This document shows positions 1-44,102 of a DNA stretch of 44,102 bases, in pieces. The translations under genes and the position numbers were made by a program. The stretch comes from an uncultured Ruminococcus sp. (GTDB lineage: Bacteria; Bacillota; Clostridia; Oscillospirales; Ruminococcaceae). Location: NCBI GenBank assembly GCA_902783005.1, contig CACZPI010000010.1:1-44102 (forward strand), given 5' to 3'. Below the pieces are notes generated by a model. It saw only the letters and a program-made list of their open reading frames with translations, did not search any database and was not told the DNA's origin. The number at the start of each line of letters is the position of its first letter. Position 1 is the stretch's first letter.

Positions 1-669
1 CTTGCCTCCATCGGAAACGGTGCCTTTTCCAACTGCACCTCCCTGGAATACATCCTGCTCCCGGACAGCGTGAAGCAGATCGGAAAGAGCGCGTTCTCCG
101 GCTGCAATGCGCTTTCCCTTGCGGCACTCCCCACCGGCACCGCAGAGCTTCCGGTCGAAAGCCTGGAGACGATCTATGAAGGCATGTTCGACCAGGAGAC
201 CGGCAAGCTCCTGGATCCCGGCTACTCCACGCTCGAGGATCGCGGCATCTTCTACGGATGCAGCAATTTGCAGACGCTTCTGATCCCGAAGGAGCTGAAA
301 ACCATTCCGGCGGGCACCTTTGGAGAGACAGGCATTCAGGATACCTGGTACACCGGCACACCGGAGGAATGGGCTGCGGCAGGCTATGATCTTGTCCCGC
401 GGACGGCTGACGACTACGGACGCACGATCCTGACGATGCCCAATCGCTTCGGGCGGATCCACTTCCAGGTGCAGCCGGATTCACAGGTTGCCGGTGACAT
501 GGATCTGGACGGGGCACTTACCGTTTCGGATGCGGTGCTCCTGCAGCGGTATCTGACGGGCAGCATGTCTCCCCTTCCCCAGGGGATCCGGCTGGCAGAT
601 CTGGACGGAAACGGTGTAACGGATGTATTTGATCTGGCGATCCTCAAGGGAATGCTGGTAACTGCATAA
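1..669 (+). CDS. BspA-type leucine-rich-repeat protein with C-terminal dockerin (5' end missing)
   Basis: The frame is open from the first base, so the start lies upstream of the window. The visible N-terminal part carries BspA/TpLRR-like repeats (IGNGAFSNCTSLEYILLP, then IGKSAFSGCNAL, later GIFYGCSNLQTLLIP and AGTFGE). The last 60 residues are a type I dockerin with two calcium-binding duplicates, GDMDLDGALTVSDAVLLQ and ADLDGNGVTDVFDLAILK. Dockerins bind cohesins, so the protein is probably exported and docked to a scaffoldin or cell-wall cohesin. LRR domains of this type usually bind proteins or glycans; the ligand is unknown. A small membrane protein gene follows 19 nt downstream. Confidence 0.85.
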   Translation, partial: LASIGNGAFSNCTSLEYILLPDSVKQIGKSAFSGCNALSLAALPTGTAELPVESLETIYEGMFDQETGKLLDPGYSTLEDRGIFYGCSNLQTLLIPKELKTIPAGTFGETGIQDTWYTGTPEEWAAAGYDLVPRTADDYGRTILTMPNRFGRIHFQVQPDSQVAGDMDLDGALTVSDAVLLQRYLTGSMSPLPQGIRLADLDGNGVTDVFDLAILKGMLVTA

Positions 670-688
670 AACAAAGGAGGCTTTGTAC

Positions 689-1051
689 ATGGGAAAATCC
701 CAGACGAAACCAAAATCAGAATGGATCCAGCCGATGATTTTGCTGCTGCTGGTGCTGGCAGTCATGACCGCGATGGTGCTGCGTGCAGCAAATCACGGGG
801 AATCGGCGGACATCACGCAGCAGTTTGTCGATGTGACGGTCACCGCCGACGGGTATTTCTATGACGGCAGCATCGTGACCCTGCAAATGCTGCACGAGCA
901 GCTCGGACGGCTCCCGGAGAGCACCGGTGTACGGATCACAAAGCAGGACGGAAGCGAATCCTCCTTCCAGGACTTGCTCACAATGCTGCGGGAGGACGGC
1001 CGGGATTATCAGGTACAAGCCTCTGTACTCAGACAAGACAGCACCCTGTAA
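689..1051 (+). CDS. Small membrane-anchored protein, ExbD/TolR-like fold suspected
   Basis: A 120-residue protein. The ATG at 689 is chosen because AAAGGAGG at 673-680 lies 8 nt upstream; a TTG six bases earlier is less likely. Residues 15-34 form one transmembrane helix (MILLLLVLAVMTAMVL). The rest is a soluble extracytoplasmic domain whose pattern VTVTADGYFYDGSIVTLQMLHEQL...VRITKQDG resembles the periplasmic part of ExbD/TolR proteins. That resemblance is by eye only. No MotA/ExbB-like partner is visible, although the operon begins outside the window. A strong terminator overlaps the stop codon. Confidence 0.6.
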   Translation: MGKSQTKPKSEWIQPMILLLLVLAVMTAMVLRAANHGESADITQQFVDVTVTADGYFYDGSIVTLQMLHEQLGRLPESTGVRITKQDGSESSFQDLLTMLREDGRDYQVQASVLRQDSTL

Positions 1052-1074
1052 ATGCAGGGTGCTGCTGCTTTTTT
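1039..1074 (+). terminator. Rho-independent terminator
   Basis: A perfect 10-bp stem CAGCACCCTG / CAGGGTGCTG with loop TAAATG (which contains the stop codon of the small membrane protein) is followed by CTGCTTTTTT. It ends the operon that enters from the left. Confidence 0.85.
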
Positions 1075-1173
1075 CAGGGGCGTGGGGACAAACCTTCTTT
1101 TGACAAATGCAGCCGATCCGGTACTCTACCGGCTCGACTGTTTTGGTTTTATCCGATCTTGGGATGATTCCCC

Positions 1174-1203
1174 TTTACATTTCACACCGCGGTATGCTAT
1201 AAT
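1174..1203 (+). promoter_or_regulatory. Sigma-A promoter for the yaiI-like gene
   Basis: -35 TTTACA at 1174-1179, 18-nt spacer, extended -10 TGCTATAAT ending at 1203, 27 nt before the start codon. Confidence 0.75.
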
Positions 1204-1230
1204 GATACACAGAGAACAGGAGGTGTGCTC

Positions 1231-1683
1231 ATGAGGATCTACATTGACGCAGACGGCTGTCCGGTGACAAAAATCACGGTGCGGATCGCAAGGGAATACG
1301 GCATTCCCTGCACTTTGCTCTGCGATACGGCACACTGCTTCGACATTCCCGGCACGGAGGTCATCACCGTGGAAAAGGGCGCAGACAGCGTGGATTTCCG
1401 GCTTGTCAACATGCTGGAAAAGGGCGATATTGCCATCACGCAGGACTACGGCCTTGCAGCCATGTGCCTGTCGAAGGGCGCACTCGTGCTGCACCAGGAC
1501 GGCAGGCAATACACCGCCGAAAATATCTCCGGGCTCCTTGAATTCCGTGCCGTTTCCAAAAAGATCCGCAGGGCGGGCGGCAGACTCAGAGGGAATCCGA
1601 AACGTACCCCGCAGCAGGATCAGGCATTTGAAGCCGCGCTGCGCGGGATGATCCGGGAGCTGCATACGGAGGACAGACCATGA
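1231..1683 (+). CDS. YaiI/YqxD family protein (UPF0178, DUF188)
   Basis: 150 residues, the normal length for the family. The ATG at 1231 follows AGGAGG at 1217-1222 by 8 nt. The N-terminus MRIYIDADGCPV, the central ADSVDFRLVNMLEKGDIAITQDYGLAA and the C-terminal arginine-rich GGRLRGNPKRT are hallmarks of this conserved family, which has a PIN-like appearance with acidic residues (D6, D8, D55, D69 region). The biochemical role is not established. The stop overlaps the ATG of the next gene (ATGA), so translation of the two is probably coupled. Confidence 0.9.
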   Translation: MRIYIDADGCPVTKITVRIAREYGIPCTLLCDTAHCFDIPGTEVITVEKGADSVDFRLVNMLEKGDIAITQDYGLAAMCLSKGALVLHQDGRQYTAENISGLLEFRAVSKKIRRAGGRLRGNPKRTPQQDQAFEAALRGMIRELHTEDRP

Positions 1684-2945
1684 AACGCATACTTGGCTTA
1701 TTTATAGCAGCGCTTATGCTGCTGTCATTTCCACGCGCAATGAACGCCGGTGCATCTGACGGGCGACCTTCCCGGTTTTACGCGACATTCCTGCAAAACT
1801 GGCTCTGCCGCGACTGGACGGAAGACCAGTGGCGGGAGGAATTTGACGCGGCGAGGGAAGCCGGATTTCAGGCGGTGATCCTGCAATCCGTGTGTGACAT
1901 TGTCCGCGGGGAGGCTTCCGGAGAGCCGCAGGATCCCGCCGGCTATCCCGATACATCCGCATTCTGCATGTACCCCTCGGCCATCCCGGCGCTTTCCGGT
2001 GCTTACCGATCCTCGCAGAACGGCGGCGATGCGCTGGCACTCGCACTAACTGCCGCGCAGGAAACCGGAATGAAGCTCTGGATCGGTACCGTCAGCGACG
2101 ATCTGTGGTGGAAATACGGTTGGGGCATGCCGCAGCCTGACGGGGACAGCTCCTATTTTGAGGAGTGGTCGGCGGACAATGCCGCGCTTTCCGCTTCGCT
2201 GGTCACAGAGATCTGGGAGCGCTACGGCAGAGAATTCGACGGACAGATCGGCGGCTTTTACTATGTCAATGAGATCTGGAATCTGGATGCGGCGTGTCAC
2301 GGAACGGACGGCGGCCTGTACAGCGAATGCATCGGCGGAAATATCCGGCAGACGATCCGCGCCATCGAAAATGCCTGCCCGGACAAGCCCCTGCTCATCA
2401 GTCCCTTCTACAATCCGGATCTTTCCATCCCGGCGCAGTATACCGCATTTCTCACAGATCTCATAGAGGCGGCGCAATTCCGGCCGATCGACATTTATGC
2501 CGGACAGGACGGCGGCGGTGCGGAAAGATCCCCCGCAGTCATCCGGGAATGGGCATTGGCACAAAAACAGGCGGCAGAAGGCCGGATGCGCTTCTGGATC
2601 AACTGCGAGTCATTCCAGGCGGATCTCACGCCAAAGCCCATCGAAGCACTCAGAGCCGATTATGCAGCGACGGCAGACCTTGCGGAATGCGTGATCCTGT
2701 TCTCGTGGGAGCATTACTACCGCGGCACGGAGCTGGATGCGGCATTCAAAGAATTTGCCGGAGAATGCCTCCGGGGCGATGTAAACGGTGACGGTGTGCT
2801 CTCCGTCACGGATGCCGTCATGCTTCAGAAATGGCTGCTCTGCATGGGAGAGCTGACACAGCCGGAGACGGCGGATCTGCTGCCCGACGGGAAGATTGAT
2901 ATACTCGATCTGGCACTTGTCAAGCATGCGCTGCTGCATCCATGA
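1680..2945 (+). CDS. Secreted DUF4434-like protein with C-terminal type I dockerin
   Basis: 421 residues. An N-terminal signal peptide (MKRILGLFIAALMLLSF, likely cleaved after MNA) is followed by a domain of about 330 residues that looks like DUF4434, a TIM-barrel family related to glycoside hydrolases. The cues are FYATFLQNW, WREEFDAAREAGFQAVILQ, KLWIGTV, GFYYVNEIW, LLISPFYNP and IDIYAGQDGGG. The C-terminus is a dockerin (GDVNGDGVLSVTDAVMLQ and DGKIDILDLALVK); the second calcium loop is shortened (LLPDGKID). A secreted, cellulosome-docked carbohydrate-active role is inferred; the substrate is unknown. It is translationally coupled to the YaiI-like gene, an odd pairing of a cytoplasmic and a secreted product. 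Confidence 0.8.
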   Translation: MKRILGLFIAALMLLSFPRAMNAGASDGRPSRFYATFLQNWLCRDWTEDQWREEFDAAREAGFQAVILQSVCDIVRGEASGEPQDPAGYPDTSAFCMYPSAIPALSGAYRSSQNGGDALALALTAAQETGMKLWIGTVSDDLWWKYGWGMPQPDGDSSYFEEWSADNAALSASLVTEIWERYGREFDGQIGGFYYVNEIWNLDAACHGTDGGLYSECIGGNIRQTIRAIENACPDKPLLISPFYNPDLSIPAQYTAFLTDLIEAAQFRPIDIYAGQDGGGAERSPAVIREWALAQKQAAEGRMRFWINCESFQADLTPKPIEALRADYAATADLAECVILFSWEHYYRGTELDAAFKEFAGECLRGDVNGDGVLSVTDAVMLQKWLLCMGELTQPETADLLPDGKIDILDLALVKHALLHP

Positions 2946-3143
2946 CGGAGGCAGGAAGCGCATTACGATCGCCGCTGTGACAGCGGGCGGCTGTGCAGAA
3001 CCCACAAGAATGTGGAATATATTTGGCAGTATCCATGAATTTTGTGTTTTTCCCGAATGGGCAATGCAATGCGCGGGGAAATGTGCTATAATAGGTAACA
3101 GAAGTCCCCTGCAATGCAGGGAGCGAAGAAAGGCAGGGTATTG

Positions 3144-3914
3144 ATGAAGGACATTACGATTTACAGCAGCAATGAGGACTGGTTCATGCCGATCGCCTCT
3201 GCGCCGGGAGAATTTCAGATCCACCTGACCGCACAGCTCTCTGTGACGGGCGGGACAGACTGTGTGCTGATCTCCCAGCAGTATGCGGGCAATCAGATCT
3301 CCTCTGCGATCGCACAATTGAAGGAGCTGCACATTCCGTGCGCCGTTGTGACCTATGACAACACGGTGGAAAACCAGTCGTATCTGCTCGGCTGCGGGGC
3401 TGACGATGTATTCATCCTGCCGATGTGTGTCGAACTGATGCGCAGGCGGATCCATGCACTGACCGATTTGCAGGTGCAGAGCGCCGGCGGGCTGAGCTTT
3501 GCGGCATTTGACCGCATTACCGAATCCAATTCCGGCACCGGTGCATTCGTGGTCGCGGAGCACGATTTTATCAGCATTTACCGCTTTGTGGCGCGGTTGC
3601 TCGAACGGCTCGACCAGAGGGCACAGCTCATTTTCTTCCGGATCACAAATGAAGACGGCCCCTTTGCAGAGGCAGACAGCGTGCTGCATTTCCTCAAGAT
3701 CGTACAGGCCAGCCTGCGCCGCGGGGACATCTGCTGCGTTGCCGGCAGCCAGATCATGATGATCCTGATGGGGTCGGATGCCGCCGGCGGCCATCTGGTC
3801 ATCAACCGGATCACCGGCGCTTTCAATGCGCATTACAACATGGATGAAAGCTGCGAGGTCTCATGCCAGATGCGCGAGATCAACAAGGACAGCAGCAAGC
3901 CGGTAATCGGGTGA
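3144..3914 (+). CDS. Degenerate receiver + GGDEF-like protein
   Basis: 256 residues from the ATG at 3144 (an in-frame ATG at 3114 would add 10 residues; an extended -10, TGCTATAAT at 3084-3092, serves either). Residues 1-105 resemble a receiver fold (VLISQQYAGNQISSAIAQLKELHIPCAVVTYDN...GADDVFILPM) but lack a clear phosphoacceptor aspartate. Residues 125-250 follow a GGDEF layout (FFRITNEDGPFAEAD..., LRRGDICCVAGSQIMMILMG) with GSQIM in place of GGDEF, so cyclase activity is unlikely. It could be a c-di-GMP sensor or a scaffold. It is followed after 4 nt by the queT-like gene, implying one transcript. Confidence 0.6.
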   Translation: MKDITIYSSNEDWFMPIASAPGEFQIHLTAQLSVTGGTDCVLISQQYAGNQISSAIAQLKELHIPCAVVTYDNTVENQSYLLGCGADDVFILPMCVELMRRRIHALTDLQVQSAGGLSFAAFDRITESNSGTGAFVVAEHDFISIYRFVARLLERLDQRAQLIFFRITNEDGPFAEADSVLHFLKIVQASLRRGDICCVAGSQIMMILMGSDAAGGHLVINRITGAFNAHYNMDESCEVSCQMREINKDSSKPVIG

Positions 3915-3918
3915 TGCG

Positions 3919-4410
3919 ATGAATGCCAACAGGAAAAGGGCGCTTTTCGTTGCGCAGGGCGCTGTCATTGCGGCGCTGTATGTGGTGCTGACCGTCGTGC
4001 TTGCACCGATCTCCTTTGGGGCAATGCAGGTCAGACTGTCCGAAATTCTCGCTGTTCTGCCCATGTTCACCCCGGCTGCGGTTCCCGGGCTCTTCATCGG
4101 CTGCCTTCTGGGCAATCTGCTGGGCGGTGCCGTGATCTGGGACACGGTCTTCGGCAGTCTGGCCACGCTGATCGGTGCCGTCGGCGGCTACCTGCTGCGT
4201 TCAAACCGCTGGCTCGTTCCGCTGCCCACCATTGCTGCCAATACCGTGATTGTTCCCTTTGTGCTTCGCTATGCGTATGAAGTGAATCTGCCGATCCCGC
4301 TCCTTGCACTTTATGTGGCGATCGTCGAGATCATCAGCTGCTATCTGCTCGGGGAGCTCCTGATTACGCTGCTGCAAAAGCGGAAGGTGAAATTCGGCAA
4401 GGAAGAATAA
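3919..4410 (+). CDS. queT: QueT-family membrane protein (probable ECF S-component for a queuosine precursor)
   Basis: 163 residues, about five or six transmembrane helices. The motif ALYVVLTVVLAPISFGAMQVRLSEILAVLPMFTPAAVPGLFIGCLLGN is characteristic of QueT, the substrate-binding subunit of an energy-coupling-factor transporter thought to import preQ1 or related queuosine precursors. The ECF ATPases and EcfT would have to be encoded elsewhere. No preQ1 riboswitch is present, because the preceding gene ends only 4 nt upstream; expression therefore depends on the promoter before the degenerate GGDEF gene. Confidence 0.88.
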   Translation: MNANRKRALFVAQGAVIAALYVVLTVVLAPISFGAMQVRLSEILAVLPMFTPAAVPGLFIGCLLGNLLGGAVIWDTVFGSLATLIGAVGGYLLRSNRWLVPLPTIAANTVIVPFVLRYAYEVNLPIPLLALYVAIVEIISCYLLGELLITLLQKRKVKFGKEE

Positions 4411-4411
4411 C

Positions 4412-4448
4412 AAACGGCTGTGTGCGCCTTTGACGTACACAGCCGTTT
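4412..4448. terminator. Bidirectional rho-independent terminator
   Basis: Stem AAACGGCTGTGT / ACACAGCCGTTTT with a 12-nt loop and T-tracts on both strands, placed between the convergent queT-like gene and the secreted dockerin gene. Confidence 0.85.
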
Positions 4449-4462
4449 TGCTTTTATTCAGG

Positions 4463-6703
4463 TCAGCCTGCGGTGACGATCTCGCTGCCGCCCCATTCCA
4501 CGACGGTAAAGCCGTTTCTGACAAAGGGCGTGAATTCCTGCGGCTCGGTCTCCACTGCATGTTCCAGCGGGACATAGGCCATGAACACCCGGAGGATGCT
4601 GTCCGGCTCCGGGGTAATGTGCAGCCTTGCGGAATCTGTATAGGCCTCCCCCTGGAAGGCGATCAGATTGTAGCGGTTGTGCTCCATCCGCGGCAGCCAG
4701 TACACGATGAATTCATTCATTTCCGATTCTGTCAGCCCCATGCGGGTGAGCTGTTCCTTCAGGAAGGCTTCGGTGTCGCTGCCCGCCACACAGAATCCCT
4801 TCGTAAAATCAAACCGGGTGCGGCAGTTCACGCTGTCCCAGAAAAGGTATCTGTGATGCGTGCCGTCTGCCTTGTTCAGAAGCGTGCCGTCCGGGAATGC
4901 GGTAATGTCCCAGCCGTCCTGGTACTTCGGATAGGTCGTGGAAAGCGTGGATTCCGTCAGCTCCAGCTCCACATGCACATCGGTTTCCTGCTCCGGATAG
5001 AGGTAGATCACGGGCTTGTCCGCCGCAGCATCAAAAAAGACTGTCTGCGCCCCGCTGTCATCCACCGTCCGGATCCAGCCTTTCAGGCCGTTGAATCTGG
5101 TATAGAGCCAGTTGGGTTCCCCCTCCATGTAGCCGAGCTCAAACAGATTGGAAAATCTGGGAATCTCCGCGATCACCCGGGCATTGTCATCGGGTGCGGT
5201 ATACAGGAACAGGCTGTCGGCTGTCACCGTCATCAGTCCCCCATAGCCGGAGAAGATGTCCGGCGGGATGACCGCCTGCTGCAACAGCAGCCGTTTGAGC
5301 ATACACAGATCGAGCACGTCGATCCGGCCGTCCCGGTACAGATCCATGGCAGTCCAGTCAGACAGTGCCGCATCCGGATCTGCATGCAGCCATCTTTGCA
5401 GCAGTACGGCATCCACGGTATTGAGCTCGCCGTTTCCGTCGGCGTCGCCGTTTGCATTCCATTTGAGCGTGCAGGTCACTTCGATACAGTCGGACGTCTC
5501 ATTCGTGAGCGAAATGCCTGTTAGCGTATAATAGCCTGCATCCGAATCCATTTCCATCGCATAATTGCACTGTTCATCGTAGGCGCGGATGGAATCCACA
5601 GTGCAGGGATTGGAGGTGATTTCAAACATTTCGCTGGTATGGGGCGCCTGAACCGTGTCCTTCCGGAGGGCGACCCAGGTATCCGGAAATACAGTCAGCG
5701 CACCGGTATCCTGATCGACAAAGGTAAAGACCGTGCTGCCCTTCCGATCCGGGGAAAAGTCGCGGATCACCGTGCCGCCTTCCTGGATCTCATAAATGCC
5801 GCTGGTCTGCGGTTCCGGCTCGTCGTCACTCCATTGCCGGCCGATCCCCCATTCCACATTGACCTGGCCGTCAGTCACAGGCTGGTAAAGGATCACGGAT
5901 GCAGTGCCGGAGCCGTCGAGAGGCTCAAGCTCGAAGGGCGTGCAGTAGGATTGCAGCACCTCCTTAATGCTGCCTTCGCCGCTCTGCGTCATGACCAGTT
6001 TCTCACCGGCTGCGGCATGGAGATCCGCACAGTAGGCAATGTAATTGCCATGCACCGAGGCGCGGCCGTACTGCATGAGAAAATCATTGAATTCCGGGGC
6101 ACTGTCCGGCAGCCAGCCGTAAAGATCCGTTTCTGTGGTTGTGCCGTCGGTATTGGCGAAGCTGAATGTTTCCGTTGTCCGTAAATCACCGTCATACTTC
6201 TCTGTCCAGGAAACGGTCAGATCATAGTTCTCAAGCACCCGGAACAGCTCCACTTCAAATGCCTGCTGCGTCTTGCAGACCGCATAGGTCTCAAAGAAGC
6301 TGTAATCATGGGAATAGATCCCCAGCCTTTCGCAGTATGCTTCATAGGCCGCAACTGCCTGCGGATCCTCGGGATCGGGCTTTTCCGGGATCTCCAGCTC
6401 ATAGATCTTCGATTCCCCGGCGGCAGGGGTATTGACCATGGTCATGCTGCCGGAAAGCGAGAAGCTGTATTCATCCTCCCGGTACTGGATCATCGGCCTG
6501 ACCAGGCAAATCACATTGTCATGCACATAGGATTTTCCGTGCGTGTTGTAAAATTGCAGCGCATCCGCAAAATCCTGCGGCACCCAGTCGGGCAGCGTGC
6601 CGATCACCTGATCCTCCGGCACAGCCGCCTGCACCGGAGGCAGCGTGACAGCAGACAAAAGCATCATTCCGGCTGTCAGAGATGCAAGCAATCTGGTTTT
6701 CAT
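4463..6703 (-). CDS. Secreted multidomain protein: N-terminal region, internal dockerin, SH3-like, KPxIYLYP domain
   Basis: 746 residues. A signal peptide (MKTRLLASLTAGMMLLSAVTLPPVQA) leads into about 390 residues I do not recognise, then a type I dockerin in the middle of the chain (GDADGNGELNTVDAVLLQRW ... DGRIDVLDLCMLK), a bacterial SH3-like domain (LFLYTAPDDNARVIAEIP ... NGLKGWIRTVDD) and a C-terminal domain of about 170 residues that begins KPVIYLYPEQ and ends GFTVVEWGG. The same terminal domain occurs in the protein at 16775-18349. An internal rather than terminal dockerin is unusual. The ATG is preceded by AGGAGG. The gene is monocistronic between its own promoter and a bidirectional terminator. 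The product is extracellular; its activity is unknown. Confidence 0.8.
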   Translation of the reverse strand: MKTRLLASLTAGMMLLSAVTLPPVQAAVPEDQVIGTLPDWVPQDFADALQFYNTHGKSYVHDNVICLVRPMIQYREDEYSFSLSGSMTMVNTPAAGESKIYELEIPEKPDPEDPQAVAAYEAYCERLGIYSHDYSFFETYAVCKTQQAFEVELFRVLENYDLTVSWTEKYDGDLRTTETFSFANTDGTTTETDLYGWLPDSAPEFNDFLMQYGRASVHGNYIAYCADLHAAAGEKLVMTQSGEGSIKEVLQSYCTPFELEPLDGSGTASVILYQPVTDGQVNVEWGIGRQWSDDEPEPQTSGIYEIQEGGTVIRDFSPDRKGSTVFTFVDQDTGALTVFPDTWVALRKDTVQAPHTSEMFEITSNPCTVDSIRAYDEQCNYAMEMDSDAGYYTLTGISLTNETSDCIEVTCTLKWNANGDADGNGELNTVDAVLLQRWLHADPDAALSDWTAMDLYRDGRIDVLDLCMLKRLLLQQAVIPPDIFSGYGGLMTVTADSLFLYTAPDDNARVIAEIPRFSNLFELGYMEGEPNWLYTRFNGLKGWIRTVDDSGAQTVFFDAAADKPVIYLYPEQETDVHVELELTESTLSTTYPKYQDGWDITAFPDGTLLNKADGTHHRYLFWDSVNCRTRFDFTKGFCVAGSDTEAFLKEQLTRMGLTESEMNEFIVYWLPRMEHNRYNLIAFQGEAYTDSARLHITPEPDSILRVFMAYVPLEHAVETEPQEFTPFVRNGFTVVEWGGSEIVTAG

Positions 6704-6756
6704 CGTACATTCCTCCTTCTGTCGCGGGTATGCGAGCGGGTATTCCTGTTGGGTAT

Positions 6757-6785
6757 ATTATACAGCATTTGCGCCGATAAGTCAA
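6757..6785 (-). promoter_or_regulatory. Sigma-A promoter for the SH3/dockerin gene
   Basis: On the minus strand, TTGACT (6780-6785), 17-nt spacer, TATAAT (6757-6762), about 54 nt before the start codon. Confidence 0.8.
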
Positions 6786-6823
6786 TAGAAATCCATGTTT
6801 TCACAGTTTTCGCTGCAAAAGGC

Positions 6824-6861
6824 AAAAAAGAACGCTGTGTGCATCCTTGAAGCACACAGCG
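6824..6861 (-). terminator. Rho-independent terminator after the diguanylate cyclase gene
   Basis: Minus-strand stem CGCTGTGTGC / GCACACAGCG (6852-6861 with 6833-6842) followed by TTCTTTTTTG. It separates the GGDEF gene from the promoter of the next minus-strand gene. Confidence 0.85.
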
Positions 6862-6868
6862 CAAAGGC

Positions 6869-7957
6869 TCATTCATCCATGCGTTTCCACCGTTTTTTGC
6901 CGGTCTTTAAGTAGAATTCCTTCTTCTCCTCATACAGCTCCCTGTCTGCAAGCTGGTACATCTGCTCAACAGTGCTGTCTGCGGTCTTCATGGCATACCC
7001 GATGGAACAGGTGTACGGCGTTTCCGCCACCGCCTTGCGCATCCGTTCGATCAGGGCACACACCTCCGGCTCCTGGCTGCCAATGCAGAGGATCGCGTAT
7101 TCATCGCCGCCGATTCGGTACACGCGCTGTCCGGGGCGGGCGGATTTCCAGAAGCAGTCTGCCAGAGATCTGAGTGCCGTATCGCCCTCGACATGTCCCT
7201 TGCTGTCATTGAGCTCCTTCAGGCCGTTCATGTCCATCGTGACGACGGCGGAGATCTCATTGGCATATTTTCCGGCATCGGCATAGAAGCTCTGACGGTT
7301 CAGGAGCTTCGTCAGCGAATCGCGCTTCGTAAACTGCTGCAGCAGGAATACATAGTACAGCATGACATCGATCGCGATCGTCATCGTGAACCACAGCGAG
7401 TTGGATTCCTCCTCGAACAGCGGGACGATCAGACACAGCACCGCTGTCACATACATGAAGATCAGCAGCCGGTAATCCTCCTTCTGCGCCCTGTTGCTGT
7501 GAAATGAGTTGTAGATCAGATAGACCAGGTACAGGGCATTGATGAAGTACGGCAAAAATCCCAGGAGCCCACGGCCAAAATGGTTATCCGGCTTGATACG
7601 GAAAACCAGCCCGGTCGGAATGGAAATAAAGCACAGCACCGCATTCATGACGGCCGGAATAAACAGATAGCGCTTTTGCATGGGGTACATGATGAGTATG
7701 ATATTCACCAGAATGAACGTTACCAGACTGTAATTCACAGCACACAGAACAGGCCGCAGCGGACTGTAATCGGGCTGATTGCCAAGATATGTCTCTATAT
7801 AGCAGGTAACCGAATACACACAGATCATGAAGCCTGTCAGGAAGATGCAAGAGACCATTCTCTTTTCGAGATGCACATCGGAGCCAAGCACGATCGCCAT
7901 TCCTGTCAGCAATACCAGTAATCCCCAGTGGTCGGACAGGTATTCAAATACATCCAT
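6869..7957 (-). CDS. Membrane diguanylate cyclase (GGDEF)
   Basis: About 362 residues from the ATG at 7957; a GTG at 7969 is an alternative, but AAAGG is better spaced for the ATG. Six to eight hydrophobic helices fill residues 5-215 (LLVLLTGMAIVLGS, CIFLTGFMICVYSVTCYI and others) and resemble a membrane sensor of the 7TM/MASE kind. The C-terminal GGDEF domain is complete: RDSLTKLLNR, MDMNGLKELNDSKGHVEGD and the signature RIGGDEYAIL. It should convert two GTP to cyclic di-GMP. No RxxD inhibitory site is obvious just before the signature (KSARPGQRVYRIGGDEY). Own promoter and terminator; monocistronic. Confidence 0.9.
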   Translation of the reverse strand: MDVFEYLSDHWGLLVLLTGMAIVLGSDVHLEKRMVSCIFLTGFMICVYSVTCYIETYLGNQPDYSPLRPVLCAVNYSLVTFILVNIILIMYPMQKRYLFIPAVMNAVLCFISIPTGLVFRIKPDNHFGRGLLGFLPYFINALYLVYLIYNSFHSNRAQKEDYRLLIFMYVTAVLCLIVPLFEEESNSLWFTMTIAIDVMLYYVFLLQQFTKRDSLTKLLNRQSFYADAGKYANEISAVVTMDMNGLKELNDSKGHVEGDTALRSLADCFWKSARPGQRVYRIGGDEYAILCIGSQEPEVCALIERMRKAVAETPYTCSIGYAMKTADSTVEQMYQLADRELYEEKKEFYLKTGKKRWKRMDE

Positions 7958-8028
7958 CCACCTTCCCACCTTTCATTTTTATTTCAGGGCAGATCCTCTC
8001 TGACGGAATACATACCTGATCTATCTAT

Positions 8029-8061
8029 ATTGTATCATTTTTCAGAGGCGGTGTCAACCGC
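8029..8061 (-). promoter_or_regulatory. Promoter of the diguanylate cyclase gene with a palindrome over -35
   Basis: Minus strand: TTGACA (8052-8057), 17-nt spacer, TACAAT (8029-8034) with a TG extension. The -35 lies inside a perfect inverted repeat, GCGGT-GTCA-ACCGC at 8048-8061, which may be an operator. Confidence 0.7.
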
Positions 8062-8073
8062 TTCCTGCCGGAA

Positions 8074-11000
8074 TCATCTGATCTTTTCAAGAATATCCCC
8101 GAATTTCGCATAATTGACCTTCACGCCGTCATCCGGATCAATGTCGGACATCTGATCGGCCAGGTGATGCACCCGTTCTTCGTAAGCATTGATCTCGGCA
8201 AGCTGCGCCAGGAGCTTTTCCTGCTGCTTCCGCAGTCTGACATGCTCCCCTGCCGCTGCATTCCGCATCTGATCCTCCACGAGCGTCAGCTGCGTGCGGT
8301 AGCGTTCCTGCAGCTCATGCACATAATCTGTTCGGACAACTGCCACCGTTGTACGCTCCCACCGGTGCATGTACACCAGCGCCTTGAAGCCGTTCTTTCT
8401 GCCGGAGCTCAGCAGCCAGTAGACCGGGCACTTGCGGTAGACTTTGCAGTGATCGGCAAAGAAGCCGCCGAGCAGATAATTCCGGAGCACCTCCCGCGGC
8501 ATGCCCTTGCCGCCCAGCGCATCGGCAATGAAGCGCAGATTGTCCTCGAGCGTATCCTCTCCGAAGACGACCCGGACGAATTCGATCACACGCTCGGTGA
8601 GATCGTCCTCAAAATAGGTATCGTCACAGATCGGCAAGACATTGCTTGCGGTCGGAAGGATCGTGCGGTACTTTGATGCATCCCATTCTCCCCCGGCACA
8701 GCACAGTCCGCTGACATCCGGGGAATACCGCCCGAAAAGGCATCCGACGGCATAGGAAATCAGGCTCCTGACATCGCGCTGCACATCGGCCTTCCGGACA
8801 GTGACTTCCCTGTCGGGGACCTCCGGTGTCAACTCCTCCTGCAGCCCATACAGATCAATGAAAATGCGGTTGAGTGCTTCCTCATTGGATTTTAGCCTGG
8901 TAAAGCGCTCCTCACAATCGCGCTGCCACTGTCCGAAGGCATCCGACAGCAAGGTCTGTGCCCCGCTGCGGTACCCGAGGAACGGATGCGCTGCAAAATC
9001 CCGGCTTGTTTCAAAGCTGTCCCAGTCCTCACGGCTGATCGCGACATTCTCCCGGACAAGTGCTTCGACGGTTTCCTTCTGTTCCGGACTGACCAGAACA
9101 GGCAGCGCCTTTACATCCTTGACCTGGAGATTGAGCGTGGGATTCATGATGGAGAAGGTGAATTCCGCAACGCGGGAATTGAGCAAGCCCAGCACATAGT
9201 CCTGATCCCTGACATAGCAGAGCGTAGCACCGCCCTTGTCAAAGGCGCCGATCGCCGGATACAGCCGGAATCCGGTTCCGTTGCTCGTCACCGCAGAATA
9301 GGTGATGCCTTCCGTAAACCAATACCTTTCGGCCAGGCAGTTGGAGGTGGGATTCTCCCGGTAAAAGCGCATGGCTGCCGGGGAGGTGGATACGACCAGT
9401 TCAATATTACCGTACCATCTGCGGAAATCACCGCCCTTGGCATAGAATGCCCAGGACTTCTCCCGGCCGATCTTCCGGCTGTCCACTTCCCAGAAATACC
9501 GCAGATACCGTTCATTCTTCGCCGTGATATGCTGGGAGCCGGTAAAGTCACTGATGCTGTCAATGCGCAGCCCGCTGTCAAATGCATCCAGAAATCGGTC
9601 ACTCACCCAATAGGCGACCGGAACGCCGGGGATGCGGGAAAAGCGTTCCGTCTTCACGGTATAGCGCTTCTCCCCGCTCAAAAACAGATCACGCTTGCCG
9701 CGTTCTCCGTTCTGACCGAGAAGCCGGATGTAGGTACCCTTGTAATCCGGGATATACCCGGTCATAACAAATGCGGTCGTCTGTACGACCTCGCCGCTGA
9801 TGTCATCAAATGCCCTGGCGCCGAGATGTGCCATATTGACCGTCGTCTGCATCATGAGCTTTCTGCGCAGCGCTTCAAAGCTCGACAGGAACATCCATGC
9901 ATGCTGTGTAATCAGTGCATAGAATCCGTGCGGCTTTGCAAGCCGGCTGCATTTTTCCATAAAGCACGCAAAGAGGTCATTTTTACTGTCGGGGAAATTA
10001 CGCTTCACAAAATCCGACAGCACTTCATTCATCTTGCTGCCGGCCATATACGGCGGGTTGGTCACAACGACGTCGTACTTCTGCGAGAGCATCCGGTAAA
10101 TGCGGATCATCGCCGCAATCTGCTTCCGGTTCATGCCAGATACAGCCGCCTGCGCTTCAATATCCTCCGGCGCCGCAAGCTCCATCAGGGAACCCCAGGT
10201 ATCCGCATAGGTAAACTGCTGGGCAAAGGTGCGGATCGTTCCGGATAGAATACTTGTATCCACACCCGTAATATCGGCAAAATTGGCAAGATTCAGCTGT
10301 ATGCCGCCATGCTTGAGAATGCCCCGGTGATACTGCCGCGCCTTCATCATGACCGCAAAGCAGCTCAGCTGATAGGCTCTGCGGTCAATATCCAGGCCGA
10401 ACAGGTTATTTTGCAGGATCGACAGTGCCGCATCCCGTTCCGCCCAGCCGCAGGAAGTGTATATATCCATCAACACATCGAATGCATACACCAGTATATG
10501 CCCCGAGCCCATGCACGGGTCGATCATCCGGATCTGTTCCGGCTTGATATTCCGGTATTCCGCACGAAGCTGCTCCAGCTTTGCCCGGACTGTCTCCTCC
10601 TGATCCGCTTCCTCCAGATAAAAGATCCAGTCTGCATTTGCCGGCTTGCCGTGACCCTCTGTCCACAGCCGGCCAAGGGAATTTTCGACCATATACTGCA
10701 CGATCCAGTCCGGTGTAAAGAGCTGTGTCGCCGCCGGGATCGTCTCGGCACTGATCTTGATTTTCTTCTTCAGGTCGGAAAAGACCTTGTCCTTCGGTTC
10801 GGTATTGTAGTACTGATACAGCCATCCGATGATCTGCACCTGGTCGCGCCAGTCCTCCTCCGGAATCTCACTGACCATTCTGGCGATCACGCTGTCCGGA
10901 CGCAGGAGATGATTCGGAAAGAGAAGCTCCGTCCATCCGCCGATCTTCTCGAACATTTCCGGCAGACTGGCATTCAGGGCATTGCACTGGGTAATCAGCA

Positions 11001-11436
11001 GGTATTTATAGAGCTGTTCATTCTGCTGCGCATCGAGCAGATCAAGCACCAGTTCATGGTCGATTCCTTCCAGATTCAGCTGCACAGCTTCCGAGAGAAT
11101 CTCAGGCCGGAATGCACCGGAATCATCCGTAAAGACACGGATCCTTGCAGGCAGGTAGCCGTTGACTTCCATGAAGCGCAGGGCAATGAACCGGTTGAAC
11201 CAGGTGTATGCCGCTTCCTCCATTGTCTGTGCAAAGCCGTTCTGCCGGATCCTTTCGATCAGCTGACGGCGCCCGCTGCGCTCTGACGGGGTCAGCACAT
11301 GCCCGCCCGCTTCGGTCTGGTCGGGGTCATTGCTTCCGTTCTCTGTCACCTCATATTCATAGGCACGCTGCGTCACGGACTCGATCAGCATGAGCCGTGC
11401 CGCAACTGCAAAATTCTTGATCGCCGTTTTATTCAT
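8074..11436 (-). CDS. PglX-like (BREX-type) adenine-specific DNA methyltransferase, orphan
   Basis: 1120 residues, the size of BREX PglX. The ATG at 11436 is preceded by GAGG at 6 nt. It has an N-terminal helical region (AAYTWFNRFIALRFMEVNGYLP), a SAM-binding motif IDPCMGSGHILVYAFDVL near residue 320, and the amino-methyltransferase motif NPPYM near residue 465. The C-terminal half resembles a target-recognition and coiled-coil region, ending in a helical segment (ERYRTQLTLVEDQ). I see no nuclease motif. In BREX, PglX methylates the N6 of adenine in a short non-palindromic site. No brxA, brxB, brxC, pglZ or brxL gene is present anywhere in the window, so it is an orphan here. It has its own promoter and ends next to the diguanylate cyclase promoter. 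Confidence 0.85.
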   Translation of the reverse strand: MNKTAIKNFAVAARLMLIESVTQRAYEYEVTENGSNDPDQTEAGGHVLTPSERSGRRQLIERIRQNGFAQTMEEAAYTWFNRFIALRFMEVNGYLPARIRVFTDDSGAFRPEILSEAVQLNLEGIDHELVLDLLDAQQNEQLYKYLLITQCNALNASLPEMFEKIGGWTELLFPNHLLRPDSVIARMVSEIPEEDWRDQVQIIGWLYQYYNTEPKDKVFSDLKKKIKISAETIPAATQLFTPDWIVQYMVENSLGRLWTEGHGKPANADWIFYLEEADQEETVRAKLEQLRAEYRNIKPEQIRMIDPCMGSGHILVYAFDVLMDIYTSCGWAERDAALSILQNNLFGLDIDRRAYQLSCFAVMMKARQYHRGILKHGGIQLNLANFADITGVDTSILSGTIRTFAQQFTYADTWGSLMELAAPEDIEAQAAVSGMNRKQIAAMIRIYRMLSQKYDVVVTNPPYMAGSKMNEVLSDFVKRNFPDSKNDLFACFMEKCSRLAKPHGFYALITQHAWMFLSSFEALRRKLMMQTTVNMAHLGARAFDDISGEVVQTTAFVMTGYIPDYKGTYIRLLGQNGERGKRDLFLSGEKRYTVKTERFSRIPGVPVAYWVSDRFLDAFDSGLRIDSISDFTGSQHITAKNERYLRYFWEVDSRKIGREKSWAFYAKGGDFRRWYGNIELVVSTSPAAMRFYRENPTSNCLAERYWFTEGITYSAVTSNGTGFRLYPAIGAFDKGGATLCYVRDQDYVLGLLNSRVAEFTFSIMNPTLNLQVKDVKALPVLVSPEQKETVEALVRENVAISREDWDSFETSRDFAAHPFLGYRSGAQTLLSDAFGQWQRDCEERFTRLKSNEEALNRIFIDLYGLQEELTPEVPDREVTVRKADVQRDVRSLISYAVGCLFGRYSPDVSGLCCAGGEWDASKYRTILPTASNVLPICDDTYFEDDLTERVIEFVRVVFGEDTLEDNLRFIADALGGKGMPREVLRNYLLGGFFADHCKVYRKCPVYWLLSSGRKNGFKALVYMHRWERTTVAVVRTDYVHELQERYRTQLTLVEDQMRNAAAGEHVRLRKQQEKLLAQLAEINAYEERVHHLADQMSDIDPDDGVKVNYAKFGDILEKIR

Positions 11437-11471
11437 GATGCACCTCAGATCCTGCACAGTATCCTTATTAT

Positions 11472-11500
11472 ATTTTACCATAAAAGCCCCTGGTTGTCAA
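11472..11500 (-). promoter_or_regulatory. Promoter of the pglX-like gene
   Basis: Minus strand: TTGACA (11495-11500), 17-nt spacer, TAAAAT (11472-11477) with a TGG extension. It diverges from the histidine phosphatase promoter. Confidence 0.7.
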
Positions 11501-11556
11501 GTCATAAACCCAGCACTTTAGAAAAAGTCATTGCTTTCCGGCGTTGCGGACGGGAT

Positions 11557-11585
11557 TTGACAAGACCGCGGCTTTGGTGTATAAT
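11557..11585 (+). promoter_or_regulatory. Promoter of the histidine phosphatase gene
   Basis: Consensus TTGACA (11557-11562), 17-nt spacer, TATAAT (11580-11585). The 5' untranslated leader is about 60 nt. Confidence 0.85.
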
Positions 11586-11651
11586 ACAGACAAAGGATCT
11601 CGCCTTGCAGGCATCCGATTCCACACGATACGAACAATCACGGAGGTAATT

Positions 11652-12338
11652 ATGCGCATTCTGATACTCAGACACGGAGAACCGGACTATGAACGCGATT
11701 GTCTGACCGGACAGGGCATCGCGCAGGCCAAGCGCCTTGCCGAACGTCTGTCCGCAGAGCCGATCCGGGAATGCTTCACATCCCCCATGGGAAGGGCACG
11801 CGAAACCTGCGCCGCCACGCTTGAACGATTCCCGGGGATGACAGCGCAGGTCTGCGACTGGCTGCATGAATTTGACCTGACATGGGAAAACCCGGATTCC
11901 GGCAGACAGGAATCCGTATGGGATACCGCGCCGGACAGCTGGACGAGGATCCCGGAGCTGTATGAGCAGGACGGATGGTACCGTCTGCCCGCCATGCAGG
12001 AGGCGGGGATGGAACCGCGGATCATGGGCGTCGGTGCCGGGATGGACGCAATCCTTGCCCGGTACGGCCTGGTACGCGAGGGGCGGCATTACCGGGTCGA
12101 AACGCCATGCAGCGATACGATCGCGCTGTTTTGCCATTTCGGAGCCATGTGCGCCGTTACCGCCCATCTGCTGCATATCTCTCCGATGATCCTGTGGCAG
12201 GGCTCCAATGCGGATTTCACCGCTGTGACGGAGCTTGTCACCGATGACCGCTACGGAGAAGCGGCCAATTTCCGGATCAATGCCTGGAATGACACCCACC
12301 ACCTCGAAACAAAAGAACACAATCGCCTCGGAAAATGA
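11652..12338 (+). CDS. Histidine phosphatase family protein (phosphoglycerate-mutase-like)
   Basis: 228 residues; the ATG at 11652 follows CGGAGG by 6 nt. The start MRILILRHGEPDYE holds the catalytic RHG signature (phosphohistidine at residue 8), and FTSPMGRARETC and ALFCHFGAMCAV supply the second arginine and second histidine of the active site. The family hydrolyses small phosphate esters or phosphoproteins; the substrate cannot be told from sequence. Monocistronic, with its own promoter and terminator. Confidence 0.9.
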   Translation: MRILILRHGEPDYERDCLTGQGIAQAKRLAERLSAEPIRECFTSPMGRARETCAATLERFPGMTAQVCDWLHEFDLTWENPDSGRQESVWDTAPDSWTRIPELYEQDGWYRLPAMQEAGMEPRIMGVGAGMDAILARYGLVREGRHYRVETPCSDTIALFCHFGAMCAVTAHLLHISPMILWQGSNADFTAVTELVTDDRYGEAANFRINAWNDTHHLETKEHNRLGK

Positions 12339-12342
12339 AATA

Positions 12343-12379
12343 CATCCCGCTGTCTGACGGCAGCGGGATGCTTTTTATT
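12343..12379 (+). terminator. Rho-independent terminator
   Basis: Perfect 10-bp stem CATCCCGCTG / CAGCGGGATG with an 8-nt loop, followed by CTTTTTATT. Confidence 0.88.
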
Positions 12380-12408
12380 CAGGCCATCTGCCTGAGGAAA
12401 CACCTGCC

Positions 12409-13212
12409 TCATTCCTGCTCCAGATCGACATAGGTGTACCAGCTTGTGTACGTCATATCACCGCTGTGATGGATCGCGGATTGCAGCACGCCGGTGTCAT
12501 CATAGAAATACCGCTCCTCCGATACGATCTGCCCGAGATACGGTGACCACAGGGTTTCATGGATCACATTCCCCTGCGCGTCGTATTCATAGTAGGTATC
12601 CGTGCTGAGCTCGTCCAGATCCCGGCACTTTTTGCAGATGAGATTCCCGGCATCATCATAGCTGTTTTGGTACCGGATCTCATACATGGCGGAATTGTCA
12701 TCCAGACGGATGTAGGTCTCCCGGGTCACCTGGCCGTGCTTGTCGTAGGCATAGGCCGTATACCCCTGTTCCCTGCCGTCCAGGTAATCAAAGCAGCGCT
12801 TGACCGTCAGATCGGAATTGTACTCATACCGCTCCTTTTCGATCCCGAAGTGATCCTGCACCGAACGATAGGTGATCGTTCCGTCATCGCCGTAGGTGTA
12901 ATGCGTCCGGATGGCATCGTCACCGGTGATCTCCGGGTACCCTGCCAGGATCTCATTGCCGTGGTCATCGTAGAAAAGATAAGAGCCTGACAGCTCCGTT
13001 ACCTCGATCCGGCAGCTTTTTGCCTGTTCCGGGAGCATCCAGTCCTCCGGGATCGTCGGTTCCTCTGCCGGCGCCTCCGGTTCCGTTATCTCTGACAGAG
13101 GCAGGCGCGTTTCAACCGGCGGCATTTCCCGGCTGCATCCGCAAAGTCCCGGAATGCACAGCAGCACCAAGCCCATCCGGACTGTACGCCGGAAACTGAT
13201 CCGATCAGACAT
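12409..13212 (-). CDS. Lipoprotein with YD/RHS-like repeats
   Basis: 267 residues from the ATG at 13212, which follows AGGAGG. A lipoprotein signal, VLLCIPGLCGC, places the lipidated cysteine near residue 25. After an acidic, proline-rich linker come several short YD-type repeats: YLFYDDHGNEI, YTYGDDGTITYRS, YAYDKHGQVTRETY, YDDAGNLICKK and YEYDAQGNVIHET. Such repeats form beta-strand shells in RHS/YD proteins, but here they are few and no toxin domain follows, so this is a stand-alone surface lipoprotein of unknown role. It has a near-perfect promoter and its 3' end faces the phosphatase gene terminator. Confidence 0.75.
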   Translation of the reverse strand: MSDRISFRRTVRMGLVLLCIPGLCGCSREMPPVETRLPLSEITEPEAPAEEPTIPEDWMLPEQAKSCRIEVTELSGSYLFYDDHGNEILAGYPEITGDDAIRTHYTYGDDGTITYRSVQDHFGIEKERYEYNSDLTVKRCFDYLDGREQGYTAYAYDKHGQVTRETYIRLDDNSAMYEIRYQNSYDDAGNLICKKCRDLDELSTDTYYEYDAQGNVIHETLWSPYLGQIVSEERYFYDDTGVLQSAIHHSGDMTYTSWYTYVDLEQE

Positions 13213-13246
13213 CACAACACCTCCTGTAAACAGACCATGTGATTTC

Positions 13247-13275
13247 ATTATAGCACAGACCGGCAGGAATGTCAA
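13247..13275 (-). promoter_or_regulatory. Promoter of the YD-repeat lipoprotein gene
   Basis: Minus strand: TTGACA (13270-13275), 17-nt spacer, TGC-TATAAT (13247-13252). Confidence 0.85.
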
Positions 13276-13348
13276 ACAACGGCTGCCTGAACCGAAAACC
13301 GGGGTGGCAGAAAATGTCGGAATTGCATCGCGTTTTTCTGAAAATCAC

Positions 13349-13377
13349 TTGACATGCATGCGTATCTCAGTTATAAT
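13349..13377 (+). promoter_or_regulatory. Promoter of the zinc-ribbon/TPR operon
   Basis: TTGACA (13349-13354), 17-nt spacer, TATAAT (13372-13377). The leader before the first start codon is about 100 nt and shows no recognisable riboswitch. Confidence 0.85.
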
Positions 13378-13484
13378 GAAATTAGGATGTGGTTGCCTCA
13401 TACTGCCATAATCCGGACACAGTACGCACCGGGTTTCCCGATGCGGATTCACTTATCATGCTGACATAAAGGAGGCGATCGTGA

Positions 13485-15953
13485 ATGCTCTGCACATCAT
13501 GCAAGAAGGAAATCGACGATCACGCAAAATTCTGCCCGCACTGCGGCGCACCGGTCACGGCTCCGCCAATGCAGACAGACCCGACGGCGGAAACTGCTCC
13601 CGCACCGGAGCCGGGAAAACCATCCAAGCCCAAAAAGGAAAAACAACAAAAGAAACAAAAGCCATCCGATCCCTCCGTTTCTGCCCCTCCGGAAAAGCCG
13701 GCAGCGAATCCCGGCGCTGCATTGATGACGGCATTTCTGCTGATCGAGCTGCTGCCCTATCTGCTGCGTTCGGTTCTGATGCTCGTCACAAAGACGGTGC
13801 TGCCGGTTCCGGTATCCTGCCTGTGCGGAATTGCAGGCTTCCTTGCGGCAGGGGGAATTCTTGCCTTCTTCTCGAAGCGTGCGGGCGGCAGGGCGCCGCT
13901 TTCCGCAGCGGTTCTGTTCACCTCCCTGTTTGCCGTCGGGAGGACTGCGGTGCCGTTTATCCTGGCGGCTTCGGAATCCGGCAAAACGCTTCGTGCCATG
14001 ATCGTGTATGCAGCCGCGGCCGCTGTCGTTCTTTTGCTGACGGTTTTGCTGGTCATCCCGCTCGGAACGCTCTTTATTTCCGATGCGCAGAAGCACCGCG
14101 GGAAATTTGCGGCATTCCTCTGCGTGCTGCTTGCCCTGGCAGTACCCGGCATTCTTGATACATTCGTTTTCCTCATGCCGGCCGAGATCATTCCCTCGTT
14201 TATGGGTACGGCTTCCATGAAGATGCTGACGGCCGTGCTGGAAGCAGGATGCTTTGCGCTCGGTGCAAATGCCATGCGCCGCCGCACGACGGAAAAGGCA
14301 GCCAAATCGCCAAAGAAAATGCCTTCCCTCATTGCGGGTGGATGTGCGGCTGTCGGATCGGCTGTCCTGCTGTTTCTCGGCACCGGCCCGCAGAATGTTG
14401 TGAAAACGGCGCAGAATGACATTGTCTACCCGCTTGTGCAGGCAGAGCTGCTCCTGGCCGGCGGGGATATGACGGCTGCTGTGGATTACTACAATCTTGC
14501 CGGCGCACATGCCAATGCATGGGCTTCTCTTGCAGAAGGCAGCAGCCCGGACATGCCGAAGGAATACACCAATGATACCATGCTGCGGTATCTGTATTTT
14601 CTTGGCAGCGCCAATGATCTGCCGGCTTACATGGTGACGGAGCTTGACCCATCCGAGATCCGGATCTTCGGGCCGCTGGCACTGGAGAACTACAAGCAGC
14701 GTGAATCCATGAGCGAGACAGAAACCGCGCTGCGCAGAGAAATTCTGGATCTGTGCATCGGCTCCGGCGTGTTTGTGGACAATTACCCTACGCTGCGTAT
14801 GATCGAAAAGAACAGCGATCAGCTTTCCGCCCTGTCGCAGGTCGAATCGCGCTATTCCAAATATCTGCGGATCGCAGAGATCTTCTCCGGGATGCAGCGG
14901 GCGGATGCCTCTGTTTCCTCCTCGATCAGCAAGCTGCTGGACATCGCGGAGGAATACCCCGAGGATCTGCGTATCCAGGCCATTGCCATGACGATCGGCT
15001 CCGAAAACCGCTGGGATGGTGCGGGGCATTACGACAGGACTTCTGAAGCGGTGCTGCGCTTCCTGCGCGGCGCACAGGAGCATCCGGAAATGTTCCAGGA
15101 CGACGAAACCATTCAGCAGCTCCGGCTGTCCGCCGCACAGATGCTCATAAATATCAAGTCCTACAGCAAGGCATCTGATGTGCTGACACAGATCATGCAG
15201 CAGGATCCGGACAATAAAAACGCCGGTCAGATGCTTGCCCGGTGCTACATGGAGCTCGGTGACACGAAGAAAAGCCGCGAGCTTGCCAAGCAGATCAGCC
15301 AGAAGCATCCCGACGATGTGGCAGCGCTCTGGACGCTCTGCATATGCGCATTGAACCAGGGGGACACCGCGGAAGCGATCTCTGCGGCTTCCAGCCTTGC
15401 GGATGCTGTGAAAAGCGGCCACACCGAGGGCGATGCACTGCTCTTCAACTGCGTTTCGGAGCTTTCCATGAGCGACTATACCGCCGGATTCACGCACAAT
15501 GTCTACAGTGACGATACGGAGGATCCGTTTGTCCGGCAGATCACGGAAAACGCCTTCCTCAATGATTACTGTGCAGCCGTTTATTATGAAAAGCAGAAAC
15601 GCGACTATGATCTTGCCCTGGAGCATGTCAACAAGGCGCTCGACGTCCGGAAGGATTCCCCGCGCCTGTGGTATCTCAAGGGACTGATCCTCTTCAATGC
15701 AGAGGATTTCGAGGCATCCGCAGAGGCACTGCTCCAGGCGGATACCCTCGATCCGAATGACCTGTCGATCATGTATGCGCTTGCCAATACCTACGATGCG
15801 CTCGGTGAATACCAGAAGGCCTATGAATATTGTGAGCGCGTTGTGGCAAAGTATCCCAACGGCGCCGACCATGACGAGGATGTCTTCGGTGCCGCGCCGC
15901 ATGCGGCGTATCTGAAGTCACGGCTGGAAAGCTATGTAAAGGAGGGGAACTGA
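13485..15953 (+). CDS. Zinc-ribbon membrane protein with C-terminal TPR repeats
   Basis: 822 residues; the ATG at 13485 follows AAAGGAGG by about 10 nt. Residues 3-20 form a CxxC...CxxC zinc ribbon (C3, C6, C17, C20), then a Lys/Pro/Gln-rich linker, about six transmembrane helices between residues 75 and 310 and a long helical C-terminal part with tetratricopeptide-type repeats (GQMLARCYMELGDTKKSRELA, LWYLKGLILFNAEDFEASAEAL, IMYALANTYDALGEYQKAYEYC). TPRs scaffold protein complexes; the zinc ribbon at the cytoplasmic end may bind protein or nucleic acid. The gene heads an operon with another TPR membrane protein and a KPxIYLYP-domain exported protein. Confidence 0.75.
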   Translation: MLCTSCKKEIDDHAKFCPHCGAPVTAPPMQTDPTAETAPAPEPGKPSKPKKEKQQKKQKPSDPSVSAPPEKPAANPGAALMTAFLLIELLPYLLRSVLMLVTKTVLPVPVSCLCGIAGFLAAGGILAFFSKRAGGRAPLSAAVLFTSLFAVGRTAVPFILAASESGKTLRAMIVYAAAAAVVLLLTVLLVIPLGTLFISDAQKHRGKFAAFLCVLLALAVPGILDTFVFLMPAEIIPSFMGTASMKMLTAVLEAGCFALGANAMRRRTTEKAAKSPKKMPSLIAGGCAAVGSAVLLFLGTGPQNVVKTAQNDIVYPLVQAELLLAGGDMTAAVDYYNLAGAHANAWASLAEGSSPDMPKEYTNDTMLRYLYFLGSANDLPAYMVTELDPSEIRIFGPLALENYKQRESMSETETALRREILDLCIGSGVFVDNYPTLRMIEKNSDQLSALSQVESRYSKYLRIAEIFSGMQRADASVSSSISKLLDIAEEYPEDLRIQAIAMTIGSENRWDGAGHYDRTSEAVLRFLRGAQEHPEMFQDDETIQQLRLSAAQMLINIKSYSKASDVLTQIMQQDPDNKNAGQMLARCYMELGDTKKSRELAKQISQKHPDDVAALWTLCICALNQGDTAEAISAASSLADAVKSGHTEGDALLFNCVSELSMSDYTAGFTHNVYSDDTEDPFVRQITENAFLNDYCAAVYYEKQKRDYDLALEHVNKALDVRKDSPRLWYLKGLILFNAEDFEASAEALLQADTLDPNDLSIMYALANTYDALGEYQKAYEYCERVVAKYPNGADHDEDVFGAAPHAAYLKSRLESYVKEGN

Positions 15954-15954
15954 T

Positions 15955-16773
15955 ATGATCGCTGTATTGTGTGCTGTACTGTTTGTCCTCTCGGTCTGTG
16001 CGGCAGTCTTCTTTGATTGTTCGTGGATCTTCTGCCTGATCGCCGCGGCGGTATCGGCAGTGCTGTTCGTCATTGAAGTGTTCCTGTTCCGGCAGTCAAA
16101 GATCAAGCATGTGCTTGCAGGACTTGCCGCTGTGGCAGGACTCTGCCTGTGTCTCTTCATTCCTGTCCGTCCGACCGCCTACGGGCTGCTCGATCACACA
16201 ACGATGTATGAGAAATACCTGGATGCCGCCTACGGCAACAAGAAGGACAAGGCCGACAAGGCGCTTGCGGAGCTGACGGAAAAATACGGCGAGGATGACA
16301 ATACGCGCTTTATCCGGGTATGCTCGCTGGTGGCCTCCGGCGATGTCGGAGAAGCCGAAACGGTCGCAGCCGCCTTTTCCAACAAGGCATCCCCCTTCTA
16401 CTTGATGGCGCAGGAGGATATTATCGGCAAGAAGTATGCCTCCGCCGAAGAGATCGCCGCGCAGATGCTCCCGCTGTATCTGGAAGCGGCAGACAACAAT
16501 CCCGACTGGGATTACCCCGCAAAGCATGCAGGCGGCCTGCTCTTTGACGCCGGCGAATACGACCGCGCATGCTACTACCTGACCCGTGCGCTGCTGTACA
16601 GCGAGGACGAGGATCCGGAGCTGTATTTCCTGCTCGGTGCCGCGCTGTGCGAACAGGATCAGTATGAAAAAGGCCTGCCGCTCCTGAACCGCGCCTATGA
16701 ACTGGGCGTGGATGATGAGACGGTCGGACTGATCGCCTACTATGTGGAGCAATCCGGAATGGGGGAACAATAA
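15955..16773 (+). CDS. Membrane protein with TPR-like repeats
   Basis: 272 residues; starts 1 nt after the previous stop, with AAAGGAGG at 15940-15947 inside the upstream gene. Three N-terminal transmembrane helices (MIAVLCAVLFVLSVCAAVFF, WIFCLIAAAVSAVLFVIEVFLF, VLAGLAAVAGLCLCLFIPV) are followed by helix-turn-helix TPR/Sel1-like repeats (AKHAGGLLFDAGEYDRACYYLTRAL, LYFLLGAALCEQDQYEKGLPLL). It looks like a shorter relative of the protein before it, without the zinc ribbon. Probably a partner in the same membrane assembly; the function is not known. Confidence 0.7.
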   Translation: MIAVLCAVLFVLSVCAAVFFDCSWIFCLIAAAVSAVLFVIEVFLFRQSKIKHVLAGLAAVAGLCLCLFIPVRPTAYGLLDHTTMYEKYLDAAYGNKKDKADKALAELTEKYGEDDNTRFIRVCSLVASGDVGEAETVAAAFSNKASPFYLMAQEDIIGKKYASAEEIAAQMLPLYLEAADNNPDWDYPAKHAGGLLFDAGEYDRACYYLTRALLYSEDEDPELYFLLGAALCEQDQYEKGLPLLNRAYELGVDDETVGLIAYYVEQSGMGEQ

Positions 16774-16774
16774 G

Positions 16775-18349
16775 ATGACAAAGTACACTATGAAACAGAT
16801 CCTTTCACTCCTGCTGACGCTGGTATTGGTGACCGGCTGTCTGGCGCCTTCCTTTGCAGAGGGCAGTCTGCGGGCGGATGCCATACTCATGCCCATTGAT
16901 TCTACAGCCACCCAGCTTACCATTACCTCACGCGCATTCCAGGCGAATGGCAAGGCACTGGTCACGGAAAAGCAGGCCTACTACCAGAACCGGCTCAAGG
17001 AATCCCTCGAAACCGGCCTGAAGTCCGGCGGTATCGGCAAGGGAATCCCGACGATCGCGGATTACATCGACAAGGCATGCCTGGCAATCAAGAACAAAGC
17101 CATTTCCTCGGTCAATTCCATCGGAAAATGGGGCATGGACAAATTTGCGGAGCTTGCACTGAACAAGCCCAACACCATGTGGCGCAAGGGACACAAGACC
17201 CTGAAATACATCCGCTGGGAACGCGCCGACCGGATGTACCGGAATTTTGAAAAGCTCGCCAATTTCAAGATGGAGGGCGGCTCTCTCAAGCTGCTCGGCA
17301 GAACCGCCAATTTCGGAGTCGGTATCTATGGATTCTCTCAGATGATAGATAATCCGACCGTCGGCCACCGGAATCCGTTTCTGGAATGGTGCGCCAATTC
17401 CATCCGCGGCATCGGCAATACCGCCTCAGTGGTAAGCGCCTTTGTGCCGGCTGAGTGGCAGGATGCGATCGGCGCCTATGCAGATGCGTTTCTGGTCGCG
17501 GATATTGTCCTGAACAGCCCGATCGTGGTGGATATTGTCAATGACAGTCTGGATATGATCCGGGATTATGACACGGCAAACGGGCATGAGGGTGCGCTCG
17601 GATACCTGATCGAGGCTTGGGATTTTATCAATACGACGACCGAATCCATCAATCTGGAACAGCAGAAACAGTTCGGCAACATCATCAACTGGTGGGACTA
17701 CCTGGTACACGGCATTGATGCCACCGAGCATGACAGGATCCTGGAGGAATGGGACAAGAAGGCCAAGGGCGACACCTTCCAGGGCAACGGCGTAGGTGTT
17801 TACAAGCCGAATATCTATCTTTATCCGGAGGAAACCGCAGAGATCACCGTATCATTTGCAAGACCGGAGCTTCTGACGGTCACCGACCCGCCGTACCAAA
17901 ACAGATGGCAGGTCACTGCACAGCCGGACGGCACGCTTGAAACGGACGGCGGATCCTACGGCTACCTCTTCTATGAATCCCTGACCGATCCGTCGGACTA
18001 CCAGACAACAGACGGATTTGTGATCCCGGCCGAGAACCGCGAGGCTGTCTTCACGCAGATCCTGCGCGGCTACGGGCTCAATGCTGCCGAGATCGCAGAT
18101 TTCAACGAATTCTGGTGCAGCAAGCTCGAGGCAGGACGCTCCTATGCGATGTATCCGCAGCTTGGTGACACACTTGATGTCACGATGCCGCTGACCATAT
18201 CCCCGGCACCGGATTCGATCGGACGGATCTGGTTTGCATTCGAGAAGGATGCCGTGCCGCAGCATGCAGCGCAGCCCGAAGCATTTGCAAGGGACGGCTT
18301 TACCGTGATCGAATGGGGCGGATTCTTCCTGCATCCCAGTGATTCCTGA
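16775..18349 (+). CDS. Exported protein with C-terminal KPxIYLYP domain
   Basis: 524 residues; the ATG at 16775 is 1 nt after the upstream stop with a weak GGGGGAA site, so translation is likely coupled. The N-terminus MKQILSLLLTLVLVTGCLAPSFA is a signal sequence that also contains a lipobox (LVTGC), leaving lipoprotein or cleaved secretion open. Residues 30-335 are unrecognised and partly helical. The C-terminus, KPNIYLYPEETAEITVSF ... GFTVIEWGGFF, matches the terminal domain of the dockerin protein at 4463-6703 over about 170 residues, including PDGTL, YLF[YW][ED]S, EF(W) and the acidic-aromatic end. No dockerin is present here. Last gene of the TPR operon. Confidence 0.7.
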   Translation: MTKYTMKQILSLLLTLVLVTGCLAPSFAEGSLRADAILMPIDSTATQLTITSRAFQANGKALVTEKQAYYQNRLKESLETGLKSGGIGKGIPTIADYIDKACLAIKNKAISSVNSIGKWGMDKFAELALNKPNTMWRKGHKTLKYIRWERADRMYRNFEKLANFKMEGGSLKLLGRTANFGVGIYGFSQMIDNPTVGHRNPFLEWCANSIRGIGNTASVVSAFVPAEWQDAIGAYADAFLVADIVLNSPIVVDIVNDSLDMIRDYDTANGHEGALGYLIEAWDFINTTTESINLEQQKQFGNIINWWDYLVHGIDATEHDRILEEWDKKAKGDTFQGNGVGVYKPNIYLYPEETAEITVSFARPELLTVTDPPYQNRWQVTAQPDGTLETDGGSYGYLFYESLTDPSDYQTTDGFVIPAENREAVFTQILRGYGLNAAEIADFNEFWCSKLEAGRSYAMYPQLGDTLDVTMPLTISPAPDSIGRIWFAFEKDAVPQHAAQPEAFARDGFTVIEWGGFFLHPSDS

Positions 18350-18359
18350 GAATAAAATG

Positions 18360-18395
18360 CAGCCGCTTATCATCGGATAAGCGGCTGTGTTCTTT
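18360..18395. terminator. Bidirectional rho-independent terminator
   Basis: Perfect 12-bp stem CAGCCGCTTATC / GATAAGCGGCTG with a 4-nt loop, TGTTCTTT on the plus side and GCATTTTATT on the minus side. It ends both the TPR operon and the YGPP/radical SAM operon. Confidence 0.88.
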
Positions 18396-18399
18396 CAGA

Positions 18400-18696
18400 T
18401 CATGCATCTTCCACGGTATACCGCCGGATCACGGTATCTGTGACATATTCCGCCTTCAATGCGCCAAGCGCCTTGAAATGCGGTGTTTCTCCATGCAGCC
18501 GGACTGCCTCGGCATCCTGCCACAGCTCCAGAAGCAGCAGTTCATCCTCCTGCTCCGGACTGAAATAGTAATCGTACTGTACATTGCCGTCCTCCGCGCG
18601 GGATGCCGCGGGAATGCCGCTTTCGCTGAGCGCATCGTAAAATGCCTGCCGCATGCCGTGTCTGACATAATAATGCACTTCCACAAATTGCTTCAT
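18400..18696 (-). CDS. Antibiotic-biosynthesis-monooxygenase (ABM) fold protein
   Basis: 98 residues, typical ABM size; ATG at 18696 after AAGGAGG. The pattern KQFVEVHYYVRHGMRQAFYDAL, DGNVQYDYYFSPEQEDELLLLELWQDAEAVRLHGETPHFKAL is that of small dimeric ABM proteins such as quinol monooxygenases and Dimeric alpha-beta barrel enzymes. The family oxidises aromatic rings without cofactor or is non-enzymatic. It lies 21 nt after the radical SAM gene and before the operon terminator, so it is the last gene of the YGPP operon. Whether it acts on the modified product or is a passenger is open. Confidence 0.8.
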   Translation of the reverse strand: MKQFVEVHYYVRHGMRQAFYDALSESGIPAASRAEDGNVQYDYYFSPEQEDELLLLELWQDAEAVRLHGETPHFKALGALKAEYVTDTVIRRYTVEDA

Positions 18697-18717
18697 ATAT
18701 CCTCCTTGTGCTGCCCG

Positions 18718-19794
18718 CTATGCATCAAACAGGATCCCCCGCAGGCAGAGCATCGGCTCGTTCCTGTCAAAATTCCAGCTATGGAAGGAATCCCCGTGAC
18801 AGTTCTGCTTCTCCGGGCAGGTGCGGCAGCGTTCATTTTCCTCCGCCAGATCCCGGCGGAATGCCTGGAACCGGTTTTCCCAGACATCCTTGAACCGATC
18901 CTGCAAAATATGTCCCTGCACCAGCTCCGGCCGGCGTTCAATATCCAGACACGCCAGAATATCCCCCGTCGAGGTAACGCTTGCCACGAATGTTCCGGCG
19001 GTGCAGTGGAAATACCAGTCGCGCACCTCGCGTTCGTATTCCATGCCCAGATAATGCGAGCAGCCGTAGCAGACGGGCTCCCCGGCAATGCGCTTGTCAC
19101 GGATATACGCGAACAGATACCGGTAATCCTCCGCTGTCAGCAGCAGCTCCGGATGATCGAGGGCGCGTCCCATGGGCTCAATATTGATGATGCGCCAGGA
19201 ATCGATGTCCATTTTGTCGAAGATCGCAAAAAGGGCATCGAGCTCCCCGATATTCTGATGGGTCACGACCGTTGTGACCTGCACCGCGTCAAATCCGACG
19301 CGCAGGAGCGCTTCGATCCCGTCCATCGCCCGTCTCCATCCCCCCGGCGTCTGCCGGAAGGCATCGTGCGTGGCTTCGAGTCCGTCGATGCTCACGGAAA
19401 TGGTATTCATGCCGCAGCGCTTGAGCATCTGCGCCCTTGCATCATCAATGCGTGTCGCATTGCTCGTCATGCCCCAGTGGAATCCCAATGCATGTGCATA
19501 GCCCATGATCTCTTCAAAATCCTGCCGCAGCAGCGGCTCTCCGCCGGTGATGCACAGCATTTTGTCACCGATCCCGAAATCGACCTTGATCTCGTCCAGG
19601 AATGCCCTGTACTGCGCTGCCGTCAATTCCTGCGGGAACGACTCCCCGCAGCGGCTTCCGCAGTGCAAACAGCGCTCATTGCAGCGCTGTGTCAGCTCCA
19701 GAAACAATTGCCGCAGACGCGGCTGCTCCCAAAGGCTGTACCGGTATTCCCGCAGCGCCGCCTGATGGCGCTGCTTCATCTTCACATCCAGCAT
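18718..19794 (-). CDS. Radical SAM/SPASM peptide-modifying enzyme of the YGPP cluster
   Basis: 358 residues from the ATG at 19794 (GTGAGG 5 nt upstream), starting 7 nt after the stop of the last YGPP protein. The radical SAM site is ELTQRCNERCLHCGSRC (CX3CX2C) followed by the GGEPLL motif. The C-terminal SPASM/twitch region holds many cysteines (CYGCSHYLG, HCTAGTF, ACLDIERR, CRTCPEKQNCHG), enough for two auxiliary iron-sulfur clusters, and has VQGHILQDRFKDVWENRFQAFR, typical of peptide maturases and anaerobic sulfatase-like activators. From memory the closest group is the rSAM/lipoprotein system of Bacteroidetes and Treponema. It probably installs a carbon-based cross-link or epimerisation on the neighbouring YGPP proteins. 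The chemistry is not predictable from sequence. Confidence 0.85.
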   Translation of the reverse strand: MLDVKMKQRHQAALREYRYSLWEQPRLRQLFLELTQRCNERCLHCGSRCGESFPQELTAAQYRAFLDEIKVDFGIGDKMLCITGGEPLLRQDFEEIMGYAHALGFHWGMTSNATRIDDARAQMLKRCGMNTISVSIDGLEATHDAFRQTPGGWRRAMDGIEALLRVGFDAVQVTTVVTHQNIGELDALFAIFDKMDIDSWRIINIEPMGRALDHPELLLTAEDYRYLFAYIRDKRIAGEPVCYGCSHYLGMEYEREVRDWYFHCTAGTFVASVTSTGDILACLDIERRPELVQGHILQDRFKDVWENRFQAFRRDLAEENERCRTCPEKQNCHGDSFHSWNFDRNEPMLCLRGILFDA

Positions 19795-19801
19795 GGCTGC
19801 C

Positions 19802-20293
19802 TCACTCAAAGGATTCCGGCGGGCCGTAGACCGGCACGGGAATGTCATCCTGCGGACGGGAGGTTTCGGCATTTTCCGGTTCATCCGTCTCCACATTCGC
19901 TTCCGTCTCCGGTTCTGCCAGAGCCGGCGGCGGCCCGTAGACGCACTGCATCATCTGCCGGGAGGCATCCTCCGTCGCAACGGTAAGATGATCCCCGGTC
20001 GCCGTTTCCTCTGCCGCCTGCTCTTTCGTGGTCGTCTTCTCCGCCGCAGTCGTCTGCTTTGCGGCGGTCGTTTCCTCCGAAGCGGTGGTCTGCTTCACAG
20101 TCGTTTCCGGCTCCTCGGATTCGCCCGCATAGTCAACCGGAGGGCCGTAGACATCCTCCTCGTCCCCGATGCCGGGTGCGACCGGATCTGTCCCGCTGAC
20201 CCCTGTTCCGGGATCCGTACAGCCGGCCAGCCCCAGCGCTGCCGCAGCCGCAAATGCTGCCGCCGTCAGCCGGGTTTTAAGACTCTTCTTCAA
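19802..20293 (-). CDS. Lipoprotein with three YGPP motifs (putative radical SAM substrate)
   Basis: 163 residues, starting at a TTG (20291-20293): the good site AGGAGG is 9 nt upstream and no in-frame ATG fits, while the upstream frame has no signal peptide. The signal peptide ends in the lipobox LAGC (C25). The three motifs are DVYGPPV (Y49), CVYGPPP (Y119) and PVYGPPE (Y156, seven residues from the C-terminus). Motifs 1 and 2 are separated by a Thr/Glu/Lys-rich linker (residues 62-100) of the sort used as extended cell-wall spacers. It overlaps the upstream lipoprotein gene by 17 nt. A modified, surface-exposed lipoprotein is inferred. Confidence 0.75.
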   Translation of the reverse strand: MKKSLKTRLTAAAFAAAAALGLAGCTDPGTGVSGTDPVAPGIGDEEDVYGPPVDYAGESEEPETTVKQTTASEETTAAKQTTAAEKTTTKEQAAEETATGDHLTVATEDASRQMMQCVYGPPPALAEPETEANVETDEPENAETSRPQDDIPVPVYGPPESFE

Positions 20294-20471
20294 GGCATTC
20301 CACCTCCTGCGGCGCATCCCCCGGCAGATAGGCCGGAAGACGCGGGTCATTCTCATACATGGCAGTATCCCCGTCCATCTCGGACGGCGGCGGTCCGTAG
20401 ACACATCCCACACTCAGCACCGAGGCTGCAAACATGGCAGCAGTGATCGCTGCGACCTTACTTTTTTTCAT
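20277..20471 (-). CDS. Small lipoprotein with CVYGPPP at its mature N-terminus
   Basis: 64 residues. The ATG at 20471 is preferred over the one at 20480 because GAAGGAG is 10 nt before it. The signal peptide (AAITAAMFAASVLSVGC) has lipobox LSVGC with C23, so the mature, lipidated protein would begin CVYGPPPSEM: the motif is directly attached to the lipid anchor. The remaining 35 residues are acidic and disordered-looking, with one further cysteine near the C-terminus (QEVECLEEES). The gene overlaps the upstream YGPP peptide gene by 14 nt and the downstream one by 17 nt. Too small for an enzyme; a substrate for the radical SAM protein is the simplest reading. Confidence 0.75.
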   Translation of the reverse strand: MKKSKVAAITAAMFAASVLSVGCVYGPPPSEMDGDTAMYENDPRLPAYLPGDAPQEVECLEEES

Positions 20472-20622
20472 GCTTGTCATTCTCCTTCTCCGGCGAACCG
20501 GTCGGCTCTGTATCCGGCATTCTGACCGGCTTCGGTGCCTTCCGGAATGCGGACGGCGGCCCGTAGATCACTGTCGGGATCCTGCGTTCCTCCCATGATG
20601 CGGGCTTCTTCGGCTTTTTCAT
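20458..20622 (-). CDS. 54-residue cytoplasmic-type peptide with one IYGPP motif
   Basis: The ATG at 20622 follows AAGGAGG by 9 nt, and this site overlaps the stop of the methyltransferase gene. The peptide has no signal sequence. It is basic at the N-terminus (MKKPKKPASWEERR), carries TVIYGPPSAF (Y20), and ends in a charged, Pro-rich tail (KENDKHEKK). It shares only the YGPP core with the two lipoproteins next to it. Such short, charged peptides beside a SPASM enzyme are usually RiPP precursors. It could be the true secreted-product precursor or a third substrate. It is too short to be found by default gene calling with a strict length cut. Confidence 0.7.
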   Translation of the reverse strand: MKKPKKPASWEERRIPTVIYGPPSAFRKAPKPVRMPDTEPTGSPEKENDKHEKK

Positions 20623-20636
20623 CCCGGAACGCCTCC

Positions 20637-21317
20637 TTACTTTACTGCAACGATCACGGAAAACTTGTGGTAGGTATAGATCGTCTTGACAATGCGGAAT
20701 CCACTCTTCCGCAGCATTTCGGTTTCCTCCTCCGAGGAGCATTCACGGTCAAGCTGCCGGCGCTCTGTCCAGAGCATCATTTCGCGCTTGTTCAGCGCCG
20801 TGGAGGCAAGCTGCCGTTCCCAGAATGCGTCAAACCAATGGTTCAGCTCCGGCGTTCCGGCGCAGAACTGATCGTAATTCACAAAAATTCCCCCGTCCGG
20901 CAGCTTTTCATAGATGCGGGAAAACAGATCCTGCTTCTGCACATCCTCCAGATGATGGATGGAAAGCCCGGAGACAATCACATCGAACTGTCCCTCCGGC
21001 AGACCCTGCGTGAAATCCATATGGACACAGGATACATGCGGATTTCCGGCAAATCTTTCCTGCGCCGCAGCCAGCATGTCATCGGCAATATCCACCAGTA
21101 CATACTCCGCTTTCGGAAAATACCGGTACCAGCATTCCGTCAGGATCCCTGTACCGGCCCCAAGATCCAGTACCCGCGAGAGTGCCGGAATGGCACAGGT
21201 GATGGCCTCGGTCGTCGTGTGGTAGAAGTCGTCAAAGCACGGAATGAACTGCGTGCGCCTGGCATCGTACTCCCCCGCGATCTGATTGAACTGCTGATCG
21301 AGTGTCTTTGTCATCAT
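20637..21317 (-). CDS. Class I SAM-dependent methyltransferase heading the YGPP operon
   Basis: 226 residues from the first of two ATGs at 21317 (GGGAGG 8 nt upstream). Motif I is VLDLGAGTGILTE, motif II YVLVDIADDML, followed by HMDFTQGLPEGQFDVIVSGLSIHHLED, as in the Methyltransf_25/UbiE-like group. The target (small molecule, peptide or tRNA) cannot be decided. Its stop codon and the ribosome binding site of the first YGPP peptide overlap, and its promoter is the only one seen for the six-gene operon, so it is likely part of the system rather than a neighbour by chance. Confidence 0.85.
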   Translation of the reverse strand: MMTKTLDQQFNQIAGEYDARRTQFIPCFDDFYHTTTEAITCAIPALSRVLDLGAGTGILTECWYRYFPKAEYVLVDIADDMLAAAQERFAGNPHVSCVHMDFTQGLPEGQFDVIVSGLSIHHLEDVQKQDLFSRIYEKLPDGGIFVNYDQFCAGTPELNHWFDAFWERQLASTALNKREMMLWTERRQLDRECSSEEETEMLRKSGFRIVKTIYTYHKFSVIVAVK

Positions 21318-21347
21318 AGACAACACCTCCCCTATTATAATACTTTC

Positions 21348-21376
21348 ATTATAGCACAAAGTCCGGAAGAAATCAA
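21348..21376 (-). promoter_or_regulatory. Promoter of the YGPP/radical SAM operon
   Basis: Minus strand: TTGATT (21371-21376), 17-nt spacer, TGC-TATAAT (21348-21353). The leader is about 25 nt. Confidence 0.8.
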
Positions 21377-21434
21377 GGGAAAAAACAGGACATTCTGCCG
21401 GAAACAAAAATCGGAAATTTTCTCCCGCCGGGAC

Positions 21435-21463
21435 TTGACAAACACTATAAGTTGTGGTAGAAT
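21435..21463 (+). promoter_or_regulatory. Promoter of the NrdD-tail-like gene
   Basis: TTGACA (21435-21440), 17-nt spacer, TGG-TAGAAT (21458-21463). The spacer and -10 are covered by an NrdR-box-like sequence (see next entry). Confidence 0.8.
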
Positions 21464-21490
21464 AAAGATAGTGACCACCGTATGGTGTGG
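21442..21490 (+). promoter_or_regulatory. Two NrdR-box-like sequences
   Basis: ACACTATAAGTTGTGG at 21442-21457 matches 13 of 16 positions of the NrdR consensus as I remember it (ACACWATATATWGTGT). A weaker, palindromic copy CCACCGTATGGTGTGG begins at 21475, 33 bp later, about three helical turns. NrdR boxes come in pairs with such spacing and repress ribonucleotide reductase genes when dATP is high. The first box lies between -35 and -10 and the second near +10. Confidence 0.5.
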
Positions 21491-21524
21491 TTTTATGAAA
21501 TACTGTCACAGGAGGCTGTTGAAA

Positions 21525-21806
21525 ATGACAATTAAAACAGGTGCAAAATATCATGTCCGCGGCGGGGAGATGTCCCTTGCTGAAATGCAGCAGTACGAGA
21601 TGATGCTCAAGGAAAAGTATCCGGAGCGCATCTTCACCGAAATGACCTTTACCGTGGACGGCGACTATGTGGATGTGGACTATCAGTATGATACGGTTCC
21701 CTTCGACCGCATCCGCCGCATCACCGGTTATCTGGTCGGCAATATGACCCGCTGGAATGACGCCAAGCGTGCCGAGGAGGCTGACCGCGTCAAGCACGGT
21801 ATCTGA
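21525..21806 (+). CDS. Small protein resembling the C-terminal segment of anaerobic ribonucleotide reductase (NrdD)
   Basis: 93 residues; ATG at 21525 after AGGAGG (9 nt). The sequence GAKYHVRGGEMSLAEMQQYEMM, MTFTVDGDYVDVDYQYDTVPFD and RIRRITGYLVGNM...NDAKRAEEADRVKHGI matches short stand-alone proteins of Clostridia that are annotated as anaerobic ribonucleoside-triphosphate reductase, and its end recalls the NrdD terminus around the glycyl-radical loop (RRxxGYLx...KxxExxxRV). It lacks the glycyl radical and the zinc cysteines, so it is not a catalytic subunit. NrdR-like boxes in its promoter support a link to deoxynucleotide metabolism. Confidence 0.6.
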   Translation: MTIKTGAKYHVRGGEMSLAEMQQYEMMLKEKYPERIFTEMTFTVDGDYVDVDYQYDTVPFDRIRRITGYLVGNMTRWNDAKRAEEADRVKHGI

Positions 21807-21821
21807 TCCCCTGAAAAAACG

Positions 21822-21856
21822 AATTCCCGATGCACCTGGCATCGGGAATTTGTTAT
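21822..21856. terminator. Bidirectional terminator between the NrdD-tail gene and tRNA-Pro
   Basis: Stem AATTCCCGATGC / GCATCGGGAATT with a 5-nt loop; TGTTAT follows on the plus strand and CGTTTTTTC on the minus strand. Confidence 0.85.
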
Positions 21857-21877
21857 AAACAGAAATCCATTTACAAG

Positions 21878-21951
21878 TCGGGATGACAGGACTCGAACCT
21901 GCGGCATCCTGCTCCCAAAGCAGGCACTCTACCAAACTGAGCTACATCCCG
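21878..21951 (-). tRNA. tRNA-Pro (UGG)
   Basis: 74 nt on the minus strand. Acceptor CGGGATG / CATCCCG, discriminator A, D-arm GCTCAGTTTGGTAGAGT, anticodon stem CCTGC/GCAGG with loop TTTGGGA (anticodon TGG at plus 21915-21917), and T-arm GCAGGTTCGAGTCCTGT. CCA is not encoded. Confidence 0.95.
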
Positions 21952-21963
21952 GGATTACCGGAT

Positions 21964-21994
21964 AAAAGCCCCTGTGCATTGCAGGGGCTTTATT
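21964..21994 (-). terminator. Hairpin between the two tRNAs
   Basis: Near-perfect stem AAAGCCCCTG / CAGGGGCTTT with T-tract on the minus side (GGGGCTTTTATC). It would end the tRNA-Arg transcript or act as a processing site before tRNA-Pro. Confidence 0.7.
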
Positions 21995-22000
21995 CGCATA

Positions 22001-22074
22001 TGTGCCTGACAGGACTCGAACCTGCGCTCTGAGGAGTCGGAGTCCTCTGTTTTATCCATCTAAACTACAGGCAC
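22001..22074 (-). tRNA. tRNA-Arg (CCG)
   Basis: 74 nt on the minus strand. Acceptor GTGCCTG / CAGGCAC, discriminator A, anticodon stem GAGGA/TCCTC with loop CTCCGAC (anticodon CCG, reading CGG), T-arm GCAGGTTCGAGTCCTGT. CCA is not encoded. Confidence 0.95.
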
Positions 22075-22108
22075 ATGTCTGATCCGTCTCTGCGGACCGT
22101 ACTTTATT

Positions 22109-22137
22109 ATTATACCAGAAAATCCCCTTGTTTGCAA
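22109..22137 (-). promoter_or_regulatory. tRNA promoter
   Basis: Minus strand: TTGCAA (22132-22137), 17-nt spacer, TGG-TATAAT (22109-22114). The -35 lies inside the terminator hairpin of the upstream SpoIIP-like operon. Confidence 0.75.
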
Positions 22138-22143
22138 GGGGAT
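22118..22143 (-). terminator. Terminator of the SpoIIP-like operon
   Basis: Minus-strand stem ATCCCCTTG / CAAGGGGAT with a 4-nt loop followed by TTTTC. Confidence 0.7.
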
Positions 22144-22167
22144 AAAGAAAAATATTTCGTGAATAAA

Positions 22168-22458
22168 TTATAGATAAACTGTGAATTCGCGAACGCACCA
22201 GATCCAGAGCTGCACCGGCACATCGGTCAGAATCGCCGCGGCATACCAGATCCCGCCGGAATCCGGAAGCAAAGGCAGGCTTCTTGTGCTTCCCAGCACA
22301 GTTACCTCCGCTGCATCCGTCCCGACTGTCACGGAGGCCAGGCAAACCTGTTTCCGGTGCGTGCGGTTCCAGCATTTCTGCCACACCCTGCCCGCGGCAA
22401 GCAGCGTCATGCTGAGAATGCAGTGGATCCCCAGCCATGCAAGCCAGCGCCTTCTCAT
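22168..22458 (-). CDS. Small membrane protein of unknown function
   Basis: 96 residues; its ATG overlaps the stop of the SpoIIP-like gene (ATGA), so the two are translationally coupled. The N-terminus has one hydrophobic helix (WLAWLGIHCILSMTLLAAG), then a basic segment (NRTHRKQ) and a beta-rich, Trp-containing tail (GGIWYAAAILTDVPVQLWIW) that may be a second membrane segment. I do not recognise the family. Its link to the degenerate SpoIIP suggests a membrane-associated remnant or partner of the same pathway. Confidence 0.6.
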   Translation of the reverse strand: MRRRWLAWLGIHCILSMTLLAAGRVWQKCWNRTHRKQVCLASVTVGTDAAEVTVLGSTRSLPLLPDSGGIWYAAAILTDVPVQLWIWCVREFTVYL

Positions 22459-23393
22459 GGTTGCAGCTCCAAAAGTACGCGCGCCAGGGAGCTTCCCGCA
22501 AGCGCAGCGGCATATTCGGCCTGCTCCGGTGTATTGGCACAGCTTCCGATCTCCACGGTCAGGCGGCAGTACACCGGATCCTCCCGCGCTTGTATTACCC
22601 GCGCCGGCATGGCAAGCCCCGGCCAGTCCCGCTCCAACTGCGATTGCAGCAGACAGGTCAGCCGGAGCGCATCCTCCAGCTCCGGCATTTCCGCCCCTGT
22701 CTCACAGACAATGCGCACCTGTGCCGCCTCCTGTCCGTTGATCCGGACAACCGGCGCATATGCCGTATCCTCTGTCATCATCTGCTTCCGGGCCACATCC
22801 ACCACAAGCTGCACAGAGGACTGTGCTGCAAGCTGTGCAGCCGTTTCCCTGCGGCAGCGCTCCCCCGCCCCGATGCAGGACGGTACATCATAAATTGAAG
22901 GCACATGCGCTGCACCAATGCCCGCCGCGGCAAGCTGTCTGCACATCACTTCCCCGACGGCATTCAGATTGTACCGCGGATCGGTTGTACGGCAGCAGAA
23001 CTCCGCATCCATGCGGCTGCATTCCGCCGGGACATAGCACTTGCTGCCATAGGTATGGACAACAAGCACCTGCGGATCTTCCGTCTGTGTGAATACTGTC
23101 TGCGGCCGCAGCCTCTGGGCTGCCAGCACGGCGCTGTCCGGATGTGCGGTTTCATTCAGCAGCATGCCCCCTGCATCCAGCGCCAGTCCGCTGCCGCCGA
23201 TGTGTACCTCCCGGATCCAGGTGCCGTCCTCTGCCCATTCTGTCGGATAGGGCATGATCCCTTCGTCCACCGCAGCCTCCGTCGGGGCAGCCGTCTCCTC
23301 GATCATGCCGAATCCATGCGACACGCCGATCTCCGGCATTTCTGCCGCGATCACCGCTGCAAGCAGCAGTGGTATTGCCATTCTGCCAGGCAT
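22455..23393 (-). CDS. SpoIIP-like protein lacking the catalytic motifs
   Basis: 312 residues from the ATG at 23393 (GAGG 8 nt upstream; in-frame GTG/ATG codons lie at 23402 and 23399). An N-terminal membrane anchor is followed by a linker and a SpoIIP domain recognised by VLVVHTYGSKCYVPAE, YNLNAVGEVMCRQLAAAGIGAAHVPSIYDVPS, RRETAAQLAAQSSVQLVVDVARKQM and the C-terminal LTVEIGSCANTPEQAEYAA. SpoIIP cleaves peptidoglycan during engulfment. The usual HTHxxE motif is HTYGSK (H113 kept, second His and Glu lost) and the usual DxHRD is DVARK, so hydrolysis is unlikely. The gene therefore looks like a decayed or repurposed sporulation gene. Confidence 0.8.
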   Translation of the reverse strand: MPGRMAIPLLLAAVIAAEMPEIGVSHGFGMIEETAAPTEAAVDEGIMPYPTEWAEDGTWIREVHIGGSGLALDAGGMLLNETAHPDSAVLAAQRLRPQTVFTQTEDPQVLVVHTYGSKCYVPAECSRMDAEFCCRTTDPRYNLNAVGEVMCRQLAAAGIGAAHVPSIYDVPSCIGAGERCRRETAAQLAAQSSVQLVVDVARKQMMTEDTAYAPVVRINGQEAAQVRIVCETGAEMPELEDALRLTCLLQSQLERDWPGLAMPARVIQAREDPVYCRLTVEIGSCANTPEQAEYAAALAGSSLARVLLELQP

Positions 23394-23420
23394 TCTCATC
23401 ACCTCGGTTTTAGCTTTGCC

Positions 23421-23456
23421 AATTCCGGGGGAATTATGCTTATAGATAAAATCTAT
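23421..23456. promoter_or_regulatory. Two inverted repeats between the spoIIP-like gene and metY
   Basis: AATTCC-GGG-GGAATT (23421-23435) and ATAGAT-AAA-ATCTAT (23442-23456) are perfect 6-3-6 palindromes in the divergent promoter region. Operators for one or both genes are possible; no regulator is identified. Confidence 0.45.
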
Positions 23457-23479
23457 TACTCACTATTTGATTTTACCTA

Positions 23480-23508
23480 TTGACAAAGTAGGAAATACAT
23501 GCTATAAT
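23480..23508 (+). promoter_or_regulatory. Promoter of metY
   Basis: TTGACA (23480-23485), 17-nt spacer, TGC-TATAAT (23503-23508). The leader of about 70 nt is too short for a SAM riboswitch. It holds AAACC...GGGTTT half-sites (23511-23537), possibly an operator. Confidence 0.8.
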
Positions 23509-23584
23509 CAAACCATAGCAAGCCGATAGGGTTTGTATGAAAATGATAAACAATACATGAACTGATTTTCAGGAGGTAATTACT

Positions 23585-24874
23585 ATGGCAAACAAGAAGC
23601 TTCATTTCGAGACACTTCAGCTCCACGTCGGACAGGAGCAGGCAGACCCGGTCACCGATTCCCGCGCTGTACCGATCTATCTGACCACATCCTATGTCTT
23701 CCGCGATTCCCAGCATGCAGCCGACCGCTTCGGTCTGCGCGATGCGGGCAACATCTACGGCCGTCTGACCAATTCCACGCAGGATGTATTTGAAAAGCGC
23801 TTTGCAGCCCTGGAAGGCGGCGCAGCAGCGCTGGCCGTTTCCTCCGGCGCAGCAGCCATCACATACACCATCCAGGCACTTGCCAAGGCCGGTGAGAATG
23901 TGGTCGCAGCCAAGACCATTTACGGCGGCACCTACAATCTGCTGGCACACACCCTGCCGCTGTACGGTATTACCGCAAAGTTCGTGGATCCTGAGGAGGA
24001 AGGCGCATTCGATGCAGCCATTGACGAGAACACCAAGGCCATCTTCATTGAGACCCTCGGCAATCCGAATTCCAATGTCATTGACATTGAGGCAGTCGCA
24101 AAGATCGCCCATGCACATGGCATTCCGCTGGTTGTCGATTCCACCTTTGCAACGCCCTTCCTGGTGCGTCCGATCGAATACGGCGCAGATATTGTGGTAC
24201 ATTCCGCGACCAAGTTCATCGGCGGCCACGGCACGACCATCGGCGGTATCATTGTGGATTCCGGCAATTTCGACTGGAAGGCATCCGGAAAATATCCGTG
24301 GGTTTCCGAGCCGAATCCGTCCTATCACGGCATCAGCTTCTCCGATGCAGTCGGCAATGTCGCATGGATCACCTACATCCGCGCCATTCTGCTGCGTGAC
24401 ACCGGTTCGACCATTTCCCCGATCTCGGCATTCATCTTCCTGCAGGGTCTGGAAACGCTGTCCCTGCGTGTAGAGCGTCATGTGGAAAATGCCCTGAAGA
24501 TCGTGGATTTCCTGTCGAAGCATCCGCAGGTTGAGGCCGTTCACCATCCGTCCCTTGAAAGTGAGCCGAGCCACAAGAATTATCTGAAATACTTCCCGAA
24601 CGGCGGCGGCAGCATCTTCACCTTCGAGGTAAAGGGCACGGAGGAGGATGCCAAGAGGTTCATTGACAACCTGGCGATCTTCTCCCTGCTGGCCAATGTT
24701 GCGGACGTCAAGTCGCTTGTCATTCATCCGGCTTCGACCACCCATTCCCAGCTCACAGAGGCAGAGCTTCTTGAGCAGGGCATCAAGCCGAATACCATCC
24801 GTCTGTCCATCGGTACCGAGCACATTGACGATCTCATCGGTGCTCTTGAGGATGCATTTGCGGCGATCAAGTAA
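23585..24874 (+). CDS. metY: O-acetylhomoserine sulfhydrylase (O-acetylhomoserine aminocarboxypropyltransferase)
   Basis: 429 residues, the MetY length; ATG at 23585 after AGGAGG. A PLP enzyme of the Cys/Met metabolism family: THFETLQLHVGQ-like start (LHFETLQLHVGQEQ), NIYGRLTNST, the cofactor-binding SSGAAAITYTIQAL, the aspartate in VVDSTFATPF, and the Schiff-base lysine in VVHSATKFIGGHGT. The long insertion KYPWVSEPNPSYHG is typical of MetY and absent from cystathionine lyases. It makes homocysteine from O-acetylhomoserine and sulfide in the cytoplasm. Own promoter and terminator. Confidence 0.92.
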   Translation: MANKKLHFETLQLHVGQEQADPVTDSRAVPIYLTTSYVFRDSQHAADRFGLRDAGNIYGRLTNSTQDVFEKRFAALEGGAAALAVSSGAAAITYTIQALAKAGENVVAAKTIYGGTYNLLAHTLPLYGITAKFVDPEEEGAFDAAIDENTKAIFIETLGNPNSNVIDIEAVAKIAHAHGIPLVVDSTFATPFLVRPIEYGADIVVHSATKFIGGHGTTIGGIIVDSGNFDWKASGKYPWVSEPNPSYHGISFSDAVGNVAWITYIRAILLRDTGSTISPISAFIFLQGLETLSLRVERHVENALKIVDFLSKHPQVEAVHHPSLESEPSHKNYLKYFPNGGGSIFTFEVKGTEEDAKRFIDNLAIFSLLANVADVKSLVIHPASTTHSQLTEAELLEQGIKPNTIRLSIGTEHIDDLIGALEDAFAAIK

Positions 24875-24908
24875 GTTTATTCCGGTATGGAACCTCCAAT
24901 CCCATCAC

Positions 24909-24955
24909 AGAACCCCTTGCATTCCTGCAAGGGGTTCTATGTTTTATATGATCGT
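24909..24955. terminator. Bidirectional terminator between metY and mnmA
   Basis: Perfect 13-bp stem AGAACCCCTTGCA / TGCAAGGGGTTCT with loop TTCC, followed by ATGTTTTAT on the plus side. Confidence 0.85.
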
Positions 24956-26014
24956 TCCGCCGCCGATCACGGTATCTCCCTGGTACAGGACAAGCGCCTG
25001 TCCCCGGGTGATCGCCCGCTGCGGCTCATCAAAATGCACATGCAGGTGTCCGTCCTCCGTCATCCATGCCGTACACGGCTGCTCAGGATGGCGGTAACGG
25101 ATCTTCGCGGCGCAATGCACCGGCGTTTTCAGCTCCGGTACCGCGATCAGATTCACGTCGTCCGCCTCGGCATCCAGCACATACAGATCGGCATTTTCAC
25201 CGAGGAAAACGCGGTTGCCGGCGGTGTCAATGCCGGTCACATAGATCGGATGTCCCATCGCCACACCAAGTCCCTTGCGCTGGCCGACCGTATAATGAAT
25301 GATCCCCCGGTGCTCCCCCACCGTTTCGCCGTGGTACACAAATGCACCGGGAGGCCAGGTCTCCCCTGTAAACCGTTCAAGAAATGCCGCATAATCCCCG
25401 TCCGGCACAAAGCAGATGTCCTGGCTGTCACGCTTGCGGGCATTGACAAAGCCGTGTGCTTCGGCAAGGGCGCGGATCTCGGTCTTATGGTAGGTGCCCA
25501 GCGGGAAGCGGACATGCCGCAGCTGCTCCTGTGTCAGGGCATAGAGGACATAGGTCTGATCCTTGGAGGCATCGGCGGCCTTTTTCAGGAGGTACCGGCC
25601 GGATGCTTCGTCGTATTCCACCCGCGCATAATGGCCGGTGACGACATAATCAAACTGCATCTCATGCATCCGCCGGATGAGGGCATCGAATTTCAGGAAC
25701 CGGTTGCAGTCAATACACGGATTCGGCGTCGCGCCCCGTGCGTAGCAGTCTGCAAAGCGCTGCATGACATGCGTTCGGAATTCCTCGGAGAAATTGAAGA
25801 CATAGTGCAGCATTCCGAGCTTTGCCGAAACCTGCTTGGCATCCATCACATCATCGAGGGAACAGCAGGATTTCTCCCGCGGAATGCCGGCGTCTTCATT
25901 GTGAAAGAGCTGCATGGTCGCGCCGGCGCAGTCATACCCCGCCTGCAGCATGAGCAATGCTGCCGCAGAGCTGTCCACGCCGCCGGACATGGCGATCAAC
26001 GCTTTTTCGCCCAT
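24944..26014 (-). CDS. mnmA: tRNA-specific 2-thiouridylase
   Basis: 356 residues, full length. PP-loop MSGGVDSSAAALLM near the N-terminus binds ATP; the two catalytic cysteines lie in GATPNPCIDCNRFLKF and DSQDICFVPDGDY; YTVGQRKGLGVAMG marks the central domain, and a C-terminal beta-barrel completes the protein. It thiolates the wobble uridine (s2U34) of tRNA Lys, Glu and Gln. The gene starts 1 nt after the nadA stop codon, so the two share a transcript; a cysteine-desulfurase partner is not visible. Confidence 0.95.
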   Translation of the reverse strand: MGEKALIAMSGGVDSSAAALLMLQAGYDCAGATMQLFHNEDAGIPREKSCCSLDDVMDAKQVSAKLGMLHYVFNFSEEFRTHVMQRFADCYARGATPNPCIDCNRFLKFDALIRRMHEMQFDYVVTGHYARVEYDEASGRYLLKKAADASKDQTYVLYALTQEQLRHVRFPLGTYHKTEIRALAEAHGFVNARKRDSQDICFVPDGDYAAFLERFTGETWPPGAFVYHGETVGEHRGIIHYTVGQRKGLGVAMGHPIYVTGIDTAGNRVFLGENADLYVLDAEADDVNLIAVPELKTPVHCAAKIRYRHPEQPCTAWMTEDGHLHVHFDEPQRAITRGQALVLYQGDTVIGGGTII

Positions 26015-26015
26015 A

Positions 26016-26933
26016 TCAGCCGCCCAGCTCGATCATCTTGTCAATGCAGCGTCTTGCGCTGGCAATGGTCTTCTCGTCCATGACGATCTCCTCACCAAAT
26101 TCACCGCGCAGAACACGGTACACATCCACAAGGGTCGTGGACTTCATATTCGGGCAGATCAGATGCTTGCTCATCGGATAGAACATCTTGTCCGGGCAGT
26201 CGTATTGCAAATGCTCGGCGATGGAAATTTCCGTGCCGATGATAAATTCCTTGGCATCCGATGCCTTGGCATAATCCATGATGCCGGAGGTCGAGCCGAC
26301 GTAATCGGCCTGCTCCACAACAGCCGGAACGCATTCCGGATGTACCAGCACCAGTGCATCAGGATGTGCCGCCTTTGCTGCACGCACCTCCTCGGGGCGC
26401 ACAGCCGCATGGATCGGGCAGCCGCCCTGCAGGAGCTTGACCGTCTTGTCCGGCACCTGCTTGGCAACGAATGCACCGAGGTTGCAGTCCGGAATAAAGA
26501 GGATCTTGTCATTGTCAAGCGCCTTGGCAATCTTGACCGCAGAGGAGGAGGTCACGCAGACATCTGCAATGGTTTTCAGGTCGGCAGTCGTATTGACATA
26601 GGCCATCACGGTATAATCCGGAAGCTGCGACTTGACCTGGAGGATCATTTCCTTATCCATCTGCTCTGCCATGGGACATCCGGCAATGGGATTCGACAGG
26701 TAGACCGTCTTTTCCGGGGACAGGATCTTGACTGTCTCCGCCATAAAGCGCACGCCGCACATGATGACCGTCTGATTGGGCACCTTGGCCGCCTTGACGG
26801 ACAGGGCATAGGAATCCCCGACAAAATCCGCGATCTCTGCGATCTCACGGGCTTCGTAGCTATGGGCAAGGATACATACATCCTGTTCCTTCTTCATCCG
26901 CAGGATCTCCTGCTGCATCTCGTAAACATTCAT
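26016..26933 (-). CDS. nadA: Quinolinate synthase A
   Basis: 305 residues, full length. The three cysteines expected to bind the 4Fe-4S cluster lie in VIMCGVRFMAE, VHPECVPAV and HLICPNMKST; ILAHSYEAREIAEIADFVGDSYAL forms the first triplicated domain. It condenses iminoaspartate and dihydroxyacetone phosphate to quinolinate in de novo NAD synthesis. The usual partners nadB and nadC are not next to it; instead it precedes mnmA. The good promoter 65-95 nt upstream serves both. Confidence 0.95.
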   Translation of the reverse strand: MNVYEMQQEILRMKKEQDVCILAHSYEAREIAEIADFVGDSYALSVKAAKVPNQTVIMCGVRFMAETVKILSPEKTVYLSNPIAGCPMAEQMDKEMILQVKSQLPDYTVMAYVNTTADLKTIADVCVTSSSAVKIAKALDNDKILFIPDCNLGAFVAKQVPDKTVKLLQGGCPIHAAVRPEEVRAAKAAHPDALVLVHPECVPAVVEQADYVGSTSGIMDYAKASDAKEFIIGTEISIAEHLQYDCPDKMFYPMSKHLICPNMKSTTLVDVYRVLRGEFGEEIVMDEKTIASARRCIDKMIELGG

Positions 26934-26995
26934 TTTCTGTTACCGCCTTTATTGACATTCCCGGCCGCTTTGCATAGTGAACCGGTATTATTACT

Positions 26996-27024
26996 ATTGT
27001 ACACGATTTACGCCGTATTGTCAA
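26996..27024 (-). promoter_or_regulatory. Promoter of the nadA-mnmA operon
   Basis: Minus strand: TTGACA (27019-27024), 17-nt spacer, TACAAT (26996-27001). Confidence 0.8.
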
Positions 27025-27050
27025 GCCGCAAAAAGCAGGGATCCGCACTC

Positions 27051-27923
27051 TTACAGCCCTTGCTTCAGCAGAAAGCTCCTGAATATTCCGGCAACCTCAT
27101 CGGGGATCTTTGTGTACAGCATGTGGCCTTCCTCCATCAGATGGATCTCGGCATTGCAGTGCTTTGCATAATCCTGCGCTGCCTGCTGCCAGGTGAGAGC
27201 CCTGACCGGCGAACGCATATTGCTCACAATGAAGCAAGCCGGACAGGTCAGATAGCCCGTACTGTCTGCTTTAGCGGCATTTGCCTCTGCCAGAACCGAT
27301 TCCTCAAACACCGCTTCGCTTGCGATGTTCTGATAATACACTTCCTCATATGTCTGCTTTTCCTCTGCCGTGAGAGCGTCACCGCTGAGGAGCCCGGAAG
27401 CATTAACCGTCCTGTTCCTGAGCAGGCTGGCAAGCAGACCACGCCTTGCAATTTTCTGCATCAATGCCCGCGTCCTGTCCACCATGGCCTTCTTCTTCTC
27501 ATGCGGAATCTCCTGCGCCTGTGCTTTCATCATATTCGGAAATCCCATGTCCAGGCCAAGCACTGCCCTGACCTCTTCGAGATAGGTATTTGCCCACCAT
27601 ATCGCTTCAAAACCGGAATACGAATGGGGCACCAGAATATAGGGCTGGCTGATTCCCAGTGCCTTCAGAGCTGCGCGGCTCTCCTCCACAAGGTTTTCCA
27701 CCGTCCGCTCCGTGACAGCCTTGCCGCTCAGTCCGTACCCTGCCTTTTCGACAACAACGATCCTGTATTTGTCTGACAATCTGCTGTAAACAGGCTTGTA
27801 TTCATATGCCTGACAGCCGACACCTGAACCCGCCATGAATATGAGAGAAGCAGCGCCGGAGCCTTCTGTGTAGACATTGATCATCGTGTCTCCGACCTTC
27901 GCAAGCGTACCGTATGGTTTCAT
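27051..27923 (-). CDS. Alpha/beta hydrolase
   Basis: 290 residues from the ATG at 27923, which follows AAAGGAGG. Alpha/beta hydrolase signatures: oxyanion-hole region FMAGSGVGCQAYEY, nucleophile elbow PHSYSG (Ser), GFPNMM after strand 6, and the catalytic histidine in MEEGHMLYTKIPD. It resembles small esterases or haloperoxidase-like hydrolases; the substrate is unknown. It begins 48 nt downstream of the large FtsX permease gene with no terminator between them, so it probably belongs to that ABC operon. Confidence 0.85.
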   Translation of the reverse strand: MKPYGTLAKVGDTMINVYTEGSGAASLIFMAGSGVGCQAYEYKPVYSRLSDKYRIVVVEKAGYGLSGKAVTERTVENLVEESRAALKALGISQPYILVPHSYSGFEAIWWANTYLEEVRAVLGLDMGFPNMMKAQAQEIPHEKKKAMVDRTRALMQKIARRGLLASLLRNRTVNASGLLSGDALTAEEKQTYEEVYYQNIASEAVFEESVLAEANAAKADSTGYLTCPACFIVSNMRSPVRALTWQQAAQDYAKHCNAEIHLMEEGHMLYTKIPDEVAGIFRSFLLKQGL

Positions 27924-27971
27924 AGAAATACCTCCTTTGAAATGTGTCAAATCAGAAGATGCTTGGCCGGA

Positions 27972-30900
27972 TCAGTCCACGGATTTGAGCGACTCTGCCA
28001 TGTTGATCCGGTCGAGCTTAATGCCCATGAAAAGATTGACAATGAAATTGAACACGAATGTCAGCACGATGCTCACCGCAAACGACATCGGCAGCACGCG
28101 CACACGGAAGGACACCAGATCCACGATGATCTGTGCCATCACAAACCGGTGCAGCAGCACGCCAAGCCCGAGGCCAAGGATCGTGCCGATCGCCGTCAGA
28201 GCCAGATTTTCACGCAGCACATAGGCCGAGGTCTCATTCCGGAAGAAGCCGAGCACCTTGATCGTGGCGATCTCCCGGATGCGCTCGGTGATGTTGATGT
28301 TGGTCAGATTGTACAGCACGATGAAGGCCAGTCCCGCCGCGCAGAAGATGACCAGCAGCACGATGTAATCAAGCGAGCTCATCATCTTGGCCATACGCGC
28401 CTTGACCTCGGAAAAGAGTGACACGGAGGTCACATTCCTGTCCTTTGCAAGCTCTGCCTGGATCTGGTATTCGTCCTGACCTTCGGGGAAATTCAGATAG
28501 GCGCCGTTAAGCTGCGGCACTTCCCCGAGCTGGTCGGCAAAGGTGTCCGGCGAGAGGATGATATAATTGTAGACATGATTCTCAAAGACGCCTGTGACCG
28601 TCACCCGGATCTCCTGCATGTCCTCATTGCGCAGGGTGATCGTCGTTCCTTCGACCGCACCGTAGCGCTCGGCAATGGAATTGCTGACCAGCGCCTCACC
28701 GCTGCCCGGCACCGCAAGCGGTTCCCCGTCCAGCGTCCGCAGCACCATGTAATTGTCCAGGGAGCCTTCGAGCGGCACAATCAGATCCATGCCCTTGGTC
28801 TTGTCCGCGGTGACAAGATCCCAGCTTGCTTCATGCAGCAGGATATAGTCATCCGTCAGCTCGTCCATCTTGCTGCGCAGCTTCTCCGGGATCACACCTC
28901 CCATCGAAGAGCGGAACAGCATGGACGCATCCGCGATCTGGATGTCACCGTACTGCACATCCGCGAATCCCGCCACGGAATCGCGCAGTCCCAGGCCTGT
29001 CAGCAGCAGCGCCGTACAGCCGCCGATACCCAGCACCATCATGAAGAAGCGCCCCTTGTAGCGGAAGATATTGCGGATGGAGACCTTGTGCAGGAATTTC
29101 AACCGGTTCCAGAGGAAGGGAACATATTCGAGCAGCACGCGCTTGCCGGCCTTCGGTGCCTTCGGGCGCATGAGCCCCGCAGCCGTTTCTGCCAGCTCGA
29201 TGCGGCAGGAAAGCCAGGTCGTTCCCAGCGAGCACAACAGCGATGCGGCTATGGCAAGCCCTGCCAGCTTCCAGTCGATGATGATATGCAGCGGGAGCGG
29301 AATGTACATCAACTCATAGCTCATCCAGATGACCGACGGGAACAGCACGATCCCGACCGCATAGCCGATCACGCAGCCAAGCACGGCTGCGGCGCCGGAA
29401 TAGAACATGAATTTTCCCATAATGTCGGCCTCGGAATAGCCAAGCGCCTTCAAGACGCCGATCTGTGTCCGCTGCTCCTCGACCATGCGGCTCATCGTCG
29501 TCATGCAGACAAGCGCCGCTACCAGAATAAAGAACACCGGGAATACCCTTGCCACCTGTGCCACGATCTCGGAATCGCTCTCAAAGCACGCATAGCTGAT
29601 ATTGGTGCCGCGGTCAAGGACATAGGTATCGGGATGGTCGATGTCGTCGATCTTCTCCTCGGCATCCGCGATCTCTTCCTCCGCATCTGCGATCTTCTCG
29701 TCAAATTCCGCCTTGCCGTCCTCGTATTTTGCCAGACCGTCCAGGTATTCCTGCTCGGCCTTGTCATATTCGGCCTTGCCGTCATTGTACTTCTCAAGGC
29801 CTTCGTTGTATTTGCGCAGGCCGTCGTTGTATTCCGTCCGGCCGTTCCGGTATTTCTGCCATCCCTCGTCGTAGTCGATCAGGGATTGCTCGTATTTGGC
29901 AAGGCCATCGGTGTATTCCCGCGAGCCCTTCTCAAATTCTGCCTTGCCCTGTTCCAGCTCCGTGCGTTTGGCATCCAGCACGCTCTGCTGCTGGTCAAGC
30001 TCCGTGCGGCCGGCTTCGATCTGTGCCTTTCCTGCTTCGATCTGCGCACGGCCATCCCGGATCTGCTGCTGTGCGGCATCGAGCTGTGCCTTCTGCTCGG
30101 GCGGGAGCATGTCATACATGGCCATGGAGGCATTCACCTGCTGCTCCTGCTGCGCAAGGGCATTCTCCTGCTGCCGGAGGGCGGCTGCATTCGCTTCGAG
30201 CTCCTGCCTTGCGGCATCGAGCTGCGCCTGGCCGTTCACAAGGGCTGCTTCTCCCTCTGCGATCTGTGCCGAGGAGGCATCAAGCTGTGCCTTGGCATTG
30301 TCCAGCTCCGCCTTGGCATCCGCGATCTGCTTCTTGCCGTCAGAAAGCTCCTTCTTTGCCTTGTGCAGTTCTGCATTGGCATCATCAAGCTCCTTTTTGG
30401 CATCATCCAGCTCTTTCTTCGCGTCATCAAGCTCCTTCTTCGCATCGTCGAGCTTGCGCTTGCCGTCAGAAAGCTCCTGCTGTGCATCGGCAAGCTCCTC
30501 CTCACCGTCTGCACGGGCATCGGCCAGCTTCTGCTTTGCTTCGTCAAGCTCTTCGAGTGCATCGGCACGCACGCGGGTATAGCGCTCATCGGCAATTTCC
30601 TGCGTCAGCTCGCCCCACCCGACATCATGCACCTGCATCATATGCTTGTATTCGTCCGAATAGATGGGGTAATCATGATTGAACCGGATCCAGATCTCGG
30701 TATAATAATCCAGATCGTAGGCATCCTCCGAAAGATAGAGATACCCCGAAACCGAACCGTTTCCGAGCGAGGTGGTGCCGCGCTCGAAATTGGCATACAG
30801 CGCCGAATGCGCTGCGCCGACGATCCGGAATTCCCGGAAGCGCAGCGCTTCAAGGGTGTCCTTTTCATTTTCGTCTGCCACATACACGGTATCGCCCACA

Positions 30901-31328
30901 TGCAGACTGCCCGGCATTCCCGCGTCCATGATGCATTCATCGGCTGCCTGCGGCATTCTGCCCTCCGTCAGCTCCAGGAGATTGAGATGCTCCGGGATCG
31001 TGTGGGATTTGAGGACAAATTCATTCTTGTCCTTGTCATTGCAGAGAATATCCATCGTGTGGGAGCCCTCTGCATAGCGCACATCTGTCAGCGCACGGAA
31101 GGATTCCACATCCTGCTCCTCCCAGCCGAGCGTGGACACAAGGCGGTAATCGAACAACTGCTTTTCCTGCCAGAAATCATTGACGGTCTCCACCATCGCC
31201 GGGGTCGTGATGCGCACGCCGGAGAAGAATCCGACACCGAGGGCAATGATCGCCAGGATCGCAAAGAAGCGCCCGAAGCTGCCCCGGATCTCACGCAGGG
31301 TCGTCCTGCGCAGCATTTTTTTCTTCAT
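27972..31328 (-). CDS. Large FtsX/MacB-type ABC transporter permease with an extracellular coiled coil
   Basis: 1118 residues. Layout: a first transmembrane helix (FFAILAIIALGVGFFSG), an extracellular MacB-like domain (residues 40-245), a long charged coiled coil (about 253-563) rich in LDDAKKELDDAK- and YNDGLxKY-type repeats, three helices of an FtsX domain (VFPVFFILVAALVCMTTMS...), then a second FtsX half (RFFMMVLGIGGCTALLLTGLGL) ending in further helices. Such permeases are mechanotransmission machines coupled to a LolD-like ATPase and are common in Firmicutes for export of, or resistance to, lipids and peptides, or for cell-wall hydrolase control. The start is 15 nt after the ATPase gene. 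It is the longest gene of a three-gene operon. Confidence 0.88.
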   Translation of the reverse strand: MKKKMLRRTTLREIRGSFGRFFAILAIIALGVGFFSGVRITTPAMVETVNDFWQEKQLFDYRLVSTLGWEEQDVESFRALTDVRYAEGSHTMDILCNDKDKNEFVLKSHTIPEHLNLLELTEGRMPQAADECIMDAGMPGSLHVGDTVYVADENEKDTLEALRFREFRIVGAAHSALYANFERGTTSLGNGSVSGYLYLSEDAYDLDYYTEIWIRFNHDYPIYSDEYKHMMQVHDVGWGELTQEIADERYTRVRADALEELDEAKQKLADARADGEEELADAQQELSDGKRKLDDAKKELDDAKKELDDAKKELDDANAELHKAKKELSDGKKQIADAKAELDNAKAQLDASSAQIAEGEAALVNGQAQLDAARQELEANAAALRQQENALAQQEQQVNASMAMYDMLPPEQKAQLDAAQQQIRDGRAQIEAGKAQIEAGRTELDQQQSVLDAKRTELEQGKAEFEKGSREYTDGLAKYEQSLIDYDEGWQKYRNGRTEYNDGLRKYNEGLEKYNDGKAEYDKAEQEYLDGLAKYEDGKAEFDEKIADAEEEIADAEEKIDDIDHPDTYVLDRGTNISYACFESDSEIVAQVARVFPVFFILVAALVCMTTMSRMVEEQRTQIGVLKALGYSEADIMGKFMFYSGAAAVLGCVIGYAVGIVLFPSVIWMSYELMYIPLPLHIIIDWKLAGLAIAASLLCSLGTTWLSCRIELAETAAGLMRPKAPKAGKRVLLEYVPFLWNRLKFLHKVSIRNIFRYKGRFFMMVLGIGGCTALLLTGLGLRDSVAGFADVQYGDIQIADASMLFRSSMGGVIPEKLRSKMDELTDDYILLHEASWDLVTADKTKGMDLIVPLEGSLDNYMVLRTLDGEPLAVPGSGEALVSNSIAERYGAVEGTTITLRNEDMQEIRVTVTGVFENHVYNYIILSPDTFADQLGEVPQLNGAYLNFPEGQDEYQIQAELAKDRNVTSVSLFSEVKARMAKMMSSLDYIVLLVIFCAAGLAFIVLYNLTNINITERIREIATIKVLGFFRNETSAYVLRENLALTAIGTILGLGLGVLLHRFVMAQIIVDLVSFRVRVLPMSFAVSIVLTFVFNFIVNLFMGIKLDRINMAESLKSVD

Positions 31329-31343
31329 AGCCGTCTACCCCGC

Positions 31344-32048
31344 TTACCATTCGATCTCGGAGATGTCCACGATATGGTCATTTTTCCGCATCTGCTCGAT
31401 CATGCCGGATTTGACGGTAATGATCCGGTCAGCCATCGCCGCAAGCGCGGAATTATGGGTGATGACAACGACAGTCATGCCGTTTTTGCGGCAGGTATCC
31501 TGCAAAAGCGCCAATACCTGTTTGCCGGTGTTGTAATCGAGCGCACCGGTCGGCTCATCACACAGCAGGAGCTTGGGATTCTTCGCAAGCGCACGGGCAA
31601 TCGCCACGCGCTGCTGCTCGCCGCCGGAGAGCTGAGCCGGGAAATTCTTCATGCGTTCCCCGAGTCCGACCTGCGTAAGCACCTCCGCCGCATCGAGCGG
31701 GTCGCGGCAGATCTGGGCGGCAAGCTCTACATTCTCCTTTGCCGTCAGATTCGGGACAAGGTTGTAGAACTGGAATACAAAGCCGACATCATAGCGCCGG
31801 TATGCCGTAAGCTGGCGCTTTTTGTAAGCAGAGATCTCCTCGCCGTCCAGCCAGACCTCGCCCTCCGACAGGGTATCCATGCCGCCGAGAATATTCAGGA
31901 TCGTTGTCTTGCCGGCACCGGATGCGCCGACGATCACGCAGAATTCGCCCTGTTCGATCTCGAAGCTCACATCCCGCAGCGCTTCGATCTCCATTTCTCC
32001 GGTCTTATAAATTTTCTTCACATGTCTGAATGTCACGAATGCACTCAT
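31344..32048 (-). CDS. ABC transporter ATP-binding protein (LolD/MacB type)
   Basis: 234 residues. Walker [10 protein letters not shown]-loop region [22 protein letters not shown], signature [19 protein letters not shown], Walker [13 protein letters not shown] and the H-loop [10 protein letters not shown] are all intact. It powers the FtsX-type permease encoded 15 nt downstream. The ATG at 32048 has AAAGGA 9 nt upstream. Its promoter carries a palindrome at the expected transcription start. Confidence 0.93.
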
Positions 32049-32071
32049 AGGGGTGATTCCTTTCTGTATAG

Positions 32072-32112
32072 TAGAATGATTCTATTATAGCATAGTTTTC
32101 CGGAAAATACAA
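32072..32112 (-). promoter_or_regulatory. Promoter and palindromic operator candidate of the ABC operon
   Basis: Minus strand: TTGTAT (32107-32112), 17-nt spacer, TGC-TATAAT (32084-32089). A perfect 13-bp palindrome TAGAATGATTCTA (32072-32084) covers the predicted +1. Confidence 0.65.
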
Positions 32113-32154
32113 GATATTCGGCTGAATTTGTTTACTATTTTGCAGAATGTACAA

Positions 32155-32280
32155 CGCCCTCCCCGTACATGGGGAGGGCGCAGGCTGTCGAAAGGTGGAC
32201 ACATTTTCAGATGGTGTGGGCTTGAAGCCCACACACCAACAGACTTTTTGACAAGCGTAAGGGAGCCTTCCGGCTCCCTT
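32155..32280. repeat. Three consecutive perfect hairpins in a non-coding gap
   Basis: CGCCCTCCCC/GGGGAGGGCG (32155-32180), GTGTGGGCTT/AAGCCCACAC (32214-32234) and AAGGGAGCC/GGCTCCCTT (32259-32280). The last lies just after the stop of the PLP enzyme gene and probably terminates it on the minus strand; the other two have no T-tract. The gap between the two genes (about 240 nt) holds no gene. Confidence 0.6.
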
Positions 32281-32288
32281 GTTTCGGA

Positions 32289-33485
32289 TCAATCCACTGT
32301 TTCCAGACCCTCTGCCTGGAATGCCTGACGGAGGTCATTGATGAGGTCGTTCTTGTCCTCGATGCCGATAGCGACACGATAGAAGCCGCCGTGGAATTCC
32401 TGCGGGTACAGGTACATCCGCTCATCGTCCTCACCGAGGAATACGATCAGCGATGCCGTATTGCCGAGGGATACAGCCGAGGTGAAAATGTTCAGATGCG
32501 TTACCACCCGGTTGTACAGGTCATGCTCACCCTTCAGGCCAAAGGACAGAACGCCGCCAAAGCCGTGCTCCATCTGCTTCTTTGCAAGTGCATGTCCCGG
32601 GAAGCTCTCCAGTCCCGGATACGCCACGAAGGACACACACGGCTGCTTTTCGAGCCACTGTGCCACAGCAAGGGCATTGTCATTATGCACCTGCATCCGC
32701 AGCGGGAAGGTCTGGGAACCGCGCATGATAAGCCATGCATTGAACGGGCTGATGCAGCCGCCGATATTGACCTGCGCCTGGTAGCGGATCCTGTCCATGT
32801 CCTCATGGTTGCCGATGATGGCACCGCCCATGGAATCACCATGGCCGTTGATGTACTTGGTCAGGCTCTCTACCACGAAATCCACGCCGTATTCAAGCGG
32901 ACGGGTGTTGTAGGGAGAGGAGAAGGTATTGTCGGCGGAAACGAGAATGCCATGCGCATGGGCAAGCTCCACAATGGCAGCAATGTCGCAGATGCAGCAG
33001 GTCGGATTGCCGGGGGTCTCGAAATGAATGAGCTTGGTATTCGGACGGATGGCCTTGCGGATGTTCTCCACATCGGTGCAGTCCACAATGGAGGTCTCGA
33101 TGCCCCACTTTTCTGTCCAGAGCTCATTGAAGATGCGATAGGTCGCAATATAGGTAACGGTTGAGAAGATCACATGATCTCCCTTCTTCAGCTTGGTGAA
33201 GAACAGTGCCGAGAGCGCTGCCACACCGCTGGCAAGCACCACGCAGTCCTCGCCGCCGTGAAGGTTGGCGACCTTCTTTTCCAGCATGCCCTGGTTCACA
33301 CCGCCGTTGCGGGTATAAATATTTGCCTCGGATGCCGACCAGTTCATTGTGGACGGATCATAGGGCAGCAGGAAGCTGTTGGCCATGTAGATCGAAGGCT
33401 CAATGGCTCCGGAAGCCGGATCCGGATCAGCGCCGGTATGGATGGCGCGGGTGGTAAAGCTCAGGTCTTTGGTATCGTGACTCAT
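32289..33485 (-). CDS. PLP-dependent trans-sulfuration enzyme (Cys/Met metabolism family)
   Basis: 398 residues; ATG at 33485 with AGGA 6 nt upstream. Fold-type I PLP enzyme: TRAIHTGADPDPASGAIEPSIYMANSF, the YxR site NIYTRNGGVNQ, the cofactor motif ASGVAALSALFF, SADNTFSSPYNTRPLEYG, and the lysine in VESLTKYINGHGD. It is shorter than MetY and lacks the MetY insertion, so it belongs to the cystathionine gamma-synthase / gamma-lyase / methionine gamma-lyase group. Which of these it is cannot be settled by eye. It has its own promoter. Confidence 0.85.
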   Translation of the reverse strand: MSHDTKDLSFTTRAIHTGADPDPASGAIEPSIYMANSFLLPYDPSTMNWSASEANIYTRNGGVNQGMLEKKVANLHGGEDCVVLASGVAALSALFFTKLKKGDHVIFSTVTYIATYRIFNELWTEKWGIETSIVDCTDVENIRKAIRPNTKLIHFETPGNPTCCICDIAAIVELAHAHGILVSADNTFSSPYNTRPLEYGVDFVVESLTKYINGHGDSMGGAIIGNHEDMDRIRYQAQVNIGGCISPFNAWLIMRGSQTFPLRMQVHNDNALAVAQWLEKQPCVSFVAYPGLESFPGHALAKKQMEHGFGGVLSFGLKGEHDLYNRVVTHLNIFTSAVSLGNTASLIVFLGEDDERMYLYPQEFHGGFYRVAIGIEDKNDLINDLRQAFQAEGLETVD

Positions 33486-33555
33486 GATAAATCCTATCCT
33501 TTCCGATTCCCTCTGCGGGAATTCTTGATGCAGCGTTTTGATGCATTACTGTATT

Positions 33556-33584
33556 ATTATACTGCATTGCTCACAAAAAGTCAA
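33556..33584 (-). promoter_or_regulatory. Promoter of the PLP enzyme gene
   Basis: Minus strand: TTGACT (33579-33584), 17-nt spacer, TATAAT (33556-33561). Confidence 0.8.
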
Positions 33585-33608
33585 GAATTACCCAAAATGT
33601 TATCCGCA

Positions 33609-33637
33609 TTGACAGCCATCCGGAAATGTGCTATAAT
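33609..33637 (+). promoter_or_regulatory. Promoter of the ArsC-like gene
   Basis: TTGACA (33609-33614), 17-nt spacer, TGC-TATAAT (33632-33637). Confidence 0.85.
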
Positions 33638-33671
33638 CAAAACAGTTCTACATCAGAAAGGAAGGATCTCC

Positions 33672-34013
33672 ATGAACATTCAGATCTTCGGCTCGAAAAA
33701 GAGCAATGATTCCAAGAAGGCTGAGCGCTATTTCAAGGAGCGCGGCATTAAATACCAGATGATCGACATGAAGGAAAAAGGCATGAGCAAGGGCGAATTC
33801 CAGTCCGTTATGAAGGCCGTCGGCGGCCTGGAGGCCATGCTTGATCCGGACTGCAAGGATCAGGACACACTGATGCTTGTGAAGTACCTTGCAGATTCCC
33901 AGAAGGAGGACAAGGTGCTGGAAAACCAGCAGATCCTGCGTCTGCCCATCGTGCGCAACGGCCGCCAGGCGACTCTCGGCTACTGCCCGGATGTCTGGAA
34001 GTCCTGGGAATAA
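33672..34013 (+). CDS. ArsC/Spx-fold protein without the catalytic cysteine
   Basis: 113 residues, ArsC/YffB length. The start MNIQIFGSKKSNDSKKAERYFKER aligns with the family's glutaredoxin-like N-terminus where a cysteine normally occupies the place of S11 (KKC-type loop); the codon here is AGC, and residue 8 is TCG (Ser). The later features are present: YQMIDMKEKGMSKGEF and the cis-proline region ILRLPIVRNGRQATLGY. The only two cysteines (near residues 66 and 105) are outside the loop. It is unlikely to be an arsenate or disulfide reductase; an Spx-like or structural role is possible. Monocistronic, with a strong promoter. Confidence 0.8.
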   Translation: MNIQIFGSKKSNDSKKAERYFKERGIKYQMIDMKEKGMSKGEFQSVMKAVGGLEAMLDPDCKDQDTLMLVKYLADSQKEDKVLENQQILRLPIVRNGRQATLGYCPDVWKSWE

Positions 34014-34039
34014 ACCAGGGTAACTTTACCCAAATCGTC

Positions 34040-34068
34040 AAGACAAATCCTCCGGGTTGTGGTATACT
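34040..34068 (+). promoter_or_regulatory. Promoter of the AraC-GGDEF gene
   Basis: Weak -35 AAGACA (34040-34045), 17-nt spacer, extended -10 TGG-TATACT (34063-34068). A palindrome TCAGTACTGA lies at 34079-34088, shortly after the likely start. Confidence 0.55.
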
Positions 34069-34114
34069 GGAATTACAATCAGTACTGATCTGACGAAACA
34101 GGAGGACATGCAGG

Positions 34115-34921
34115 ATGAACCATCTGCTTTTGCTGAATGATGCACTCGAATATATCGAGGAGCATCTGGGCGATGAGCTGTCACAGGAAGAGATCGCCCT
34201 TGAATGCTGCTGCTCGCTGTCCGGCTTGCAGAAGCTGTTCCGGTATACGTTCCACATCAGCGTGGGCGACTACATCGGCCGCAGACGCATGACCTGCTCG
34301 GCGCGGGAGCTGGTCGAAACGGACCGAACGGTACTGGACATTGCACTCGATTACGGATACCATTCGGCAGAGGTATTCACCCGTGCCTTTTCACGGACAT
34401 GGGGCGAGCCGCCTGCTGTCTTCCGCCGCAACCGCCGGTTTACGGGACTCTTCCCGAAGCTGGAGATCAATTACGACGGAGGGATCACTATGACAGATTC
34501 TCGCAGAAAATACGATATTACAGAGCTTTACGACTATCTCAACAGCCGGCGCGGGACGATCATTCTCGCGTTCGACATCCGGGGGCTCATCCCCATCAAC
34601 AACATTTCGTCGAAGGCTGGCGACAAGGCAATCGTCGAATCGCTGCGGCGCATTGATGAGGCGGCAGAGGAGGACATGCTGCTGTTCCGCATCGGCGGGG
34701 ATGAATTCGCGCTGGCCACCGGTCTGACGGATGATGCGCAGGCAGATGCCGTCTGCAAGCGCGTGACCGACCGCAACGGTGAGCCGTTCGAGTATGAGGG
34801 ACAGCAGATCCCGCTTTCCCTGTTCGCTGCCCGTGTCCGCCTCGGAGAGCGTTCGATCCGGTACAATGAGCTGTTTCCGGAGATCAATGACGCCCTCGAC
34901 AGAGCAAAGGGTATTCTGTGA
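34115..34921 (+). CDS. AraC-type DNA-binding domain fused to a GGDEF domain
   Basis: 268 residues; ATG at 34115 after AGGAGG (8-9 nt). Residues 1-107 form a complete AraC/XylS double helix-turn-helix (LSQEEIALECCCSLSGLQKLFRY, VLDIALDYGYHSAEVFTRAFSRTWG, PPAVFRR). Residues 125-268 form a compact GGDEF domain with FDIRGLIPINNISSKAGDKA and the intact signature LLFRIGGDEFAL. It is shorter than usual and lacks part of the C-terminal helices, so it may bind GTP or c-di-GMP rather than make it. Direct coupling of an AraC domain to GGDEF is uncommon. It is the last gene before the CRISPR-Cas locus and is in the same direction. Confidence 0.8.
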   Translation: MNHLLLLNDALEYIEEHLGDELSQEEIALECCCSLSGLQKLFRYTFHISVGDYIGRRRMTCSARELVETDRTVLDIALDYGYHSAEVFTRAFSRTWGEPPAVFRRNRRFTGLFPKLEINYDGGITMTDSRRKYDITELYDYLNSRRGTIILAFDIRGLIPINNISSKAGDKAIVESLRRIDEAAEEDMLLFRIGGDEFALATGLTDDAQADAVCKRVTDRNGEPFEYEGQQIPLSLFAARVRLGERSIRYNELFPEINDALDRAKGIL

Positions 34922-35240
34922 AAACCACTCCAACGGCAGGGGTGGGGCGGGTTCGCAGTACCCCTTCCCCAAAACATACTTTTTTGACAAGCTCGAACGA
35001 GCCGCCTCTGCAAGGAAGGTGCTCATATGGATGTTTCCCACAAACTGATCTGAAAGGCTTATACAGCAAGCTATAAATGAAGGAGTGCCATGCACCATCC
35101 CGGGTGTATGGCACTTTTTGTCAGATCTAAGCAGAAATGAAGTCCGATCAGTAGAGTATAAAAGTATAGCAGATGGAAAAGGATCGCTGTGCGAGGTATC
35201 ATAATCATCAATCTGATAGCAAGATCATTCCGTTTTGTTC
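34922..35240. other. Non-coding gap before cas3
   Basis: About 320 nt without a supportable gene. It contains a G/C-rich stretch, ACTTTTTTGACAAGC (34978-34992, similar to 32243-32255), a terminator hairpin at 35084-35119 and a half-site GTATCATA at 35196-35203 that resembles the cas operator-like element. Confidence 0.5.
35084..35119 (+). terminator. Rho-independent terminator upstream of the cas locus
   Basis: Stem AGTGCCATGCACC / GGTGTATGGCACT with one G-T pair and a 6-nt loop, followed by TTTTT. It insulates the cas genes from the AraC-GGDEF transcript. Confidence 0.8.
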
Positions 35241-35276
35241 TTGAAGTCCCCGGCAATCCATGGTATAATAGATACA
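35241..35276 (+). promoter_or_regulatory. cas3 promoter with operator-like element
   Basis: TTGAAG (35241-35246), 17-nt spacer, TGG-TATAAT (35264-35269). The sequence GGTATAATAGATACA (35262-35276) overlaps the -10 and matches 13 of 15 bases of the palindrome after the cas5 promoter. Confidence 0.75.
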
Positions 35277-35330
35277 ATAACAAGAGGGACGGTTGAGATG
35301 GTCTGTCTACACGATCAAAAGGAGGTCAAA

Positions 35331-37544
35331 ATGAATTACATTGCCCACAAAACCGAGGACGACAGAACACAAAGCGTCCTTAATCACCTGACAGAGACTG
35401 CCAGACTTGCAAAGCAGAATGCGGTTCCACTAATGAAGGAGCTTGCCTATGCTGCCGGTCTTGCCCACGATATCGGGAAATATTCGCAGGCGTTTCAGAA
35501 TCGCATCCAGAGCGGCAGCAATGAGAAATACGAGCACGCACTGCCCGGTGCACTGGAGTATTTCAAACAGTTCGGCAAGCCGGTGAATCCATTTTTTGCA
35601 ACGATGCTCATGTACTGTATCGCCGGACACCATACCGGACTTCCGGACGGCGGCAATATGAGTGAAGCTCCGGATGACAGTAACTCCCTCGGTGCCCGGC
35701 TGAACCGCGCTGCAAGATATACCGGAAGCTGGGATTATCAGGCGTTCCGGCAGGAAGTCACACTCTCTGTGCCGCAGGATCAGACACTTTTCATGGAGCT
35801 GATGCAAAGCCTGTATCAGCCGAAGCCGGATACATTCTACGAGCAGTTTGCGTTCCTGACACGTTACCTGTTTTCCTGTCTGACAGATGCAGATTTTATT
35901 GATACAGAACGTTTTTGCAATCCGGAGCGGGAACGCTGTCTGAAATCTGATTTTCAAAGTGCCGAACGTGCTGTGCAAAAGCATCTGAATTGCTTTATTG
36001 CACAGACCAGTCTGCAAAATGCCCGTACCCGCTTGCAGGCACAGGCTTTTGCCAATGCAAAGGGATCCTCTGCTGTCAGCATCCTGCAAATGCCGGTCGG
36101 CAGCGGCAAAACGCTTTGCAGTCTGGAGATCGCACTGCAAAAAGCGGTTTCCTCTGGTAAAAAGCGCATCATTTACGTCATTCCCTATACGAGCATCATC
36201 GAGCAGACCGCAGCAGAATTTGAACGGCTCTTTGGTAAGGATACCGCCATTTTACAGCATCATTCCAACTATGTCTTTGAAAGCCACGAAGATGAAGAAG
36301 AAGAAAAAGAACCGGATACCGCAGAAAAGCTGCGTCTTGCCAGTGAAAACTGGGATGCGCCGGTCATCGTCACCACAAACGTACAGTTCTTTGAGTCGCT
36401 GTATCACTACAAGAGCTCCCGTCTGCGGAAACTGCACAATCTGGCGGATTCCGTCATCATCTTCGATGAGATCCATATGCTCCCTGTGGATCTGCTCCAG
36501 CCATGTCTGCGGGCTGTCGGATATGTGGCAAAATACCTGAACAGCGAAGCCATCTTCCTTTCGGCAACAATGCCCGATTACGGAACACTTTTCGAGAAAT
36601 ACGCGCCCGGTCTTCCTGTCCGGCAGCTCATCACGGATACCTCTGATTTTGCCTGCTTCCGGAAATGCCGGTATCATGATCTTGGCGAAACGGATCCGGA
36701 CAGCATCGCAGAAAAGGCGGCAGGGTACCGAAGCAGTCTTATCATCGTCAACAAGCGCAGGACTGCATATGAATTGTATCAGCAGCTTGGCGGGACGAAA
36801 TTTCACCTTTCAACATACATGACCCCACATGACCGGTCGGATGTTATTGCGAAAATACGGGAAAAGCTGAAAGCAGAGGAACCGGTCACAGTCGTTTCGA
36901 CATCGCTGATCGAAGCCGGTGTGGATCTGGATTTTCAGGCAGTATTCCGGGAACTGACCGGACTGGACAGCATCCTGCAATCCGCCGGACGCTGCAACCG
37001 CGAGGGCAAGCTGGAATCCGGAGATGTGTTCATCTATGAGACAGGGGAAAAGCTAACAAGTGAAATACAGGTGCGTGCAGCGATCACAAAGGATTTGCTC
37101 AGGCAGTATGAGGACATCGAATCGTTAGAGTGTATCCGGACATACTACGAACGCCTGTTTGAACAGCACAAAAATGAGATCGAAGAAAACAATCTTGGTC
37201 ATGACAAATGGGAATCCACTGTAAACAGGAAAACGGGATTTGTCAGCATCCCGTTCCGCAGCTACGCAAGAAATTTCAGGATGATCCGAGATGATACAAC
37301 AGGTATCATCATCAACAACTGTGATGAAACGGAACGGCTTCTGAAACAGGCGGAATTCGGAGACATCGCCGCCAGACGCAGGCTCCAGCAGTATACCGTA
37401 TCCCTGCGCAAGTACGAACTGGAGAACGCCTTGAAAAGCGGCATTCTCACGCAGCGCGGCGGGATGTTTGTGCTAAGCGATACGGCGTATTACAATCATG
37501 ATACCGGGCTGCTGCTGAATGCGGCAAATGACCAGATTCTATAG
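35331..37544 (+). CDS. cas3: CRISPR-associated helicase/nuclease Cas3 (type I-C)
   Basis: 737 residues; ATG at 35331 after AAAAGGAGG. N-terminal HD nuclease: NHLTETARLAK, the metal-binding LAHDIGKYSQAFQ, and IAGHHTGL. Then a superfamily 2 helicase with Walker A MPVGSGKT, DEIH box, SATMP, and the C-terminal STSLIEAGVDLDFQAV and QSAGRCNREG motifs. It is recruited by Cascade to unwind and degrade the non-target strand of invading DNA. It is separated from cas5 by 199 nt that hold a hairpin and a second promoter, so Cas3 and the Cascade genes can be expressed separately. Confidence 0.96.
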   Translation: MNYIAHKTEDDRTQSVLNHLTETARLAKQNAVPLMKELAYAAGLAHDIGKYSQAFQNRIQSGSNEKYEHALPGALEYFKQFGKPVNPFFATMLMYCIAGHHTGLPDGGNMSEAPDDSNSLGARLNRAARYTGSWDYQAFRQEVTLSVPQDQTLFMELMQSLYQPKPDTFYEQFAFLTRYLFSCLTDADFIDTERFCNPERERCLKSDFQSAERAVQKHLNCFIAQTSLQNARTRLQAQAFANAKGSSAVSILQMPVGSGKTLCSLEIALQKAVSSGKKRIIYVIPYTSIIEQTAAEFERLFGKDTAILQHHSNYVFESHEDEEEEKEPDTAEKLRLASENWDAPVIVTTNVQFFESLYHYKSSRLRKLHNLADSVIIFDEIHMLPVDLLQPCLRAVGYVAKYLNSEAIFLSATMPDYGTLFEKYAPGLPVRQLITDTSDFACFRKCRYHDLGETDPDSIAEKAAGYRSSLIIVNKRRTAYELYQQLGGTKFHLSTYMTPHDRSDVIAKIREKLKAEEPVTVVSTSLIEAGVDLDFQAVFRELTGLDSILQSAGRCNREGKLESGDVFIYETGEKLTSEIQVRAAITKDLLRQYEDIESLECIRTYYERLFEQHKNEIEENNLGHDKWESTVNRKTGFVSIPFRSYARNFRMIRDDTTGIIINNCDETERLLKQAEFGDIAARRRLQQYTVSLRKYELENALKSGILTQRGGMFVLSDTAYYNHDTGLLLNAANDQIL

Positions 37545-37554
37545 TATAGAAAGA

Positions 37555-37592
37555 GAGCGGATGGCAAACGTGTCATCCGCTCATGCTTTCCC
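37555..37592 (+). terminator. Hairpin after cas3
   Basis: Perfect 9-bp stem GAGCGGATG / CATCCGCTC (37555-37563 with 37574-37582) followed by a weak tail ATGCTTTCC. It is probably a partial terminator or a transcript-stabilising structure. Confidence 0.55.
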
Positions 37593-37674
37593 TAATAGAA
37601 AACAAAAACATGGCGCCAATGTATCGCTTTCAACACAACCGGCATTTGACAGGCAGAAATTTGCTATTTTTCTG

Positions 37675-37728
37675 TTGACTTTCACATTTTCCCGTGCTAT
37701 AATGAGAAAAATTTGTATCATAGATACA
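37675..37728 (+). promoter_or_regulatory. Promoter of cas5-cas8-cas7-cas4-cas1-cas2 with palindromic operator candidate
   Basis: TTGACT (37675-37680), 17-nt spacer, TGC-TATAAT (37698-37703). Ten bases after the -10 lies the perfect palindrome TGTATC-ATA-GATACA (37714-37728), at about +4 to +18. Confidence 0.8.
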
Positions 37729-37743
37729 GAAAGGAGGAGCATC

Positions 37744-38469
37744 ATGGGTTATGGATTCAAGATCATGATCGAGGGAGATTATGCCCTCTTTACCCGTCCA
37801 GAGCTCAAAGTGGAACGTGTCAGCTATGATGTGCCGACAGTTTCCGCGATGGAGGGACTGATCAAATCCGTCTACTGGAAGCCGGCATTTCGTATCGTGA
37901 TCGACAGGATCATTGTCTTCAATCCCATTCGCTTCATCAACATCCGACGCAATGAGGTCAAAAGCAAGATCCCGCTGTCATCTGTCCGCGCACAGATGCA
38001 GGGCGGCACAGACAAAAGTCCCGTCCTGTATGCAAGCGAGGAGCGCAGCCAGCGTGCTTCGCAGATCCTGCGGGATGTCAAGTACGGCGTGGAATTTCAC
38101 TTTGAACTGACCGGCATCCGCTCCGATCATGAGGACGAAAGCGAGGAAAAGCACTACAATATCATGCTGCGCCGGCTGAAAAAGGGGCAGTATTTCCGTC
38201 AGCCATGTCTGGGATGCCGTGAATTTGCGGTACGGAAGATCGAGCTTGTCGAGGAATTCGATTACAGCCAGATCGCGCCGGAGCTGAAAGGTGACATTGA
38301 CCTCGGCTTCATGCTCTACGGAATACGCTTTGAGGACGGCGGCAGACCCATCAACGGCGACTGGGAGCATCCGCAGTTTTCCGACAAGGCGGATGCACTC
38401 TACTATCGTCCGCATATGATCGACGGCGTGATCGACGTAGGGCGTTACAGGGAGGCGATGAAATGCTGA
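37744..38469 (+). CDS. cas5c: Cas5c pre-crRNA endonuclease of type I-C Cascade
   Basis: 241 residues; ATG at 37744 after AAAGGAGG. The start YGFKIMIEGDYALFTRPELKVERVSYDVPTVSAMEGLIKSVYWKP is diagnostic of Cas5d/Cas5c, where the conserved Tyr, Lys and His form the RNA-processing site; the glycine-rich C-terminal part includes CLGCREF and LGFMLYGIRF. In type I-C it replaces Cas6: it cuts the repeat hairpin and stays on the 5' handle of the crRNA. It overlaps cas8c by 7 nt. Confidence 0.95.
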   Translation: MGYGFKIMIEGDYALFTRPELKVERVSYDVPTVSAMEGLIKSVYWKPAFRIVIDRIIVFNPIRFINIRRNEVKSKIPLSSVRAQMQGGTDKSPVLYASEERSQRASQILRDVKYGVEFHFELTGIRSDHEDESEEKHYNIMLRRLKKGQYFRQPCLGCREFAVRKIELVEEFDYSQIAPELKGDIDLGFMLYGIRFEDGGRPINGDWEHPQFSDKADALYYRPHMIDGVIDVGRYREAMKC

Positions 38470-40313
38470 TACAGGCACTTTGCGAGTATGCGGACAAGCA
38501 GCTTGAAAGCAATATTCCGGAGGGGTGGCAGGAGCAGAATATCCATTTCCGCATCCTGCTGACACCGGAGGGAGAGATCGCGGATATTGTGGATGTCCGG
38601 ACGAAGGAAGTCTACACAGATGCCAGAGGCAAGGAAAAAAATCGAATCTTGCCGAAAACGGTCATACTCCCCGAACGAACACAGAAAACCTGCATTGATT
38701 CCAACATCATCGAACACCGTCCGCTGTATATTTTTGGACTGAATTACGAAAAGGACGGCTTCACGCCGGAGGACAAGACACAGAAAGCCCGGAAATCCCA
38801 TGCGGCTTTTGTTAAGGCAAATCTTGCCTTCTTTGAGGATATTCATTCGGAGATCTGCGATGCGTACCGGCGCTTTCTTGAAGCATGGGAGCCGGAGCGT
38901 ATGTCGGAGCATCCGGCTTTGTCAAAGCTGGGCAAGGATTACAAGGGCGCGTATTTTGGCTTTTGTCTGGAGGGACTGCGCTGTCCTCTGGAGGAGGATG
39001 AAGCATTCAAGGCAGCTTATTCCGAGTATACATCTGTGCCGCCGGAGGAACCGGCAGAAGAAACAACCGTGATCTGTGGTATTCTTGGTGAGCCGCTCAC
39101 GCCTGCCCGCATCCATGACAAGGTAAAATTTCCCGGCGGAAATACGACCGGATGTGTTATGGTCGGTATGAAAGAGCCTGCCTTTGAATCCTACGGCAAG
39201 ACCCAGTCCTACAACAGCAACATCTCCGAACGGGCAATGAAGCAATACACCTCCGCCATGAACCGTCTGCTGTCTGACCGAAACCATTACAAGACCATCG
39301 AAGATCTGGTACTGATGTACTTTGCAATGAAATCCGACGACAGCGCGGAATGTGAATGGTTCGGGGCACAGCTCGGTTATCCGATGCCGGACAGCCTGAA
39401 GGGGCAGGATGTCAAGCGAGCCGATGCGAAGCTCGATACCCTCGGCAAACAGATGACCGGCGGCGGCGTGACACACCTGCCGGAGCAAGGGCTTGATGAG
39501 GATGCAACATTCTATATCGTCGGGATGACTCCCAATTCCTCACGCATCTGTCAGAAATTCATCTGGCGTGACAGCTTCGGGAACATTGTCCGCAATCTAC
39601 AGCAGCACCAGACGGATCTTCGCATTCATCCGGATACGACCAGAACTATTTATTTCTCTCAGATCGCCAAGGAGCTCACCTCTCCGAAATCAACAAGTGA
39701 AAAGGCTCCTCCGCCGCTGATGTCCTCTCTGATGCTGGCGGCATTGCAGGGGACGCCCTACCCGACTGCACTGCTTTCGACCATTGTCCGCCGTGTCAAG
39801 ACCGACAGCGATGGGGAGAACGACCACACCACCAAACTCAACGACGTTCGCGCGGGTATCATCAAAGCCTGCCTGAACCGCAAATCCAGAAGCCAGAACC
39901 GAAAGGAGGAAATCAAAATGGCATGGGATGAAACGAATCAAAATCCCGCTTATCTTTGCGGCGGTTTGTTCGCCGTGTATGAGAAGATTCAGAAGGATTC
40001 CGCTGCCCCCGTAAAGCTCAACCGCACGATCAAGGATTCTTATTTTGCATCGGCGTGCAGCTGCCCAAGCGTGATCCTGCCCCGACTTGAAAAGCTCTCA
40101 CAGAATCATGTCAAGAAGCTCAAGGAAAACACTGCGGTCTTTTACCAGAAGCTCATAAATGCTCTGATGAACGGACTGGAGGGCGGATTCCCGTCCACGC
40201 TCAGTCTGGAGGATCAGGGAAGATTCATCGTCGGCTATCATCAGATGAACAGCCGTCTGTACACCAAGAGCCCGGAACAGAATACGGAACCGAATACCGA
40301 ACAGGAGGATTGA
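38463..40313 (+). CDS. cas8c: Cas8c (Csd1), large subunit of type I-C Cascade
   Basis: 616 residues, starting inside cas5c. Csd1-family features include SHAAFVKANLAFFE, GAYFGFCLEGLRCP, NTTGCVMVGMKEPAFESYGKTQSYNSNISERAMKQYTSAMNRLL and FYIVGMTPNSSRICQKFIWRDSFG. It recognises the PAM and holds the displaced strand. The last 131 codons can also be translated on their own as Cas11c (see next entry). One Cascade operon with cas5c and cas7c. Confidence 0.95.
   Translation: MLIQALCEYADKQLESNIPEGWQEQNIHFRILLTPEGEIADIVDVRTKEVYTDARGKEKNRILPKTVILPERTQKTCIDSNIIEHRPLYIFGLNYEKDGFTPEDKTQKARKSHAAFVKANLAFFEDIHSEICDAYRRFLEAWEPERMSEHPALSKLGKDYKGAYFGFCLEGLRCPLEEDEAFKAAYSEYTSVPPEEPAEETTVICGILGEPLTPARIHDKVKFPGGNTTGCVMVGMKEPAFESYGKTQSYNSNISERAMKQYTSAMNRLLSDRNHYKTIEDLVLMYFAMKSDDSAECEWFGAQLGYPMPDSLKGQDVKRADAKLDTLGKQMTGGGVTHLPEQGLDEDATFYIVGMTPNSSRICQKFIWRDSFGNIVRNLQQHQTDLRIHPDTTRTIYFSQIAKELTSPKSTSEKAPPPLMSSLMLAALQGTPYPTALLSTIVRRVKTDSDGENDHTTKLNDVRAGIIKACLNRKSRSQNRKEEIKMAWDETNQNPAYLCGGLFAVYEKIQKDSAAPVKLNRTIKDSYFASACSCPSVILPRLEKLSQNHVKKLKENTAVFYQKLINALMNGLEGGFPSTLSLEDQGRFIVGYHQMNSRLYTKSPEQNTEPNTEQED
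39918..40313 (+). CDS. cas11c: Cas11c small subunit from an internal start in cas8c
   Basis: 131 residues in the cas8c frame. The internal ATG at 39918 is preceded by a near-ideal ribosome binding site AAAGGAGG (39902-39909) at 8 nt. A site this strong inside a coding sequence is not expected by chance. The product starts MAWDETNQNPAYLCGGLFAVYEKIQKD and is mostly helical. In other type I-C systems the small subunit is known to come from such an internal start in cas8c; several copies form the belly of Cascade. This gene is too often missed by annotation because it is nested in frame. Confidence 0.8.
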   Translation: MAWDETNQNPAYLCGGLFAVYEKIQKDSAAPVKLNRTIKDSYFASACSCPSVILPRLEKLSQNHVKKLKENTAVFYQKLINALMNGLEGGFPSTLSLEDQGRFIVGYHQMNSRLYTKSPEQNTEPNTEQED

Positions 40314-40315
40314 AC

Positions 40316-41182
40316 ATGGAAACGAACGCTATCCAGAACCGCTACGAATTTGTGATGCTGTTTGACTGCGAGAACGGCAACCCCAACGGTGACCCCGATG
40401 CCGGCAATATGCCCCGTACCGACCCCGAAACCAATTTCGGCATCGTGACCGATGTCTGCCTCAAGCGCAAGATCCGCAATTTTGTGGAGCTTTACAAGGA
40501 AGGCGAGCCCGGCTACAACATTCTCATCAAGGCGGATAAAGCCCTCAATTCCAAGTTTACGGAAGCGTATGATGCGCTCGGTCTGACTAAGAAGCAGAAG
40601 GGCAAGGATGCGAATGCTGTCAAGCAGGCACAGCAGTACATTTGTCAGAATTACTTTGATGTTCGCACGTTCGGTGCTGTCATGAGCACCGGTGACGACC
40701 CCTGCGGCATTGTGCGAGGTCCGGTGCAGATCAATTTTGCACGGAGCATTGACCCTGTATTCCCGCAGGACATCACCATTACCCGTCAGGCGAAAACAAC
40801 AGAGGACAGACAGGCTGCCGGTAATACGGAAATGGGCAAGAAATCCGTCATCCCCTACGGTCTGTACCGGGCAGAGGGCTATATCTCCGCGATGCAGGCA
40901 CAGAAGATCACCGGCTTCTCAGAGGACGATCTGGAGCTGCTCTGGACGGCGATCCTGAATATGTTTGAGGAAGATCACAGTGCCGCCCGCGGCAAGATGT
41001 GTATGCGGCATCTGTTCATCTTCAAGCATGAATCTCCTCTTGGCAACGCGCCTTCCCATGTACTGTTTGATAAGATCAAGGTGCAGAAAAGGGACGGTGT
41101 CGCTGCTGCGCGTTCGTTCTCGGATTATGAGGTCACATGGGACGAAACTATGCCCGAAGGCGTAACATTCCTGCAAAAATGA
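40316..41182 (+). CDS. cas7c: Cas7c (Csd2) backbone subunit
   Basis: 288 residues. The ATG at 40316 is chosen over a TTG at 40310 because AGGAGG ends 7 nt upstream and the TTG overlaps the cas8c stop. The N-terminus NRYEFVMLFDCENGNPNGDPDAGNMPRTDPET is the Csd2 signature; the later GYISAMQAQKITGFSEDDLELLW and KMCMRHLFIFKHESPLGNAPSHVLF are typical. Several copies form the crRNA-binding filament of Cascade. Its stop overlaps the cas4 start (ATGA). Confidence 0.96.
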   Translation: METNAIQNRYEFVMLFDCENGNPNGDPDAGNMPRTDPETNFGIVTDVCLKRKIRNFVELYKEGEPGYNILIKADKALNSKFTEAYDALGLTKKQKGKDANAVKQAQQYICQNYFDVRTFGAVMSTGDDPCGIVRGPVQINFARSIDPVFPQDITITRQAKTTEDRQAAGNTEMGKKSVIPYGLYRAEGYISAMQAQKITGFSEDDLELLWTAILNMFEEDHSAARGKMCMRHLFIFKHESPLGNAPSHVLFDKIKVQKRDGVAAARSFSDYEVTWDETMPEGVTFLQK

Positions 41183-41850
41183 GCGAGAATCTGACGATCA
41201 GCCTGCGCTCCATCCAGCATTATATGTACTGTCCGCGCCGCTATGCGCTTCTCGAACTGAACCGTGACTGGAATGAGAATGCATTCGTCGTCAAAGCCAA
41301 TCTTCTGCATGAACACGTTCACGACGGAAGCCATAGCTATTCGGACAGCCGGAAAATCGTGCGGAGTGACGTGACAGTATATCGGGACGGAGCGGACTAT
41401 GACCTGCAAGGCGTGCTGGACTGCGTGGAATTTGTCCGCAGTAAGGACGGCGTTCCTATTCCGGGGTTAGAGGGTACATTTCTGGTGCGCATCATCGAAT
41501 ACAAACCTAAAGCCCCGAAGGGCGAACCGTTCCACGAAACGGATGCCATTCAGGTCTACGCCCAGAAGCTCTGTGCGGATGCCGTCTGGGGGACTGACTG
41601 CGAATGCTTCCTGTACTACGCCGATATCCGTCGCCGTGTCCGTTTGCCGTTCGATACAGATGCCGCAAAGTATGCTGCTTTACTCGGTCATCTGCTGGAT
41701 GGAATGCAGAAGATCCTCGCATCGGGGACAATTCCCGAACGGGTAAAGGGGCAAAAATGCTCCGGCTGTTCCATCGCAGATCTCTGCTTTCCGAAAGAAA
41801 AATCCTACAGTGTCCGCAGGGAGATCATGCTGCAAAAGGAGGGTAAATGA
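41179..41850 (+). CDS. cas4: Cas4 nuclease, spacer-acquisition factor
   Basis: 223 residues from the ATG at 41179 overlapping the cas7c stop. RecB-like nuclease: HVHD, VLDCVEFV, IIEYKPK motif (D and E-x-K), QVYAQKL; the four cysteines for the 4Fe-4S cluster are in YCPRRY and CSGCSIADLC. Cas4 trims prespacers and selects PAM-containing ends before Cas1-Cas2 integration. Confidence 0.95.
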   Translation: MSENLTISLRSIQHYMYCPRRYALLELNRDWNENAFVVKANLLHEHVHDGSHSYSDSRKIVRSDVTVYRDGADYDLQGVLDCVEFVRSKDGVPIPGLEGTFLVRIIEYKPKAPKGEPFHETDAIQVYAQKLCADAVWGTDCECFLYYADIRRRVRLPFDTDAAKYAALLGHLLDGMQKILASGTIPERVKGQKCSGCSIADLCFPKEKSYSVRREIMLQKEGK

Positions 41851-42873
41851 ATGCGGAAACTGCTCAATTCACTGTACATTCTCGATGAAACGGCGTGGCT
41901 GACGCTGGACGGCGAGAACATCGTCTGCAAATGCGAGGAGAAGGAAAAATTCCGGATGCCGTTCACGAACATCGAGGATATCTACTGTTTCAGCTTCATG
42001 GGATGCTCACCGGCGCTGATGGGGAAATGCACAGAAAACGGCATTGCACTGCATTTCTTTTCCCCGAACGGAAAATACCTTGCCAGCATCCAAGGAAAAA
42101 CGCGCGGGAATATCCTGCTCCGCAAGGCGCAGTTTGAGCAGTTCGCCGCACCGCCGCCCCTTTTGATGCAGAATACTGTGGCTGCGAAATTATCCAATAC
42201 TCGCTTTTTACTCCGTCGTTCCCTGCGTGACAATCCGGATATTGACACAGACGGCGAGCTGACAGGATGTATCCGGTATCTGGAGCAGGGTATCGACAAT
42301 GCGTATGAGATCACAGACACCGAAACACTGATGGGGTTGGAGGGTTCCTGCGCAAAAGCGTATTTCCATATCTTCGACCGGCTGATCCGGCAGCAGAAGG
42401 AGGACTTCCGGATGAACGTCCGCACCAAACGTCCGCCGCTCGACCGCGTCAATGCGGCGCTGTCATTTCTGTATACGATCTATACGAGCCAATACGCATC
42501 GGCATTGGAAGGCGTGGGGCTGGACAGCTGTTATGGCTTCTACCATGCACTGCGCCCTGGACGGAGCAGCCTTGCGTGTGATCTGGTCGAGGAAACGCGC
42601 TGCATCGCAGAACGTCTGGTGCTGACGCTTATCAATCTGCGCAAATTGCAGGCGGATGATTTTGAAACGCAGGAGAGCGGGGCAGTGTATCTCACAAAAG
42701 AAGGACGCAAAAAAGTCCTGACAGCATGGCAGGAAAAGAAACGCACCACGATACAGCACCCCTATCTGAATGAGAAAATCCCATTAGGACTCCTTCCCTA
42801 TGTGCAGAGCAATCTGCTCGCCAAGTATATCCGTGGTGAAATTGCAGAGTATCCATGTTATTTGTTGAAGTAG
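41851..42873 (+). CDS. cas1: Cas1 integrase (type I-C)
   Basis: 340 residues; ATG directly after the cas4 stop, with AAAGGAGGG 8-10 nt upstream. Starts MRKLLNSLYILDETAWLTLDGENIV; the three metal ligands lie in LMGLEGSCAKAYF (Glu), CYGFYHALRPGRSSLACDLVEETR (His and Asp). With Cas2 it inserts new spacers at the leader end of the array. Confidence 0.96.
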   Translation: MRKLLNSLYILDETAWLTLDGENIVCKCEEKEKFRMPFTNIEDIYCFSFMGCSPALMGKCTENGIALHFFSPNGKYLASIQGKTRGNILLRKAQFEQFAAPPPLLMQNTVAAKLSNTRFLLRRSLRDNPDIDTDGELTGCIRYLEQGIDNAYEITDTETLMGLEGSCAKAYFHIFDRLIRQQKEDFRMNVRTKRPPLDRVNAALSFLYTIYTSQYASALEGVGLDSCYGFYHALRPGRSSLACDLVEETRCIAERLVLTLINLRKLQADDFETQESGAVYLTKEGRKKVLTAWQEKKRTTIQHPYLNEKIPLGLLPYVQSNLLAKYIRGEIAEYPCYLLK

Positions 42874-42882
42874 GTGATCGAA

Positions 42883-43173
42883 ATGATGGTGCTGGTAAGC
42901 TATGATGTATCCACGACAGATGCCAAAGGGAAGACACGGCTTCGCAAGGTTGCAAAGGAATGCCAGAACTACGGGCAGCGTGTCCAGAATTCTGTTTTTG
43001 AGATCGACACGGACTATGGAACTTTCCTCAAGATCAAAGACAAACTGCTGAAACTGATCGACGAAAAGCAGGACAGCCTGCGTTTCTACTATCTTGGGAA
43101 CAACTGGCAGCGCCGTGTGGAGCATTACGGCGCCAAAGAAACGTATGATCCGGAAGGGGTGATCATTATCTGA
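42883..43173 (+). CDS. cas2: Cas2 (type I-C)
   Basis: 96 residues from the ATG at 42883; AGGTG lies 6 nt upstream, while the GTG at 42874 directly follows the cas1 stop and is less likely. MMVLVSYDVSTTDAKGKTRLRKVAKEC has the usual ferredoxin-like strand with the YDV aspartate; QRVQNSVFEID and the C-terminal GVIII complete the family pattern. It bridges two Cas1 dimers in the integration complex. It is the last cas gene before the leader. Confidence 0.95.
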   Translation: MMVLVSYDVSTTDAKGKTRLRKVAKECQNYGQRVQNSVFEIDTDYGTFLKIKDKLLKLIDEKQDSLRFYYLGNNWQRRVEHYGAKETYDPEGVIII

Positions 43174-43372
43174 ATCCCCCGCATATCACAATATCACAAG
43201 ATAGGACGATATGCGTGAAAAGTGCCTGCGAACCGTCAACAATATGTAAAATCCCGGAGGGTTCGCAGAAAAAAACAGCACATTTATGAATAATTTGTGA
43301 ACAGAACGTTCCTAATTGGTTTGAAATTGTCCCTCTGCGTGGGAAAAGCGGCTCGACAGCACAAGATGTAGG
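43174..43372 (+). promoter_or_regulatory. CRISPR leader
   Basis: 199 nt of non-coding, fairly A/T-rich DNA between cas2 and the first repeat. It contains an inverted repeat TGCGAACC (43227-43234) / GGTTCGCA (43260-43267) with a 25-nt interval, followed by an A-run. No clear -10/-35 pair is visible; transcription of the array may use this leader on the plus strand, as its position and the repeat orientation suggest. Confidence 0.75.
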
Positions 43373-44102
43373 GTCGCGCCCCCCGCGGGCGCGTGAGTTG
43401 AAATCGTCACTGGAAGCTGTTCTGAAATCCGGCTATTCGTCGCGCCCCCCGCGGGCGCGTGAGTTGAAATGATGTGTTTCGTCAGATGTTCCCCAGAACT
43501 GCCCCGCGGTCGCGCCCCCCGCGGGCGCGTGAGTTGAAATGTCAAGAAATTCCATTTGTTTTTCGCTCATTTTGTCGCGCCCCCCGCGGGCGCGTGAGTT
43601 GAAATGACAATGGCGATGCATACGGGCAAACACGAATGAGTCGCGCCCCCCGCGGGCGCGTGAGTTGAAATGTGTATTGGGTGCTGAAAAACCAGGGCGG
43701 CATGGGTCGCGCCCCCCGCGGGCGCGTGAGTTGAAATATCAGTCAGAAAGACGCACGGTTCGAGCGTAACTGTCGCGCCCCCCGCGGGCGCGTGAGTTGA
43801 AATCTGGATGCGGAAATGTGTTGTGCAATGCAAATGCTGTCGCGCCCCCCGCGGGCGCGTGAGTTGAAATCGGCAGTCCATGACGCACAAAGTCGTGAAT
43901 TATGTCGCGCCCCCCGCGGGCGCGTGAGTTGAAATTAAGCACATTTCGGTAATATCCATCCATCACACCGTCGCGCCCCCCGCGGGCGCGTGAGTTGAAA
44001 TTACGGAAATGTTGTCGCGGATCGCGGACGCATTGGTCGCGCCCCCCGCGGGCGCGTGAGTTGAAATGATGTGTTTCGTCAGATGTTCCCCAGAACTGCC
44101 CC
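43373..44102 (+). CRISPR. Type I-C CRISPR array, 11 visible repeats, continues past the window
   Basis: Eleven identical 32-nt repeats start at 43373, 43439, 43509, 43574, 43640, 43706, 43772, 43839, 43904, 43970 and 44036. The repeat begins GTCGCGCCC and ends GTGAGTTGAAAT, with a stem CGCGCCC / GGGCGCG around CCCGC, as in type I-C repeats (usual ending TTGAAAT). Spacers are 33-35 nt, except spacer 2 at 38 nt. The eleventh spacer (44068-44102) is cut by the window end and its 35 bases equal the first 35 bases of spacer 2. Processing by Cas5c should leave an 11-nt 5' handle ending TTGAAAT. Confidence 0.98.

Follow-up and report, generated by a model that had tools for sequence, protein, structure and literature searches.

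A TIGR04133-like radical SAM enzyme gene paired with genes for Tyr-Gly-Pro-Pro-tagged, mostly exported proteins in Ruminococcus

Several described systems couple a radical SAM (rSAM) enzyme to a peptide substrate in ways that recall the locus analysed here. In the TIGR04133/TIGR04134 system of Bacteroidales and Treponema, the enzyme gene is paired with the gene of a lipoprotein precursor; no described function for this system was found in the literature searched. The splicease PlpXY from Pleurocapsa acts on X-Tyr-Gly, with MYG and LYG as natural sites, and can splice several sites within one precursor. PlpX works with an RRE protein, PlpY, on precursors carrying Nif11 or nitrile-hydratase-like leaders, and its products, the spliceotides, which are defined by loss of C8H9NO and an alpha-ketoamide, have been described as protease inhibitors. 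PIRPGYGLPI tags are also accepted by PlpXY, and the tags made for it include LYGLP and GYGLP; one PlpX tag type, GAVAAGYGVVFPG, is without a proline two residues after the glycine, and a table on FtsZ lists both LYGLP tags and most GYG tags as unmodified by PlpX. The mycofactocin maturase MftC, likewise a SPASM rSAM enzyme, acts on a Val-Tyr pair by oxidative decarboxylation of the tyrosine.

In the stretch of DNA analysed (44,102 nucleotides from an uncultured Ruminococcus sp., referred to as the window), a minus-strand unit of six genes encodes a methyltransferase, three small proteins, a radical SAM/SPASM enzyme and an ABM protein between a single promoter-like and a single terminator-like site (Table 1). 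Gene calls together with a promoter and terminator scan confirmed this layout, which an earlier note had described with five [V/I]YGPP motifs over the three small proteins (IYGPPS, CVYGPPP, DVYGPPV, CVYGPPP, VYGPPE). The enzyme, P0001, contains CxxxCxxC at residues 38-45 and a SPASM part with invariant cysteines 264, 282, 323, 326, 332 and 350. All three motifs of precursor 3 lie inside a T/E/A-rich linker, and precursor 1 resembles the signal-less YGPP peptides of two related loci, L025 and L020.

Table 1. Positions of the genes, motifs and flanking signals of the six-gene unit in the window.
Feature	Position	Strand	Remarks
Sigma-70-type promoter-like site TTGATT-17-TATAAT	21348..21376	-	scan; TG precedes second hexamer
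SAM methyltransferase	20637..21314	-	gene 1 of unit; Pfam Methyltransf_25; alternative ATG at 21317
Precursor 1, 54 aa	20458..20622	-	one motif, VIYGPPS; without signal sequence
YGPP motif DNA, VIYGPPS	20555..20567	-	precursor 1
Precursor 2, 64 aa, lipoprotein-like	20277..20471	-	lipobox SVGC, VYGPPP immediately after; alternative ATG at 20480
YGPP motif DNA, CVYGPPP	20389..20401	-	precursor 2
Precursor 3, 163 aa, lipoprotein-like, TTG start	19802..20293	-	lipobox LAGC; DVYGPPV, CVYGPPP, VYGPPE
YGPP motif DNA, DVYGPPV	20139..20151	-	precursor 3
YGPP motif DNA, CVYGPPP	19929..19941	-	precursor 3
YGPP motif DNA, VYGPPE	19818..19830	-	precursor 3
Radical SAM/SPASM enzyme P0001, 358 aa	18718..19794	-	top family TIGR04133, under its cut-off
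ABM-fold protein	18400..18696	-	final gene of unit
Intrinsic-terminator-like site	18360..18387	-	scan; 12-pair stem, T-rich tail

The comparison with TIGR04133/TIGR04134 envisaged in that note gave a divided outcome: TIGR04133 is the best family for the window enzyme, but the score of 258.6 bits falls below the cut-off of 425, and none of the window's proteins matched TIGR04134 at E <= 1. All 46 enzymes scanned matched TIGR04133 (best E-value 7e-90, versus 2.2e-48 for the next family), which was also the top family for each of nine enzymes checked from the YGPP/YGSP branch; no genome in the two sets searched (0/21 and 0/398) held a score over the cut-off, and TIGR04134 was absent among the matches listed, 25 of 48 families, for 69 precursors. 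A tree did not settle where the enzyme branches with respect to TIGR04133 or the remaining rSAM enzymes. Kinship with the pair is supported by this family rank and by the partner proteins. Three TIGR04133 enzymes over the cut-off adjoin TIGR04134 lipoproteins with CYGMP, CEYGSP and CEYGTP, so that all three partners read carry Tyr-Gly-x-Pro at or near the lipobox cysteine. An adjacent lipoprotein with Tyr-Gly-x-Pro, a feature noticed here and not part of the TIGR04133 family definition, is likewise present in the window, and an enzyme 53% identical has IYGSP and LYGSP upstream. Unlike the TIGR04133/TIGR04134 system, the ruminococcal one has YGPP as its motif, up to 15 copies per locus, dockerin and other carriers, and an N-terminal signature of its own.

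The pairing of enzyme and tag is strict. Within the source genome (2.87 Mb, 88% complete), a DNA pattern for [V/L/I/M/F]YGPP matched seven times; five of these matches fall in the operon, which argues against a chance cluster, and the other two are the P-loop of RuvB and one 16-aa frame. YGPP was found upstream of the enzyme and on the same strand in 80/80 related loci (the best 80 of 501 confirmed), where 359 motifs lie within 4 kb of the enzyme versus three elsewhere in 1.0 Mb, those three also being upstream, while the remaining eleven arrangements of Y, G, P and P together gave 6 and 43 in these two zones. In a sample of the family, YGPP genes adjoin the enzyme in 11 of the 12 genomes carrying it, the twelfth has five dockerin-YGPP genes in trans, and one genome outside the family also shows the pairing. 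All eight pattern matches in four genomes lacking the enzyme (at 1e-30) belong to P-loop proteins or other unrelated frames, and at eleven loci whose rSAM enzymes are more distant relatives, no YGPP occurred. The proposed enzyme-substrate pairing is thus borne out; neither related enzymes mostly devoid of YGPP neighbours nor motifs equally frequent far from such enzymes, the two outcomes named beforehand as contradicting it, were encountered. Because the pairing is so strict, the enzyme very probably modifies the tag, and its action on YGPP is put forward with high confidence; the link of enzyme to substrate is strong, and the chemistry below is inferred.

The proteins bearing the tag are otherwise unrelated, including dockerin proteins, lipoproteins and a DUF805 protein, with YGSP on a zinc-ribbon-like protein. 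Contrary to the earlier claim that the small proteins share nothing but YGPP, two of the three window precursors share an N-terminal signature (MKKSKVAAITAAMFAA, LKKSLKTRLTAAAFAA), which marks YGPP proteins throughout the group: 84 of 138 YGPP ORFs contain it versus 1 of 11,515 other ORFs, and among ORFs with a signal-like start it occurs in 63 of 102 with YGPP and in 1 of 94 without. The strict signature is missing in 54 of the 138 YGPP ORFs, and none of 12 YGPP-free, dockerin-pattern ORFs in the related loci has the leader-like N-terminus, which resembles a Sec or lipoprotein signal. The idea of lipoproteins is supported by the appearance of two of the three window precursors; precursor 1 is without a signal sequence, a lack at odds with a purely surface role. 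A dockerin (PF00404, E <= 0.01) was detected in 35 of 69 sampled precursors of relatives and in none of the three in the window; no other recognisable domain bears the tag as often, a point that the earlier note overlooked. With their signal sequence and type I dockerin, the tagged relatives resemble the cellulosomal dockerin proteins of Ruminococcus (the source genome has 115 dockerin matches), from which they differ in being short, with the YGPP tag as their only other recognisable feature.

Within the tag, which occurs in 1 to 15 copies per locus and usually has Val or Leu before the tyrosine, the positions are unequally constrained. In the 138 YGPP ORFs, a set chosen for holding YGPP, GPP after a residue other than Tyr was seen 0 times (shuffle mean 11.2) and Tyr-x-Pro-Pro with a residue other than Gly once (9.9), versus 19 variants replaced at the first proline (5.6) and 52 at the second (5.3). 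Tyr and Gly are hence nearly invariant and the prolines looser, in agreement with the earlier suggestion of tyrosine as the focus of the reaction.

Building on the conserved pairing, the motif constraint, the carrier architectures and the TIGR04133 kinship, a dedicated protein-modification system of two conserved parts may be proposed: an enzyme of the radical SAM/SPASM type, TIGR04133-like, and at least one protein with the tag X-Tyr-Gly-Pro-Pro, these carriers being mostly secreted or lipid-anchored. Briefly, the enzyme would recognise the tag itself in the cytoplasm, probably aided by the leader-like N-terminus common to many carriers, and act at the Tyr-Gly step, presumably by splicing with excision of tyramine. 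After export, the modified protein would be kept on the cell by a lipid anchor, which is expected of two window carriers out of three, or joined to cohesin-bearing complexes through a dockerin, which roughly half of the sampled relatives carry. Every tag would thereby present at the surface an electrophilic ketoamide with a Val or Leu side chain, a group well fitted to trap serine or cysteine proteases, which is its possible purpose. Taken as a whole, a TIGR04133-like maturase acting on Tyr-Gly by tyramine-excising splicing, with the tagged carriers exported, is the preferred but tentative reading, and falls a little short of an even chance.

The tag loosely resembles the site where PlpXY cuts a tyrosine unit from the protein chain: X-Tyr-Gly is present in the precursor, the enzyme is a SPASM rSAM protein, and the PIRP-X-YGLPI tags share the X-Y-G-x-P shape. 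Unlike PlpXY, the present system shows no PlpY-like partner and no Nif11 or nitrile-hydratase-like leader. Among ORFs of at least 60 aa in the 80 loci, no third conserved gene family that might supply an RRE-like partner was found (the next commonest occurs in 22), nor any conserved protease or transporter family of the kind expected for RiPP leader removal; dedicated precursor genes do adjoin the modifying enzyme, as in RiPP systems. MftC acts on a C-terminal tyrosine and has the chaperone gene mftB beside its own, whereas the tyrosine here is internal and no such gene was seen at the window locus. Ranked after TIGR04133 among models of characterised RiPP maturases, MftC scored 134.9 bits against the window enzyme, followed by TIGR04103, presumably the type of PlpX, at 110.3 bits (far under its 725-bit cut-off), with WgkB, StsB, PapB, DynA and SkfB lower still. 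This ranking is weak evidence, since the AhbD, NirJ2, TIGR04053 and NirJ models (heme-pathway and others) outscore TIGR04103, and since in one relative, L149, the cross-linking WgkB (137.3 bits) stands above TIGR04103 (134.5 bits).

That last score would suit a cross-link, as proposed in the earlier note. In such a reading the tyrosine ring or backbone would be joined to a nearby residue to give a small rigid ring per tag, either as a three-residue Tyr-Gly-Pro cyclophane or through a bond to Trp or Phe two or three residues past the prolines. Many SPASM maturases make cross-links, the prolines could pre-shape a ring, and potential partners exist: in 140 of the 359 motifs the sixth position beyond Tyr holds Phe, and Trp occupies the fourth in 36 and the fifth in 40. 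Aromatic residues after the prolines are, however, far from universal, the prolines themselves are replaced in variants that almost never lose Tyr or Gly, the first-proline position is taken by Met, Ser or Thr in the TIGR04134 partners, and the cross-linking models rank below MftC and TIGR04103 for the window enzyme; a cross-link is accordingly considered unlikely. Tyramine-excising splicing is favoured over it because of the near-invariance of Tyr and Gly, the looser prolines and the likeness of X-Y-G-x-P to the splicease tag.

The same near-invariance fits any chemistry on the Tyr-Gly pair, and rSAM enzymes catalyse epimerisation, oxidation, methyl transfer and cleavage-type reactions. A different alteration of one residue of this pair (epimerisation, oxidation or methyl transfer at Cbeta or Calpha, or cleavage of the backbone), which would leave the tag as the site of modification, is therefore possible if doubtful, as no specific sign of any of these was seen and the splicease likeness is more specific. 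That YGPP serves merely for recognition or binding, the enzyme altering something else in the carrier or a further partner, might account for its presence on unrelated carriers; this is improbable, since the tag and the N-terminal signature, the latter often missing in its strict form, are the sole features seen in common, and multiple copies per protein would be typical of modified cores. A general small-molecule operon of methyltransferase, rSAM and ABM genes, with the small lipoproteins incidental, is suggested by the enclosure of all six genes by a single pair of promoter-like and terminator-like sites, and was rejected as exceedingly improbable: the methyltransferase and ABM genes occur in 0/95 related loci, while YGPP genes occur in 80/80 contig loci. 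Their absence there also makes the methyltransferase a passenger or local addition, not conserved with the enzyme, and leaves the inclusion of both genes in the system unsupported.

For the TIGR04133/TIGR04134 pair, the analysis supplies a candidate substrate site, X-Tyr-Gly-x-Pro, and a candidate reaction, both specific enough to be put to the test. Should tyramine be excised as proposed, modified proteins would be built into or around the cellulosome, which ranks among the most intensively studied enzyme machines of gut bacteria and for which the literature searched yielded no mention of them, and peptides minus a tyramine unit would be missed by ordinary proteomics. An enzyme that works without a partner on a short tag, in carriers unrelated to one another, would also be a useful labelling tool. 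A wider, speculative and probably overextended view is that TIGR04133-type enzymes, together with their ruminococcal branch, are spliceases that need no partner and make up a large group so far unrecognised. Cellulosome builders of the gut would use them to write arrays of Val/Leu alpha-keto-beta-amino units into proteins that bear a dockerin or a lipid anchor, and both the fibre-degrading complex and the cell surface would thus carry many covalent reversible inhibitors of gut proteases. The bacteria carrying the enzyme and the tagged proteins are plant-fibre-digesting inhabitants of the gut, and the tagged proteins are mostly exported.

The earlier note had proposed that the radical SAM/SPASM enzyme acts on neighboring small proteins carrying the tag X-Tyr-Gly-Pro-Pro (YGPP), and the pairing itself was borne out: the two outcomes that the note had named as refuting it, related loci without YGPP and YGPP genes far from the enzyme, were looked for and were not encountered in the branch of window-like enzymes, apart from a genome with its YGPP genes elsewhere (G096) and a relative with YGSP (L149). 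At a threshold of E <= 1e-30, the enzyme was detected in 12 of the 197 genomes of the family sample, and YGPP proteins are encoded directly upstream of it in 11 of these 12 carriers. A contig scan, in which the best 80 of 501 confirmed related loci were counted, revealed YGPP upstream and on the same strand in all 80, at least four of which (L046, L047, L062, and L100) are, judged by equal length, contigs of the genome search as well. Across the 1,002,708 bases of these best 80 loci, 359 YGPP motifs lie within 4 kb upstream on the same strand and 3 elsewhere, the latter also being upstream; for the eleven other orderings of the letters Y, G, P, and P, the respective counts are 6 and 43. The pair also occurs in a genome from a different family within the class (L125/L129, with VVYGPPEFF and DVYGPPED), and no YGPP was found in eleven loci of more distant radical SAM enzymes (L130-L132, L150-L153, and L157-L160). 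When four carrier genomes were compared with four genomes lacking the enzyme, 39 pattern matches were obtained, of which 9 are known operon sites and 29 were translated and read, with G188:C32 left out. In the enzyme-free genomes, five of the eight matches fall in what, by motif, are P-loop proteins, four of them RuvB-like, and three in unrelated frames, which are 54, 384, and 530 residues long. Throughout the window genome, the [V/L/I/M/F]YGPP coding pattern occurs seven times, with five matches in the operon, one in the P-loop of RuvB, and one in a 16-residue frame.

The twelfth carrier, G096, has no YGPP genes adjoining its enzyme, and was rejected as a counter-example because a whole-genome pattern search located such genes at other sites. 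Briefly, five dockerin-YGPP genes lie at four places away from the enzyme and account for 9 of the 14 pattern matches, the other 5 falling in RuvB, in two long frames of unrelated sequence, and in two of <30 aa; the dockerin domain PF00404 was confirmed in both of the proteins tested (two of the five). By eye, the translation of the gene 3′ of the G096 enzyme resembles a secreted protease of the papain type with a dockerin at its C terminus; the gene may be there by chance or as a partner of the modified proteins.

Judging from gene content, only the enzyme and its precursors appear to be conserved parts of the system. Clustering of ORFs of at least 60 aa around the enzyme in the best 80 of 501 loci gave an enzyme family in 72 (the rest being missed by the simple ORF caller), a linked precursor family in 71, and at most 22 for the next family. 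The precursor family, a single-linkage cluster into which at least one YGPP-free dockerin ORF (L082) has been drawn, comprises 113 ORFs, all upstream of the enzyme. The idea that the whole six-gene operon forms one system had to be abandoned, since homologues of the methyltransferase and the ABM protein were found in none of 95 related loci (tblastn, E <= 1e-3), a partly non-independent set with flanks of up to 7 kb or more, far shorter in some, in which the radical SAM enzyme was matched in all 95. Both proteins were therefore dropped as tailoring enzymes.

In the window, the minus-strand genes between a promoter-like and a terminator-like site encode the methyltransferase, three small proteins with five YGPP motifs in total, the radical SAM/SPASM enzyme, and the ABM-fold protein; the closest named enzyme among the matches listed, with 80% identity, is from uncultured Ruminococcus RUG10795. 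The description of the small proteins as surface lipoproteins is supported for two of them, which carry the lipoprotein signals SVGC and LAGC, and fails for the first, of 54 residues, which has no signal sequence. Such signal-less YGPP peptides are present in three genomes, all with Ile before YGPP, and an intracellular product is possible for them. With 115 dockerin matches, the window genome probably builds cellulosomes, as judged from a count of dockerins.

Precursor bodies were sampled as 64 proteins from 39 of the 80 loci, the three of the window, and two more, with three of 42 non-redundant loci left out and three of the 80 enzyme matches excluded for a stop inside the matched stretch. 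PF00404 was identified in 35 of these 69 precursors and DUF805 in one, as well as in L024; otherwise, many are lipoprotein-like and a few signal-less. YGPP tags are fused behind a DUF805 membrane domain in two loci. With start codons assigned by a simple ribosome-site rule, a signature of about MKK[TS]xxTxxTAAxFAAA is frequent in the signal region, being found in 84 of 138 YGPP ORFs versus 1 of 11,515 other ORFs, most of which are non-genes. A fairer control takes ORFs whose start resembles a signal sequence: of 102 such ORFs with YGPP, 63 have the signature, as against 1 of the 94 that lack YGPP (a looser pattern gives 70 and 2), and none of the 12 YGPP-free ORFs fitting a dockerin pattern has it. 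By these counts the signature is more than ordinary signal-sequence similarity, and it could be what the enzyme uses as a leader.

The constraint on the tag is uneven. Within the 138 YGPP ORFs, whose selection for holding YGPP inflates the intact-motif count and among which a few frames are doubtful (one of them from L046), tags with tyrosine replaced number 0 versus 11.2 in shuffles and those with glycine replaced 1 versus 9.9, the figures for the first and second proline being 19 versus 5.6 and 52 versus 5.3. As tyrosine and glycine are near-invariant and the prolines more often replaced, the core of the tag would be X-Tyr-Gly, with proline preferred after it. Val occupies position -1 in 225 of the 359 tags of the best 80 of 501 loci and Leu does so in 82; also frequent are Gln (-3), Pro (-4), and, six residues past Tyr, Phe. 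No YGPP is found at L149, a contig from a viral collection whose enzyme is 53% identical to that of the window; upstream of this enzyme lies a gene for a repeated zinc-ribbon-like protein with IYGSPSTRKY and LYGSPSTRKY. Despite its viral listing the contig is probably chromosomal, because an apparent phenylalanyl-tRNA synthetase gene pair, recognized by eye, adjoins.

The suggested kinship with the TIGR04133/TIGR04134 radical SAM/lipoprotein pair of Bacteroidales and Treponema was supported. TIGR04133 was matched by all 46 enzymes scanned and was the top family for each of nine branch enzymes whose score tables were compared; the window enzyme scores 258.6 bits where the cut-off is 425, and so counts as a relative rather than a member. 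Three plasmid enzymes exceed this cut-off (Treponema saccharophilum, 451.4 bits; Parabacteroides distasonis, 607.9; Phocaeicola massiliensis, in an unannotated record, 617.5), and no further TIGR04133 loci were found in phages, plasmids, and viral contigs. At all three, a TIGR04134 lipoprotein adjoins the enzyme and carries Tyr-Gly-x-Pro either directly behind the lipobox Cys or up to about a dozen residues further on (CYGMP, CEYGSP, and CEYGTP), and thus X-Y-G-x-P is common to this pair and the ruminococcal system. A tree grouped the three TIGR04133 enzymes (100/100) and the YGPP enzymes with L149 (88/96); with its long branches, the branching order of YGPP enzymes, TIGR04133, and others was not settled.

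As to the chemistry, splicing, in which tyramine would be excised from X-Tyr-Gly as by PlpXY of Pleurocapsa, is tentatively placed first, ahead of some other reaction at tyrosine or glycine, which seems doubtful, and of the tyrosine cross-link originally proposed, which is considered unlikely. For the window enzyme, the cross-linking models StsB, WgkB, PapB, DynA, and SkfB score below MftC (134.9 bits) and TIGR04103 (110.3 bits), the latter presumably the family of PlpX, which speaks against a cross-link. MftC and TIGR04103 enzymes act on the backbone surroundings of tyrosine. This ranking is weak evidence, because heme-pathway models score between and above these two and because WgkB outscores TIGR04103 in L149, a point in favor of a cross-link, as are the frequent aromatic residues after the tag, which could serve as partners and count to that extent against splicing. 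Splicing is further disfavored by the lack of the strict N-terminal signature in 54 of the 138 YGPP ORFs and, together with a surface role, by the signal-less window precursor. Moreover, PlpXY includes the partner PlpY, whereas no PlpY-like partner was seen among ORFs of at least 60 aa in the ruminococcal system. A search of 299 Bacillota genomes for PlpX gave a match at E <= 1e-60 in one, below the cut-off, and the comparison with PlpX rests on HMM scores and the motif.

The motif itself favors splicing. Natural sites of PlpXY are MYG and LYG (PMC10533398, PMC10373908, PMC11002830). Designed tags have the core PIRP-X-YGLPI, where X is either G or L, and so share the form X-Y-G-x-P with the YGPP tags. 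A 10-residue PlpA2-derived GYG tag is functional when placed on an Affibody; in FtsZ, two longer PIRPGYGLPI tags are functional, while both LYG tags and most others were unmodified. A second tag type, AVAAGYGVVFP, is without the proline. The unit lost in splicing, C8H9NO, has a mass of 135.068 by its atoms and is given as 135.0757 in PMC10533398, where tetrazines were applied to the aminopyruvate formed from a GYG tag; a ketoamide with Val or Leu may be slower to react. Spliceotides are described as protease inhibitors in this literature (among PMC10533398, PMC10373908, PMC11002830, PMC8326336, PMC10885120, and PMC11117315). By analogy, if splicing occurs, lipid-anchored or dockerin-borne proteins could give protection in the protease-rich gut through the Val or Leu ketoamide that they would then carry. 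No published report of the enzyme-YGPP system was found among the open-licence PMC papers listed, and its novelty is judged from such papers only. How widespread splicing is has reportedly been addressed by Scott et al. 2022 (Chem).

Coordinates of the operon-flanking sites and of individual features in the window and related loci
Feature	Sequence	Position	Strand	Remark
Promoter-like site	window	21376-21348	-	site scan; 5′ of operon
Terminator-like site	window	18387-18360	-	site scan; 3′ of operon
tRNA-Pro (tgg) and tRNA-Arg (ccg)	window	21877-22075	-	directly upstream of operon
ORF of 93 aa	window	21525-21806	+	divergent
Promoter-like TTGACA-17-TAGAAT	window	21435-21463		faces the 93-aa ORF
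Secreted-looking protein of 535 aa	window	16742-18349	+	convergent with operon
Signal-less YGPP peptide	window	20458-20622	-	54 aa
Signal-less YGPP peptide	L025	2917-3078	-	54 aa
Signal-less YGPP peptide	L020	7284-7499	-	72 aa
DUF805-YGPP fusion	L023	618-1403
DUF805-YGPP fusion	L024	5296-6030
Papain-like protein with dockerin	L019 (G096)	4785-6740	-	3′ of enzyme
Zinc-ribbon-like YGSP protein	L149	5015-5995	+	upstream of enzyme

Among the neighbors of the window operon, the convergent 535-aa protein gave no Pfam match at E <= 0.01. Residues 60-91 of the divergent 93-aa ORF match the C-terminal end of the anaerobic ribonucleotide reductase NRDD, and it is odd for this tail to stand alone.
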